A DNA stretch of 64,000 nt. Origin: Rozella allomycis CSF55 (lineage: Eukaryota; Rozellomycota). Position 1 is the first letter of the stretch. The number at the start of each line of letters is the position of its first letter. Below the pieces are notes generated by a model. That model saw only the letters and a list, made by a program, of their open reading frames with translations, searched no databases and was not told the origin of the DNA. Location of the stretch: assembly GCA_000442015.1 (NCBI GenBank), contig KE560945.1:38301-102300 (forward strand). Reading direction: 5' to 3'. This document shows, one piece after another, positions 1-64,000 of the stretch. The translations under genes were made by a program, and so were the position numbers.

Positions 1-177
1 TGCACAAACGAATTTAATTTGGGGCGAGTTTGTAGTCTGTGGATATTAACATCATTAAAATATTACATTGATCGATGGTATATACGTATAGTTAACTGAT
101 CCATTAGTCCATCGTCATACAAAGAAATTCACATATATAGTGTATTACTGAAAATTACACAACTTTAAATTTTATTT

Positions 178-2166
178 TTACAAAAGTGGGTCACTTGAGC
201 TTTTTCTTCTACTAAATTCCGACGTCAATTCTTCATATGACCTTACGTTAGCCTCAGTGTTGCATTCCAAATTTAACTTTTCCAATAATTTGTTATCTAT
301 TTCATCGCTTTCAACTAGCTGAATGGGTTGTTTATCGGAACTTGAGGGTTCTTCTACCAATGTTGAATATTTAGAGTTTGGGAAATGTGATCGTTTGGCG
401 CCAGACTCTCTCCTCGATCCCGCTTTACTTGTAGACTTTGATAATGATAAAGACGCAGATGAAATACTTCCGTCGGGGTAATTGCTGCTTGTAACACTAT
501 CGTTTGAACTGGTGCCGTTGAATCTATAATTAGAGTTGTTATCGTTCCATCTATCCCAAATACTTCTTTTCTCTGATTGACTGAATTGCCTATTATCCAT
601 GGCACCCATAACGCTGTGTCGTTTGTTTCTCCATAATTCTTCACCCAATAATGATTCTGTTTTGTTCTTCATATTTTCATCATATGAACGCAAAGTTTGT
701 GATATTGTGAATATATTTCTGAAAGAAACTTGTTCCAAATTGACGCTATCGTTACTCCCAGCATTAGATTGGTAGGTAGATTTAGGAGTATGAGAAACTG
801 AAGTTCGGCTTGACGCGTAACCTTTAGAAAATACTTTAGAAGCTGGAAGGGTCGATGTATTGTTAATATGGCTGATGAAATTATCTGGGATTGTAACAAT
901 GCCTGCAGCAATGCTTAATCGCCGTGGATTATTTGCAGTTGAGTTTATATTACTAATTGAAGTTTTTGAATCAGAGGTTTTTGTGTTTACGCTTACAAGT
1001 TCCGATATTGAGCCAAAGTTAGATTTTGATTCGTGTTGAATTTCCATTATTTCCCAGCGATCTCGATTATTATTTAAGCTATCAATCAAATTTGATAATG
1101 ATTGAAACAAATCGTTCATGACCATAAACAGTGGACGCACAATGATATCGTTAAAATTTATACTTATTTGTCTTTGTTCAGAGGTCTCGCGGTTCATATT
1201 TGGCGAAACAGGCAAGTTAAGTTTAATTTCAAGATCCCCTTGCCGATAAAATTCATCGATAACCAAGTCTGACCATTCCTTACAAGTTTTCCAAGGTCTG
1301 CAAGCATTGCTAATATCGGCAGCGTGAAGAATGACCTTTGATAATAACAAACGGTCATCTGGATTAAAATCAAAACTGGTATCCGATTGATAAGCGTCGA
1401 CTAAACCGGCAAATTGTTCCAATAAATTCTATATTTTCCATTTTGAAGTTGATTACAAAGTGACTTGACATATCTGTCGCAATTACGACGTTTGTAATAA
1501 AGGACAAACATAAAGCCTTATCAATGAATGATATCTTGTCGAGAAACTTGAGTCTTTCAAGCGTTTCTTTAGCTATTGTAACGGAATGATTTTCCAACAC
1601 GGAAACGTTATTGTATCGCAAAGCCAAGTCGGTTTTTGCATTTACTTGAAAAAGATTATTATAACCTGGGTGCCCAGAGTCATGAAACAATGCCGCTAAT
1701 AAAAGTGAAATCGCTTCTACCGGGAGTAAGAAATGGGATGCTCCGGAATACGTGATCAAATAGTATGTGAATTGTTGTACATCAACTGCGTGCTTAAAGC
1801 AATGATAAGGATTCTCTGTATATGTCTTTTCGATTTCCAAGATAAGCTCGAATATTTCTTCATGGGTAACATTGAAAATAGAAGATAAGTGATAATCAAC
1901 GAGGAATGCAAAGGCCGCTGCGAGCAATTCATCTCTAGACCAATCAAAGGCATTAAACGACTCCTTTATAGCATTTATTTCTTGCTTTAATATCTTAATT
2001 ATCGTCTAAGGTTAATTTTTATATACAAGCCTACATTGTTCACTATTGTTAGGTCTACCGTTTCATCAGAACACTTTTGAACGAAAATACCATCTTCGGG
2101 TAATTTTGTATTCAATTGAGGAAATATAAAAGAATTATCAATGGGACTTACAGGAGGCTCTTGCAT
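178..2166 (-). CDS. class I 3',5'-cyclic nucleotide phosphodiesterase
   Basis: Hydrolyses cAMP and/or cGMP to the 5'-nucleotide, ending cyclic-nucleotide signalling. I assemble three exons (2166-2035, 2005-1457, 1428-178; introns of 29 and 28 nt) into about 643 residues. The catalytic domain spans roughly residues 70-320. Visible metal-site motifs are the two His near residues 112 and 116 (NPYHCFKHA), the HDSGHPG block near 152-158, ATDMSSHF at the exon 2/3 junction and HAADISN near 263-269. Joining exons 2 and 3 restores the usual continuous HF-x-LL sequence. The last 250 residues are Ser/Asn-rich and low complexity, much longer than the family core, possibly regulatory. The ATG is the first in frame; upstream the frame is closed. 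Substrate preference cannot be read from the sequence. Confidence 0.9.
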
Positions 2167-2256
2167 AGCCGTTAGCAACGAATTTTGAAATTGCAAGAAA
2201 GATCGTTTTCAGGAGCGATTAAAAATATTACAATATTTAAATATTGTATTTATTTA

Positions 2257-3753
2257 TTAGTTTTTTATTTTCCATAGTGCCAGCCTATTATTTGAATGAG
2301 CGACCATCATGAATTTTTCGTCGCAGGAGACTGAAACATGCATTGCCTTTTTAACATCTTCTCCTTTTAAAGACTTTATTTAAGTAAAATGAATCTTACC
2401 AACACAGGTTTGATATCTTTATCTTTGGCAATAGGTATTTTTATGTCGTAAATACAAACGTCTCCATCTGGGTTGCAATCAAACAAATGAAAATTTTCTT
2501 TTACTTGTTAAAGATAGGAATTACCTGCATCAAGATGATAAACTTCAAATCTAAACCCATATTCGTTGGAGTCGACGTTTTGCCTTGATAGAGAACAAAT
2601 TGGCTGTGGAACCTCTTGGCGTGAATCCCAAATTACAATCTGACCATCTGACGAGCTTTTGGAAACTTTATAATAATTTTTGGTTTATTACTTATTGTGT
2701 TTTCGTTTAGATAGTCTAATGCTTCCACATGGGAATGGTGTAAGTCTGTATTAACTATAGTTCTGTTAGTTGTTATTTTATTGTTATTTTTTGGGTAATT
2801 TGATTTTAGCGGGTAAATGCAAACCCCTGCATCATATCCTTCCTTGAACTGGTCACAGCCAATAATGAATTCTTTGTCCTGGGGATGAACAGACAAACAG
2901 ATTATATTTTGATAAGGATCTCCAAATGTGGCAACACAGCTGTTTGGTTTTAATTTTATCTCAATACCTTATATTCGATGACGTCAAATCAGCAGGCAAA
3001 GCCCAGAGGCGTATTGTGTCGTCATACGAGGATGTAAGTAAATTAAGCCCCATATTAGTAAATTTAACGTCTGTTATTCCTTTGGTATGTTTATCAAGAC
3101 AGCAAACATACTCCCGCCTTAAATAGTCAATCAAATGAACATCGCCATATGAATCTTAATAAAAACAAAATTTATATCGAACCTCCAAATGCAATAACAG
3201 AACAAGTAACGTTATCACACTTTCGCACCGCCCAATCCAAACAAACAAAATTCCTTGCAACAGGATGCACGTATTTCATAACAATTGTCTTTTGTTCGCA
3301 ATCTATAAAGGTAACGGTGTTGCCACCACAAGAAACATTTATATATGGGTTCATAGCATCTATTATACTGTTGATAGGACAAAATTTGGTAGCGTAAACT
3401 GAAGTATTCTCTGTTAAGTCGCCGTGACATTGGAAATTCATAATCTGTTCAAAATCAATAGAAGATTTTCGCTTCTTGTGTAAAATTACATTTTCTTTTT
3501 CTCCGCTTTTTACTTTCTGTGCTGTTTTAACATTCTTTATAGGTGTCTTTTTACAGTCAGTATTGTCATTATTCTTTCTTTTTCTTGGAGATTGATGTTT
3601 TGGAAGGTCAGTAATAAAGTCACCCTCTTTACTATTCTTTTCTGATAGAGGTTTTTTAGCTGATCTGGTTTGCTTTAAGGGTGGCATAATTTTCCAAGTT
3701 TGAGAATTTTCGTAATTGAATTTCGTAATCTCGAGAGGAGATGATAAATTCAT
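2257..3753 (-). CDS. WD40 protein resembling LRWD1/ORCA C-terminal half or EED
   Basis: Six exons separated by introns at 3155-3182, 2940-2967, 2666-2691, 2498-2524 and 2374-2399 (26-28 nt each) give about 453 residues. The first 115 residues are basic and Lys/Arg-rich. After them come WD40 blades, including GNTVTFIDC, SSYDDTIRLW and HVEALDYLNENT followed by a Ser-rich strand and IVIWDS, and a final LALWKI. Blade order and spacing look like the WD40 domain of LRWD1 (origin-recognition-complex associated) and, more distantly, of the Polycomb protein EED. No leucine-rich repeats are present N-terminally. A chromatin role is inferred from the family and the basic tail. The alternative is an unrelated WD40 scaffold. 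Confidence 0.7.
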
Positions 3754-3891
3754 CGCGCAACGACGTATTCCACCAGGCTACCAGCATATGACATTTATTT
3801 AAATTTACTATACAGATTCACACATCTGTATCTAAAGATCAGATTACCCCGGAAGCATGGCAAATTGGCACCCCTGCAGGTAAAAGCCACG

Positions 3892-4994
3892 ATGAAATTT
3901 TCGGTCATTATCTTGTCCAGTTTGGCAGCAGTGTATTCTACCGATACATATTTAAGCAAAAAGATAGATGTGTCCAACTATGTAGCCAAAGACAAAGATC
4001 TAGCTTCAAAACTAGACATCGTTGAAATCCCTGACGGTATGATTTTTCCAACACTATAAAAGATCTTTTTGATAGTTTATCCAATCTGTTAATGCTTAAA
4101 GATCTCAAGAGTATGGCAGAAAAAGCTGAGAATGATATTGTTACGGCAGGAAAAAGGTATGGACACTTTAGAACTGAAATTGCATTTTTCCAGTCTGGCG
4201 TGTTTGAAAATGTCTTTAAACAGATAGAATATATTTTGAAAGTTGTTGCAAACAAGAATGGTGTTTTGAAGAGAGTTTTAAACGGGATTGAGGAAATCTG
4301 GACATTATCTGCTAGTGGCAAAGAAGATGACATGAGCTACTCCAGAAAAACCCAGATTTACGAGTATTTTAACAGCATGGGTAGAAATAACGAAGAGTTT
4401 CGAAGATTGTTGTTAGGGCCAATGAAGGATCTGGAAGATCAACTGTGCCCAATAAAGCAAACTGTAGAAAGGATGAAACAAACTTTAAAAACTACTAAAG
4501 ATGAAATTTTATGGAAGAATATTCACAGAATGTTTACGTACAATCATAGAAAACTTAGTGTTACGCATCTTTATCATAGTTCAACGAGTGTACAGTTGTT
4601 GATATTGTCCGCATTGGTATTTCTTGAAAATTGGTACGCTGTTCATGAACACTCAGAGTTTTTAGTGAATGATAATTGGGTAATTATTTCAAAGGAAGAC
4701 AAAAACCATAAAAGGGAAATAAGCGAAGAATCAATAGAATGGGCAAGGGCGTTGGCAAAGGGTGGTTTTCAAGAGTTGCAACAGTTGGAAGATGTTGTTG
4801 TAAAGATTGAAAAAATGAAACAAGATATTCAGCAGTTAATTAGCGGGATGATAAAATACATTGATAATGTTATGAAGGCAATTTCCTGGAGTAAAAAGAC
4901 CGGGGTAAACGTTAAAGAGCCCGAGGAGCAATTTGTGAATGTGTCCATTTCTTACCATTTAATTGATCAATTGAAGAAAATTGTTAAAAATTAA
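3892..4994 (+). CDS. secreted, mostly helical protein of unknown function
   Basis: Two exons (3892-4036 and 4063-4994, 26-nt intron) encode about 358 residues. The first 18 residues form a signal peptide (MKFS, then a hydrophobic run ending at VYS). The rest is charged, heptad-like helix with few Cys. There is one hydrophobic stretch around residues 210-220 (LLILSALVFL) that could be a membrane segment or buried helix. No family is recognised. The next gene is tRNA-Pro, with no functional link. Secretion makes it a candidate surface or effector protein; that is inference. A similar-looking but not clearly homologous secreted helical gene lies at 46561-47433. Confidence 0.75.
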
Positions 4995-5048
4995 ATCAAT
5001 AAAGCAACTTTTACACTAATAATTTAAAAGAAATGATATTTAAAATAA

Positions 5049-5120
5049 GGGCTCCGCCGAGATTCGAACTCGGGACCTCCTGCACCCGAAGCAAGAATCA
5101 TACCACTAGACCACGAAGCC
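5049..5120 (-). tRNA. tRNA-Pro (anticodon CGG)
   Basis: A 72-nt cloverleaf on the minus strand. Acceptor GGCTTCG pairs with CGGAGCC; the A box (TGGTCTAGTGG) and the TTCGAATC T-loop are present. The anticodon loop TTCGGGT gives CGG. It differs at several positions from the two TGG proline tRNAs at 13515 and 17812, and has no long T-run immediately after it. No intron. Confidence 0.9.
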
Positions 5121-5302
5121 ACGCCATTTTGAAGATCACTAGTTACATCAAATTATCTTGCATTTGTTGCAATACAACACTTTTAACATGTATTGATATC
5201 TTTAGTTCAACAAAGACCCATTAGCCCATTCTGTGTTTACCCAATACCCTAACCCAATACAAGTACATATGTAAAAAATGTTTGACAATGCAAGCTTGTT
5301 TA

Positions 5303-5880
5303 TTAGTAGTAGTCGCCTGAAGTAGCGGTTGTCATTACAAAAAACCTTACTCCCAGAAAGTGGTTACACATAAATTCTACATAATACATTAAAAATCCAT
5401 TTACCTCCAAAGAGTCGCGCCTCTTCACGGCCAGCGCCATTATTAGAAGGCATCACGAATAAATTGGGAGCACCACCATTTGGACCAACAGGTGTTCCGC
5501 GATATGCATCTGGAACTGTGGACACTTGTTGCATCCAGTTTTCTAAAACCCATAACCGTTATAATATTACCTGGGGCGGGTCCATCTTGTGGAAAACGAA
5601 AGAAGATGTACACCGGATCTACGAGAAGAGCAAAGTCGGAATCTACTTCCAATTTAGAGTATACATTTTCCATGAGAAATTTGTACTGCTGTACTTGTTT
5701 TGGTGGTCCTTGTACTACGACGCATGCAGACTTTTCTAGAACTTTTGCGATGACTTTTATTTCGTTCATGTTCCAATCTTTGTGATGCTTTTCTAGTGCA
5801 CTTGGAGGTATTTCGTTTAGGAACTGGGAGAGAGTTTGCGTCACGCGTACGTGTGGCCTTATGACCTTTTTCAGAGTCAT
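5303..5880 (-). CDS. small conserved-looking protein, function unknown
   Basis: Three exons (introns 5543-5570 and 5377-5404, both 28 nt) give 173 residues. The protein begins MTLKKVIRPHVRV and has an alternating alpha/beta pattern (VIAKVLEKSACVVV, then QVQQYKFLMENVYSKL). A Gly/Pro/Asn-rich stretch follows and the end is MTTATSGDYY. I do not recognise the family. Splicing at both sites keeps a single open frame, so the gene itself is credible. The ATG at 5880 is the first in the frame without an unexplained upstream segment. It is tail-to-tail with tRNA-Pro and follows the Hsp70 gene by about 115 bases. Confidence 0.6.
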
Positions 5881-5995
5881 TATCAAGGTGACAAGGGTCA
5901 ACCATACCTTAAGGTAAAATAAGATTTAAAGGTTCAAAGTGGAAATGGTATGAAATTTAAAACCTTGTAAAGGTGAATAAATTAAACAATTTATT

Positions 5996-8533
5996 TTATA
6001 ATTCAACTTTGTCAGTGTGTTCTGCACTAGGAGTTTCATCATTCTCTTTCTCCTTCTCTTCACCCTTCTTATCATTGTCACCCTTCTCCTTCTCTTTCTC
6101 TTTCTCTTCACTCTTCTCTTTCTCACCCCCTTCACTCTTCTCACTCTCCTTTTTCACTTTCTCATTCTTTTCTCTCCTTTTCGCTTCTCTTTTCTTTTTC
6201 TCTTCTTCACGATCTAATAATAGTTTTGCTTGGTAGAATTCAATGTCCAGAATGGATCTTTTGGAATCAATTGAAGAAGAAGTGAAATTGGAATCTTGGA
6301 ATAGATTTAGCGTTGAATGAGACTCTTCTTGAATGGAGAGCCACTCGCTTGTTTCATTTACAGATTTATGAAAATTTATTAATAGAGAAGAATTGTTTTG
6401 AATAATCCATTTTGAATAATTATTAATAGATTCTCTTAATCTATCTGTAGCCAAGGGTCTGGAATCATTTTCATTAAATCTTTCAATAATTTTAGAATAG
6501 ATTGAAGAAATTTGATTTGTTTTTTCAATTATCGCCAAAGTGTTTGAAGAATCTAATAAATCTTCAGAATTTGAAACATCAGATTTCAATTGAGAAATTT
6601 CAGAATCTGAAGCAAATTTTAATTTTTCTTCTTCTTCAAACAAATCGTTAATTTTATAAACAAAAGATTCCAATGAATTTCTCGCTTCTGACAATTTCAT
6701 TTTTTCTTCTTCTTCGTTTTCATAAATTTCTAAAACTTTTTTTGATTTTTCAATTTCTTCTTTTTCTTGAAATTTCATTTTAAATTCACTCGTAAAATTC
6801 AATTCAATTCTGGTTTGATTAAAAATTAAAAATGGTTGAACAAGCGAAATTATTCCACTCTCAACTTGGAAAAGAATTTTCACTTTTGCTTCCCTCAAGA
6901 TTTTTTCTTTTAACATTTCTAGATCTAATCTATTTTCTTCACCCTTGTCATCTAAGCCACCTTGGCCATCTAATCTTTTTTCTTTTTCTTCACTCTTTCT
7001 ATCTTTACTCTTTTCTTCACTCTTTCCTTCACCCTTTCCATCACCCTTTCCATCCCCCTTGTTCTCCAAAATCTTTTCAATTCCTTTTCTCACAGAAATA
7101 AAACAAGAAAATAATTCAGATTCTTTATTCTCAACTCTAATGGTTGCATCATCTAAATCTCTCAACGTTAAATATTTTCTTCCATTTTCTCCATTAAACA
7201 AAACAATTCCAGAATCTGTTTCATTTCTTTTAATTATAAAAGTTTCATCATTCAAATCTTTAATTTCAATTTCTTTCACTTTAAAAAGTTGACTTTTGGA
7301 GGCTGAGTAAAATACTGCGCCATTTGCTGCGGCTTCATCTGAATTCACATTTTTTGCTATTTTATCACCAAATTCTTCACTCAACATTTTTTGTATCATT
7401 GGAACTCTCGTGCCTCCACCAAACAAAATTATTGAATTGATTTCTTCATCCTTCATCCCTGCCTTCACAATAGCTTCCTTGATCGGTTTCATCCATTCTT
7501 CCTTCTCTCCAATACATTCACTCTCCAACGTTTCTCGTTTAATCTTCATTCTAAAATTAATCTCATCTACCAAGCCTTCAATAGATGCAAACGTTTCAAC
7601 ATTCGCAGACAAAATCTGTTTCACCCTGTTAGCTTCAATCTTCAATTTAGCCATCGCTTTCTTATTCCCTCTCACATCAATCCCACTTTCTTTCTTAAAT
7701 TCCCTCGCAAAGATTTCTGCCAACTTTCTATCAATCGATGCGCCACCAAGATCTTTGTTATAAGCCACAGATCTAACACTAATCGAAGGAATCAACTTTG
7801 ATTTAATTATCGTGCTATTCGTAGATTGAAATGAAACAACGCTCGCTGAAATGCTTCCAGATCCAACATCATAAAACACATTGTTCACAAACGTCTCATT
7901 CCCACTCTTCCTATTCCCAATCGCATAGTTCAAAGCAACAGCCGCTCCATCACTCATCAACGAGTAAACACGCAAATCTGCAATCCTCGCTGCATCCATA
8001 ATCGCCATTCGCTCCCTTTGCTGAAAATACCCTGGCACTACTATCACACTCCCAGATATACTATCATTCGCATACTCGGCAGCCATAATCTTCACATTCT
8101 TCAAAATCATGGCAACCAACTCTTCAACTTTCACTTCCAGTCCATCCACATTATACTTAACCATCCCCCTCTCATCAACAGCCATCCCCTCAAAATTCAC
8201 ATCCAAATTCTTATCATTCACAACCTCCTCATAATACTTGCCAATCAAACCCTTCAAATTGGGATACGCATTCGCTGGGTAGCGAGACATCTATTCAATA
8301 TACTTCTCATCTTTTACCATATTCACGCCAGCACTGCCAAAATATCTCTCCTTTTCTTTAATAGCTAGAATATTCCTTGTCTTGCGCTTCGACTCTTGGT
8401 TCAACACCATATCAAACCCTCGGCCTTTGGCGACAAGCCCCACCTTCAACCACTCGCTGCCAAAATCAATAGATATAACCGCACTGTAACACACAGTAAC
8501 ACAAACTAACAATAGAAAACCAGTTACACGCAT
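5996..8533 (-). CDS. LHS1: ER-lumenal Hsp70-family chaperone, Lhs1/GRP170 (HYOU1) type
   Basis: Acts in the endoplasmic reticulum as nucleotide-exchange factor and holdase for BiP. Two exons (intron 8291-8317, 27 nt) encode about 836 residues. Residues 1-18 are a signal peptide (MRVTGFLLLVCVTVCYSA), followed by the ATPase start ISIDFGSEW and the Hsp70 block ILFGGGTRVPMIQK. The Lhs1/GRP170 assignment comes from the divergent phosphate-1 motif, the long acidic Lys/Glu-rich insertion in the substrate-binding half, an extended helical tail and the C-terminus DKVEL, which resembles a KDEL-type retrieval signal. The Lys/Glu tracts generate long spurious reading frames on the other strand. A GAAATTTC element lies 15 nt before the ATG. 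Confidence 0.88.
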
Positions 8534-8686
8534 GACAAGGGTTTTTGGAAATTTCTAGAAACAGATTTCCCAAATCAGCAGTAAATAGGTGAGAAAAATA
8601 CATAAATTAATAATCATTAAAACTAATATCAATTTATCAACATAAGTTGTGGAATCCGAATCTTCATCAATAAACTAAATGACTAT

Positions 8687-10215
8687 TTATTTCTTTTGCT
8701 GAAGTAAACTGGCCAATTGCTGAAGCGCATTTATATTAAACCCACCACTAACATTCTCAGCTGTTTCAGGTCCACTTAATGGCGCTTGTTGGTGCGGCTT
8801 TTCGTTTCTACGATTATCAGCGCTTGGTGCGTAATGCTGACCCTTGTTTTCATTCTGAGGCGGGAAAAACTTTTGGTCATTTGGCATTGGTCGATTGTGC
8901 AGTTCATCTCTGTATGATCCTCCATACGGTGGTGCAGCAGGATAATTGTAATCTACCCGAGGTGGCGCGGAATTGTTCAAAAGGGTTCCAAGAGAAGCCA
9001 AAATCTAATTATTCGAACAAGTTGAAATTACTTGTTGGGCTTGCTGTGCTTGCGCAAGTCGAGCATCATTTGATTGCATGGGTGGATAAGGCTCATTTGG
9101 ATAGAATCCTTCACCAGGTGGAAAGTACCCTTGAGGCATTGGATAGTTGGGGTATTGTGGTGTGAAACCCGGATTTAGAGGAGGTGGCATGTACGGGGGA
9201 TTCGAATCACGCTCATCATAATTTGGACGATAGCTATCTGATGTGGTGCGCCGGCCAGACGATCTCCTCTTATCTCCCCCATCACGACTGTCTCGTTTTC
9301 TACTCACTTCTCTCCTCCCATCTGCAATTTCATGTTTCATGACCCTATTTTATATCGAGTTTGTGGTTAAAGTACCGAATGGATAGGTCCCACGTGTATC
9401 TCAACTCAAACGTACCACCGTTGATCTCTTTGCCCTCAATTGAGTTAAACGCGTCTACGCAATGACGACTATCATAGTACTCAATAAATCTCTGACTGAA
9501 AGTTCAAAATGAATGTGATTCTTACTTTGGAGTGTCTTTGTAAATTCGCACAGACTTTACAGATCCGTATTGTCCGAAAAGTTCGCTAAGCTCTTTTTTA
9601 GAAACGGTGTCTTTTCTGCCTTTAACAGTAATGAAAAGTGCTCCCTGAATGATTAAAACGAAAAGCGGATACTTGATTTTTGGTCTCATCGCATCTATCG
9701 GTGTTCAAGTCATCATCTTTTGGCGTTGAAAAATGCACATCGATACATCTATCGCTTTTCATGCGATAGCCATTCATCTCTCTTTTGGCTCTTTCAGCGC
9801 ATCGAATGTCGTACTAACAGTTAAGGGGTAAACTCTTCATTACGTATGTGACAAAAGCCATTCCTCTTTTCTCAATGAGGTTGTAAATAGACTTTATGTC
9901 TCCAAAAGGCTCAAAGAGTTCTCTTATTTCCTGTTCTGGACAGCCATACTCAATGTTCCTAACAAACAAAGTACGAAATGGTTCTTCTCTCGTCACTGGT
10001 TCTTTTTGTGGTTCAGGAGGTGGAGGTGCATGAAAAGGTACTGGAGGAGGAGCATACAATGAAGGTGGCTGCTGGAAAGGAGGATAAAAACCTGGTCCTG
10101 GACCCTGAAAAGTTACAGGTCTATAAGTGTTATTATTTACAGGGGAGCGTGAACGGCGGTCGTAGGGACCATTCCCCGCTCTCCCGCGTCTTCTTGGTAT
10201 TCTTGACCCTGACAT
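8687..10215 (-). CDS. Mei2-like RNA-binding protein with two RRMs
   Basis: Six exons (introns 9814-9843, 9645-9672, 9496-9525, 9345-9375 and 9005-9031; 27-31 nt) encode 460 residues. An Arg- and Pro-rich head is followed by RRM1 (RTLFVRNIEYG ... GMAFVTYYDIR) and RRM2 (GALFITVKG ... NQRFIEYYDSR). Both have the YYDxR ending of RNP1 typical of the first two RRMs of Mei2 proteins. The C-terminal half is disordered and rich in Pro, Tyr, Gln and Asn; the third Mei2 RRM is absent. Likely role: mRNA regulation. An upstream in-frame TTG could extend the protein, but the ATG fits better. Confidence 0.75.
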
Positions 10216-10401
10216 TATTTCAATGGGTGGCTTAGGGCCTTTTCCTTTTTCACCTTTAAACAATTCTTCAATTATTAAAATATTTACATGTAGAATTGAA
10301 TTGAAAATAAAAACAATATATTTAAAGTGATAATGTATAAATGCATTTGCTGTTTTTGTGAAATTTCATAATTGTGTAACAAATACAAACGAAGAGTATT
10401 T

Positions 10402-13400
10402 ATGACGCTTTTATCGTTCATATCACAAGAGATAAATGATATATCGATGATTTTAAGTTTTGTAAATGGAGTTCCACCGTTAGAACCGATTCAGTTGGTC
10501 TTACATTTGAACGAGATTGAAGAAATCCCAAGAAATTTTTTCCTGAACAAATTAATTGTGAATTTAGATTTATCGTCAAATTTTATTAAAGAATGCTTAT
10601 GGGCTAGCGAGCTGAAGAATCTCGTAGTTTTATGTCTAGCGAATAATCAAGTATTTTAATACAAAAGATATTTCTAGATTGAAGATTTAAATTGGGTTTC
10701 TCGATTGTATTGTTTGAGAAAGCTTGATGTTTCGTTTAATAAAATTTGTAATCTGAGGGGCCTTGCACAGATTCATGGCGAGAGATACCAATTGGAATAT
10801 TTAGATTTGCGTTGTAATAAAATTGAGACGATGAATGAACTTTACTATTTAGTTGGATTGAATAAATTGAAATGTCTGTTTTTGTTTCATTTGCTCTACT
10901 CGAAAGAAGAAGAAGAAGAAATTAACCCTTGCTGGAAGGATCTAAATGCAATTTCTGAAATATTCCAAATGATTCCCCAAATTGAATGTTTTGACAATAA
11001 AAATTTTGATGGATCTGAATCTGATTATAGCTTTGAATTTAACATCTACGAAATGGACGTTTTAGAAGAAGAAAACATTTTCCAAGATGTGGCTGTGTCT
11101 CCAATTAAAGATCTTAAAGAAGAAAATGAAAAAATAGATGAAAATATTCAAGTGCAGCTTGAATCTATTAAAGATGACAAAAAAGATGAAAATTTGTTGA
11201 TTGGTACTTTAAATTCAATCCAAACATTTCTAAAAGAAAATATTTACGACAAAAAGATTCAAGATTTACAAAACGAAATTTCTCAATTGAAAAGCTTGAA
11301 AACAGACAATGAAGAAAACAGATTGAAAACTATAGATGAGAAAAATGAAATCAAAATTAAAGAAATCCAAGAAATTCTTTTGGAAAAAATAAATAATTTG
11401 AATTATGATAACCAAAACATGAATGACCACAAAGACGAACAATTAAAGAAGAGAGAAGAAATTTTAACCCAGCACGAAAATTTCATAAAATCCAGACAAG
11501 AAGAATTGAACAAGAAGGAAAGTTTCTTGCAATCAAAAGAAGAGGCACTGGCCAAGAGAGAAGAACAATTTGAACAAACAATGGAAAAAAAGTTACAGCA
11601 AATCAAACTTGACTATGAAAAGAGCTTTAAAGAGAAAGATAAAAATATTGAATTGTTGTTTGAGACATCAGTAAGTTGAATACGTTTGATTAAAAAGAAT
11701 CGACTAAGTTTGGAAGAAAGAAAGACTTCTGAACTAGCAATGGGTTTAGAGTTTATGGAGCAGAGATTAAAGGAGAGAAATGAAGAATTTGACCTTGTGT
11801 TAAAGGAAAAATATCATTACCATAATGAATGTTTGACCCTGGCTAGTAAGTTAAGCCACTTGGAGGAAAGCTTAAAAAATCAAACGGAAAAAAATAAAAA
11901 AGAAAAAGAATTTTTCAAATTAAAATTCAATCAATGGAATCAAAATAAACTTGAACTGGAATTTGAATTAAAATCCTTGAAAGAAAAACAGAAAAGTCTG
12001 AAATCCAATAAAGAACTTGAGATTGAATCGTTAAAGTCTATAATGAGAAAAGAAATAGAATCAGAATTTTCAAAGAAAATAAAAAAATTGGAAGAAGATT
12101 TTAAATCGATTTCAGCGTCACTTGAAAAGGAAAGGAATGTTGTGTCCAAGCTAAAAGAAAAGGAAGTTGAAACGGAATCGCAATTAGCCCAAAAAGAAAA
12201 GGTAAGATATTTTAAAATAATTTATTCTTGGTTTATTCTGAATTGAAGAAAGAAAATGATGATTTAGTAAAGAACATTCAGCAAAGCCAAAATGAAATCA
12301 ATTCAAACAAAAAGTTGATAAAAGAAATGGAAAATGTTATAAAAGAACAAAAAATATTTATTTTAAATTTTAAAGAAGAAAATGAAAAGAAGCAATTGGG
12401 GCTGTTAAATACCCTGGACACATTAAGGGAATCAAATGCACAACTTGAACAAGAGCTCCAGTCTTTAAACCAAGAATTAAATAACGCTAAAAATATAAAT
12501 AAATCTTTTCTTGATTTAAATAATGATATTAATCTAAGAGATAAAACAATACAGACACTAAATTCTCAACTTGATGAAAGGAAGAGTCTACTTGAGGCTC
12601 TCCAGTTGAAATTTACAGAAAATGAGAAATCATTTAATGGGCTAAAAAGCAAATATGATTCGTTGACTGATACACTCAAGATTAAAGACAAAATTGTTGA
12701 AGATCAATTAGATTCGATAAGAAAATTACAAAACAAAATTGAAGAAAAGAGAAGAGAAATCGATCATATTGTTGAAAAAAACGCTAAAAAAGAAAATGAA
12801 TTGGAAAAGAAATTGAGAATGGAAGCCGATCGAAATGACGTTCTCATTACTCAAGTAATTTAAGAAATACATTATAAAAACAGTTGACTGAAATTGAATC
12901 AGAAGTTCATTTTCTTTCAAAGAAAATAGAAGATTTGCGATCTGAAAATATAAAGATTGAAAAAGAAGCTAAAATGTACAAGGAAAAATATAAAGAACGT
13001 GAAGATAGCTTATCATACGTTGAAAAGGAAGTATAAATCTTTAAATAATAATTTTAGATCCAAAAAATGAAGTTGGATTACTCAAGTAAAGAAAAAGAAT
13101 TGATGACTATTAAACAGGCAGAAATGTCGGAAAAAGAATCCCAGATTACTGAATTGCAAAAAAAGTCAACGGTACCACCTTTATATCTTTAAATAGATCC
13201 AGGAACTACAAAATCAATTGGATTCTCTAGAAAAGGATAATTTGAATATGAAAACTCTACTGCTAAATTTTGAGAATCAGAATATCAACAAATCAAAAGA
13301 AATAGAAAAATTACAAATGGAATTATCAAAATCAGAAGCAAGATCAATGGAAAAGTTCAACAAACTTCGATCTGTTCTTGAAGAAGTCAATAAACAACTA

Positions 13401-13403
13401 TAA
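10402..13403 (+). CDS. leucine-rich-repeat / long coiled-coil protein
   Basis: Seven exons with introns at 10651-10677, 11671-11697, 12202-12248 (47 nt), 12855-12883, 13031-13057 and 13172-13196 (25 nt, the shortest seen) give 939 residues. Residues 40-170 hold SDS22-type leucine-rich repeats (LIVNLDLSSNFI, LVVLCLANNQI, CLRKLDVSFNKI, LEYLDLRCNKI) with an LRR-cap-like end. From about residue 240 to the C-terminus the protein is almost continuous charged coiled coil. This architecture matches centriole/spindle proteins such as LRRCC1 and centriolin, so a structural cytoskeletal role is inferred. Sequence alone cannot confirm orthology. Confidence 0.75.
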
Positions 13404-13514
13404 ATTAATGCAATCTAAACCCTCTAAAAAGCGATTAAGTAGTAAATAAAAAAAAGTTTACATCAAATGTCTTGTCGTAAGCAATATTATAGTTCTTGTA
13501 ATCGTATGTCTCGT

Positions 13515-13586
13515 GGCTTCGTGGTCTAGTGGTATGATTCTCGCTTTGGGTGTGAGAGGTCCCGAGTTCAATCCTCGGCGGAGCCC
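13515..13586 (+). tRNA. tRNA-Pro (anticodon TGG), copy 1
   Basis: A 72-nt cloverleaf with acceptor GGCTTCG/CGGAGCC, A box TGGTCTAGTGG, B box GAGTTCAATCC and anticodon loop TTTGGGT (TGG). A run of five T follows directly and can act as a pol III terminator. The gene and the first T's are identical to copy 2 at 17812-17883; flanks on either side differ. Confidence 0.95.
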
Positions 13587-16500
13587 TTTTTGCCCTAGGG
13601 TATCAACTTTATAATTTTGTATTTTAAAGAATTTATTATTTTAAAACAGCAATTTTGATTTGAAGAGACAAAATACAGCTGACTGTAAATACGCACGCAG
13701 TAAAAAAATTATAAGCATATGTACTATGTTTACATCAAATTTAAACCGTAAGTTAAGGAATGTACGAACTTTTTAATCTCGTTTGTCCAAATTTAGTCTT
13801 TGAATTCAAAACTAGCAAAAAAGAACAAAACAAGACAAAAACATTTAAGAGGCACTTGTGTGGCAAGTGACAAAGTGAAAAACCTCTATCAATCACTGTC
13901 ATATGGCTATAAAAGGATGATCCTGGCATCAAATAGAAGGTAACGTTAAGTTAGGTTAAGTTTTCGTTTGTGTTAAGATTATAATGAGTTATTTTAACGA
14001 TTAATAAAGTGGTGCGTATATGTAATCGTGTTATCTATGCACCTGCAGAGATACTTTACTGGAATGGCAAACTTTAATGCCCAGTTTTTTTAAGACAAGT
14101 GTGCCTGTTACCAACGACATTCAAACAATTGCGATTAAACGGTTGGCTTCAGGGAAAAACAAAAAGGGAGTTGGTGGAGAATGTCTGCTTTGGAGTCCCA
14201 ATTGGATATCGTCGTCAAACAAAGTTCGGTATTAAAAGCTTAACATGACCCACTACAGTCAATTTTTATTTTGTTATATGTAAATGCTTTTATACTTTTC
14301 GCGCAATTGACCAACTTTAATGACGTTTTGTGAAGTCCGGATTAACATAAATAGAGTCGTACCGCAGCTCAAGGTATTATGTCGCCTGATATTGACGTGG
14401 TTACATTGTGAGCGTTTGGACACGTGATATTGGCGATTCTGTTTTAAGGTCCAGCGTCTATTTCACTGCGTTGATGTGTCGGATGTGTATTCTCACGATA
14501 CAATCGATTTATTTGCAGTGAGCTACTTGATTTAAAATGGCCGATATTTTACAGGCGATGTTTTATTGTATGTATTCATGTCGTCATGGCGTCGTGATAT
14601 AGACGTAGAATGTGCGCGTTAGGTGAGAGGGCGTATTAGCGTTAGACACCTCAAAACGTTTTACGTGACCAATGAAAATGAGTAGCGCGTGATCGCAAGA
14701 ACAGTTTGGGCATCAATAATGTAATCACGCAAAAAAATATGTGTTTATGACACTGAGATGACAACAGATCGACGGAAACCAATGCGTTGCGTGCTTCAAT
14801 TCCAACCTCATATATTTACATATAGAACGAGGACAATACGTGGTAAACTAATCATTAGTTAACATGAGAGTAAATGGATGTGCAAACGAAAGTTGGATGT
14901 CTTTGTAGTGTTTGATCCCAATTGTGTTCCTCTTTTAGTGGTGTCGCGCATTATTTGGAGAGTTTCTATTACCAGGGTCCTGAAACACAAGTCGTACTAA
15001 TATTGTGCATGATCGTCAGTAATTGCAAATGCATTGTTTGTAGGATGTTGCGTACGAGGTTGAGGTTTGCAATGTTTTTGGCACACATGAACGTTCATAT
15101 TTTATGCATCAAAAGTGACATGTTTAAAAGGCATGTCGTCATCGACACAGTCATTACGCATGATGCGAGTCCCGGAGCTATTAAAATCATATTATAATGT
15201 CACAAACAGGGTGCATTTAGGACTTAAACCTTGGGCCAACGATCTGCGGGCGGCGGGTGTCAATTTATTAAATATTCGCCTAGGCCTGCACTCGCAAAAT
15301 AAACATCGAATAAGACAAATATTTGGCTCGGCGTGTTACTTAACCATGACAATTACTCAACATGTTTTCTCGTGCGCACACTTTTTGCAAATAAATGAAG
15401 TATTGACCGCGCGCAATGGGCAGGTGCGTTATTCCGGTATTGGCATTATGTGGACTATGTTTAACTCGTATAGGACACGGTTATTAACTATAACATCTAT
15501 AATGTTTTGTGCAAACTCATTCCTGGATCTTGTCGAACGTGACCAGGATATGTTTATAACATTTACCGTTGGTACAAACGCATTTCAGCATTGGCAATGC
15601 TTGAACATGTATTTGAAAATAGTCAACATCTACAGCTCGTAGAGTTAGATCCACAGTCGAAATATTCTGTTCTGCGCCATGCTATATTGATAGACATGTA
15701 CATGATTTGCGCGGATGTACAGGCACGAGTAACGACGTTGAAAATAGATCGCACATAAAGCCTGGTAAGTGGTATTTATTCATTGCACGACGTGGCCATA
15801 GCCCGCTGTTGTTGTAGCGCGCGATGCATATGCCTTGATCGGGACCTACGCATATAAGAGTCTCTGAAACGACGCCAATGCAATACAAAGTGAGACAACC
15901 CACAAATCAGGTGCCTGGAAATTTTGAATTTGTGGCATACTATAATTGCTTTGTGTGTTTAAATTCACAACTAAAACAACATCCGCTACGTTAATGCAAT
16001 ATACAAATAGTAAGTGCCATGCAAAGTTGGTCAGATAAAGTTCCTTTGTCCTCTAGCCCCTTCTTCACATCCGGTCCCCAATAGTTACAGCCACTAAGGA
16101 TATGTGGTCTTCTTACGCATACGGGTCCGATGGTTATGCTCCCTGGCCGACATTATAATTGATACAAAGTAATTTTAATTGTGTTTTGACAAGGTGACAA
16201 ATTGGTTGACACCAAATTAAATATTCAAACCTGTTGGCATAAATGGCGCAAATATCTACTCAGCAACGCATGCACAGTTTTTTCGAAGTCGTCTTATGTC
16301 ATGCCATCGGTCAAATCACCAAGCATCAAGGTTTACATTTGTGCACTTTAACGTTAAGTATGCGTCGCACATTGTCCATGCAGTTTATAGATAAATATTT
16401 GCAATGCAATTTTTTTTGAGAGGCCCTTAAAAACTAACAAAGTGCCACGTATCTATATTACAGTACATTCTTTTATAGAACGTTGACGACATTGAAGCTA

Positions 16501-17811
16501 AACAAAAATTCCACTGAACCCAAGTACTTCTAAAGTCACATGAAACTGTGTAAACATCCAGAATAAAGAACATATATTCTTTTTTCGTATTAAATTGTCA
16601 GTTTGTCTTCTTGGACGCGAGTTGATTTTTCAACAATCGCAATCGCCTTATTACAGTATCTTGAGCATGTGTTTGGTACCAAACACATTCGTTTTAAAAA
16701 ACCTTCACGAAATCAAAACAAAAGGTGTTTACGCAATCAACAGCAGAACCGTTTTCGTTTAATAGAGTAAGATTAAATTTTTCAATCGCATAGTTAGTTA
16801 TTGCGAAATCTACAAAACATACAGAATTATGATTATTTTTGTACCTGTAGCAACAACATCTAAACCCTGACGTCGACTAAATGAATTCGGAGTCAACCAT
16901 TTTTCCGTGCGATAGTCCCAAAAACTCTGCAAGTCTTTTTCTGTGCATGTACCATGTAGTACGGACAGTGTCGTAAATTACATTTAAGTAAAGTTTGACC
17001 AAATCGATCAAAAAGCCATCAATATTCCTCCTGACGTTTATGACTAGACAATGCTATACAAAGATAATAACACTAACCAGACACAGCAACCTTTATAACA
17101 CGATTGTTGCTTCATCTAGCGTGTACGTGTCATCATCTTAAACCTGTACGTTGCCACAGGTGGCAATTTATGCACGACCCCAGCTTTCAAGAAGCGCCAG
17201 CGAAGTAAACCCAATGAACGAAAGCGGTTCCAAGGCCAAGAGTGGGCACTTTGATTACCACATCAAAGCCAAAAAGCAGGGGTTCGTTTTTTCATTTTCT
17301 AAATTTTCCTCAGGGTTTTCAATTTTTGTAGTTCCAAAGAATGGTTCTATCTTGTTTGTGTATTCTTTTAGAGATTTATGCGACATTTGTTCCTGAATTC
17401 AAATGTTTCATTAATCATTGTCAAGAGGTAGTGTACCTACACGTTCGGCAATCAGATGATAAGCAAAGGCTCAGACTTTGGGTGTGATAATGCACAATTG
17501 TTGCAAATGTCGCAAAACAATTATAAGTAACCAGAAGGACTGTGTTTACTGCATTTACACTTGTAAAAGCTGTTGTGAAACTGTGATTATAGCTTTTAGA
17601 AATGCAATCACCTATAATGGATTTGCCAAATAGCGCCAGCCAGAGAGGGTTTGACCATATGTGATTATACAAAGGGACATTATAAATCTGCCATGTCTGT
17701 TTATGTGCTTGTAGAATTGTTTTTGGGGTCAAACCAAAATCGATGGTGGATTCATGTACTATCATCAAGTTTTTCAAAGCAGGAATAGTGCGTTGATTCT
17801 GTCCTCCATAA
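13587..17811. other. 4.2-kb gene desert between two identical tRNA-Pro genes
   Basis: No convincing gene. The longest open frame (15115-15642 plus, 175 codons) has no recognisable domain, no neighbouring exon that extends it, and an amino-acid mix rich in Cys, His and Met that looks random. Frames at 17421-17777 (minus) and 17151-17396 (plus) are equally weak. By eye, GC is near 40 percent (a 60-base sample counted 24 G/C), against about 25 percent in the adjacent coiled-coil gene. CpG-containing words are frequent. Candidates are a decayed insertion, non-coding RNA, or a centromere-like segment. Confidence 0.5.
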
Positions 17812-17883
17812 GGCTTCGTGGTCTAGTGGTATGATTCTCGCTTTGGGTGTGAGAGGTCCCGAGTTCAATCCTCGGCGGAGCCC
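17812..17883 (+). tRNA. tRNA-Pro (anticodon TGG), copy 2
   Basis: Identical over all 72 nt to the tRNA-Pro at 13515-13586, with TTTTTT immediately after the discriminator base. The upstream 10 bases (TCCTCCATAA) differ from those of copy 1, so the duplicated unit is essentially the tRNA gene itself. Confidence 0.95.
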
Positions 17884-17972
17884 TTTTTTCATGCTTTTCT
17901 ATCGTCCTCATCTTCATAAGAAGAATCCATTTGTCATAAAGACTCGATTCAAAAAATTTAGAGTAAGGAAAG

Positions 17973-20900
17973 TTAATTTATTAAGATGGAGAGCTTTTTG
18001 AATTCATTGGAATTGATCATTTTAATGGCCAAGGACATGACAAGTGATGCAGACAACGGCGCATTGATAAGATCTGGATAAAAGAGAGCAACAAATAATT
18101 TTAGGATAGCATTTTGTCTTTGATCCGCGGAAGCATTGGAAACTAGAAGAGAGTCCATGCAATTGTTGAAGAATGAAACAGACTCAGATTGATTGAAGAA
18201 CTTTACGACGGTTAAATGAACAAAAGGATCAAGAATGAATGATGAAAATATTTCTTTAAAAGTATGAGGAAAAGCCCTTAGAAAATATAATGAATCAACA
18301 GAGTTAAATTGTTCAATTAACATTTGAGTGATCTCAGGATCCATTTTCTCTTTAGCTACTTGACCCATTAAGATAAGGGTGTCTTTGTCATGACATTTTG
18401 AAATAATTGAACAAAAAGCCATTGAAGTGGATTTTGACATTTTACCTTTTGCAGCGATCGTATTTGCTAAGAATTCGTTCACATTGAATTCATTTTCAAA
18501 AAATGCCAACAAAATTGATTCTCCGAAATTTCCCTGCGCATCCATTAAAAGGTTTGGAATATTCTTAACTGCCAAATCAATAAACTGTTTTGAATTTAGA
18601 ACACTAATAATAAATGAAAATAGAGAACGTGAAAAGTGTTTTTGAATGACTTTATCGCTACCTGTGATGGTTGTTTTAATGCAATGTTTGAAAGCGAGAA
18701 GAAATGAAGTTTCCGAAATATCTAAAATATTTGACCAATCAATACGAGGCAAATTTTGACAGTTAGAAATCACTTTAAACGCAATTTCATTACGGGATTC
18801 AATTAAATTAAATAAAATTGAATCTTTTTGAAATAAATTTTTAGGTTCAATTTCTGTCTGGAAACTCAAGGTAGAAACAAACCCAGAAATTCCCCAAAGC
18901 AATAACACAATTGAATCTCGACGATTCTTGATGCTTTCAGAATTGCTTAAAGATTTATTCAAGTAAACATCCATTGGATCGATGCTTGGAGGAAGCGAAT
19001 TAAGAATAAATGAATCAGACAGAGGAATTTCTTTTGATTCTAAAATATTTGATAAAAGATTTCTGTATTTTCTTTCTTCAAATTCAAGTTTCAATTTTTC
19101 TCTGACGGATGATTTTAAGCCAGGATTCAAAATCAATACTTGGCATAAAACGAGCTCAAAATGAATTTCTTTATTATTTTCTATCAAATAATTTATTTCT
19201 TCTTGTTTAGCAGTGGATAAAAGGGAAGATATCATTCTGCCAAGTATAATAGACGTTATACATTGCAAGTTTGTGTCGCAGTGTTTTATTATTGAATGAA
19301 ACCCATTCATAATTATACTATTTAAATTCAATCTAAAAGAATTTGTAAAATGAAGTCCAAGAAATACAATTTTTGATAGATGAACGTCTTCACTATAATT
19401 TTCTTCTGGGGTTGTAAATTGGAGGGAAAACTTTTTATACAATTCATCCAGTTCTGGACTCTGAATAAAATAATAAATTGCTAAAATAACCCAAATTATT
19501 ATAAACTACCTGTTAAAAGTATAATTGAGAATGAAACGATGCTTGAATCGGGACTGTTTGAAACAAGATCCAAACTTTCTTTAAGAAGGTGTTCAACTTG
19601 GTTAGGATTATTATTAAAATAAATTTTCAAAATTTCGATGAAATGCAAATGAAAAAATATGGAATCCCAAAGAGTTAAAGGAACAGAATAGTTTAACCTT
19701 AATGACTTTATGTCAACATTGTTTAAACAAAGTAAATCAAAAAATGTTTTAAAACTTTTAATTGCTGGCGGCGTTAAAGAATTTTTAAACAATGGAGAAA
19801 TTTTATCAACAAACTTTAATGCTTCCAATCGCAAATTGGATCCCCCGGCAATTGAAGACCTCCCCAACGTGGAAATTTCAGAATTCACTAACCAAGTCAA
19901 ATAATTAACAGCGCCTTGGCCAATCGATAAAAATTTACTTAAATCGTCTATTTCGACTGCATGATTTAATTTAATTAAAGAATCAAGACACGCCTCGACT
20001 AATTTCACATTTCCTTTTCCATGCAAAAGATATGCATTAACAACCCTGGTCATTTCATTTATGCAATTCTGCTTCAAAGATTCAAAAGAGTTTGTGGAAT
20101 CGCCAATTTCTCCTAAAAATCCAATAAATCTATAATAGAAAACCAAAAGGTCCTCATCAAGAAAGGGTTTAAGTGGAAACAAGAAAATGTTTAAAACTAC
20201 GGGAAACCAGGTATGGGAATCTTACTTGCGCGAGGATCAGCGATAGAAGACAACGACATGAAAGAATTTAATATTAAAAATAAAATTTGTCTGTTAATTC
20301 CCTTGCTTTGAGATTTAAAATACCTTGAAATCCAAATTAAACAATCAGTCCCATAATTGTCTGCGTTCATTTTACTGAGATAACTATGAGAGACTAAACG
20401 CTAAACTTACCTTATCGATGTCGCCAAACTTAGTTCCCATTCACAATCATTTATTTTCTCAAAAAGGATTTGCCTTAAATATGGAAAAGCGCGGCTATTT
20501 TGAACGCAAAACTTTGTGAAAAATGAAAATGCCATTTTAGATGTTTTGGGCTTATCGCTTTGATTTATTAAACACAAAAAGAGATTTATCACTCTGGCGC
20601 TTATCATTGAATCCATTTGAAAACCACAAAGTGAATCTAGAAATGTAGAAATTGATATCTTTCCACTTTTATACAACAGATTTAAATGAAGAAACAACTG
20701 CTGCTGTGCCACACAATCATCCGCCATTTTTAAAAGCAAATTAAGTGCACTTGAAGAAAATTGGTGATCTGAATGAAAACATAGTGAGGTAACCAGGTCG
20801 AATGAATAATAATTTTCACATTTTTGATTGTACCAATTGAAATCAAAACTCTTCGCTGTTGATTTGTAATAACCTAGAGAATCTACAATTTCACAATCAA

Positions 20901-21813
20901 AATCTAATGCTTTAAATCCTTTTAAAGTTATTATTTTAAAAATAAACTGCTGAATCATTTTAGCAGTTGATGAAGATATATGTCGTTCTTCAAGAATCAT
21001 ATTCAAACGTGGCAAAAGTAACAAAAGAAAAGAATATTCACAATTCGCCAAAATATTAATACAAAAGTTTAATATTTCTTCATTAAAATATAAAGTGAGT
21101 AATGCGAATCCCAAAAGTTCGCCATTCGCATCAGAACTCCAATCATGAAGAAATGTAAGCCACTTTGTTACATCTTCTTCATTTGACGTTAAAATAAACT
21201 TAATCATTGCATTTTTTATTTCCTTTTTATATAAAGGTATCAATTTCAACGCTAAATCAAATTGATCAATACTAATATTTGCAATTTGATCCAAATTCTT
21301 TATAAAAATATTTTTCGAAATTTCATTAAAAGTAATATAAAAATTCAAAACTTTATCTTTACAGTCTCCATTAAATGTCTCTGGCTTGAAATATCTCTCC
21401 AAAACAATCAATTGGTCGTTTTCATTCATATATGGCAGTATTTGATACCTCAAAATATCAACATAAAATATATTTTGACTTGAAACAATTTTTTCTACCC
21501 ATTCAAAGCAATTCATGGTGCATAGAGACTTTATAGATTCATAAATACATGCATTTGAATTAGACGATAAAATAATTAACATGAGCTTTTCCTTTACTTT
21601 ATCAAGCTCAAAAATATTATTTTCCACCATTTCCATTATCAAACTTTGCGCAAACAAACGATGGTCATCCTCGTCATAATAAACTTGCCATATCCAACTC
21701 CAAAATTCCAAAGATTTAGATGTCTCCAAATCTAAATTTGCCCTTATTAGTTTCCAGAGAGAATAACCGTAGTTTTTGCCTTGTTTCCCAAAAAATGTTT
21801 TAATCTTTTCCAT
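17973..21813 (-). CDS. focadhesin/RST1-like HEAT protein (DUF3730)
   Basis: Four exons (introns 20375-20410, 20197-20225 and 19481-19509; 36, 29 and 29 nt) encode about 1,248 mostly alpha-helical residues with HEAT-like pairs. The block ALNLLLKMADDC followed by CEWELSLATSI at an exon junction matches the conserved core of the DUF3730 region of focadhesin (animals) and RST1 (plants), which tether the cytoplasmic exosome to the SKI complex. Assignment rests on this block and on size and all-helical character; the rest is too divergent to judge by eye. Its ATG is 15 nt from that of SF3B4 on the opposite strand. Confidence 0.55.
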
Positions 21814-21828
21814 TTGGGAAATTTTAGA
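21814..21828. promoter_or_regulatory. 15-nt divergent start-codon interval (FOCAD-like / SF3B4)
   Basis: Only TTGGGAAATTTTAGA separates the two opposing ATGs. Each 5' leader must therefore overlap the other coding region, or be almost absent. The core GGAAATTTT resembles GAAATTTC in the THOC7/VPS53 interval. A shared initiator is inferred. Confidence 0.5.
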
Positions 21829-22699
21829 ATGCAAAGAGCAAACACGGCACAACCAGATAAAAACCAAGGTAAATGTAAATAGCTAGAAACAAAGGTATTT
21901 TTATAGTATTTTGAATTTTTAAAGAGGCAAATGTGTACATAGGAAACATTGACGAAAAAGTTTCAGAAGCACTTTTGTGGGAACTAATGCTACAAGCAGG
22001 GCAAGTAGGTAACGCTGGCAAATAAAGTTAAGTATAGTGAATGTTTTTATTCCTAGAGATCGTGTAACAGGATTACATCAAGGATTTGGATTTTGCGAAT
22101 TTGCAACAGTGGAAGATGCTGATTATGCGTAAAAATATTGATGATATCTAATTAAAAGATGCAAAATCATGAATATGGTGAAATTGTATGGAAAGCCTAT
22201 TAGGCTAAACAAGGCTGCAGCTGACAAGAAGGAACTTGATATCGGTGCAACGTTGTTTATTGGTAACCTGGCCCCAGAAGTAGATGAAAAGACCCTGTAT
22301 GATACATTTTCAGCGTTTGGTGTTATATTGCAAACACCCAAGATTGTTCGTGACGCAACCAGTGGAGTTTCAAGGGGTGTTGGATTTGTACATTTTGATA
22401 ATTTTGAGTCATCCGATCAAGCGATTTCAGCGATGAATGGGCAATATTTAAGTGGCAAAGCGATAACAGTTTCGTATGCAAACAAAAAGGATGGCAAGGG
22501 AGGACAGCATGGAACAGCGGCTGAGAGATTATTGGCGTCTCAAGCCAAGAGAAGACAAGTTAATTTAGGAAATGAGCTATTAGAAATGCAAAGAGAGCAA
22601 ATGGCACAAGCAGCGATTGCTACACAAGGACAAGCCACGTTTGCACCACCGACGGTTTACGTTCCACCAGGCATGGCTTTCCCAGGCAGAGCAATATAA
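21829..22699 (+). CDS. SF3B4: splicing factor SF3b subunit 4 (SF3B4/SAP49)
   Basis: U2 snRNP component that contacts pre-mRNA near the branch site. Four exons (introns 21869-21924, 56 nt; 22009-22037, 29 nt; 22129-22158, 30 nt) give 251 residues. RRM1 starts [14 protein letters not shown] and RRM2 has [24 protein letters not shown]. The linker [15 protein letters not shown] is nearly diagnostic. The Pro-rich C-terminal tail of animal homologues is very short here (ending [13 protein letters not shown]). The strong match fixes all three introns and the 13-residue N-terminus before RRM1, which supports the start. Tail-to-tail with WDR3, 54 nt apart. Confidence 0.95.
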
Positions 22700-22753
22700 A
22701 ATGATATGAAATGGAATTAATAAATTAATTCATTGATCAAATGAAATAAATGT

Positions 22754-25527
22754 TTATTGAGATACTAGTTTCCTTTTTAAAACCTTTTTGTTTAAGAGGT
22801 AGAGTTGATTTAGTTTTGCATCCAATTCTTCATCGGCGTAAAAGGTAGATTGATGCTTTGATTCCCAAAGTTTTTTGAGCAAATTCAAGGCGCCAAGATT
22901 GAAATTTACTTGTTCCTATTAAGGTTTAAGAAATGAATTTACTTTGATGCATTTGAGATTATTTTCATTTCCAACTAGAAGATTGTCGAGCATTGTTTTG
23001 AATTCAGGAGAGCTTTTAAGTTGGTTGAAATGAATTTGACAAAGGAATGAAGCGATTCTTGTAGATAGCGAAGGATTGATTTGGCTATTTAGAGATAAAA
23101 ATGAAAGAAAATGGGAAGCATAAGAAAATGGAAGGACAATCAAAGCGTCTTCAAGCTGAGCGAATGAAATTTTGTCTAAAACTTTGAAAACGTAAACTTC
23201 TGCAGAAATATTCCCATAAGCCAAAAGAATTGGATTAGTTTCTGAAATTTCGGATTTTGATTCCAGAAAAATGTCCAACGCTTCAATTATTTTCTCACCC
23301 AACGTTAAAGTTTCAGCAGTAGCGATTGTTGGTCTTTCATTGTCTTGATTTTGTAAAATCGACGCATCAATTAATTCATCGACTTGTTTTTCTCTTTCTT
23401 CTTCAATGAAAACTTGATCTTCTGTTCTTTGCCACATTCTAATGGATCGATCATGCGATGCGGAAACTACGAAATTTCCATGTTGGCTTATCGCCAAGCC
23501 CCAAACTTCACCTTGATGGCCTTTTAAATTCATGATATTCTCTCTTTTATCTGCATCCCAATATTTAACCATTCCATCTTTCCCTGCAGAAAAGAAATAA
23601 TGAGTGTTGGCCACAAATTTGACTTGAGTCACCGAATCTTGATGAGCAAAGAATGACTTGTGGCAATCACCAAAGTCCATTCCCCAAACCTTCACATTTT
23701 TATCAGCTGATCCAGTCAAAATTAATGTATTATCAGACGAAATATCCAACGACAAAACTGGCAACTAAAAATAAAAAGAAAATTCAAGTTTTACTTTGTG
23801 TCCATATAGTGAAATGTAAAATTTTAATGAATCAGCAAAGAATATCTTCACGGTCGAATCTAAAAGACCAACTGCGATGTATTTCTGGTCATTGCTGTAA
23901 CAAACACACAGAATATCATCATTCATCTTTAATGTCCTTGTTAAACTAAGACTTAATCTTCTTTGCGTCAATGAATATTCCTTATCTTCTACAAGCTCAA
24001 AATCCCAAAATTTAACCAACTTGTCCCCTGAACCTGAGACTAAGCCTCTTCTATCAGGACGAATTTGAAGGGACCAAATAGGCCCTTCGTGTGCTTCTAT
24101 CTGTTCTATTACAAGAGAAGTTGAAATATCATAAATAAATATATTTCCTTCTTTGGTTCCAATAACAATCTAATCCAGCAAACTTTACAACAATTACCTG
24201 TCTATCTCCTGGTACAAACACACAAGATAACGCAAATGGACAATTAAAAGTTCTCACAAGTTTTCCGCTTGACGTATTCCAAATCTTTACGCAATCAGAA
24301 GACGCAGAGACAAGTTGAATGTCATCAGAAGAAAGACTAACCACTCTAACATCCGATGAATGCCCAAATCGATCAAGCTTGCAAACTTGTTCAATTTCCA
24401 ATTCAAATGACTTTTCATTCTTTTTAACTTTGAAAAAATATTCTTCGATTGAATTATTTGAAAGCGAAAAAACGACCTATTTCAGAAATTTCAAAAATCT
24501 ACTTTGGCGCCATTTTTCATGGCAATCAAATCACAAGATTTTATTTTATGTTCACATTTGAAAACTGTTAATTTTTCAAATTCATCTTCAAAGCAACTTT
24601 TTTCATCTGAAACTCCCTTTCTTTTAGCTCTTCTCTTGACTTTCCTATCGATTTCTTCTCTAGTTCTCATTCTGAAAATATCAACAGATTTGTCATTGGA
24701 TTGAACAAAAATTAAATTGAAATTTGTGAAAATGCAACGAATCGTTCTTTCGCGACTTTGTTTCTCCAAACATCCAGAAAATACAAAAATATTCTAAATT
24801 ATTATTTAAGCGACTTAAAATACCTTGTTAGATTCCAGAGACGTTAAATTTTCAACGTTAATTGAATAAAATCTAATTTGTTGATCTTTCGATCCAACTA
24901 GAAGGTACTTTAAATCGGGGCTTAGCGTTAAAGAATAGACTTCATTCTTATTGTCCACAATTGTTTCGATGCATGCCTTGCTGCCAAGTTCCCAGCATTT
25001 AACAAGCATATCTTTAGAAGATGAAATCAAATATTCGTCATTCAAGAATACAATGTCAGTCACTGCATTTTTATGCCCTTGAAGTCTATAAAGTCCACAT
25101 TCTCCAAATACATCCCAAACAACAATATCACAATCTTTAGATCCAGATGCCAGCTTTGTTCCATCTTTTGAGAAAACAAGTTTGGTTATTCCTGATTTAT
25201 GACCATTAAATACTATTAATGGACTGGCATACTCATTCTTCTTCCAAATTCTAATAGATCCATCATTGTAACCCGCCGCAAGTAAACCATCGTGAGATTT
25301 TGCTATACAATTTATACTAGTAAGACAATCTTGATCTATAATGTTTTTAATCTTTTATCTTGAATATAAATTATTACTCTTTCTTGTAATCTCAAATTCC
25401 ACACAGATACAGATTCCAGAGTTGGAACTATAACATTTTCACCATCTTGTTCGTAAAGAATATTTCCTTCACTAGATATTACGCCAAAAGTTGAAAAAGG
25501 TTCGTATTTTAAATAAGAATGAACCAT
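22754..25527 (-). CDS. UTP12: U3 snoRNP WD40 protein WDR3/Utp12 (Dip2)
   Basis: Small-subunit processome component needed for 18S rRNA processing in the nucleolus. Seven exons (introns 25352-25377, 24794-24823, 24477-24502, 24170-24197, 23765-23794 and 22916-22942; 26-30 nt) give 868 residues, close to the family length. Two tandem WD40 propellers are visible (GYNDGSIRIW, SSSKDMLVKCW, SASSDCVKIW, SGSGDKLVKFW, TGSADKNVKVW, SASHDRSIRMW). An acidic/basic linker and the helical Utp12 domain follow. The segment SASHDRSIRMWQRTEDQ then EEERE is typical of WDR3. The N-terminus MVHSYLKYEPFSTFG also matches. A CCCTGGTCT box lies about 20 nt before the ATG. Confidence 0.93.
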
Positions 25528-25565
25528 TTCTTAAAATTTTGTAAGACCAGGGTTACACTGTGTAT

Positions 25566-26132
25566 TTAGTTGCAAGAATAGTTTTTATTTAATAAATCCA
25601 AAAGCGAAATAATGCTGCTCTCTCTGTTATTTAATGTTGACTGTAGTTTATTCACTTGTGCTTCCAACTGAGAAATTTCTTGTAGCATTTGTTCCTTTTC
25701 CCTATATTCCAGTGATCAAATTATATACTTTGCTAATAAAGAGCATGGTTTTTTCTCTTGTATTTTTAAAGAAAGGGCATCGTACTGCAATTTCCTATTC
25801 TTATTTTCGAGTTCATTCTTTAGCTTTTCCTGAACCTGTAACAACTCGTTTTGCTCTGTTTCTATTTGCTCATCTATTATATAAGGCTAAATAAATATAC
25901 CAAATTGATTTTCTGGCATATTTTTCTGGTCTTGCTCTATAACATCCGTCATTTTACGTACTTTTGCAAACGCCAACTGCAAAAGGTCTGTTTCAATGCT
26001 ATGTTCGATATCACTGCAGCCGTTATACAATTTTTTTAATCCTCTTTTCAATGGTTTTTCGTCGATATCCAGCTTTGCCCTGATAATGATAGAATCTATG
26101 TAGAAAAAGCTGTTGAATTTACCTTCATCCAT
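25566..26132 (-). CDS. THOC7: THO complex subunit 7 (THOC7)-like coiled-coil protein
   Basis: Part of the THO/TREX complex coupling transcription to mRNA export. Four exons (introns 26096-26122, 25874-25900 and 25702-25728, each 27 nt) encode 161 residues. Exon 1 is only 10 nt. The start MDEDSIIIRAKLDIDEKPLK and the later NRKLQYDALSLKIQE resemble the conserved N-terminal R-x-RL and EYDALAK segments of THOC7; the remainder is coiled coil. Length is slightly below animal THOC7 (about 200). The gene ends 38 nt beyond the WDR3 ATG and diverges from VPS53 with 12 nt between ATGs. Confidence 0.6.
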
Positions 26133-26144
26133 TTCTGAAATTTC
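26133..26144. promoter_or_regulatory. 12-nt divergent start-codon interval (THOC7 / VPS53)
   Basis: The whole interval is TTCTGAAATTTC; the last eight bases (26137-26144) are the palindrome GAAATTTC. It is the shortest spacer between opposed ATGs in the window. Both starts are supported by homology immediately downstream. A bidirectional initiator is inferred. Confidence 0.5.
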
Positions 26145-28604
26145 ATGGATTTGGTCCAAACTATCAACACATTGTTTCCTGATGGTGAAGAAATAAATAT
26201 TAAATAAATAGAACATTCATTGGACAAGCTAGACGAAGTTTTGCTAAAGTTGAAATTCAAAAACTATAAATTGGAAAAGGAGATTGGGGAAATTATTAGA
26301 GGACAAGGAGGTGCAGTTGATGGAACAAAAGAATTGGATAAAGCAAAAAAGGCGATAAATGAACTGTATTCAAAAATATTAAGTTTGAAAGAAAAGTCGA
26401 TAGAATCAGATGCAAAGGTAATTGAATAGATTAGAAGGCATTATGGTTAAAGAAGTCACAAAAGATATAAGGGCATTAGATAATGCAAAGAAAAACTTGT
26501 CCAGTACGATAACTATTTTGAAAAGAAGTCAAATGTTGCGTAAATGAATCAAGAATGGAATTATTAGTTACTGCAGTTGAACAAATTGATCAATTGAAAG
26601 AAGATTATTTTGAAATCTTTTCAATGGTTCAGGTTGCTATCGATCTAAAGAGTTACTTTGAGCCGATCTCAAAAGATTCAAATAGAATAAAAACTTTGTT
26701 GAATAAAACTGAAAATTGCTTAAACAATTTACAGAAAAGAATAATAAATGAATATGAAAATTCGTAATCAAATTGGAGGCTTATAAAAGATTTTCGCGCC
26801 AGGGACATTTCCAGGGTGATGGAAAGAAAATTGTTGGTTGTGGGCAAGTTGCGGACTTGTTTGGAAATGAATTTCAGTATTGAAAATAAATTGAATAAAA
26901 AGGATGAAAATTATTGAATTTTATTGCAATTTGCAGTTACAAGACTACAGAGCGTTGATTAATGTTTCCACTGAAGTAAATTTGAGTCTTTGGAGTTTTA
27001 GATTTCAACGCTTGAAAATATGAATAGAAGATTTGCATGGTTGAAGAAGATTCTGAAGACTTTTGAACAGGAGCACGAATCATTGTTTCCCAAAGGGTGG
27101 AATGTTGGGAAACATTTAGCAGAACTATTTTGCATTGACACAAAGTATAGATTTTGAAGTTGATGAACGAAGAAAAGATATAATGGAGGTTTTATTGCGT
27201 ACAGAAGAGTTTCAAGTTAAAGTGCTGATTACTGCGTTGAAAGAAACCGTTGCATTTGAAACTCAATTAATTCAGAAATTTCCAAATGAGAATTCTGAAA
27301 TTTCGAATTTCTATCGAGTGATTTCTTCGTGTTTTGAGCCTTACCTTTCGTATTACGTCGATGAGGAACAAGCGTAAATTTTAAAATTGTTAAAAAATTG
27401 TCAATTAGATCAATACTTGGATAGTTTAAAAAATTCAGATCTTGAAAAAGAAATAGACGAAAAGATATTCATGAGTTCAACTGATCTATTTTATCGCTAT
27501 AAACAAATCTTAAAAAATTGTTGTTCTATAACAAACAAAAAGGCCCTTTTAGAGATCTCCCGAATATTCGGGTCAACTCTAATAAAATTTTTAGATCAAC
27601 TTTTGAAGAAAATAGATTCGTAAAATTAATTTCTTTTTTAGAAAAGATTTCAAAATAAATCAATTTACATTTATTGCGTTCTTCTTAATACCCTCGATTA
27701 TTGCCATAAAACAACTCAACAGCTAGAAGAGAAAATAAAAGATTTGATTGACGTTGACTTGAAAGAGGCTGTAACATTTCAAAATGAAATCGATTCGATT
27801 TTGTTGTAAGCCAATTTGAGATTCCTATTTTTAGGATGATTTCAAATTCAATTAAAGATATTGTAAAGTTTATTGAAACCGAAAGCTCGCCAATGTTCTC
27901 AATTATGACAAAGCTGCCCTGGTCAACTCAATCTTCTGTTGACGATCAATCCAGCTACGTTGCTTCATTGAATAACTTGTTAAAGCAGAGCATTGAAAAA
28001 TGTTCAGAAACAATTCAATCAAAAACATTTTTTCAATCCGTTTGCGACAAATTTGTAGAGTATTCCTTTTAACCCGGTTTACCTAGTTCTTTCTTGCAAG
28101 TTCTCTTACAAAACATTTACAAATGCAAAACAATTTCAGAAGTTGGTGCAGAACAGGTTAATTATACTAACGTTGTTTATGTAGCTTCTGTTGGATTGCC
28201 AATCAATTAAGAAACAAATTTCAGTGTTTTCTTCCATAGGAACAGGGGAAGAAAGTTTAACATACTCAAAGTTACTAAATAAGGGAGTCGCTAAAATTGA
28301 AAGTTTATTAAAGTCCGTGATGACCCCGGCAGAGCCAGTTGATGGATTAGTTGAAAACTATATTCTACTTAATCCAGATAGCACAATTAATCAGTTTCAA
28401 AAGGTTCTTGAATTAAAGGTATGATTAAAGGTCAAATTTAACGAGGGTATCAAGAAAATAGAACAACAATTGATTCTGGACATCTTTTCAAAAAAGACAA
28501 ACAAATTACAAGAAAAAATACCTCCAACACCTCCGCCATTGCCACAATTTGCAAACAAAATCAACGACAATATCAAAAAGTTAATGAATTTAAACTTTAA
28601 ATAA
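26145..28604 (+). CDS. VPS53: GARP complex subunit VPS53
   Basis: Tethers endosome-derived vesicles at the trans-Golgi. The start MDLVQTINTLFPD matches the VPS53 N-terminus. Further matches are DNAKKNLSSTITILKRSQML, RRFAWLKKILKTFEQEH, SCFEPYL, TTQQLEEKIKDLIDVDL, SEVGAEQ and the end KIPPTPPP. Placed introns: 26185-26211, 26540-26567, 26764-26802, 26976-27001, 27145-27172, 27620-27646, 27806-27834, 28157-28184 (with a TACTAAC branch site) and 28419-28445. Unresolved spots are a junction at 26418-26442, a one-base frame change near 26896-26905, and in-frame TAA at 27375-27377 and 28070-28072. Assembly indels or unusual introns are likelier than gene death, because conservation runs through to the end. 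Confidence 0.85.
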
Positions 28605-28629
28605 AGTCATTTTGATTATTCCATCTTTA

Positions 28630-29506
28630 TTAAACAATCTTTTCTAGCTCTCTAGCGTATTCCATTGTCTTCTTGTACACTTCTACACAAGGGACTTGAT
28701 TCACACTATTGTTGGCAACCTTAAAATAAATGATGTTATCCTTGACATTCCAGTTACGCTATATTAATATTTTTGAATATTTACTTGCTTAATAAAAGCA
28801 TTCAAAGCATTAGCTTCTTTAAAATAAAGTAAATTGGCGGCATTTTGCAAGGGTAAATAATCATACGCATTTTCAATTGACGTTGCGATTTCAGCTCTCA
28901 CAGTTTCCATTAAAATATCCATGAAAAAGTTATATTCAACTCCTGGCACGTCCCCTCTTGCATACCAAACTAATTTAAAGGTCGCAAATAAAAATACCTT
29001 TGTTGTAGGCACCTTCCATCAAGTATTGCTCCAATTGAACAGGATGACGTACAAACGGATTATCGTTAGATAAAAGCTGATTAGAATCAATCAACTCAAT
29101 AGCGGAATGGAAATCAGCTATTCTGCTTTGTGACAATAAGCAAAGCAAATAGAGCCCGAAAATTGAGTACATTCTAGGCGATTCAGGCATAATGGTTCTA
29201 ATCACGGTTTAAAATATTTACTACTTGTAATCGTGATAAAATGTTTTGAGTTGATTGTAAAAACGCTCGAAAGAAGGGATATCCTTCATTCTAATGCTCC
29301 ACAGAGCTCCTAGTTCAAGAACATCGCCTATTACATCAATATAATAATATATTACGTGCAACGACTAGGTTTTTCACATCAGTAGTCTTGGGGTTTCCTA
29401 GAACTTGTGGTATCAAAGATGCCTAGTGAATGTTACCAGAAAGTCTTACTTTTAAAACTGACAGATATTGACCACACTTTTTCAAATCGGGATTACTACC
29501 AGACAT
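28630..29506 (-). CDS. RPN12: 26S proteasome regulatory subunit RPN12 (PSMD8)
   Basis: Lid subunit of the 19S regulatory particle. Six exons (introns 29423-29449, 29328-29355, 29198-29224, 28970-28997 and 28759-28784; 26-28 nt) give 246 residues, close to the 257-274 typical of the family. The diagnostic block [17 protein letters not shown] is restored by removing the fourth intron, followed by [17 protein letters not shown] and the C-terminal YARELEKIV. The gene is tail-to-tail with VPS53 (25 nt between stop codons). Confidence 0.95.
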
Positions 29507-29818
29507 TTCATTTTTTAATTGGTCATAGCAAGAGTTAACATTCATTGTTTCAGATATTTACAAATTATCATCAGGGACTTTAGGGAGACAATTTTGATAG
29601 TTAAATATATTTCATCAGCTTTATTTATTCTTTTGTATGGAGTTTCCATTCTGTTGCGGAGAGTATATATTTCATCCAGTATTGGTCAATTAGGCCTAGT
29701 ACAAAAAACATTATTGATTCTGAATGTACATATCAATTACAATTTACAAATCCACTTTGAACCCATTCATTTTGAATTGCAAAATTTCAATTGCTTAATC
29801 ACGTATAAATTTCCAATA
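29507..29818. other. 312-nt divergent intergenic region
   Basis: Lies between the RPN12 and acylaminoacyl-peptidase start codons. AT-rich; no open frame, tRNA or repeat that I can support. It presumably holds both promoters. Confidence 0.4.
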
Positions 29819-32163
29819 TGGAATACTTTAAGCAGCTATCAAGAATCCCTAGAATATCGGAAGGTGTGATTCTGAATGATAATTACGCTGAAGTTAAACT
29901 GACCTATAAAGACCACTTTGAAACAAACAAAAAAATAGAGAAAAGTGTTGTAATTGATTTGAAATCCAAGGCGATTGTATCTTCGACCTATATCGATGAG
30001 AATTTGATTTTAAAAGATGTCAAATTAGCGATATTTAAAGACTCTGAAGGGATTGTATTTCGCACCAATGATGGGCGACACAAATTGTTTAAAAATATTA
30101 AGAGTCTCTATCTGGATCGTAAATTCAATATTTTATTGACAAGAAGAATATTTTGGGACTCCTCGATTAATAAAAAGAGATAATTTTTACGTCTTTGTGG
30201 TCGAAGAAAATATAAATGATGATAAATGTAAAATTATACCTTAAGACTTTTAATTAGCAATTAAAGTACACATAAATTAGTGGGTTAAGAAAGAAATTTG
30301 AATTCAGTGACGACTGGGGTGAAAAGTTCCAAGGAAAGGCCAAGCCAAAGCTTGGAATATTTAATTTCGATGATTTATCTTTAAACTTACCTGAAGGAAT
30401 TAATGGTTTTTCTGTTGGCCAAGTAAAATGCTTAATAATATTGGCAAAGCCTGTCTTTGGTCCTGGAGACACAGTCTTGTTCATGGGAGTAGAAGAGGAA
30501 CCGAGGACTTATGGGTTCGCGTTTTGTTATAATAGAAAGTAAAATTGTCTAATTTTTATAATGCAGCATGCATATTTATCAATACCACTTCAAATCGAAC
30601 GAATTGAAAAGATTGACAAGTACAACCATTAGTGCCCGCTCGCCTATTTTATCACCAGACTCATCATTTTTTGTAAGCAAAATTTCATTAAACTTGAAAG
30701 ATCTTTTTAGGAAACCCAATTGGTGGCCCACATTTCAGCTCATCTATTCTTTATAGAGTAAAAGATATATCTGAAACTATTCAAGTATGAATTCAAAACT
30801 CAAAAAACTACAATTATTGTTAATAAAGTAGAGACGCCTTTAATTGGTGATTTCCCGGGTTTGTTTGTTGAAAGATTGTCGATTAACTGCTTTACAAATG
30901 ATACAAAAGTAGTTTTGGACACTTGCTGGAACCATCTGAATGTAATCATGCCAAATAACTAATAAAGTTGATCGTTTGTGTTGATGTAGCCAGTGGCCAA
31001 GTGGAAAGAATTTCAACGTCAGAAAGCAGCTCTTGTTTATTAGACATTAAAAAAGATCTGATAATTTCGTCTGATTCTTCTCTAAACTCGTGCAATGAAT
31101 TTGTAAATTTGATACTTCAATATTCATAGGTGCTCTACTCTCTAAATAATAAAAGTCAAACAAAGTTTTCATTTCCCATAATTGATAGTAATTGAAATTG
31201 TTTTAGGCATTACGAGATTCTTTAAAAGAGCTTTACTCTTGCACGTTTGAATTTGTAGGAAATTCACACGTTCTTATCTTGCAGCCACAAAAGCATAATG
31301 GTAAATTGATAATATCTCCACATGGTAAGTATTTAACCAATAAACATACGAGGCGGGCCCCACAGCTCATTTGTAAATGAATTCTACATGTATCCAGCCA
31401 TATTGGCAATGTCTGGCTATATCGTGGCGTTGAGTATAGACTTTCATGTCTGATAAATAGTTAATTATGAAGGGTCCATCGGATATGGTCAAAAGACAAT
31501 AGATAATCTCGTGGGTAAAATTGGTGATTTGGATGTGAACAACTGTCATGAGGTAACAATAGAACTAGCGAAAAAATATAACACTAAAATGATTGGTATT
31601 TAAAATAATTTTTAATCATAGGAATAATTGGCGGTTCACACGGTGGCTTTTTGGGCGCCTTTTTGACAGCTAAATACCCGGTATAATATATTCTTAAAAC
31701 TAAAAGGATCTTTACAAAGTTTGCATACTGAGAAATCCAGTAATTGACATTTCAAGTATAAGCAATTCTTCTCTATGTTAGACAATGGGGCATTCAGTGA
31801 CATTCCAGACTGGTCATTTGCGGAGGCTGGTGTAGAATTCGACCAAAAACATCCCCCAGTTGTCACACCAACGCATTTTGAGCATTTATATAAAAGTTCT
31901 CCCATAAGTTTAGTTGATAACGTGAAATGTCCCACTCTACTTTTATTGGGACGAAATGATAGAAGGGTCCCAATATATCAAGGGCTAAACTGGTTTTATC
32001 AGCTTAAATCTAAAGGAGTAAAAACAAAGTAAATGAAAATTGTTAAACTAAAAGACTAATGATGTTTCCCGATACTGGACACAGTCTAGATTCAATGGAT
32101 GCTGAAAAGTTTGGCATTCAAAGCATTTTAGATTTTCTTTGTGAAAACATGGAAGATGAATAA
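29819..32163 (+). CDS. APEH: acylaminoacyl-peptidase (oligopeptidase, S9C)
   Basis: Serine exopeptidase that removes N-acylated residues from peptides in the cytosol. The catalytic domain is clear after splicing: HGGPHSSFVNEFYMYPA, INYEGSIGYG, nucleophile motif GGSHGGF, FSDIPDWSFAEAG, LLGRNDRRVP (Asp) and FPDTGHSL (His). The N-terminal half is beta-propeller. Introns placed at 30539-30566, 30673-30700, 30758-30785, 30942-30967, 31103-31129, 31188-31216, 31325-31352, 31434-31460, 31596-31621, 31681-31706, 31756-31781 and 32029-32054 (26-29 nt). Two places are unresolved: a one-base frame change in an A-run near 30170-30180, and the join around 30225-30290. Confidence 0.9.
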
Positions 32164-33158
32164 AAATTTGTTAAAGAATATCAAGTATTTTTTTGAATGT
32201 AAGCGTCGTTGGAAGAAAACATTCTTTGCTTTCTAATTTAAATTAAAAGGGGTCTGGGAAGAATATTGTGCAGTCCCTCCTGTCAAAACTACATAAATAC
32301 CATCAGAGAAGCATCAATGATTCTGAAAAAAACTGACATAATCATTTCAATAAAATAGTTTGGACATCAGCAAACATAACATTTTTTGAGAATACACAGC
32401 GGATCATGAAGTGGAACGTGCAACTATCCCAAATGTTATGACCGAACTCCTGACCATACAATAAAAACAATTCACATGTTCTACTTGATCAATGTATGAA
32501 TGAATTACTCACAATTATATCCTATCAATCTTCAAAAGCATATTCTTAATTATTAAACAGAGTACCTAATGAATATAAGTGCCATCACTCATTTGGTATT
32601 CACAGAGTCAAATAACTTTCGTTTAGCACTTAATACTTAAAATGCGATGATAATTCAACTTCTATTCCATTTGCAGATGTTCGGATTTGGATACATCACT
32701 GATCGCCAGTGTAAGATAAAACAAACCAAGAATATGTGTTTCCCAGTAGCAGGTCCAACTTTTAAAACAGAATTGAACAAACAGGAAAAGCATTGAAAGA
32801 ATTTTGAAGATTACCAGAATGTTCAATTCATGATAGTAGCCAAGCCCGTCGCTCTGTTTATTTATTTTCGCGGGCTCTTTTGATACAAATAAGAGCGGGT
32901 AAAGCATTTATTCATAAACATTAAAACACAAACAATTTATCATGAATTGGACTATGAAAACGAAAATCTTACGCGGGCTGGTTAATTATAAAAATATTCG
33001 AAGGCACACTTTCTGCTAATGATAATTCAGCTTAATCTGTTCATAAATTTGAGATGGCGGCCTCCCTTTCAGCAAGGTACACTTTGGTTACTTGAATTCG
33101 TCTAATTTTGTCACTAGGCTTTACAATCCATTAGCAGAACAACTAAATATAAAACGGA
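32164..33158. other. 1-kb intergenic region without a supported gene
   Basis: Lies between two convergent genes, so no promoter is required here. The only frames are short. 32662-32907 minus (81 codons, hydrophobic) starts without a good context and has no homology I recognise. A 23-codon frame at 33054 was rejected. No repeat or RNA gene seen. Confidence 0.35.
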
Positions 33159-36050
33159 TCAAATGACACAATATTTATTTAAAATTTCTGTGGCTTTGTA
33201 TGGATTGTTTGAACTTAAAAGGATTAGATGAAAATTATATGCGGCAGAGTACTTTATAGAGAACGATGCGTCTTTATCATTAAGAACTTGAAGGTAATAG
33301 TCAGACGCAAATGTTAGCATCCCTACTTGATGAAATGCTCTTCCAATGTTGTATTTTCCAGCAGCGGTCATACCTTCCAAACGAAAATATTTAAATAAAT
33401 ATGCAAAAGCCTTTAAATAAATTCAATGTAATTTACTTGTAACATTTCATAATTTGAATTCTTAGATGTTCTTTTTGTAGAATTCATCAAGTACGCAACA
33501 CCAATGCAAAGATGAGGCAAGTGTTCTGCGGGTTTACATTTCAAGACTTTTAGATAATTTCCAATTGCGATAATGTATGAGCGCGTCATTAATGAAAAAT
33601 TTCCCATAATCATTGCAGAAAATGGTAGATTTAGTCTTTCTTTCACTTGACGATAATAATATTTATTATTTGATTGATGAGTGAAGTTGTCGCACGCATC
33701 AGGTAAAGACCTAAAAATTTGAGCATGAAATGATTGGCACGTCATTTCGTCAACATCAAACGACAAAAGGTGTCGACACGCCTCATTCATAATACTATAA
33801 TCATTGCTTTTTATTGCAAATATGAGAAACTTTGCTAATATAGTATTTTTGTAGCCGGGGTCCATGTTGAAAATGTTCGCGCGGGAAATCCTGTACAAAC
33901 AACGAACGCCATTTAAATATGCAGATTTTGAAATACATCTATCAAGGTACTTTTATACCAATATATAAAACTTACCAAATTGACTATTTGAAACCATTCG
34001 TGTATATCTAAACCATGAAGGGCAGCAACCTTTGAAAGATCGGTATCTCCAATCTTGTATGAAAAGCTTCGAATAGCTTACCTCATTTCTCAAAAAGCGA
34101 ACTGCCTCAGAATCGACAATTTTGATTTCAGGGTAGGAGAATGGGCGTTTGCGATATTTAAAAATAAAAGGATTTTTATAGAAATTTGTGATTAAAGTTT
34201 CCAAAGACTCGTCGTAATCATGTTCCCCTTGTTCACTTTTGATCAAGAAAGAAACTTTGGCGTAAATAAGCCTCATTTGTTTGCACCTTTCAAAGTCGTA
34301 AGGAATTTCTTCTTCCTCGATTATTTCATCATCGATCTTTGAAAAAATTGGTTCCTCGAAATTGATCAAGTTTATTTCCTTGGGAACATCCAGAATTTCA
34401 ACAATCGTCTCCTTTTTCCTTCTTGTTCTCTTTGTGACTACAATTTCTTCATTTAATACTTCATTATTAGTTCCAACTATAATAAATTCACGAGTTTTTA
34501 ATTTTACCACTTTGGAGCCATTTCATTGCTTCCTTAACATTACCCTGGTTGTTAAATATTTCAGCCAATGCCATCCGCGCTTCATCATTTGAAGAGTCAT
34601 ATTCAATGACTTTTACATTAATTATATACTTTTACCTTTTTGATAGGTTTTTATGCCCTCGACAATGTTATTGCACTCTATCTGGCATTTCCCAATTCTA
34701 ATCCATAAAAATGGTGCATCATACTGAAGAATTCATAAAATAATAATAATACTTGATTATCTTTAATGACTGTGAAGAATCTACTGGCTAAACCATACTG
34801 CTCTTGTTCTAAATAGACATTTCCCGCCTCAAAATACAAATCTGGGTATTCAGAAGGATCTACGTCGGTGATCATCCACTCTAAATATCGCTAGAATGTA
34901 AGAATATGTTAATTTACTTCAGAAGATGGATTATGGCTTTGAACAAGGCAAATTAGGGTCTTTTGTTTCAATTCAGGTGGCAAATGCTCTCTTAATAAAT
35001 CATAATCATTTCGATTATCATCAGGATACATAGATCTTATCAATCTCAGAGAATAAAATGGTATCAAATCAGCCGCCGTGGCATAGTCGCCATCAATCAT
35101 GGCCAATTCACCGTAAATGTTGATGTGAGAGAATGAAGTCGTGTAAACCCCAGAACCTGCATCCATTGATCTAAGAAATATTGATATGGCTTTTTTCACT
35201 TGGCCAAGCTGCGTATAAAGTTTTGCGGCTTCCTTTAAGATTTGCAAGTCTCCTTCCCTTCGTTTCGCTAAAATTGAAAGAGCTTCTGCAGCCTACTCTC
35301 CATCATAACATTTTATTGTACCTTCTTCGGCATATTCATTTGAATACATAGATTAGCTCTTAACCATAATGCGTCTACCTCCTTGGGGTCACATGAAGAA
35401 ACTCTAGAAAGGCAATATAATGCCTGTGTATATTTTTTAACATCACTTTTAATATCGTAGTATTTTAATTTACAATGAGTATTGCGTTAATCTCTCCCAT
35501 AGGCCCTTGTCTCTAACAGCCATATGCGCAGCAATCATGAAAAAATTGTAAGCTAATTCTAAATCCCCCCTCTCTTCATTTATTAAACCAAGCACTTTAT
35601 ATGGTTCATGAGCTTCAGGTGCTAGTTTAATAACCTCCTGAAGTAATGGAATCGCTTCATCATATTTTCGTTGCACATATGCACTATTAGCTTGCCCCAT
35701 TTTCTTTGTTGCTTCTGGACTCATTTTATGAATAGTTGAAGATGGATTCAGCCCATATTCCTTATCCTTGTTCCTTCCTCGCTTTCCATACTTTCGTTTC
35801 GCACCATACATGAAATGCTTGTCTTTTGTAATATCTTCATGTGCGTCAAAATCTATCACTGGTTGTTTCTCTATCATATCTGGTAGCACATTGCTTTTAA
35901 ACTTGAACATACTATTTACCTGAAAGAATCCTGCAGAAAAAAATTCTCTTCTTCTTCTCCTTCGTCTTCATCACTCTCATTTTCATTTCTGGTATAGCTA
36001 TAGGGTTCTAAAGGTGGTGGTTTTTGAAAATCTGATATGGTGTAATCCAT
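33159..36050 (-). CDS. TFC4: TFIIIC TPR subunit Tfc4/GTF3C3
   Basis: RNA polymerase III initiation factor that recruits TFIIIB to tRNA and 5S genes. Eleven exons (introns 35894-35919, 35446-35473, 35293-35321, 34891-34917, 34724-34752, 34610-34635, 34477-34507, 34054-34081, 33950-33975 and 33412-33437; 26-31 nt) join exactly into 871 residues, like the 886 of the human protein. A short acidic head is followed by TPR arrays (MGQANSAYVQRKYDEAIPLL, EAHEPYKVLGLINEERGD, LGQVKKAISIFLRSMDAG). The C-terminal block has NIGRAFHQVGM and ILNKYCVI. All junctions keep frame. It diverges from a 63-residue gene with 20 nt between ATGs. Confidence 0.93.
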
Positions 36051-36070
36051 CCCCTAATGGCTTAGATCAA
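36051..36070. promoter_or_regulatory. 20-nt divergent start-codon interval (TFC4 / small gene)
   Basis: CCCCTAATGGCTTAGATCAA lies between the opposing ATGs. It lacks the GAAATTTC core of the other two short intervals. Confidence depends on the small plus-strand gene being real. Confidence 0.35.
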
Positions 36071-36327
36071 ATGAATTCAGTCCTACAAGACCTCAAGAGT
36101 AAAATCGAAATTTCATATAAATAGAAATCGAGGGGACGGAAAATGGTAAACTATTTAAACGAACCGAAATGGATAATTTTGTAGAAGATGCTGTGTCACT
36201 CTTAGCCAAAAGCGACATTGTTCGAAACAAGGCTAAGTATTTAGAGCATGAATTTGATGAAGAAATATCGAAAGCTCAGACGCACTCATCAACATTAATA
36301 CAACTGTTGACTCTGGACTCTATGTAA
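36071..36327 (+). CDS. 63-residue helical protein with a 21-nt internal exon
   Basis: Three exons (36071-36098, 36125-36145, 36185-36327) separated by introns of 26 and 39 nt encode 63 residues, starting MNSVLQDLKKIEGTEN and ending LIQLLTLDSM. Predicted helical, no Cys. It is too short to identify. The size and pattern suit a small subunit of a larger complex, but nothing specific can be claimed. If the introns are not real, an ATG at 36169 still gives 52 codons in the last exon's frame. The gene is tail-to-tail with the UBX gene, 56 nt apart. Confidence 0.45.
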
Positions 36328-36383
36328 TAATGACTAGTAGAAAACGTTATAAATGATAAAATTAAATAAAGCATGTGTTGTTA

Positions 36384-37673
36384 TTAAAGAAATACTGCAT
36401 TTAGTAAAGCGTTGGAAATCCCTGCCTCTGTCAAAGTTAAATCAAACTTTGACAGTAGTGATTCTTTATGAAACATTAGCTATATTATTAATCATTGGTA
36501 AAATTTACATCAAATGGGTGTTTTTGAAGTACAGGAAATATGGCCTTTGCACATTGAAACAATGAAATGACCTTGTCACTTTGTCTAAACCGCCGTATGA
36601 CTTTTTCATCATCTATATTGATGAATTAAAAAATTAACCTGGCGATCGAAATTGAATTCTTGTACAATTTTTTTCGTTCTTGTCTATTTCCTCTGCATCT
36701 TTAGGATCTAATGACCCAACAACTAAAAACTGGGATTTATGAAATTTCCTTACTAGCCTTTACAAAAGTTTCATCATTAGCCTCGGTTTGAAGTGGGACT
36801 TCGTTATTCTCGTTTAAAGGAATAGCCGGAGTCATTTGAATAGTGTAGCGATCAAACGCTTCGGTGCAGTCCTGAATAAAATCGAGAGGCTCCACTTTAT
36901 TTTTGAAAAATTTAATTCTTTCGCCTAGATATTAAAAACGCAAACGTCAAGCACCTGTTTTAGGCTCAATAATAGCGACATGAGGGTAATTTTCCACAGG
37001 ATAATAATTCTGATACCTCCTCCCCTCAGAGCTTTCGGCAGAGTATTGAACGAAAATAAAATTTTCTCTCAAGTAATTCTTGATTAATGGATCATTCCAT
37101 AAATCACGATTTAAGGTGTTGCAAACAAACTCATTCGGATTTTGCAAGTCGATTAAAAGCCATAATTCTCTATCTTTAGCTTTTTGTCTTGCCTCAATTA
37201 AAGTTACAATTCATTCTTTACTTGTTCAAAAGTGCCAGGAAAAAGTAGTTCCAAGGGTGGTCTGAAGAGATCGCTTAAAGTTCCTGGTCTTGTTCCATTT
37301 ACACTTAATGTATTTTCTTCTACTATATTTCTAAATGAACTAAAAATAGGTTCGGGATCTTGTTGGTGTCTTCTTGAACGATTGGACCCCCTTGAACCCG
37401 AACCCGTCATTCTTTCTTCTTCAAAGCGCTCAAAGTTCTCATCATACGTATCGCTATCCATTAGATTTTGGAAAACTATTGGATCTGGTGCACGTATACT
37501 TTCTGTTCTCGGTATTTCCCTTTGATGATTGCCTTCCAAGAACAAAGACACAGCAATATCTACATTCCCACCTGCGGCCTTTATAGATTGAGTTTATAAA
37601 CTACTTCTAAATAGTGATCGGCTTCAGAAGCATCAGCTCCAGTGATTTCTATGAACTGAGCCAAAGAATCCAT
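36384..37673 (-). CDS. UBA-UAS-UBX protein, UBXN7/Ubx5 type
   Basis: Adaptor linking Cdc48/p97 to ubiquitinated substrates. Seven exons (introns 37579-37604, 37193-37221, 36925-36954, 36730-36763, 36613-36638 and 36480-36508; 26-34 nt) give 371 residues. The UBA-like start is MDSLAQFIEITGADASEA then NVDIAVSLFLE. A disordered segment follows. The UAS thioredoxin-like domain begins LSDLFRPPLELLFPGTFEQA and includes VCNTLNRDLWND, LRENFIFVQ and YPHVAIIEPKTG. The C-terminal UBX domain contains CTRIQFRSPDDEKVIRRF and ends LTLTEAGISNALL. Frames join exactly. Domain order matches UBXN7. Confidence 0.9.
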
Positions 37674-37794
37674 AACAATTCGCCAAGCCGCAAACCTTCA
37701 CTTAAAAATATAGACTAATGAATTAGGTATATTTCAAATTTAAAAAGTCAATGTATTATAATAATTTATTCATGTCTTGCCCCAAAATTTATGT

Positions 37795-37949
37795 TCATTC
37801 CGTATCTTCCTCGTCCTCTACATTATTTTCAAAACTCTTTCGAAGAGCTTCTTTCATTTGATAATGCATTTTTCTTTTTTCTTCAAAAGAAGATTTCTTT
37901 TTTAATTTCAATTCAGCATCCGAATCTATCATTGGTGTCGCTCCATGCG
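37795..37949 (-). CDS. 3' exon of a protein phosphatase inhibitor 2 (IPP2/Glc8)-like gene, truncated
   Basis: About 50 codons ending in TGA. They read SSFEEKRKMHYQMKEALRKS and then an acidic tail. This resembles the FExKRKxHY block and acidic end of inhibitor-2 proteins that bind and regulate PP1. A 3' splice site (ATGAG) probably starts the exon at 37949. The rest of the gene is missing because the N at 37986 and the mobile island follow immediately. Identification rests on one motif. Confidence 0.4.
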
Positions 37950-38009
37950 CTCATAAAATCTTAATCCTCGTAAATTGGATAATAANCCATTACAAGCAAA
38001 GTAAAATCA

Positions 38010-39461
38010 ATGCGCAAATCTCTTTTTGGAACTAACGGTATCGAATATGATAAACTCATAAAACAAATTGAACAAGAGCATAACACAAATACGCGTATAC
38101 AGGTCGAAAGAGACTCATTGGGTACAGTGTTAAATTTTATGTGGTGCGATGTTAGGGCTCTGAAATCTTTTGAGTCCACTAATTGTGACTTGTTGCTTGT
38201 AGACACTACATATAAATGCATTCGATTTGACCAGTCATTAGCGCTTTTGGTGTCTTTAGATTGTCATGGCGTTTATTACACAGTCGCAGCTGCCTTTATA
38301 TCTTTAGGAGACTCACACACATTCACATGGTTGATAAACAATTTAAAACATATTTGTCCGAAATTTGGATCATCACAAACCATCATATTTACTGACAATG
38401 ATGCCGCAATGACGTTAGCTTTTGAAGGAATACCTTTTTTGTCTCACTACCTAGACCTTTTCCATTTTGTGCAAGCATTAGACAAAAATCTCAGAAGTCG
38501 CATGCATCAATACGATACATTTCGCCGTAAAATGCGTGAATATGTCCTAACAAAATCTTCTGCTGAGATAGAAGAAGAATTGCAAAATGTCTTTACTAAC
38601 TTTAGAATAACCCAAGCTGATCGTAACTACATTAATTAATACGTCGTGCCCATTTTGCCAAAAGTTTGTCGAAAGAATAGGTCAGAAGCGTTTGACTTTG
38701 GAGTGTCTGGTACCAATGCGTGTGAAGCCTTCAATCGTGTCATCAAAAGTTATGGTGCTAATTTTGCGTCTCATGCTCTTTCCATTATGCAAATTACGGA
38801 CTTTATATTTGAAACTTACACTGCAAAATTTAAATCAATAATTGAACGTAAAACCCAACTCGTAAATGTTGCAAATATGTCACAGTTTGAAAAAGATCTA
38901 AAATGCAAACTTGGCGCATATGCTGAAAATAAGTTAATGAAACAAATGTGTAAAGCAATGTTTCTTAATGTAGTGGCAAATAGCGATAATACAGATTTTA
39001 CAGTCTCTAGCCCCGATGCAGTGCTAGCAAACGTTACATTAACCACATCCAATGAAATTTGTTCGTTCCAATGCACATGTGGTTATTTGCAGCGCAAAGG
39101 AATTATATGTTCACATATTGTAGCTGTGAAACAAATATTAGGTAAATTAGTGTCGTTCCAGGATTGTATTCCCCGTTGGCATTTACCCGATGCCGTGCAA
39201 AATCCAACTAAAGCGTCGGGCTCCAATGTCGTTTCTATATCAACACGCCCGCAAACCTCTTTACGCGAATATCGTTTGAAATTGCAATCACTTCATAAGT
39301 TGATGTTAAACCAAGCGTATGATAGCATTGAGAAACTACAAATTGCTATAGACGGTTGTGAGCAAACATATAAGAGCCTGTTTCCGAACGAAATTGAAAA
39401 CGTCTCCTTAGATCCCCCGCCCAGGCAAAAACGACGATCCAAGCGGAAGAGTAAAAGTTAA
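38010..39461 (+). pseudogene. MULE/FAR1-type transposase with SWIM zinc finger, interrupted by one stop
   Basis: DDE transposase of the Mutator superfamily. The first half (to 38639) contains LLLVDTTYK and the second catalytic Asp block IIFTDNDAAM, with HYLDLFHFVQALDKNL in place of the usual C-x-W-H. After one in-frame TAA (38637-38639) the same frame continues to 39461 with the conserved GTNACEAFNRVIKS region and a SWIM finger (CTCGYLQRKGIICSH). The C-terminus is basic. The N-terminal DNA-binding zinc finger is not seen and may lie beyond the gap at 37986. One stop in an otherwise intact 484-codon frame suggests recent inactivation or a base error. Confidence 0.75.
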
Positions 39462-39497
39462 CAAATAAAACAGACATTCAACCGAAACGATGCTTTA

Positions 39498-40490
39498 TTA
39501 ATTTATGAACCTTTTTTCCATAAGTCCTTCGTGCCCTTTACGTTTTAAGGAGTATGCGCATTCATCCAAATCCAAAAGGTACATGTCCCCATTAGATATG
39601 TTGATACCCACCCCAGTTCCATGTGGCGATTCATCATACCAAATATTTGTAACGTCTCCATTAATACGTTGTTTGAAGTATTTAAGAATAGCACCTGTTA
39701 TGTTGTTGCCATCACACCCTAGTTTAAGTTTCCATTTTGCTAAAACTGTCTTGGGCTGACATGAGAATGCCGCACAATGCATCGGCACATGTTTTTCAAG
39801 TTCGCATGCGCTCACAATTGGAGCGTTGTGAAATGTAATTAACGTTTTCTTAAAATTCTCGAATGTAAATGGTAACGCGACATCCAATGGCGGTTTTCCG
39901 GCTTCAAATTTTTTCGATTTCCACATACGAAAGTTTTGGTTGCAATTATAGTTATAGACGCCCCTGTCAAACAGAAAATGTAAATCATCACCATGCTTTA
40001 AGGGCACCATTAAAGGAAATCTCGCATTAATGTACATCGCCTTTTTAAAACCAGTTATTGTAACGCCATCATCTTCAAACATAGGATATTCCTGTTCGTA
40101 TAACTTATCAATAATCCATCTAAGAACTGCTGAACAATGCTCAATAGATGGAAAAACAACATTTTGGAAAACTAAATGAATACTAAATTTTTTCTCAGAT
40201 GACGCATCTAGAACAATAACGTCATTCACAAGCTCATTGGCTGATTCAATACCCATGCCATGCAATGCCTCTGAGACATACCACTTAAGGCTTTTGACTA
40301 CAGAGTCCGTATTTAGGAGCGAGCGAAATTCGCTGATAACGGTGTCATATTGACAATCAATGTCCATGAAGAATTTAACTGGCACGTCTTTACGAATTAC
40401 TTCGTAGCATGTCTTATTATTGCTTCCGAGAACAGTATAATAATCGTAAAAACTTTGAATGTCCGTTACAGCATAATGCCGGAACCGGCA
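39498..40490 (-). CDS. archaeo-eukaryotic primase (PrimPol/UL52-like)
   Basis: Template-dependent primase/polymerase family. The frame is open from 40490 to the stop at 39498, but has no ATG before KFFMDIDC, so the 5' end is uncertain (another exon, frameshift, or GTG-like artefact). Motifs are IRKDVPVKFFMDID (catalytic D-x-D), SSEKKFSIHLVF (S-x-K-x-S-x-H class motif) and DRGVYNYNCNQNFRMWKSKKF (third motif with Asp and the NRxFR-like block). The C-terminal 110 residues hold several Cys/His that could form the zinc-binding module of PrimPol-like enzymes. It lies tail-to-tail with the transposase, so it is probably cargo or a replication gene of the same element. Confidence 0.7.
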   Translation of the reverse strand, partial: CRFRHYAVTDIQSFYDYYTVLGSNNKTCYEVIRKDVPVKFFMDIDCQYDTVISEFRSLLNTDSVVKSLKWYVSEALHGMGIESANELVNDVIVLDASSEKKFSIHLVFQNVVFPSIEHCSAVLRWIIDKLYEQEYPMFEDDGVTITGFKKAMYINARFPLMVPLKHGDDLHFLFDRGVYNYNCNQNFRMWKSKKFEAGKPPLDVALPFTFENFKKTLITFHNAPIVSACELEKHVPMHCAAFSCQPKTVLAKWKLKLGCDGNNITGAILKYFKQRINGDVTNIWYDESPHGTGVGINISNGDMYLLDLDECAYSLKRKGHEGLMEKRFIN

Positions 40491-40690
40491 CTATTGACCT
40501 CTCTAGACACAAGTATTTTATTCTCCGTCGGATGGTTGGTGGCATATTCAATGCATTTATGCAATTTGCGATGCCATTCAATTTCAGCTCTCAACTTCTT
40601 TAACTTAAACGCTTTCAAAAGCGATATAGCAACCAAACTTCTTTTTGAATTCGACATTCTAAAGATGAGTTTCATATTTTGCCCGAACTT

Positions 40691-41429
40691 CTAGTGAGAA
40701 ACTATTGATAGACAGGTAGTCCTCCATGGTTTGTTTACTCTACCCTGGTTAATATCACTAGGGCAATANGAATAGGCCCACCCGCCAACTGGCCGCAGAA
40801 TAAATGTCGCTGCAACAAAGACAATGTTTAGCACAAGCGAAGCGCACAGCGATACTAGTTCTTGATTCATTAGGATTTTCAAGATACCTTTCAGCAAGCT
40901 ACCCTGGATTTCCGGGAGATCACGGCCAGCGATGAAGAGTGTGAGCAGGTTTCCGCAATTGAATAAAATCAAGACAGCCTTTTCTACAGCAAGCATATTG
41001 ACGGGAAATCCGGTGGAGCAGAGACCTGCCTTTGGAGGATCATAGTACATTCCCAGTGACACGATGAGACATATGGCTCTCATTGCAAAGAACGAGAATG
41101 CAACGTAAGGAAGCTTCTTTTTCGATTTTACAAATATGTAAACTATCTTGGTCTGATATATATCAAGGCATATCTGGGAAATGTAAGATTGGATGTACAA
41201 TGTCAATGAGCGGTAGCCACACGTATCGGTAGGTATTAAATCCCACGCAATGGCCTCAATGTTTAGGGTGGCCAAGAATAGGCCTGATAGAATGAGAAAA
41301 AGGGCTGTTTTGCCGGACCGGTGGAAATGTATGATGTAGCCGTCTGTGATTGAAATGAGGCCCATAGCGATCATTGCAGACCGGAAAACATTGGTGAGAA
41401 CCTGGACACCTGTAAAGTTATTGTTCATC
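40691..41429 (-). CDS. multi-pass membrane protein, C-terminus cut by a gap
   Basis: Begins MNNNFTGVQVLTNVF. About seven hydrophobic helices follow (for example TALFLILSGLFLATLNIEAIAW, LCASLVLNIVFVAATFIL, each interrupted by polar loops). A 7TM topology is plausible. I do not recognise a family. An N at 40769 interrupts the frame after GGWAY, so the true C-terminus is uncertain. The ATG at 41429 is the first in the frame; an upstream TTG frame extension of 13 codons exists and could be a 5' exon tail. No introns seen. Confidence 0.55.
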
Positions 41430-41587
41430 AAGACGTGATAAAATTTCCGATCTATACGAGGATCCACCAAGCAAATTAATCTATTTTTGAACCGTTTAAT
41501 GCAGAGAAAGTAAATAAATCTATATTTTGAGATCGAAAGTCATAGCTAAATGTTTCACAGTCATGGAAGGATTCTGTAAATTTCAAA

Positions 41588-42594
41588 ATGTCTGACACTC
41601 AATTTTTCCATACACTAGAATTTATAGAGAATGGATTATACGAAATGTAAGCTCTCCATATATTTTATATAGTTCGGGATATGAGATTATCGAATTAGAG
41701 CAGTCCAATACCTGTTTTCAGTTTGTAGAATCTAAACGCTTGCTCCTCTTGAATAAATTAAGAATCCCATCTCTTATATCGTATTTATCAAACTGTAAAG
41801 AATATGATTTGAATTCCTTGTTGCTGGAGCTGCTTATTCATAGTAATCGCCCGAACAGTCTCTCGAGACGGTAAAAGGACATAAAAATTGGTTATGAAAG
41901 GAGAAAAATACTAAGAAATTCAGAGCATAAAGATTATAAAAGAGAAATGTATGTTTGCAATCTGCTGATAAAGAAGACGCCTAATGTATCATGCCTGTGG
42001 TTTCATAAACTGTGGATTCTTTCTCAGAATCATTCCCTTGCTACTTTGAGTGACTTTTTATTTGTAAGGTCTATTTTGGAAACCCATTCGCGCAATTATT
42101 ATGCATGGGGATATCTGATTCAATCGCAAGAGGTGTACAATCAACAGAATCTAGGCTGTAATGTAATGGAAAGTCAGTTTGCATGGGCCATTAAGCTGTT
42201 CCAGTTGAATCCAAGGAATTATTCGGCGGTGAATTATGCGTATCAGATATGCAGGGGTGAGCGAAGGGATTTTAAAGTTGGATTAAAGCAAATAGAAAGT
42301 TTTTATGATGTTAAGGATGCTTTAAAGACTTGTTTTGCGAATGTCGAGAGTGATGGAAATGTGGGTTTGTGTTTTAAAGAATTGAAGAGATATCCCAATT
42401 CTGTATCGACATGGGTTATGCTATCACTCTTTTTAAGATACAAGACTAAATATTTTAAAGTTGAAAAAGATAATTTAAGACAATCAAATTTACTGAAGTG
42501 TTTAAGTGAGTGGACCCCTGATGATTCGTATGAATGGTTTGATGAAGAAAAGGTTATTAAGAATGCACGATACTTTATAAACCTTTTAAATTAA
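41588..42594 (+). CDS. protein prenyltransferase alpha-repeat protein, PTAR1-like
   Basis: Three exons (introns 41647-41672, 26 nt; 41871-41900, 30 nt) encode 316 residues. PPTA-type helical repeats are visible at CLWFHKLWILSQNH, HSRNYYAWGYLIQ, LNPRNYSAVNYAYQI and PNSVSTWVMLSLFL. The combination of an N-terminal extension before the first repeat and the WFHKLWIL repeat recalls PTAR1, which pairs with a geranylgeranyltransferase beta subunit in Golgi SNARE prenylation. The farnesyl- or Rab-transferase alpha subunits are the alternative, but the repeats here are more degenerate than in either. Confidence 0.6.
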
Positions 42595-42695
42595 CACTTT
42601 AAACATGAATTTAAAAGCATTTTAATCAATAAATAAAGTTTCTATTTTTAGCAACAAAGGAACATTAATGGTAGAAAATTCTCCGTTGATTAGCA

Positions 42696-45600
42696 ATGGA
42701 AAAGGAGGAAAGAGAAGTGCGAAGATTATCAGCAAGCCAAGCTGAGCAAAAGCCTACGGCATGGGCGACAGTGAATCCGCATCATCAAATGACTGTTCGA
42801 TCAATCAAGGATGTGCAAGGTTTCTCAACAATACCGTTTCGTATACCAGACAAGACTGATCCGCGACTGGTTGTAGATTTCCGCTCTATTTCATTATCCG
42901 TTACACAAACGATAGAGAAGCATTCGAGTGAGAAGAAGGGCGACAAGGCTGAAGACCACGTTAGAGCGATCGATGTGCACAAGCTGAGTGCGAATCAGGT
43001 GTTTACGCGTTACAGCACGCATCCGACGTTGGGGCTTGAAAAGGCGGCGTTGGAGAGACTAGCGAATGGGCCCAAGAACCGCATTAACACGCCTCGACCG
43101 AATCCAATTCTTAAAGTGATGAACTTTGTGTTTGGCGGGTTTAATTCTCTTATTTGGATAGCGATGATTTTGTGTTTTGTGTCATACCAGCCGCTGGGTG
43201 GCAATGACCCGCAGATTATTAATTTGGGGATAGCGTTTCTGTTGTTGTTGGTGATTGTAGCGTGTTCAACGTTTTATGGGTTGGTTGATTGGAAGGCGAT
43301 GAAGTCTATGAATGCGATAATGAATTTGATTGCAGAGAGAGCGATTGTGACGCGTGATGGACAAAAGATTGAAGTGGATGCTGATGAGTTGAAGGTTGGG
43401 GATATTGTTGAATTGTCGTTGGGACAGAGAGTGCCTGCTGATTTGTACTTGTTTGAGGTGTCGCCTGATGTGAGGTTTGATAGATCTATTTTGACTGGGG
43501 AGACTGATGCTATACCGGGGACTGTGGAGATGACTGATGAGAATCCATTAGAGACGCATAATTTAGCATTTTCTTCAACGTTTGTTATTCAGGGCAGTGC
43601 ACGCGGGGTTGTGTTTGCTATTGGGAATGAAACGGTTGTTGGGAACATTGTTGCAATGTCTAGCACTGGGAAGATCAAGTTGTCTCGATTGCAGCAAGAG
43701 TTGAATACGTTTACGTTTAGGGTAGCGATTGCAGCGATTGTGATGTTTATAATTTCTATTATATGGTGGGCGACTTACTTGAATACGTATCATGCTGGGT
43801 ATGCGACTATATCAACTGCGATTATTAATGCGATTGGATGTTTGACGTCGTTTGTTCCTGAGGGGTTGCCTATTTGTGTTGCACTGGCGATGACTGTTAT
43901 AGCGAGACGGATGGCCAAGCGCAAAGTGTTGGTGAAGAATTTGTCAACGATTGAAACTGTTGGGTCAATGTCAGTGTTGTGTTCAGATAAGACGGGAACG
44001 TTGACGCAGGGAAAGATGTTTGTTGAAGGGGTGAGGTTTGCAGATAGAGATTTCTACAGTGGAGAAGATTTGATGAAAACAAAGGGAGGAGAGTTGGCGT
44101 TGAAGGTTGGGTATTTGTGTAATGACGCGGCGTTTGAGATTGAAGATGAAGAGTTGCCGTTGGAGAAGATGGGCATTAGAGGGAATTCAACTGATGTTGC
44201 TATTCTAAGATACAGCGCTGTTAATTTGAAGCCAGAGAGTAGTTTGGATGATGAAAACAAGATAATTTATTCAGTGCCATTCAATTCAAAGAATAAATGG
44301 ATGATGACAATCAATCAAACAAAGCAAGGGAATTTCATTTATCTTAAAGGTGCGCCTGATGTTTTATTCAAAATGTGTGATAAAGCAATGTTATCCAATG
44401 GGAATATCATCAATTTAAGTGACAATGTACCAACGATGGATAATGATTTGAAATCTGATGAAAAATCTGATAATTTATCTGCAANGAAAAGAATAATAAT
44501 TTATCTGCAAAGGATTTGTTGCTTCAAGCACAGAGAGAATGGAGTTCAAGTGGAAGAAGAGTTATTGTTTCTTGTTTTAAAAAGATTAATAAATCACTTC
44601 CAGTTAAAGATGATAAATTGATGGAACAAGCGATGAAAGATGAAATGAATGGATTTACTGTTCTTTGTTTAACTGGAATCAGAGACCCTCCAAGAGAAGA
44701 TGTTCCAAACGCAGTTCAAACTATGCGAGAAGCGGGCGTTAAAGTGTTCATGGTCACTGGCGATTTCAGACTAACTGCAGAAGCAATCGCTAAACAAATT
44801 GGAATCATCACTTCAAGCATCGTTGACGATCACGAAAAGTTATTTGATTCAAATTTAATTCAAAAATATAAAAATATGAAATTGCATGAAATGAAACCAA
44901 ATCCAAATGATCCATTGAAAGCAATTGTGTTAACTGGAGACGATGTTAATAAACTATCAGATGACAATTGGAATGTTCTGTTCGCTCTCTACACGGAAAT
45001 TGCTTTTGCTAGAACTACCCCTGAACAGAAAATGATCATTGTTGAAGAATGCAAAAAGAGAGGCGATAACGTTGTTGGTGTAACTGGCGATGGTGTAAAT
45101 GACGCACCCGCTCTAAAAGCTGCTGATATTGGTCTGGCTATGGGCGCTGGCTCTGATGTTGCCAAAGAAGCCGCTTCAATGGTCCTTTTAAACAATGATT
45201 TCGCTTCAATCCCAATCGCTATTGAGAATGGAAGATTATTGTTTGAAAACATGAAGAAAGTTGTCATGTACGTTCTACCAGCTGGCACCTACACAGAACT
45301 CATGGGTGTTATCTCAAACGTCTTTTTCGGCATGCAACTCCCACTCAGCACCTACCTAATGGTCTTCTTCTGCACCTTCAACGACGTCCTCATGTCAATC
45401 GGCCTCATGTTCTGCAAACCAGAATCCGATCTCATGAAAAAACCACCAAGAAACCCGCGCTTGGAGAAACTAACAGACTGGCGATTCTTCATGCACATCT
45501 ACCTCTTTGTCGGCGTAATAATTTGGCTCTCGTGTTTCGGCATGTTCTTCATGTACTGGTCATTCAGCAACTTTGGATTCTACGATCTCTTCCTCGTCTT

Positions 45601-46003
45601 TGAAAAATGGACAGACGGGTACAAGGGTCTTTCTCTGGAAACACTCAATGCGAAACTCGCTGAAAGTCAAAGCATCTTTTACGTCACAATGGCTATCATG
45701 CAAATAGGCAATCTACTCGCCGCATGCAACAGGCGCGAATCGTTCCTGCATTCTAATCCGTTCTTTGGAAGAGGATTCAACCGACAACTCATTGTTTGTC
45801 TCGCTCTGAATGTCGTGCTTGTGTTGGTTAATATCTATGCGTCCAGCTACTCTTATGCGAATATCTTTCGTGTTGGCAATGTGCCTGTGCAGTATTGGTT
45901 CATTCCGATTCCTCTAGCTTTGTTGCTGCTGATGGTGGATGAGGGCAGGAAATACCTGGTGAGGAAATATCCTAATTCTTTGCTTGCTAAATGCGCTTGG
46001 TGA
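42696..46003 (+). CDS. P-type ATPase, Na/K-ATPase-like class IIC, split by a scaffold join
   Basis: Membrane cation pump. One intronless frame of roughly 1,090 codons once the artefact is discounted. Motifs in order: LTGETDAIPG (actuator), VPEGLPICVALAMTVIARRM (M4), CSDKTGTLTQGKM (phosphorylated Asp), KGAPDVLF (nucleotide site) and TGDGVNDAPALKAADIGLAMG (hinge). About six further membrane helices follow. The sequence around the phosphorylation site and the VPEGLP helix point to class IIC (Na/K, H/K) relatives found in some early fungi. Around the N at 44485 the two contig ends repeat the same 15 bases; this shifts the frame artificially and makes two apparent ORFs. No beta subunit is visible nearby. 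Confidence 0.92.
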
Positions 46004-46167
46004 AGATACAACCAAAGAAATAAATATATCAAATTAAATATTTTTTTACTGTTTAAGTTTTAAATCCTATATTTTTTATTTTTCATTATCGATTGTCATG
46101 TGTCAGGTAAAGGGTCACTTAATACAAGGGCACTAGGGTTGCACTTTAACGCCTACTAATAACAATA

Positions 46168-46527
46168 TAATTAACTTAGTGCGTTAATAACGGTTAATAA
46201 CGGTTAATTAACAGTTAATTAACTTTATTAGTAAGTTAATTGCCATATGGCAAGCCTATTCTACTTCTTCGTCCAAGTCATCATTTATCTCCAATTCTGA
46301 ATGCTACGGGTATAAAAAGTGATCTTCCGTTGATTTATCACCTATATCAGAGTAAATAAACACCAGAGTTTCATTTTTTCTGTTATATTATACTTTAAAA
46401 CATCCGCTATTTTTAGAATGTTACCCTGGACACTTGCATTATTAACTGTTAATTTAAAACCGATGATGTTAATAACGCATTATTAACGCGTTATTAACGC
46501 GTTTTTAATTAACCGTTAATAACAGAG
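46168..46527. repeat. inverted cluster of GTTAATAACG-type repeats (MITE-like)
   Basis: At the left, three to four copies of GTTAATAACGGTTAATTAAC-like words run from about 46172. At the right, 46468-46525 carries the reverse complements (CGTTATTAACGCG, AACCGTTAATAAC). Between lie about 250 bases without a reading frame. This symmetric arrangement looks like a non-autonomous element with terminal/subterminal repeats. The rest of the 46004-46560 interval between the ATPase and the secreted protein holds no gene; an N at 46535 marks a scaffold join right beside it, as repeats often cause. Confidence 0.5.
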
Positions 46528-46560
46528 TGCAACANGTCCAGCCACCACTTTTTTTCTAAC

Positions 46561-47433
46561 ATGTTCGCTAAAGCAACCTTGCTGATCGCCATCTCATTCT
46601 TATTCTCATCATGCCAAGCAATGCTAAACTTGCACCAAAGGCACATACTCAGCCAAGCACGCATTAACCTGATCGACGCAACTATTAGAGCTTTCAAGGA
46701 CCTCGCCAATGAGAAAAACAGGCAAGTAATCCTTCAATCAGGCAATAAGCTTTCTATGAGACAAAGACCGTTGGATGCTGAAAGCTTTATTGAAAAGACT
46801 CTGGAAAACACCATCGTCGACATGTTCCGCAACGCATTCTGGCTGAAATCTTCTGCTGATTTGTTCAATACGAGCGACGAGTATCAGCTGCTTTCGTCGC
46901 TGTTTGCCAAGTACAATGATTTGAAACAACAGATCATGCAGATCGGCAATTACAATCACGAGTTTACCGCAAATTTTAAGATTGGTGAAAAGTGCAGCAA
47001 GCAAATTACAGACTTGCTTACAAATGATAATATTGACAGGAATGATTTGCTGAATATGAGATTCTTTTGCGAAATAGCAGCAATATTGCACTCACTTGAT
47101 CGTAACAAGGATTTCCTTATTGTGGCAACTGAGATGAGAGGCGATGCGGATGGTAAAGTTAATGTTGTCGCTACAGGGTTCAGAAGCTTTGGGGATGTCG
47201 TTAATGATCTTGGAAAATCTGCCAGTAATGTTAGAAAGGACGCGTATATGCAGATTGAGCTGAATGATTATCGCGAAATGGTGGACGAATTGAAAGCTTT
47301 TGTGATTTCGAATAAGAAATTGGCACTGGGAAATAGTGTTGAACAGCATTTTCGCAATAAGCAAATTGTATTTTCTCTTATTGCGGACTTTGCAAAAGAA
47401 TTTATAGAGAAATTTGACTTTGAAGGGATATAG
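46561..47433 (+). CDS. secreted helical protein of unknown function
   Basis: 290 codons without intron. Residues 1-20 form a clear signal peptide (MFAKATLLIAISFLFSSCQA). The mature part is charged and mainly helical, with isolated Cys residues (KCSKQ, RFFCE). No transmembrane segment after the signal and no family recognised. Together with the gene at 3892 it makes two secreted helical proteins in the window. Candidate secreted effector or cell-surface protein by inference only. The ATG lies 26 nt downstream of the N at 46535, so regulatory sequence may be incomplete. Confidence 0.7.
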   Translation: MFAKATLLIAISFLFSSCQAMLNLHQRHILSQARINLIDATIRAFKDLANEKNRQVILQSGNKLSMRQRPLDAESFIEKTLENTIVDMFRNAFWLKSSADLFNTSDEYQLLSSLFAKYNDLKQQIMQIGNYNHEFTANFKIGEKCSKQITDLLTNDNIDRNDLLNMRFFCEIAAILHSLDRNKDFLIVATEMRGDADGKVNVVATGFRSFGDVVNDLGKSASNVRKDAYMQIELNDYREMVDELKAFVISNKKLALGNSVEQHFRNKQIVFSLIADFAKEFIEKFDFEGI

Positions 47434-47528
47434 ATGAAAGAATCAAGTTTGCATTAATAAAATTAGATACTAGATTTTATTCGTCTCTGTACATAAACTT
47501 TTCGCATTCTATTGTTCTCGTTATGTAA

Positions 47529-48038
47529 TTACACATTTTCCAGCGGTGATAACTTTTGATAGCTTGTATTCGTTCTTCCCAATTCAATCCACCCATTTCG
47601 ATTATTATTTGACAGAACAATAGGCTCCAGCTCCTTTTTCATGCAAAAATGCTCTCCCAACAAAATTGTAATAGCTCCAAAAATACATTGCATAATATAA
47701 AATGATACATACGGCATCGATCCATTAACAACACATGTAAATATGAAATGGATGAATACAAACGTTCCCACAAAGTCGATTACCAGTTTGGCTCTTCCAA
47801 TTATTTCTCTCAAGATAATACTAGTGAGAAACGCTTGAAACAAATATATTATTGTTTTAATTGATGGGAATATCGGCCAATACAGCGGGAAAAATTCTTC
47901 GAGTGAAAATTCATAGTCGCTAATGAAATATAGCGCTGAAAATGATAAAAGCATTGTGAAATAGGTTAGGCATTGGACTGATATAATCTGGAATATTAAA
48001 AGCGCTGGATCAAATGTTGATATTCGAAACTGGGCCAT
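47529..48038 (-). CDS. SYS1: SYS1 Golgi trafficking membrane protein
   Basis: Integral Golgi protein that recruits the ARL3/ARFRP1 GTPase pathway. 169 residues, no intron, four hydrophobic helices. The N-terminus FRISTFDPALLIFQIISVQ and the late block AITILLGEHFCMKKELEPI match the family pattern (F-x-x-x-x-WDP near the start; GEYLCMRxELKxI near the end). Length fits the usual 150-200 residues. Convergent with the secreted-protein gene, 95 nt apart. Confidence 0.88.
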   Translation of the reverse strand: MAQFRISTFDPALLIFQIISVQCLTYFTMLLSFSALYFISDYEFSLEEFFPLYWPIFPSIKTIIYLFQAFLTSIILREIIGRAKLVIDFVGTFVFIHFIFTCVVNGSMPYVSFYIMQCIFGAITILLGEHFCMKKELEPIVLSNNNRNGWIELGRTNTSYQKLSPLENV

Positions 48039-49034
48039 TTGGTGGCTGAAGTTTGAATGACAAAAATGAAATGAAATTTATCACATGGTCACTTTATGGA
48101 AATGACAGGTTTGGGTTAAAGTTGTCCATTTATATTTCAAATTTTCAATTTTAGTCGAAATTAAGTTATACTTTCAAGAGCTTTTTCCCTTTCTCAAGCA
48201 ATTGAAATGATAAACAGCTATGTTTACCATCGACTTACACAACCCCGATGGCTTTATTTAAAAATCATTGGCGTCGACCAAAAACATTGTGTTACTAACT
48301 AACACAACGTAGGTTAGGATTTAGACTGGCGTTGGTCACGCTTAACTATAGATTTATACTACCTTGCGCATAAATTGCGTAGGTTTAGACGACCTTTGCG
48401 CACAGAGCACGTAGGTTTAGGCGACCTTTGTGCACAGAGCACGTAGGTTTAGACGACCTTTGTGCACAGAGCACGACCTTTGCGCACAGAGCACGTAGGT
48501 TTAGACGACCTTTGTGCACAGGGCACGTAGGTTAAACATGGATTTAGACGGTCTTGAGCAGACATATGTAAGATTATTGGCCAATAAATTAAACAAATTT
48601 TGTGTGTACAGTCTACACCTTATGGGTTGGGTAGTTCAAATGTTAGTTATTTGATTGAGGCCAACTTTATTGCGTGTTTTCTAAAATCTCTATGAAACAA
48701 TTTGTTCGGTTCACTTTTTATAGGGACTGACGTTTCGTATGCAACTAGCTTGTATGAATACCTTGAAAGGGGTTCACCAAATGACAATGGATTCTTTCGA
48801 GTCTTTAATATTTGTTTACGTCTTTGGTTTGCTGAACAGAGTATACTTTGCGCTTTTCAAATCGAGAATTATCTAGTATTTGTCGAGGACTGTCTTGCCG
48901 GACTTGGTGCTGCATTAGGATAGGCTTCTCTTCTACCTCATGCCTTTTCGAATTAATAAAGTTATCAATTTTTGTATTTTTGATGGATTTGTACTTTATG
49001 GAATTAGCCTAAATCAATAAAACTAGCAACAATT
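48039..49034. other. 1-kb intergenic region with a tandem repeat
   Basis: Contains the tandem repeat at 48378-48532. The only notable frame is 48702-48923 plus (73 codons, no homology seen), which I do not call. The rest is AT-rich. Confidence 0.4.
48378..48532. repeat. 32-bp tandem repeat, about 4.5 copies
   Basis: Unit CGTAGGTTTAGACGACCTTT followed by GYGCACAGAGCA, repeated head to tail with 1-2 mismatches. One copy lacks the first 13 bases (the CGTAGGTTTAGAC part). The unit is GC-richer than its surroundings. Related words occur just upstream (GTAGGTTAGGATTTAGAC near 48310). No coding potential is conserved across units. Confidence 0.85.
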
Positions 49035-49700
49035 TCATACTAAATGAATTGACTTTACAGCTTTAGAGAATAAGGAATTTTGAATGATACAATTATCTAA
49101 AGAGTATCCGCGATGATTTTTCTTCGGAGCAATATTGTTACTCGGAGTCCTTGGTTTTGGATTTGGATCATCCAGATTTGAATCCTTCCGTTTTGAAGCA
49201 CCATCTTGTTGAGACATTGAATTGAGATAAATGTTTGGCAAAGACTTCCATCTATCTTCGGGGGCATTTCGTTTTTCCAATTCAAATGATCGGCATTTTC
49301 TGTCTCCGCCATTGGTAGATTGAATCGCTTCAAATATGGCGGCATTTTTGGCCTTCAGGGCAGCGCTATGTGATTGTTTCGTACTATTTTGATTGCTAAA
49401 AGAACCGCTATTATGACCTGAAGACCTAACCATCGACGGAGTAATTGAGCCCTCGCTTTTTCCAAGCATGTGGTGTATCATTAAATAAATACTTTTCGGA
49501 TTTTCTTCAATTGGGTCCATGTAATTTTTATCTTTTGGAATGGATGAATCAGATTTTGATTCCATTAAAGACAAAACTTCATTTAGTGGAGTGTTTGGAG
49601 TAACCTTTCCAAGTTTTTTTAACGGTTGCTGTCTTGCTAACTCGTGTAAACTCTGCAGTGAAGATTTAACGCCCAGAGATTCCAAATTTGAATGGCTCAT
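49035..49700 (-). CDS. disordered protein of unknown function
   Basis: A single 221-codon frame with ATG. The protein is Ser/Asn/Lys-rich and mostly predicted unstructured (for example SSGHNSGSFSNQNS). It has a Leu-containing N-terminal segment LQSLHELARQQPLKKLGKV and a C-terminus rich in basic residues. No domain recognised. The long uninterrupted frame in an AT-rich genome with dense stops supports a real gene. It is divergent from histone H2B with about 230 nt between ATGs. Confidence 0.55.
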   Translation of the reverse strand: MSHSNLESLGVKSSLQSLHELARQQPLKKLGKVTPNTPLNEVLSLMESKSDSSIPKDKNYMDPIEENPKSIYLMIHHMLGKSEGSITPSMVRSSGHNSGSFSNQNSTKQSHSAALKAKNAAIFEAIQSTNGGDRKCRSFELEKRNAPEDRWKSLPNIYLNSMSQQDGASKRKDSNLDDPNPKPRTPSNNIAPKKNHRGYSLDNCIIQNSLFSKAVKSIHLV

Positions 49701-49930
49701 TTATGGTTGCCTAGTACCTCATTAAAATACGTGGTAGATGTTAACAAAAATGTCATATAGCCAATGTCATCAAAAGGTTATGTGATTAATAAAGACTAAT
49801 TGATTAGTTCATTTAGCTTATATAACTCAAAGATCTCAATCGACAATCATACCTTAATGAGCGAGTTAGTCTTGAACAACGATATCACCCCAAATGAGCA
49901 GGTAAGAAATAAGCTTTACGAAAAAAGCCA

Positions 49931-50488
49931 ATGCCTCCCAAACCAGAAAAAAAGGCAACAACCGGATCCAAAACCATTTCCACAACAGTACACCTAATTT
50001 CCATCATCAACTAGGGCGGCAAGTCCAAGGTAGCCAACAAAGCACCGCCTGGCTCCAGTGCCACTGAAAAGAAGACTGGTCGCAAAAAGGCCCGTCATGA
50101 AACGTATTCTTCGTACATTTACAAGGTAAGAATAGGATGATACAATTACAAGGTATGAGTAGAATAACAAGGTTACAAGGTTTTGAAGCAGGTGCATCCA
50201 GAGATTGGTATTAGTAACAAGGCCATGGCGATTATGAATTCGTTTGTGAATGACCTTTTTGAGAGAATTGCAACGGAAGCATCTCGATTGGCCATGTACA
50301 CCAAGAAGACTACCATGAGTTCGAGGGAGGTAAATGGATTATTTGCTAATGTGGCATAGATTCAAACGGCGGCGCGACTGATACTTCCTGGTGAGTTGTC
50401 AAAGCACGCGGTATCAGAGGGCACCAAGGCAGTCACCAAGTACACTGTAATTTCAATAATCTTTCATCGATCATAGGGCAGCAAGTAA
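49931..50488 (+). CDS. H2B: histone H2B
   Basis: Core histone. Five exons (introns 49988-50014, 27 nt; 50126-50191, 66 nt; 50330-50359 and 50447-50476, 30 nt) encode 134 residues. A Lys-rich tail with [14 protein letters not shown] is followed by [68 protein letters not shown] and [14 protein letters not shown]. The last exon has only three codons and a stop. A four-intron histone gene with a 66-nt second intron is unusual here, where 26-31 nt is the rule. No partner H2A gene lies nearby. Confidence 0.96.
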
Positions 50489-50548
50489 CCTTCATGATCA
50501 AAGCAATATCAATAAACTCCAGTTCGATTTATTTTTGAAATTTCTGAA

Positions 50549-53500
50549 ATGCATCTAAACCTTCAGAAACCCGAATCCTTATTTACGCAGCTGGAGACAC
50601 TTTGTGCAGTTTTAGAAAAGGCGGAGCAGATGGATTCAACAGAATCGAGTGTGAGTGTGAGTGATTTCGACGAGCCGTTGACTATGAAGCGTTTGACATC
50701 ACTGTGCCACCAGTGCCTGTCTATTATGCGGCAGACGGATGCGGGATGCCGTGTGTTGGCTGGATGTTGTGTTTGCGAGATGCTGAGAATCACTGCGCCG
50801 AATGCGCCGCTGAGCAGCCGGCAGTTGAAGGAGTATTTTGGGCTTTGTTTGGAGGAGCTGAGGAGGCTTGTCAAGGAGAGAGGGAATGTAAAAGAGAAGG
50901 AGGGGAGAGAGAGAAGAGAGAAGAGACATTCGAGGGAGGTTGATGATGGGCTTTGGGAGAAGAGGTNGGCTGTGGGAGAAGAGGTTTTCGCTGTTGGAGG
51001 GGCTTGATGAGATTGGTAAGGGATGAGTTGATACTTGATAGGTGGGTTTACGTTGTTGGCGTCGTTGCAGGATGAAGATTTGGTGAATGAGTGTTTTGGA
51101 ATGGCGTTTGAAGTGTGTGCGGGGTAAGATGCGTGTGTATTGAAGAATAGGAATCAGGGATCGTTGAATATGAAGACTTGTTTGATGGAGAGTTTGAACC
51201 AGGTGGTTGATGGAGTTGATATGTTGAATGTTCGAGTTGGCGAGATAATGTTTGCTTGTTTGACGAGAGGAAATAGAGAGCGGATGACGTATCAGTTGGC
51301 GGGGGATATTTTGAGGTTGAATCATTTGAAGTTTCAGAATCTTGTTTTTGAATATTTTATGCAACAGTTGAATGAAGAAGATGAAGAAAAGGAAAAGAAG
51401 AAGAAGAATTTGAAAAAGATTGAAGGGATTCATTTGCTTTTGATTGAATTGATAAGAATTAGTGATGAATTGATAATGGCTGTTGTTCCACATTTAATGG
51501 AAGAGATTAACGTAAGATTTAGATATTTTAAAGAAAAGGATGAAGATGATGATATAAGAATGATTTCTTGTAGAATAATTGGAAGATTATTTTCAGAAGA
51601 ATTTGGATCTCCGTTATTTTCTAAATGTGAAGATCTATGGCTTAGATGGCTTGATAGATCTAAAGATAAAAATATTTCAATTAGAATGGAGTGGGTAGAG
51701 AATGCGATTCAAATGTATAAAAATCATGGCTATTTGGGTGCCAAAGTAGATTCAAGGGTTAGCCAGTTGATTAATGATTGCGAAGAAAAGGTTAGAAAGA
51801 GGGCTATTGAGTGTGTTGGGAATTTAAGATGGCCGAATAGTTTGAATATTGGAGATGAAGTTATTGAAGCGTTAATTTTAAGACTAAGAGATAGAAAAAG
51901 CAATGTGAGAATTGAAGCAGCTAAATCAGCAGGCAAATTATTCAAAGGACAAGAAGATGGGTAATTTGAAATGAATAAAATGATTTAGGAGTGAAAAGTT
52001 TAAAAAGATTGTGCAAGGGATATTTGAAACATTTGCGACGTCAGATGAGAGTGTAGCTAAACAATTTAGTAGTTTGATTAATATAACATTGTTTGATATT
52101 CCAAATGAGCAACAAATGATTGAAATTAGTCAAGATAAAATTTCTAGTAAAAGAAATAGATCCCTTGTAGATCAATGGTCGAGTATTATTGAAGCTATGG
52201 AAGATTTTAGCTGTTTAAGGGTTTATTTGTCTAGATTTAAAAGAGATTATCAAATATTGTGGCAAATTTTAAGTCAAACTGATTATGAAAAGGAAGAAGG
52301 TATTGAAAAAGTAGATGAAGATGAAAAGATAGATGAAGATGAAAATGAAAAAGAAAATGATCTAGCACAGTCTAAGCCACAAGATCTGAATAATTCTAAA
52401 AATAGNCTAAATAATTCTAAAAATAGATTGATAAATTTATTTAGCAAAGAATTTAATAATCCAGAAAGGATTGAAAAAAGTTTGATGAAATTGATTAAAG
52501 AAAAAGATTTGAGAATACTTTTGAATCCCGAGCAGCCATTGAGAAGGATAATGAAGAAGAGAGAAGAGATGATTGAGAGAATAAAAGATGAATATCAAAT
52601 AGAAATAATTAATAGAATGAGTTTAATAACGTTGCATCCACAAACGTTAAATTTATTATTTAAAAAGAATGAAAATTTAAATTTCTTTTTAATTGTAGCA
52701 AAAGAAATTCCAAACTTTTTAAATGTTGAATTGTTTATGGATTTTAAGTTTATTGACATTTTGGCTTGTTTTCCTGTTATTCCTTTTAATGAAAACTTTT
52801 CCAATCTTTGTTATTCAAGAATTAAAGATGACATAAGAAGAGTTGAAATTGAAGTTGAAACAGCTAAAGAAGACATCAAAGAAGATGAAAATATTCGTAA
52901 TGCAAAATTAGTTAAAAAGATGACTTTGGTTTTGATTAGAATGAATGATTCCAGAATAAATGAAATATTTCAAGATTGTTTAAATAATCTAAATAGTAAA
53001 AATCTCAATCTATTAATCGTTTTAAAAACAATCATAAAAAGTTTTAAATTTATTAAAAATGTAGATTATGAAATGACAAATTTAATAAAAACTTCAAATG
53101 ATCTTCAAATTAATCTACAAATAATAAAAATTCTTGTTTACAATTTAATAAATTCAAAAAGAAATAGATCTGATGCTCAGCCACTGATCTCTATAATTTC
53201 TCCAATTCTTTCTTCTTCAAATTCAAACAAAGAATTTCAATCTTTTCAATTTAAAGTGGCTAAGCAATATCTAAAATTAGAAAAAATTCAATCTTTTCAA
53301 TCTCTAATCAAATTCAAACATTTCTCAAATCTTTGTTATTCTTCTCAAAATGAAAACTTTTTTGTTCTAATTTCTGCCCTGGTCAAATCTAGATTAATTT
53401 CTCCACATTACATCTCACTTTTATTTCTATACGCAACTGATAAAGATTTGTCTAAAAGAGTATCAACTTTAAAATACTTCAATTAGGTCTTTTCATTTAT

Positions 53501-53950
53501 AAAAAGGTTGGATTCTCTTAAAGATAAAATGGCACTTTATTTATGTGTTTTAATTCATTTGTTATCCCAAAATTCAGAATTAAATTTTCAAAATCTTCAA
53601 AAGTAAATCTTTTCAAATCTATTCATAGAATATCTCTCTTTTACATTGATTTAATCATGGATGCTTCTAATTGCAATTTTCTATTTGAAATGTGCAACCA
53701 AATAAAGAAATCAAGAGATAAATTAAATCCTGATTCCACAAATTGTTACATTATAGCCGAAATGTTTCAATTAAACATTAGAAAGAAAGCAAATGCTTTG
53801 GGTTTTGGTGTTCACGCTTACACGCTCCCCGTTAAACTACCAAATTCAATGTTCATCCCAATTGAAGATGAAAGAGTCGCTAAAAAAGTATTTCTTTTCT
53901 TTCATTCTCACTTAGAATTTATTAACCCGCTTTTTGCCCGAAGACTTTGA
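50549..53950 (+). CDS. PDS5: cohesin regulator PDS5
   Basis: HEAT-repeat scaffold that binds cohesin and controls sister-chromatid cohesion. Six exons (introns 51016-51041, 51124-51150, 51961-51988, 53460-53486 and 53603-53628; 26-28 nt), about 1,070 residues. The blocks CRVLAGCCVCEMLRITAPNA, ISCRIIGRLFSEEFGS, NISIRMEWVENAIQ and EEKVRKRAIECVGNL are typical PDS5, as is the end CNQIKKSRDKLNPDS followed by VKLPNSMFIP. Ns at 50967 and 52406 are scaffold joins flanked by repeated ends; the first shifts the frame artificially. A GAAATTTC element ends 4 nt before the ATG. Confidence 0.92.
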
Positions 53951-54024
53951 AAAGAAAAAGAAATTCAAAAAAGATGATAAAGAAAATCAATTTTCAAATT
54001 AAATGCATTTAAATAAACATGTCT

Positions 54025-54801
54025 CTATTTATTATGCAACTTATTTTCAATATACTTTATAGTCCTTTCAAATGCAACACTCGCTGCCTTTTCATCATAC
54101 TTGGGCCCGCAATGATTCATAAAAGCATGCTTCGCTTCATACCTCCACATCTCAAAATCTTTCCCACAGTCTCTCATTTCCTTTTCCAGCAAATCAGCAC
54201 TCTCCCTGCACGAAAACCCCTTACACTCATCCAAATTCCCGAAATGCAGCTGCATTGGCACCCTAATCTTCTGCGGCGCCGCAAACTCCTTATCAGGAAT
54301 CCCATAAAAACAAATCCCACAATCAATCCCACCAACATGCACACAAGACGTAATCGTCAACGCACCACCCATACAGAACCCAACAACGGCAATCTTTTCA
54401 CAACCATTTTCCTTTAGATAATCGACAGCCGCCTGGATATCCTGAACAGCGCTCTGCCAGTCAAGATTGGACATCAAGTGGCTAGCCTCGTCTTCGTGAA
54501 ATGCAACCTGGCCGCGGTATCTACATGAAAAATGGTCACAAATGGTTACAGGTCTGGAACTAGAACGAGCATTGGAGAAGCAGCAGCGAATTTTTCGGCT
54601 GTTTGCTTGATCTGGTCGTTCACGCCCCACCATTCTTGGATAACTGCATTGATTGGATAGTACTTTGTTACCGATGAGACCTGTTTTGGAACCTTGGCCG
54701 GTCATGTAGCCTGGGCAGCCGTTGGAGAAGGTTACTTTTTGCATTGCGAATTTTCGCAATTTTGGGCTACATAGGTTTGTCGAATTGGGAGTTTGGAACA
54801 T
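54025..54801 (-). CDS. dienelactone hydrolase family protein
   Basis: Alpha/beta-hydrolase of the carboxymethylenebutenolidase type. Three exons (introns 54644-54671, 28 nt; 54521-54549, 29 nt) give 239 residues. After splicing the family order appears: VIQEWWGVNDQIKQTAEKFA, VLVPDLYRGQV, nucleophile elbow VGFCMGGAL (Cys), then FGNLDE with the Asp and KHAFMNH with the His of the triad. The start at 54801 gives an 18-residue leader before a second Met (MQKVTFSNG) that is also possible. The gene is convergent with PDS5, 74 nt apart. The natural substrate is unknown. Confidence 0.9.
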   Translation of the reverse strand: MFQTPNSTNLCSPKLRKFAMQKVTFSNGCPGYMTGQGSKTGLIGNKVLSNQCSYPRMVGRERPDQANSRKIRCCFSNARSSSRPVTICDHFSCRYRGQVAFHEDEASHLMSNLDWQSAVQDIQAAVDYLKENGCEKIAVVGFCMGGALTITSCVHVGGIDCGICFYGIPDKEFAAPQKIRVPMQLHFGNLDECKGFSCRESADLLEKEMRDCGKDFEMWRYEAKHAFMNHCGPKYDEKAASVAFERTIKYIENKLHNK

Positions 54802-55582
54802 TAGAAAAGAATAAAAAAATAATGAGATATCTTTTCGCAGTGTATTGATGATTAATTGCCGAATGATAAAGTAAAAAATGGAAAAGTACTCCCGGTTTTA
54901 TTGTTTGACTTTTACCAGGGCTATCCAAATTCCATTTCTGAAATTTCCAAACGACGGGTATAAAAAAATTGAGCCTGGTCCAACACCCCTGAAAAAATAT
55001 TTGTAAGTATCTCTCATTGTTTTTTTGTTGGCTATGATTATAATATCTCGGTTTGTATGAATTTATGATTACAATACATGCACCACCGTATGAGCCTTTA
55101 TTTACTATATTTTATTTCTTTTATGAACAACTCTAATTTCTAGGAGGTATTTCTTTGTCACTTTTCTTCTGTTTCAAGTGATGTTATTATAATGTTCGTG
55201 TTTCACATGAACCACAATGATTAAAATTACATTTCTGATCTTCTATGTTTTTGTCCTTTTATTGATTAACAGAATCTAATCTTAGGTATGTTAAGAGATA
55301 GTTTTGCTTTTTGGTTTGCTTGTGATGAGAATAGCTAATCCATTCACTGACCTTTTTGTGACTCATTTTTCTTGTCTATTTGCAAGAGTTCTTCTTGTGA
55401 ACTGATTGGTTGATGGTGATCAAAAGGAGAAAGAAGATTGCTACCTGCTGACATCATGCGATTTATTAATGTTCTTTTAATGAACAAATCTAATATTAGA
55501 TTCCTCATAAATAAACAACTGTTTAATGGAAATTTTAAAAATAATTCATTTTTCAATTATAAAGATTAATGGTGTTTATTAA
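54802..55582. other. 0.8-kb intergenic region
   Basis: Mostly AT-rich. A CCAGGG word sits at 54916. A minus-strand frame at 55344-55556 (70 codons, with SAGSNLLSPFDHHQPISSQE) could be a 3' exon of the upstream DnaJ gene or a tiny gene, but no splice link convinced me. No RNA gene or repeat seen. Confidence 0.3.
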
Positions 55583-56575
55583 TCAGTTTGATGCCAACCT
55601 ACTTCTTACCTTCTCGTTGATTGAAGTTTGCATTTTTCCATAGTTTGAATCTATTTGCATCAACTTTGAATCAACAAATTTCTTTTGGGCCTTGTTCAAT
55701 AAAACGTCTTGCAACGCCTTTTGTTTCTCAAATGGCTCTAAATCCTTTTGTAAAATATTTTCGCTTGTTTTCGAAACACACAAGATGGTATTCTGCAAAA
55801 TACTTAACTTTGTGGTCAACTGGGTAGCATCATTAACAAATATTAAGGGTCCCAATAAACTCAATGCGATTGACAAGTTTACGTACAAGTGATGTATAAT
55901 TTTCAAAAATTCTGATGTTGTCAATGAAGGAAAGTAAAGTTTCACCCAATCTATATTGGCTGCACCCGCAATAATAGCGCCTTCAAAAGTAACCATGAAT
56001 CCAAACATTACGAATCTCCAAAATTGAACGCCGTGATCACTGCCTATCAATTTGTAAAGAACCAGTAACACTAATATGCTCCCATTAAAGACAAGATAAG
56101 AAGAAAATCCAGAAGACAGGTAATCTCTGTATGAAATACATTGTGTACAATCCGCAAAAATCTGCGACCCAAACATATCGTATACGTTTCTTTTAACATC
56201 GTCCATTAAAACTTCATACATGCTTCTATATTTTAAAAAAATTTTGGCTGCTTCCTCTGATGGATTCTTATCGGGGTGATACAGAATAGACAATCTTTTG
56301 AACCTCGATTTTAATCCGTTGGGAACTTGATCAGGTGTCACGTCAAATGCTTTGTAATAATTTTGAGGTATTTCCATTATTGAAGAAACTAGAGTATATG
56401 TTAGATATATAACAATTATCGCAATGTAGATTCTACGCCGATGATCCTGATACCTTTTGGAATCTGGATTCGGCGCACGAATAAACACGTATAGAATTTT
56501 CTGAAAGAAAGATGTTGCTAGATTAGGGACGAAAAACCAAAAAAATATGTTTGCAAACGCTGACGTGTCATCCAT
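55583..56575 (-). CDS. fungal membrane-anchored DnaJ protein
   Basis: J-domain cochaperone in an endomembrane, probably the ER. 330 residues in one exon. An N-terminal hydrophobic hairpin (ANIFFWFFVPNLATSFFQ, then YIAIIVIYLTYTLVSS) flanks the conserved HRRRIY motif. The J domain has YYKAFDV, the HPD tripeptide at residues 100-102 (YHPDKNPS) and later DCTQCISYRDYLSSG. Several further membrane helices and a helical tail follow. This layout, with CxxxRDYxxxG after the J domain, is typical of a fungal membrane DnaJ family. The frame ends at VRSRLASN; a donor-like GTAAGA at this point leaves open a small 3' exon. A GAAATTTT element lies about 11 nt upstream of the ATG. Confidence 0.85.
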   Translation of the reverse strand: MDDTSAFANIFFWFFVPNLATSFFQKILYVFIRAPNPDSKRYQDHRRRIYIAIIVIYLTYTLVSSIMEIPQNYYKAFDVTPDQVPNGLKSRFKRLSILYHPDKNPSEEAAKIFLKYRSMYEVLMDDVKRNVYDMFGSQIFADCTQCISYRDYLSSGFSSYLVFNGSILVLLVLYKLIGSDHGVQFWRFVMFGFMVTFEGAIIAGAANIDWVKLYFPSLTTSEFLKIIHHLYVNLSIALSLLGPLIFVNDATQLTTKLSILQNTILCVSKTSENILQKDLEPFEKQKALQDVLLNKAQKKFVDSKLMQIDSNYGKMQTSINEKVRSRLASN

Positions 56576-56725
56576 CTTGCTTTTAGAAATTTTCTAAAGC
56601 TTCAAGCTTCAGAATGATAGGCATCAAAAATATAACTTAAAAATAAAAGTGATTTAGAGATTTAAATTTTAAAATGTCTCTTTTTACTTTACATTTTTGA
56701 TAGTGTATGTGCGAAACAAATTTAT

Positions 56726-57234
56726 TTAAATGAAACCAATCTTGCTAGCGACTTCAAGAGCGTTAGAATCAGCAGTTAATTTAACGAAAGCCTTCTTTTG
56801 TCCATCTGGTCTGATCAAAGTATTAATACGAGCAGCTTGAACGTCATAAAGCTTCTTGACAGCATCTCTAATTTGTCTCTTGTTAGCGCGAACATCACAA
56901 ACGAAAACCAAAGTTCTTTCGTTTTCAATCATTTGCATAGCGGTTTCAGTAGTCAATGGAAATTTGACAATAGTGTAAGCATCAAATTTTGCTTGACGTG
57001 TAACAGCACGACGTAAATATTTTGGTGTACGTGGGAGACGAAGAGTCTTTGGACGGAAAAAGTGGGTCTTGGTGCGGATTTTCTTCTTTTCGTGAGAATT
57101 TGTACCCTTGACCACAGCCTTGCGTGCTTCTTTAGCTTGTTTGACTAGAAATTAGAATGTGTCTAAGAAAATAATGATTTAGATTAATTTTTAAATAAAA
57201 CGAATAGGATCGAGTGTTTACCTTGCTTGGACAT
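56726..57234 (-). CDS. RPL25: ribosomal protein uL23 (RPL23A/RPL25)
   Basis: Large-subunit protein at the polypeptide exit, docking site for SRP. Two exons: 13 nt encoding MSKQ plus one base, then 419 nt after a 77-nt intron (57145-57221), giving 143 residues. Diagnostic blocks: [56 protein letters not shown] and [18 protein letters not shown]. The intron after the fourth codon is the longest placed in the window. Upstream, CCCTGGTCTG ends 6 nt before the ATG. Confidence 0.97.
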
Positions 57235-57526
57235 TTTTTTCAGACCAGGGCCTTTTCCGAAATTTTATAAAAATTCAAAAGTGAGGATTAAACGTAAGTA
57301 AAATAAAGAAACACTTTGACGCAGCTATTTTTATAACTGTAAGCAACTCTTTTTAGTTTTTTACGGATCACAAAATTACTAATTCCTTACGCAAATATAG
57401 GACTCATTAAGTCAAACAAATACACAGATAACTTGATAAGCTTCATTCAACAGTCATATGTTAGAATATCTGAATCGCTCTGCTCGTTTAATTCATAAAA
57501 GGAAATCCAACCCTGGCTCAATTTAA
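57235..57526. promoter_or_regulatory. divergent promoter region of uL23 and mitochondrial EF-Tu, with paired CCCTGG boxes
   Basis: 292 nt between two ATGs. At each end a CCCTGG word faces its gene: CCCTGGTCTG (57241-57250, read on the minus strand) 6 nt before the uL23 ATG, and CCCTGGCTC (57511-57519) 7 nt before the EF-Tu ATG. A third copy, CCCTGGTCT, precedes WDR3 at about 25546-25554. A regulatory role is inferred from position only. Confidence 0.4.
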
Positions 57527-58941
57527 ATGTTCGCCATTACAATATTGCGCACGCCTTCTCGATTGCAAGTAAAATTAATACATGTGAAAAATAAAGTCAC
57601 GCCTTCCAAGATTAGCTATATTCACGCGAGGTTTTGCTGAAGGTAAATTTGTGCGTACAAAACCTCATGTTAACATTGGAACTATAGGCCATGTTGATCA
57701 TGGAAAAACAACGCTTACTGCTGCCATTACAAAAGGTATAACATGAATGTAGTTAAAAAAAGTGTTATCTGAAAGAATGAAAAACAGCAATATAAAATTC
57801 CGTGACTATAAAGACATTGACAATGCACCTGAAGAAAGAAATAGAGGTATCACAATCAATGCGGCAAACGTTGAATATGAAACTGAGAATCGTCATTATG
57901 GTCATGTGGATTGTACATATAAATTGTACTTTGAAAATAGGTCCTGGACACGCTGATTATGTCAAAAATATGATTTCTGGGGCCGCTACGATGGATGGAG
58001 CAATACTTGTTGTTGCAGCAACTGACGGAGCGATGCCTCAAACTCGAGAACATTTATTATTAGCGAAACAGATTGGAATAAAAAACATAGTTGTGTTTAT
58101 CAATAAAGCTGACATGATTGATGATCCTGAAATGATTGATCTAGTGAAAATGGAGTTGCAAGATTTGTTGGGTGAATTTGGCTACAATGGCGAAACCACA
58201 CCAATGATTCCAGGTATAAAGTAGGTTAAATAGTAAAAGGCTCTGCTCTTTGTGCTCTAGAAGGCAAAAATAAAGAACTTGGAGAAAATGCTATAATTGA
58301 ATTAATGAAAATGGTAGACGAAACAATTCCACTTCCAGAGCGTCAAATTGATAAACCATTTTTATTACCAATCGAAAACACATTTTCTATTCCTGGAAGA
58401 GGAACGGTTGTTAGTGGAAGAGTTGAACGTGGAACTTTGAGCAGAGGAGAAGAAGTTGAAATTGTTGGTTATGGGAAACGACAAAAGGCTGTAGCATCAG
58501 GAATAGAAATGTTCCAGTAATTTATTAACATTACTAATTTGTAGCAAAGAACTCGATAAATCAGAGGCAGGAGACATTATGGGCGCTTTACTAAGAGGAG
58601 TGAAAAGAGAAGATTTGAAACGCGGTATGGTTCTCGCTAAACCTGGAAGTATTAATCCCTGTTCAAAATTTGAATGCCAAGTCTACGTTCTATCGAAAGA
58701 AGAAGGTGGAAGGCACACTCCATTCACAAACAGTTACGCCCCACAATTTTACATCCGCACAGGTGTTGTAACTGGCAAAGTAACTCTTCCTGCGGGAAAA
58801 GAAATGATTATGCCTGGTGATCACACGGATTTAACAACTGAATTAATCACTGACGTTGCTTTGGACGAAGGACTACGCTTCACAATAAGAGATGCTGGTA
58901 AAACAATAGGTACTGGGGTAATAACAAAAATAATTAAATAA
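57527..58941 (+). CDS. TUFM: mitochondrial translation elongation factor Tu
   Basis: GTPase delivering aminoacyl-tRNA to mitochondrial ribosomes. Six exons (introns 57569-57596, 57736-57762, 57913-57940, 58214-58239 and 58517-58544; 26-28 nt) give 425 residues. About 35 N-terminal residues rich in Arg ([14 protein letters not shown], then [16 protein letters not shown]) form a mitochondrial presequence. GTPase motifs: [20 protein letters not shown] (joined across intron 3), NKADM and GSAL. Domain 2/3 blocks include [16 protein letters not shown] and [13 protein letters not shown]. The closest pattern is bacterial-type EF-Tu, which fits mitochondrial origin. Confidence 0.96.
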
Positions 58942-59213
58942 ATGCTGTTATATTCTATTTCTAATACATATTTTAAGAATTGTTGAAGAAAAGGCGGTTA
59001 AAAATTATCGTAAACTTTACTTTTGAGCGAACGTAAATAAATACATGGGTATTGAAAAAACTCGTGAAATTAGTTATTCCATTTCGCAAAGATCTTATAC
59101 AAGATTTTAATGTTAAAGCAGGGTTCGACGGTTAAACCAGGTTCTTGTGAAGTGGATATTTGTCTGCAAACTGGTATTCAGTAAAATAGTTGAATTTGAT
59201 TTCAACGGCTAGA

Positions 59214-59490
59214 AATTTTGTCTCACTTAAGGCTTAATGATTTACGAGAATATCACGCTGGCTTCGTTCACTTTGCTTCAACTTTATTCTTCATCAAGAT
59301 CCTAAATTAATCTGTTCATGGAAATGCCCATATGTCATTCAATATCTAATCGGCAAAATATTAAATATAGATATGTGCTTGAATATACTTGATAGCACGG
59401 AGTCACGGACCATACAGAAAGATTCGTTTGTTTTCTCTAAAATTCAAAGCATCTTCTCAAAAATCTGTTAACTTTGCCAACTTCAAAGAT
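59214..59490 (+). pseudogene. decayed copy of the F-box/ankyrin gene 5' end
   Basis: Closely matches 61742-62020 of the intact gene at 61703: the stretches AATATCACGCTGGCTTCGTT, CATGGAAATGCCCATATGTC and AATATAGATATGTGCTTG are shared. It has deletions (for example 14 bases after TTAATGATTTA and 15 bases in the ATCTAATC...GGCAAAAT part), lacks the ATG and changes frame. The upstream 59010-59213 also resembles 61385-61630, so a whole promoter-plus-N-terminus segment was duplicated and then decayed. Nothing ankyrin-like follows; the next gene starts 230 nt later. Confidence 0.8.
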
Positions 59491-59720
59491 CATTGAATAT
59501 AAATGAATTAATGAAGAATTCATAGCATTTTGTTTTATTACTTCAAAATGAGCCAATAATGCCCTTGTGTTGGTTTAATCTAGGCAGAACTTATCGAATC
59601 CAAAAAAATATTTGGATACGTTCATTTAATTGAAAAGGATGAAAGTATAGAATTGTTGTACGCTCAGCCACAGACAGAGAGGTTCTCAGGTTTAATTCTT
59701 TGACACAGCCACTTTAGAAA

Positions 59721-61238
59721 ATGGATATGAAACCTTTTCCTCATGAAGTTTTCCTGATAGTTTTGTCGCACTTACGCCTGGATGATGTGAAACAAATGGC
59801 TAGAACTTCACGATCGATTCGGTCACTTTGCTTGGACTTTATTCTTCATCAAGATGGTGAATTATTTATTTTATGGAGATGCCCATACGTTATTCAATAT
59901 GTAATCAATCAGAGATGCGGAAAGTTGTTAACCAAAGATATTTGCCTGGAAATCTTGTCTAAAAGTAATAGGGAAAGATTCGTTTGTTTTATAAACTTTC
60001 ATAGACAAAAAATCTTTACTCAGAAAAATGTGACCTATGCATTCCAATTTGCATGCCGTTATGCACTAATGCAAACCTTACAAAATTATGGGTTAAGCCA
60101 TGAAAACGTCTCTATTCTTGATAAACTTGATTATTCGGCAGACGAAGACTACGCAATAAGATTTGCCGCATATAATGGGTACAAAGAGACTGTTAAGTGG
60201 CTTTTAACAAAACCAAGAGTTAATCCAAGCGCAAGACACAATTTTGCTATTCGTCGCGCATCCGAATTTGGTCATACAGATGTTGTCAAAATTTTGCTTG
60301 AAGATCCTAGAGTAGATCCAAGTGCAAATGATAATTATGCTATTCAGTTGGCGTCCTGTAACGGTCATGAAAATGTTGTTAAACTTTTGCTTGCAGATCC
60401 TAGAGTAGACCCAAGTGCGAATCATAATTCAGCTATTCGACTGGCCTCAACTTATGGTCATGTAGATGTTGTTAAACATTTGCTTCAGATTTCCAAAGTA
60501 GATCCAAGTGCAAGGAACAATGATGCTCTTGTTCAAGCATCTGTGAACGGTCATGCAGATGTAGTGCGACTTTTGATTGACGATGGCAGAGTATATTCAC
60601 TGTATTCTCATTATGTTGCTATTCGGCATGCTTCTAAGCAAGGTCATGTAGATGTTGTCAATAGTTTGCTTGCATATTCCAGACTAAATTCACAAGATGT
60701 GAATTATTTTGTTTTCACGGCTTCCAGTGACGGTCATGCAGAGGCTGTCAAATTTTTACTTAGAGATTCAAGAGCAGATCCGAGCGCAAATGATAATTAT
60801 GCTATTCAGCGGGCTTCCTGTAACGGTCATGTAGATATTGTCAAAATGCTGCTTGCAGATCCTAGAGCAGATCCAAGTGCAAATGATAATTATGCTATTT
60901 GGTCGGCTTCAAGTTATGGTCATGTAGATGTTGTCAAAATGCTGCTTGCAGATCCTAGAGTAGATCCAAGTGCAAATGATAATTATGCTATTCAGTGGGC
61001 TTCCAATAAAGGACATGCTGATATTGTCAAGATTTTGCTTCGGGATTCCAGAGTAGATGCAAGTGCAAGGGACAATTTAGCTCTTGTTCAGGCATCCGAG
61101 AACGGTCATGCAGATGTTGTCAAGATTTTGCTTGAAGATTCCAGAGGATATTCCCCGGCTTCGTTTTATGATGCTTTTCTGGGTGCTTCCAATAAAGGCC
61201 ATGCAATTGTTGTAAAAATGCTGCTGAAAGAGTTGTGA
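59721..61238 (+). CDS. F-box-like / ankyrin-repeat protein
   Basis: 505 codons without intron. The N-terminal 45 residues (FPHEVFLIVLSHLRLDDVKQMARTSR) read like an F-box, followed by a family-specific region (CPYVIQYVINQRCGKLLTKD). From about residue 140 come eleven or so ankyrin-type repeats of 34 residues: D-x-R-V-D-PSANDNYAIQ-x-ASCNGH-x-DVVKxLLA. Several repeats are nearly identical at DNA level (DPRVDPSANDNYAI), so the array expanded recently. F-box plus ankyrin suggests an SCF substrate receptor. The repeat style is also common in giant viruses and some chytrids; direction of any transfer is unknown. Confidence 0.85.
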   Translation: MDMKPFPHEVFLIVLSHLRLDDVKQMARTSRSIRSLCLDFILHQDGELFILWRCPYVIQYVINQRCGKLLTKDICLEILSKSNRERFVCFINFHRQKIFTQKNVTYAFQFACRYALMQTLQNYGLSHENVSILDKLDYSADEDYAIRFAAYNGYKETVKWLLTKPRVNPSARHNFAIRRASEFGHTDVVKILLEDPRVDPSANDNYAIQLASCNGHENVVKLLLADPRVDPSANHNSAIRLASTYGHVDVVKHLLQISKVDPSARNNDALVQASVNGHADVVRLLIDDGRVYSLYSHYVAIRHASKQGHVDVVNSLLAYSRLNSQDVNYFVFTASSDGHAEAVKFLLRDSRADPSANDNYAIQRASCNGHVDIVKMLLADPRADPSANDNYAIWSASSYGHVDVVKMLLADPRVDPSANDNYAIQWASNKGHADIVKILLRDSRVDASARDNLALVQASENGHADVVKILLEDSRGYSPASFYDAFLGASNKGHAIVVKMLLKEL

Positions 61239-61702
61239 GTCGATCCGTGCGCAAACAATGGGGCAATTAAATTGGCATCCATTAAAGGCGATGGGTGAAT
61301 TAGCTAAAACGATCATTAAAAAAAGGTTACATTATCAGGTCTTTCCGGTTTTATATCCAAAATGAATAAAAAATATGGACAGATTGTAAACTTTACTTTT
61401 GAGTGATATTGATATCCAAAATCTAATGGCGGCATGGCCATTGAAAAAACTCGTGAAATTTAAGTTTTTCAATTTCGCAAAGATCTTTATACAAGTTTTT
61501 CAGGTCAATGCAGGGTAATTCGTCCATTAAACCTTAAAACTTATCAGCTTGGCTCGTTTCTTGTGAATTTTTATGTAGTAGATAGTTTTCTGCAAACTGG
61601 TATTCAGTTAAATAGTTGAATTCGATTTCAACCTTGTAAACCTAGTTTACTATTTTAAATATTAAGTGAGGTTAACTAGGTTTACAAAGTAGCCATTTAA
61701 AC
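61239..61702. repeat. spacer with segment duplicated upstream of the decayed copy
   Basis: 61385-61630 resembles 59010-59213: shared words include AAACTTTACTTTTGAG, ATTGAAAAAACTCGTGAAAT, TTTCGCAAAGATCTT and TCTGCAAACTGGTATTCAGT. No gene lies in the spacer; it is the 5' flank of the F-box/ankyrin gene at 61703. Just before the ATG, CTAGTTTAC and its approximate reverse complement GTTAACTAG occur. Confidence 0.7.
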
Positions 61703-62677
61703 ATGGATGTCAAACGTATCCCAAATGAGATTTGGTTAGCGATTTTGTCTAACGTAAGGCTTAATGATTTAGAACAACTGTCGAGAATATCACGCTGGCT
61801 TCGTTCACTTTGCTTCGACTTTATTCTTCATAAAGATCCTAAATTAATTTGCTCATGGAAATGCCCATATGTCATTCAATATCTAATCAAGCAGAAAACC
61901 GGCAAAATATTAAATATAGATATGTGCTTGGATATACTTGATAGCACGGACCACACAGAAAGATTCGTTTGTTTTGTAAACGGTCAAAAATTCAAAGAAT
62001 CTTCTCAAAAATCTGTCAACTTTGCCTTTCAATTCGCATGCCAATATGGACTATTGCAAGTGAAAGGGGATAGGATGATGGTGATCGACAGCGAAAAAAG
62101 TATTTCACCCGATCCCGCGGCTGACGAATCCTATGCATTAAGATTAGCCGCCAGAAATGGACACTTTGAAATTGTTGAGTACCTTATAAAAAACTCCAAG
62201 GTTGATCCTGGTGCTATGCACAATGAAGCCATTAAGTTTGCTTCCGCAAATGGCCACGTGGAAACTGTTAAAATTCTACTTGCAGACCCAAGGGTTAACC
62301 CTAGTGCCACGAACAATGTATCTATTTGCAGTGCTTCCGAGAATGGCCATTCAAAAGTTGTCCAACTTCTGCTGGCTGACTCAAGGGTGGATCCAACTGC
62401 ATATAGCAATCGTCCTATTAGAATCGCTTCCAAGAACGGATATGCAAAAGTTGTTAAAATTTTGGTTTCCGATCCAAGGGTAGATCCAAGTGCATGGGAT
62501 AATTATGCCGTTTCTTGGGCTTCAAAAAATGGCCATAGGGAAGTAGTCAACATATTAAAATCAATTGCCTGGAAATCCAGTGAAAGGGCCGCCAAGGTAT
62601 TCGAAGTCACACGCATATGCAGAAGACCTCATAAAGTGCTCAATAACTGGAAGGGGCGGTTTTCCATCATAAAATGA
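61703..62677 (+). CDS. F-box-like / ankyrin-repeat protein, shorter paralogue
   Basis: 324 codons, no intron. The same architecture as the gene at 59721: F-box-like head (IPNEIWLAILSNVRLNDLEQ), family region (SWKCPYVIQYLIKQKTGKIL), then about five ankyrin repeats from residue 135 to 285 (DPRVNPSATNNVSI, DSRVDPTAYSNRPI, DPRVDPSAWDNYAV). The C-terminus is basic. The first 120 residues are closer to the pseudogene at 59214 than to the first paralogue, so the pseudogene derives from this subfamily. Probable role: ubiquitin-ligase adaptor, by inference. Confidence 0.85.
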   Translation: MDVKRIPNEIWLAILSNVRLNDLEQLSRISRWLRSLCFDFILHKDPKLICSWKCPYVIQYLIKQKTGKILNIDMCLDILDSTDHTERFVCFVNGQKFKESSQKSVNFAFQFACQYGLLQVKGDRMMVIDSEKSISPDPAADESYALRLAARNGHFEIVEYLIKNSKVDPGAMHNEAIKFASANGHVETVKILLADPRVNPSATNNVSICSASENGHSKVVQLLLADSRVDPTAYSNRPIRIASKNGYAKVVKILVSDPRVDPSAWDNYAVSWASKNGHREVVNILKSIAWKSSERAAKVFEVTRICRRPHKVLNNWKGRFSIIK

Positions 62678-64000
62678 ATAAAATTTTTAATTTAGACTTA
62701 TTTTAGGCATTTCGGGACAACATAAAAAATGACTATTGATATAACAAAGACAATTATTTTTGTGACCATTGGTTCTCCTTACGTTGATCTTCAATAAAAC
62801 AGTGGAAGGAGGTGCAGCGCTAAAGTTTGTTGCCCTGATCAACTCAGAAAACTTAATTAATCAATAAAAATAGTTGATATATTTTTTAAAAAATATTACA
62901 AATTACCAATTTTAGATATCAGATAGCAATACTAAAGTTTCCCTTCTCGACATTAACCCTAGTCTGCCCTAAATAACTTTAACTTAACCCTTATCTAACC
63001 ATAGGCTCGTTCATTCCTAGCACTTTGTAACCCCTGTACTTCATACCAGGGTGTATCATGGAAGATAAACCCGCATACGAAACCCGATTATCGTATTTTC
63101 TCTTGAATAGAACCGCTTTTTTAAAAAGTCCAATCAATGGACTGCCTACTACAGGTGTCAGGGATCAAAAGATGGCAGCAGCGCGAAGTTGATATTACGT
63201 CAGATTCTACTGTGCTAAAGGACAATATACTACTTTGATTGGATATATATATGAGACCACACATGCAACATTAAAAATGATAGAACAGTGACCGGAGGAA
63301 TCATACAAACTGACCAATAGTAAAAGAGCTTGTCACTGGGATTTCAATTTCAAGCCAGGTCTTATTTATGAGCGCGTTTTACAAACACTCAATGAAGAGT
63401 ACTTAGGAGTCGCATATTCAGTGACAAAAAAGCAAAATACCAAGCGTTTCATCGCTTGCCCACGATAGAATCTTGTGAGCTCCACCTTTGCTCCAGTAGC
63501 GACGAAATATTTGACACTCTTCAGCCTTCAAGACAAAGAGAATAAGGCGGATTTTGGATTGCATCAATTATATTCATTTCTGATGATCTTCTATTCGACC
63601 TAACTAGATTCAAAACATCAAGCTTGTTTGGCACTGAATATGGGACTCCTAAGCACTCTTAATTCTAATTGAGTGTTTCTGTGTTTGTAAAACGCGCTCA
63701 TAAATAATGTGATATTGGCATGCAAACCGCAATGAATAGCTGACACTTTTCCGAGTAAAGTCCTAGACTCCTATTGTTGCAGAAACGTTTATAAACAAAT
63801 TAACCAATTCTTTAATGTGTTCGCTTTTAGGAATAAATTTCAAAATATTTCATTTTGTCAAAATTTCTAGTGGCTAACCATGATGCTTACGGACGTCTAG
63901 GTGCATGGTTCGATCNTTGTTGGAAATCAAAGCAATTGCAGCCGTACCAAAGACTAAATAAATTTATCTATTTATGGCATCCTCTTAATTTTATCATTTT
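62678..64000. other. 1.3-kb region to the window end without a supported gene
   Basis: No frame with recognisable coding sequence. Contains an imperfect inverted repeat (63362-63707) and some CCCTAA/CCCTTA-like words at 62957-63000 that look like scattered telomere-type motifs but are not an array. An N at 63916 marks another scaffold join. Confidence 0.4.
63362..63707. repeat. imperfect inverted repeat, 71- and 86-nt arms around a 189-nt loop
   Basis: Left arm 63362-63432 starts TTATTTATGAGCGCGTTTTA and runs on through ACAAACAC. The right arm (63622-63707), read on the minus strand, has the same start and then an insertion of about 14 nt relative to the left before AAGAGT-CTTAGGAGTC-CATATTCAGTG resumes. 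The loop holds no reading frame of note. It fits a small non-autonomous (MITE/foldback) element. Confidence 0.75.

Follow-up and report, generated by a model that had tools for sequence, protein, structure and literature searches.

The 64,000-nt window analysed here, a part of scaffold C98 of Rozella allomycis CSF55, contains a fragment of what we consider, with reasonable probability, to be a DNA transposon of ~6.4 kb, in which the transposase of a Mutator-like element (MULE) is combined with a module of an archaeo-eukaryotic primase (AEP) and an E1-like SF3 helicase, and which would replicate as an excised or donor-linked intermediate. The anatomy of this element, that is, its gene order, its ends, the duplications at its target sites, the co-inheritance of its genes and the constraint on them, appears well supported by sequence comparison; that the element itself carries out its replication, we infer. 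A sequence-only reading of the window had already pictured a multicopy mobile element at this locus, and this part of the picture holds, but it included neither the SF3 helicase nor the ends, the target-site duplications and the defects of the window copy.

Homology to other copies places the element fragment at 37987..40682 (no strand assigned) and includes no element terminus. The sequence-only reading had described a tail-to-tail pair of a MULE transposase and an AEP primase at 37987..40768; the pair is present, but homology between the copy on scaffold C102 and the window element stops at 40682. The final 86 nt of the island (40683..40768, no strand assigned) are a dispersed repeat outside the element with 87-90% matches on C125, C191 and C168, which takes the place of the helicase half and is possibly an assembly artefact. 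The island is joined to its surroundings by a single N on either side, at 37986 and 40769, with an N-free stretch of 2782 nt in between. These joins had been read as scaffold gaps of the kind that often bounds multicopy repeats; the N's are indeed there on both sides, but they are single, and since many such joins elsewhere in the assembly separate overlapping contigs that are roughly 90% identical, N-flanking alone is weakly informative. To the left of the island, the IPP2-like gene noted earlier is real, with an exon at 37795-37950 that matches positions 90-128 of the 130-position PF04979 profile (E 6.3e-6); its truncation at the junction may exist in the genome or in the assembly alone.

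The transposase occupies 37987..39461 on the plus strand and matches PF10551 (E 4.4e-11) and the SWIM domain PF04434 (E 3e-6). Its motifs VDTTYK, TDNDAAM and SGTNACE contain what we take to be the DDE-type residues, alongside a SWIM finger of the form CxC..CxH, and PF10551 is matched in the window and in the C14 copies, as is typical of a MULE-type DDE transposase. The window version lacks an N-terminal part that is present in other copies, and it is interrupted by an in-frame TAA (38637-38639) that is private to this copy, the readable copies on C14 and C114 having sense codons there. On the minus strand, the main open frame of the primase, annotated as the hypothetical protein O9G_001815, covers 39498..40490 and contains catalytic-type motifs; six-frame translation adds an N-terminal segment in another frame (40469..40657, minus strand), which starts with MSNSKR, as in the C114 copy. 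With the transposase frame ending at 39461 and the primase stop codon at 39498-39500, the two genes lie 36 nt apart, exactly as first stated. The window copy is a defective piece of a larger mobile element.

The sequence-only reading had described primase motifs as D-x-D, S-x-K-x-S-x-H-like and NRxFR-like; the frame contains FMDIDC, KFSIHL, FLFDRGVYN and NQNFRMWKSKKF. The window primase matches human PrimPol with an E-value of 3.7e-7, or 8.9e-12 with a family profile, while a Pfam scan of this copy yielded no family match. The N-terminal frame of the C114 primase, however, matches PF23162 (AEP_C962R) above the cut-off, the sole place in the genome to do so; C962R is a protein of African swine fever virus. 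AEP motifs I, II and III (DxD, SxH and FLFD..VYN) are found in the window, C14 and C114 copies; C136 has the third alone. At no element copy did we find a match to the UL52/PrimPol zinc motif (PF03121). The genome's only Herpes_UL52-type match to this family lies away from the element copies, at C191:262671 (E 3.9e-7), and marks a candidate host PrimPol; this separate match contradicts the possibility, named at the outset, that the primase is a single-copy host PrimPol.

Searches beyond the genome revealed few relatives. A protein search with the window primase returned only itself among 299 candidates, and an alignment-based search returned eight proteins at E<=10 out of 2266 candidates, all of them from Rozella allomycis and five of the eight from a second Rozella assembly (ROZALSC1DRAFT). 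Such searches of large protein collections depend on shared exact words, so that distant relatives can escape, and even PrimPol itself was not returned. A structural model of the primase was weak (pLDDT 47.5); its top Foldseek matches were PrimPol and poxvirus E5/D5, with a best E-value of 0.014 and nothing at E<=0.001, which would lend mild backing to the identification as a primase. Scans of IMG/VR with the helicase, two primase copies and the N-terminal part of the transposase yielded no relative, and PHROGs and NCBIfam yielded no useful match.

Within the genome (9.97 Mb in 213 contigs), local BLAST searches located the transposase family at five loci, namely C98 (the window), C102, C14, C114 and C136, so that the island is indeed part of a multicopy mobile element. 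At DNA level, the C98 fragment and the C102 copy agree in 88% of 786 and in 86% of 268 aligned positions, and identity to C14 is 67-75%. At protein level, the window copy is nearest to C14 (transposase 70-71%, primase 71% identity), and both are far from C114 (transposase 41-53%, primase 50%); transposase and primase yield the same grouping of the copies. In all five loci, the primase is found on the strand opposite the transposase, and the relative orientation of the two genes is always the same; where a helicase follows, the order is transposase (+), primase (-), helicase (+). The two genes thus travel together, as the sequence-only reading had supposed. C102 retains just the 5' part of the primase (31-60% identity over 40-62 aa; 86% to the window DNA over 268 positions), because of an internal deletion equivalent to 38771-40415 of the window, and has kept the helicase. 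The exact number of copies on C14 and C114 is impossible to state, since these scaffolds contain overlapping contigs, ~92% identical, that are placed one after the other.

We also found four further MULE loci, on C172, C22, C134 and C132. Their transposases gave no tblastn match to the element family at E<=1 and therefore represent other MULE lineages, and no relatives of the primase or helicase are present within 8-10 kb around each of them. These transposases without a primase, which would have spoken against the pairing, accordingly belong to other lineages; within the family, C102 alone lacks most of the primase, through its deletion.

Could the gene set have arisen by the joining of unrelated contigs across N's? 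The scaffolds do hold overlapping contigs end to end, and an N adjoins the window copy on either side. Yet the window pair lies on one uninterrupted stretch, all three genes occur together without an N in C114:4102-8866, and C102 has both ends, the transposase and the helicase, likewise without an N. These three stretches contradict an artefactual origin of the gene set, and we consider the probability of this explanation to be next to negligible.

The third gene is best seen on C114, where an open frame of 462 codons lies to the right of the primase. The two frames are arranged head to head with a 2-nt overlap at 6584-6585; for our searches we used a 423-codon form that starts from an inner ATG at 6701. 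C14 and C102 have homologues in the corresponding position, the one in C102 riddled with stops, and a genome search with the C114 protein found nothing further at E<=0.001. The gene is thus present in all three loci that keep the right half of the element, and it is undetected in the window copy and C136, in both of which the right half is incomplete. The protein matches the papillomavirus E1 helicase family with E-values of 4.7e-5 (C114) and 1.5e-5 (C14), the scores of the two copies, 23.1 and 24.8 bits, being slightly under the Pfam cut-off of 26.5. Within the genome, this family has no matches besides those in C114 and C14, and one of 14 control genomes gave a sub-cut-off match. By pattern matching, the SF3 motifs Walker A (A), Walker B (B), motif C (C) and an arginine finger (R) occur in order in C114 and C14; C14 and one of the C114 versions have a changed Walker A, and C102 has B and R only. 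A sequence search of the PDB gave weak P-loop matches only, the structural model (pLDDT 38) was unusable, and an exact-word search of 5.8 billion proteins gave 4119 candidates, none of them at E<=0.01. The match to E1 is weak but specific, and suggests that the third gene encodes an E1-like SF3 helicase.

The ends of the element, which the sequence-only reading had left to be defined, were found at C102, C14 and C22. They carry the tips GGCTAAA...TTTAGCC in imperfect terminal inverted repeats. A search for inverted repeats over whole flanks gave scores that were not above the shuffle maximum in five of six pairs (31 vs 28 in the remaining one), and the ends were located afterwards via a shared word, ACACCCGGGGTGT. 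It occurs eight times in the genome, compared with no occurrence of the reversed control, and in the pieces read, every occurrence coincides with or adjoins a stretch that resembles a terminus. On C102, the element runs gap-free over 4672 bp from GGCTAAAG... (12544) to ...TTTAGCC (7873) and is flanked by TATAAAACT and TATAATACT, which match in 8/9 positions. C22 harbors a 209-bp internally deleted derivative with GATCGGGAC on both flanks (9/9). On C14, GAAAATCCT is found after the right end (8602) and before a left end (13067), again with a 9/9 match, the ends on this scaffold not being in the order of one simple insertion. The target-site duplications are thus 9 bp long at all three loci, within the 8-11 bp range of MULEs, and the window copy has no terminus at which one could be seen. 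At this base composition, the chance per comparison is ~8e-6 for a 9/9 match and ~2e-4 for at least 8/9.

Between the two ends of the same locus, the inverted-repeat scores were reached by none of 300 shuffles each at C102, C14 and C22, although C22 beats its shuffles narrowly (25 vs 24); between ends of different loci, shuffles reached the score in 5 of 24 left/right pairs, all five with the C102 right end. Seven right-end-like sites were found in the genome, C14's own right end not among them. Those on C107, C105, C191 and C39 are unproven as element ends, since no left end was found in pieces of ~600 bp. On C92, C114 and C136, the left end is of another type, GGGTAGA..., and shares the inner word; a right end to match it was not found. 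The size of the undeleted element can be estimated at ~6.3 kb from C102 with its deletion restored and at roughly 6.5 kb from C14 minus the join overlaps.

In C14 and C102, the space that separates the left end from the transposase is occupied by a damaged minus-strand ORF, the copies of which are ~50% alike. In a genome search, a 77-aa piece of this fourth ORF matched C14 twice and C102, and no other place; tblastx found no trace of it to the left of the transposase in C114 and C136, and a Pfam scan of its pieces gave nothing trustworthy (best E 0.014).

Although the copies are damaged, their stop-free pieces, to which the following comparisons are confined, bear the mark of selection. Between loci, pN is 0.14-0.36 and pS 0.71-0.86 in 11 of 11 comparisons, alike for transposase, primase and helicase, with dS saturated in 10 of the 11; in total, 13 comparisons were made, the others being one within C114 and one C114 primase C-terminal pair (14 codons), which was left out. 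The two C114 helicase versions have a dN/dS of 0.22. This constraint marks the primase and helicase pieces as long-standing, long-serving parts of the element.

The same observations bear on the idea of an ordinary MULE that passively captured a host PrimPol and a helicase fragment in the style of Pack-MULEs. MULEs are described as taking up host genes in passages of two publications (PMC6431247; PMC6446971), and the primase does resemble eukaryotic PrimPol. Nevertheless, protein constraint extends over saturated synonymous divergence, the motifs are retained in copies that are ~50% different, the host has its own UL52-type match on C191, and an SF3 helicase of the E1 type was not found as a host gene, all of which makes passive capture highly improbable. 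A Pack-MULE in the proper sense, with captured fragments and the transposase lost, was rejected as well, given that the transposase is present and the primase and helicase pieces are constrained.

The current view is that cut-and-paste transposons depend solely on host replication and repair for additional copies. For the Rozella element, we propose a different course. The transposase would excise the element at its inverted repeats and later reinsert it; meanwhile, the SF3 helicase would open the DNA of the excised, perhaps circular, or donor-linked element, the primase would lay primers, and a host DNA polymerase would do the bulk of the synthesis. Copies could then be gained without sole reliance on host replication and gap repair. 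Since all copies seen are either broken or cut by a join, activity of the element is put forward as a proposal only; the present copies are decaying, as stop codons, broken frames and two changed Walker A motifs show.

The replication genes might instead act locally, in the repair of the donor gap or the target after cut-and-paste transposition, with no free replicating intermediate. The MULE-type ends and 9-bp duplications are compatible with ordinary cut-and-paste, a Pfam scan of the element's ORFs revealed no DNA polymerase gene, and the protein-primed polymerase B family (PF03175) has no match anywhere in the genome. A primase and an SF3 helicase, however, generally form a set for the initiation of replication rather than for gap repair, and we regard purely local action as unlikely.

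The profile matches also make a viral ancestry of the primase-helicase module plausible. From there, one could view the entire element as a decayed integrated virus, for instance a Polinton-like or a small dsDNA virus, which used a MULE transposase as its integrase and lost its capsid genes. Its primase and helicase resemble viral families (C962R and E1), there are the weak fold matches to poxvirus E5/D5, and integrated protist viruses often have a primase-helicase and an integrase, according to parts of a published account (PMC10120064). On the other hand, C102 has an element of 4672 bp with nothing missing between the ends, and the general Pfam scan recognized no capsid gene among the ORFs scanned, the fourth ORF giving no trustworthy match. 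Furthermore, C14 and C114 represent subfamilies that differ by ~50% in protein but agree in their core genes, so that any capsid loss would be old. We judge a decayed virus decidedly improbable and continue to favor a transposon with a replication module of its own.

How does such an element relate to known systems? It shares with MULEs the DDE domain and SWIM finger, 9-bp duplications, terminal inverted repeats and short internally deleted derivatives, and some MULE groups even have an extra antisense ORF, as stated in parts of a survey (PMC6446971), but it adds an AEP primase and an SF3 helicase. In the main text of that survey, which covers 1631 MULEs from 50 lineages, neither the word primase nor the word helicase appears. 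The nearest named case, in the portions of the literature consulted, seems to be Teratorn, a fusion of piggyBac and a herpesvirus that in 2023 was called the first fusion of a transposon and a DNA virus; there, too, a cut-and-paste transposase is joined to replication genes including a primase and a helicase (passages of PMC10175614). Teratorn, however, has 180 kb, a piggyBac transposase and capsid and polymerase genes, while the Rozella element has ~6.4 kb, a MULE transposase and neither of these recognized. Polintons and Polinton-like viruses are likewise integrating DNA flanked by inverted repeats, and some of them encode a primase-helicase together with an integrase (PMC10120064). Their insertions, however, are 15-30 kb long and contain capsid genes, and the integrase is of the rve type or a tyrosine recombinase; the Rozella element instead has a MULE transposase, primase and helicase as separate genes, and no recognized capsid. 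In bacterial TnGBS-type integrative conjugative elements, finally, a Mutator-type transposase moves a larger element with other functions, but these are conjugative, and the sections available of their description mention no AEP-SF3 pair (PMC6431247). The combination of MULE, primase and helicase is absent from the parts covered of PMC6431247, PMC8647823, PMC6446971, PMC10175614 and PMC10120064, and a search of the full-text literature, which holds few subscription journals, produced no MULE with a primase or SF3 helicase among the matches listed.

There is therefore a fair chance that the Rozella element, as a MULE with a replication module, represents a new class of element. More tentatively, and in our estimate a little short of evenly likely, this would be a new class of eukaryotic mobile element in the fuller sense: a capsid-less, integrating replicon of ~6.4 kb that starts replication with its own AEP primase and SF3 helicase, borrows the host polymerase and uses a Mutator-type transposase for entry and exit. 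In a fungal lineage that diverged early, it would connect cut-and-paste transposons with plasmids and with small DNA viruses. The Rozella family offers a testable case in which a primase and a helicase are combined with a transposase, and in which no polymerase belonging to the element was recognized. If the proposal is true, an element in which a DDE transposase is accompanied by a primase and a replicative helicase would violate the rule that such transposons gain copies through the host only, and the family would show how replication modules are exchanged, free of capsids, among transposons, plasmids and small DNA viruses.

Within one subfamily of the primase-bearing MULE transposon, the element carries a fourth open reading frame on the minus strand (C102 10862-12117; C14 842-1072 and 14241-14471), in which no domain was recognised in the copies on these two scaffolds. 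Scaffold C14 is 15,621 bp long, and its terminal 2 kb are ~94% like its initial 2 kb. An identical 9-bp duplication is present at both element ends there, facing a 4.5-kb retrotransposon-like stretch; this arrangement could reflect a circular molecule, a unit repeated in tandem or an error of scaffolding. Scaffold C114, which also carries a primase-bearing element, contains an additional MULE-like frame (C114:12215-12919) that, judged by eye, closely resembles the MULE of C132, a locus of a separate lineage.

Elsewhere in the window, two adjacent genes (59718-62677) each combine a weak F-box-like N-terminus with many ankyrin repeats, as assessed by a Pfam scan for the first gene and by reading the sequence for the second, and a 93-bp tandem repeat lies within this pair (60270-61146). 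The only tRNA genes in the window are three for tRNA-Pro, all inside 13 kb: one with cgg (5049-5120) and two with tgg (13515-13586 and 17812-17883).

The sequences facing the single-N joins that bound the window copy of the element (37936-37985 and 40683-40768) are both dispersed repeats, and on scaffolds C125 and C191 the same two repeats lie at most ~0.5 kb apart, their order there being the reverse of that in the window. A P-type cation ATPase gene (42690-46003) is broken by a single N at 44485, with a few residues duplicated on either side of it. This pattern of overlap at a join is common to the ATPase gene and the element loci, and the single-N joins of the assembly look like unmerged overlapping contigs.
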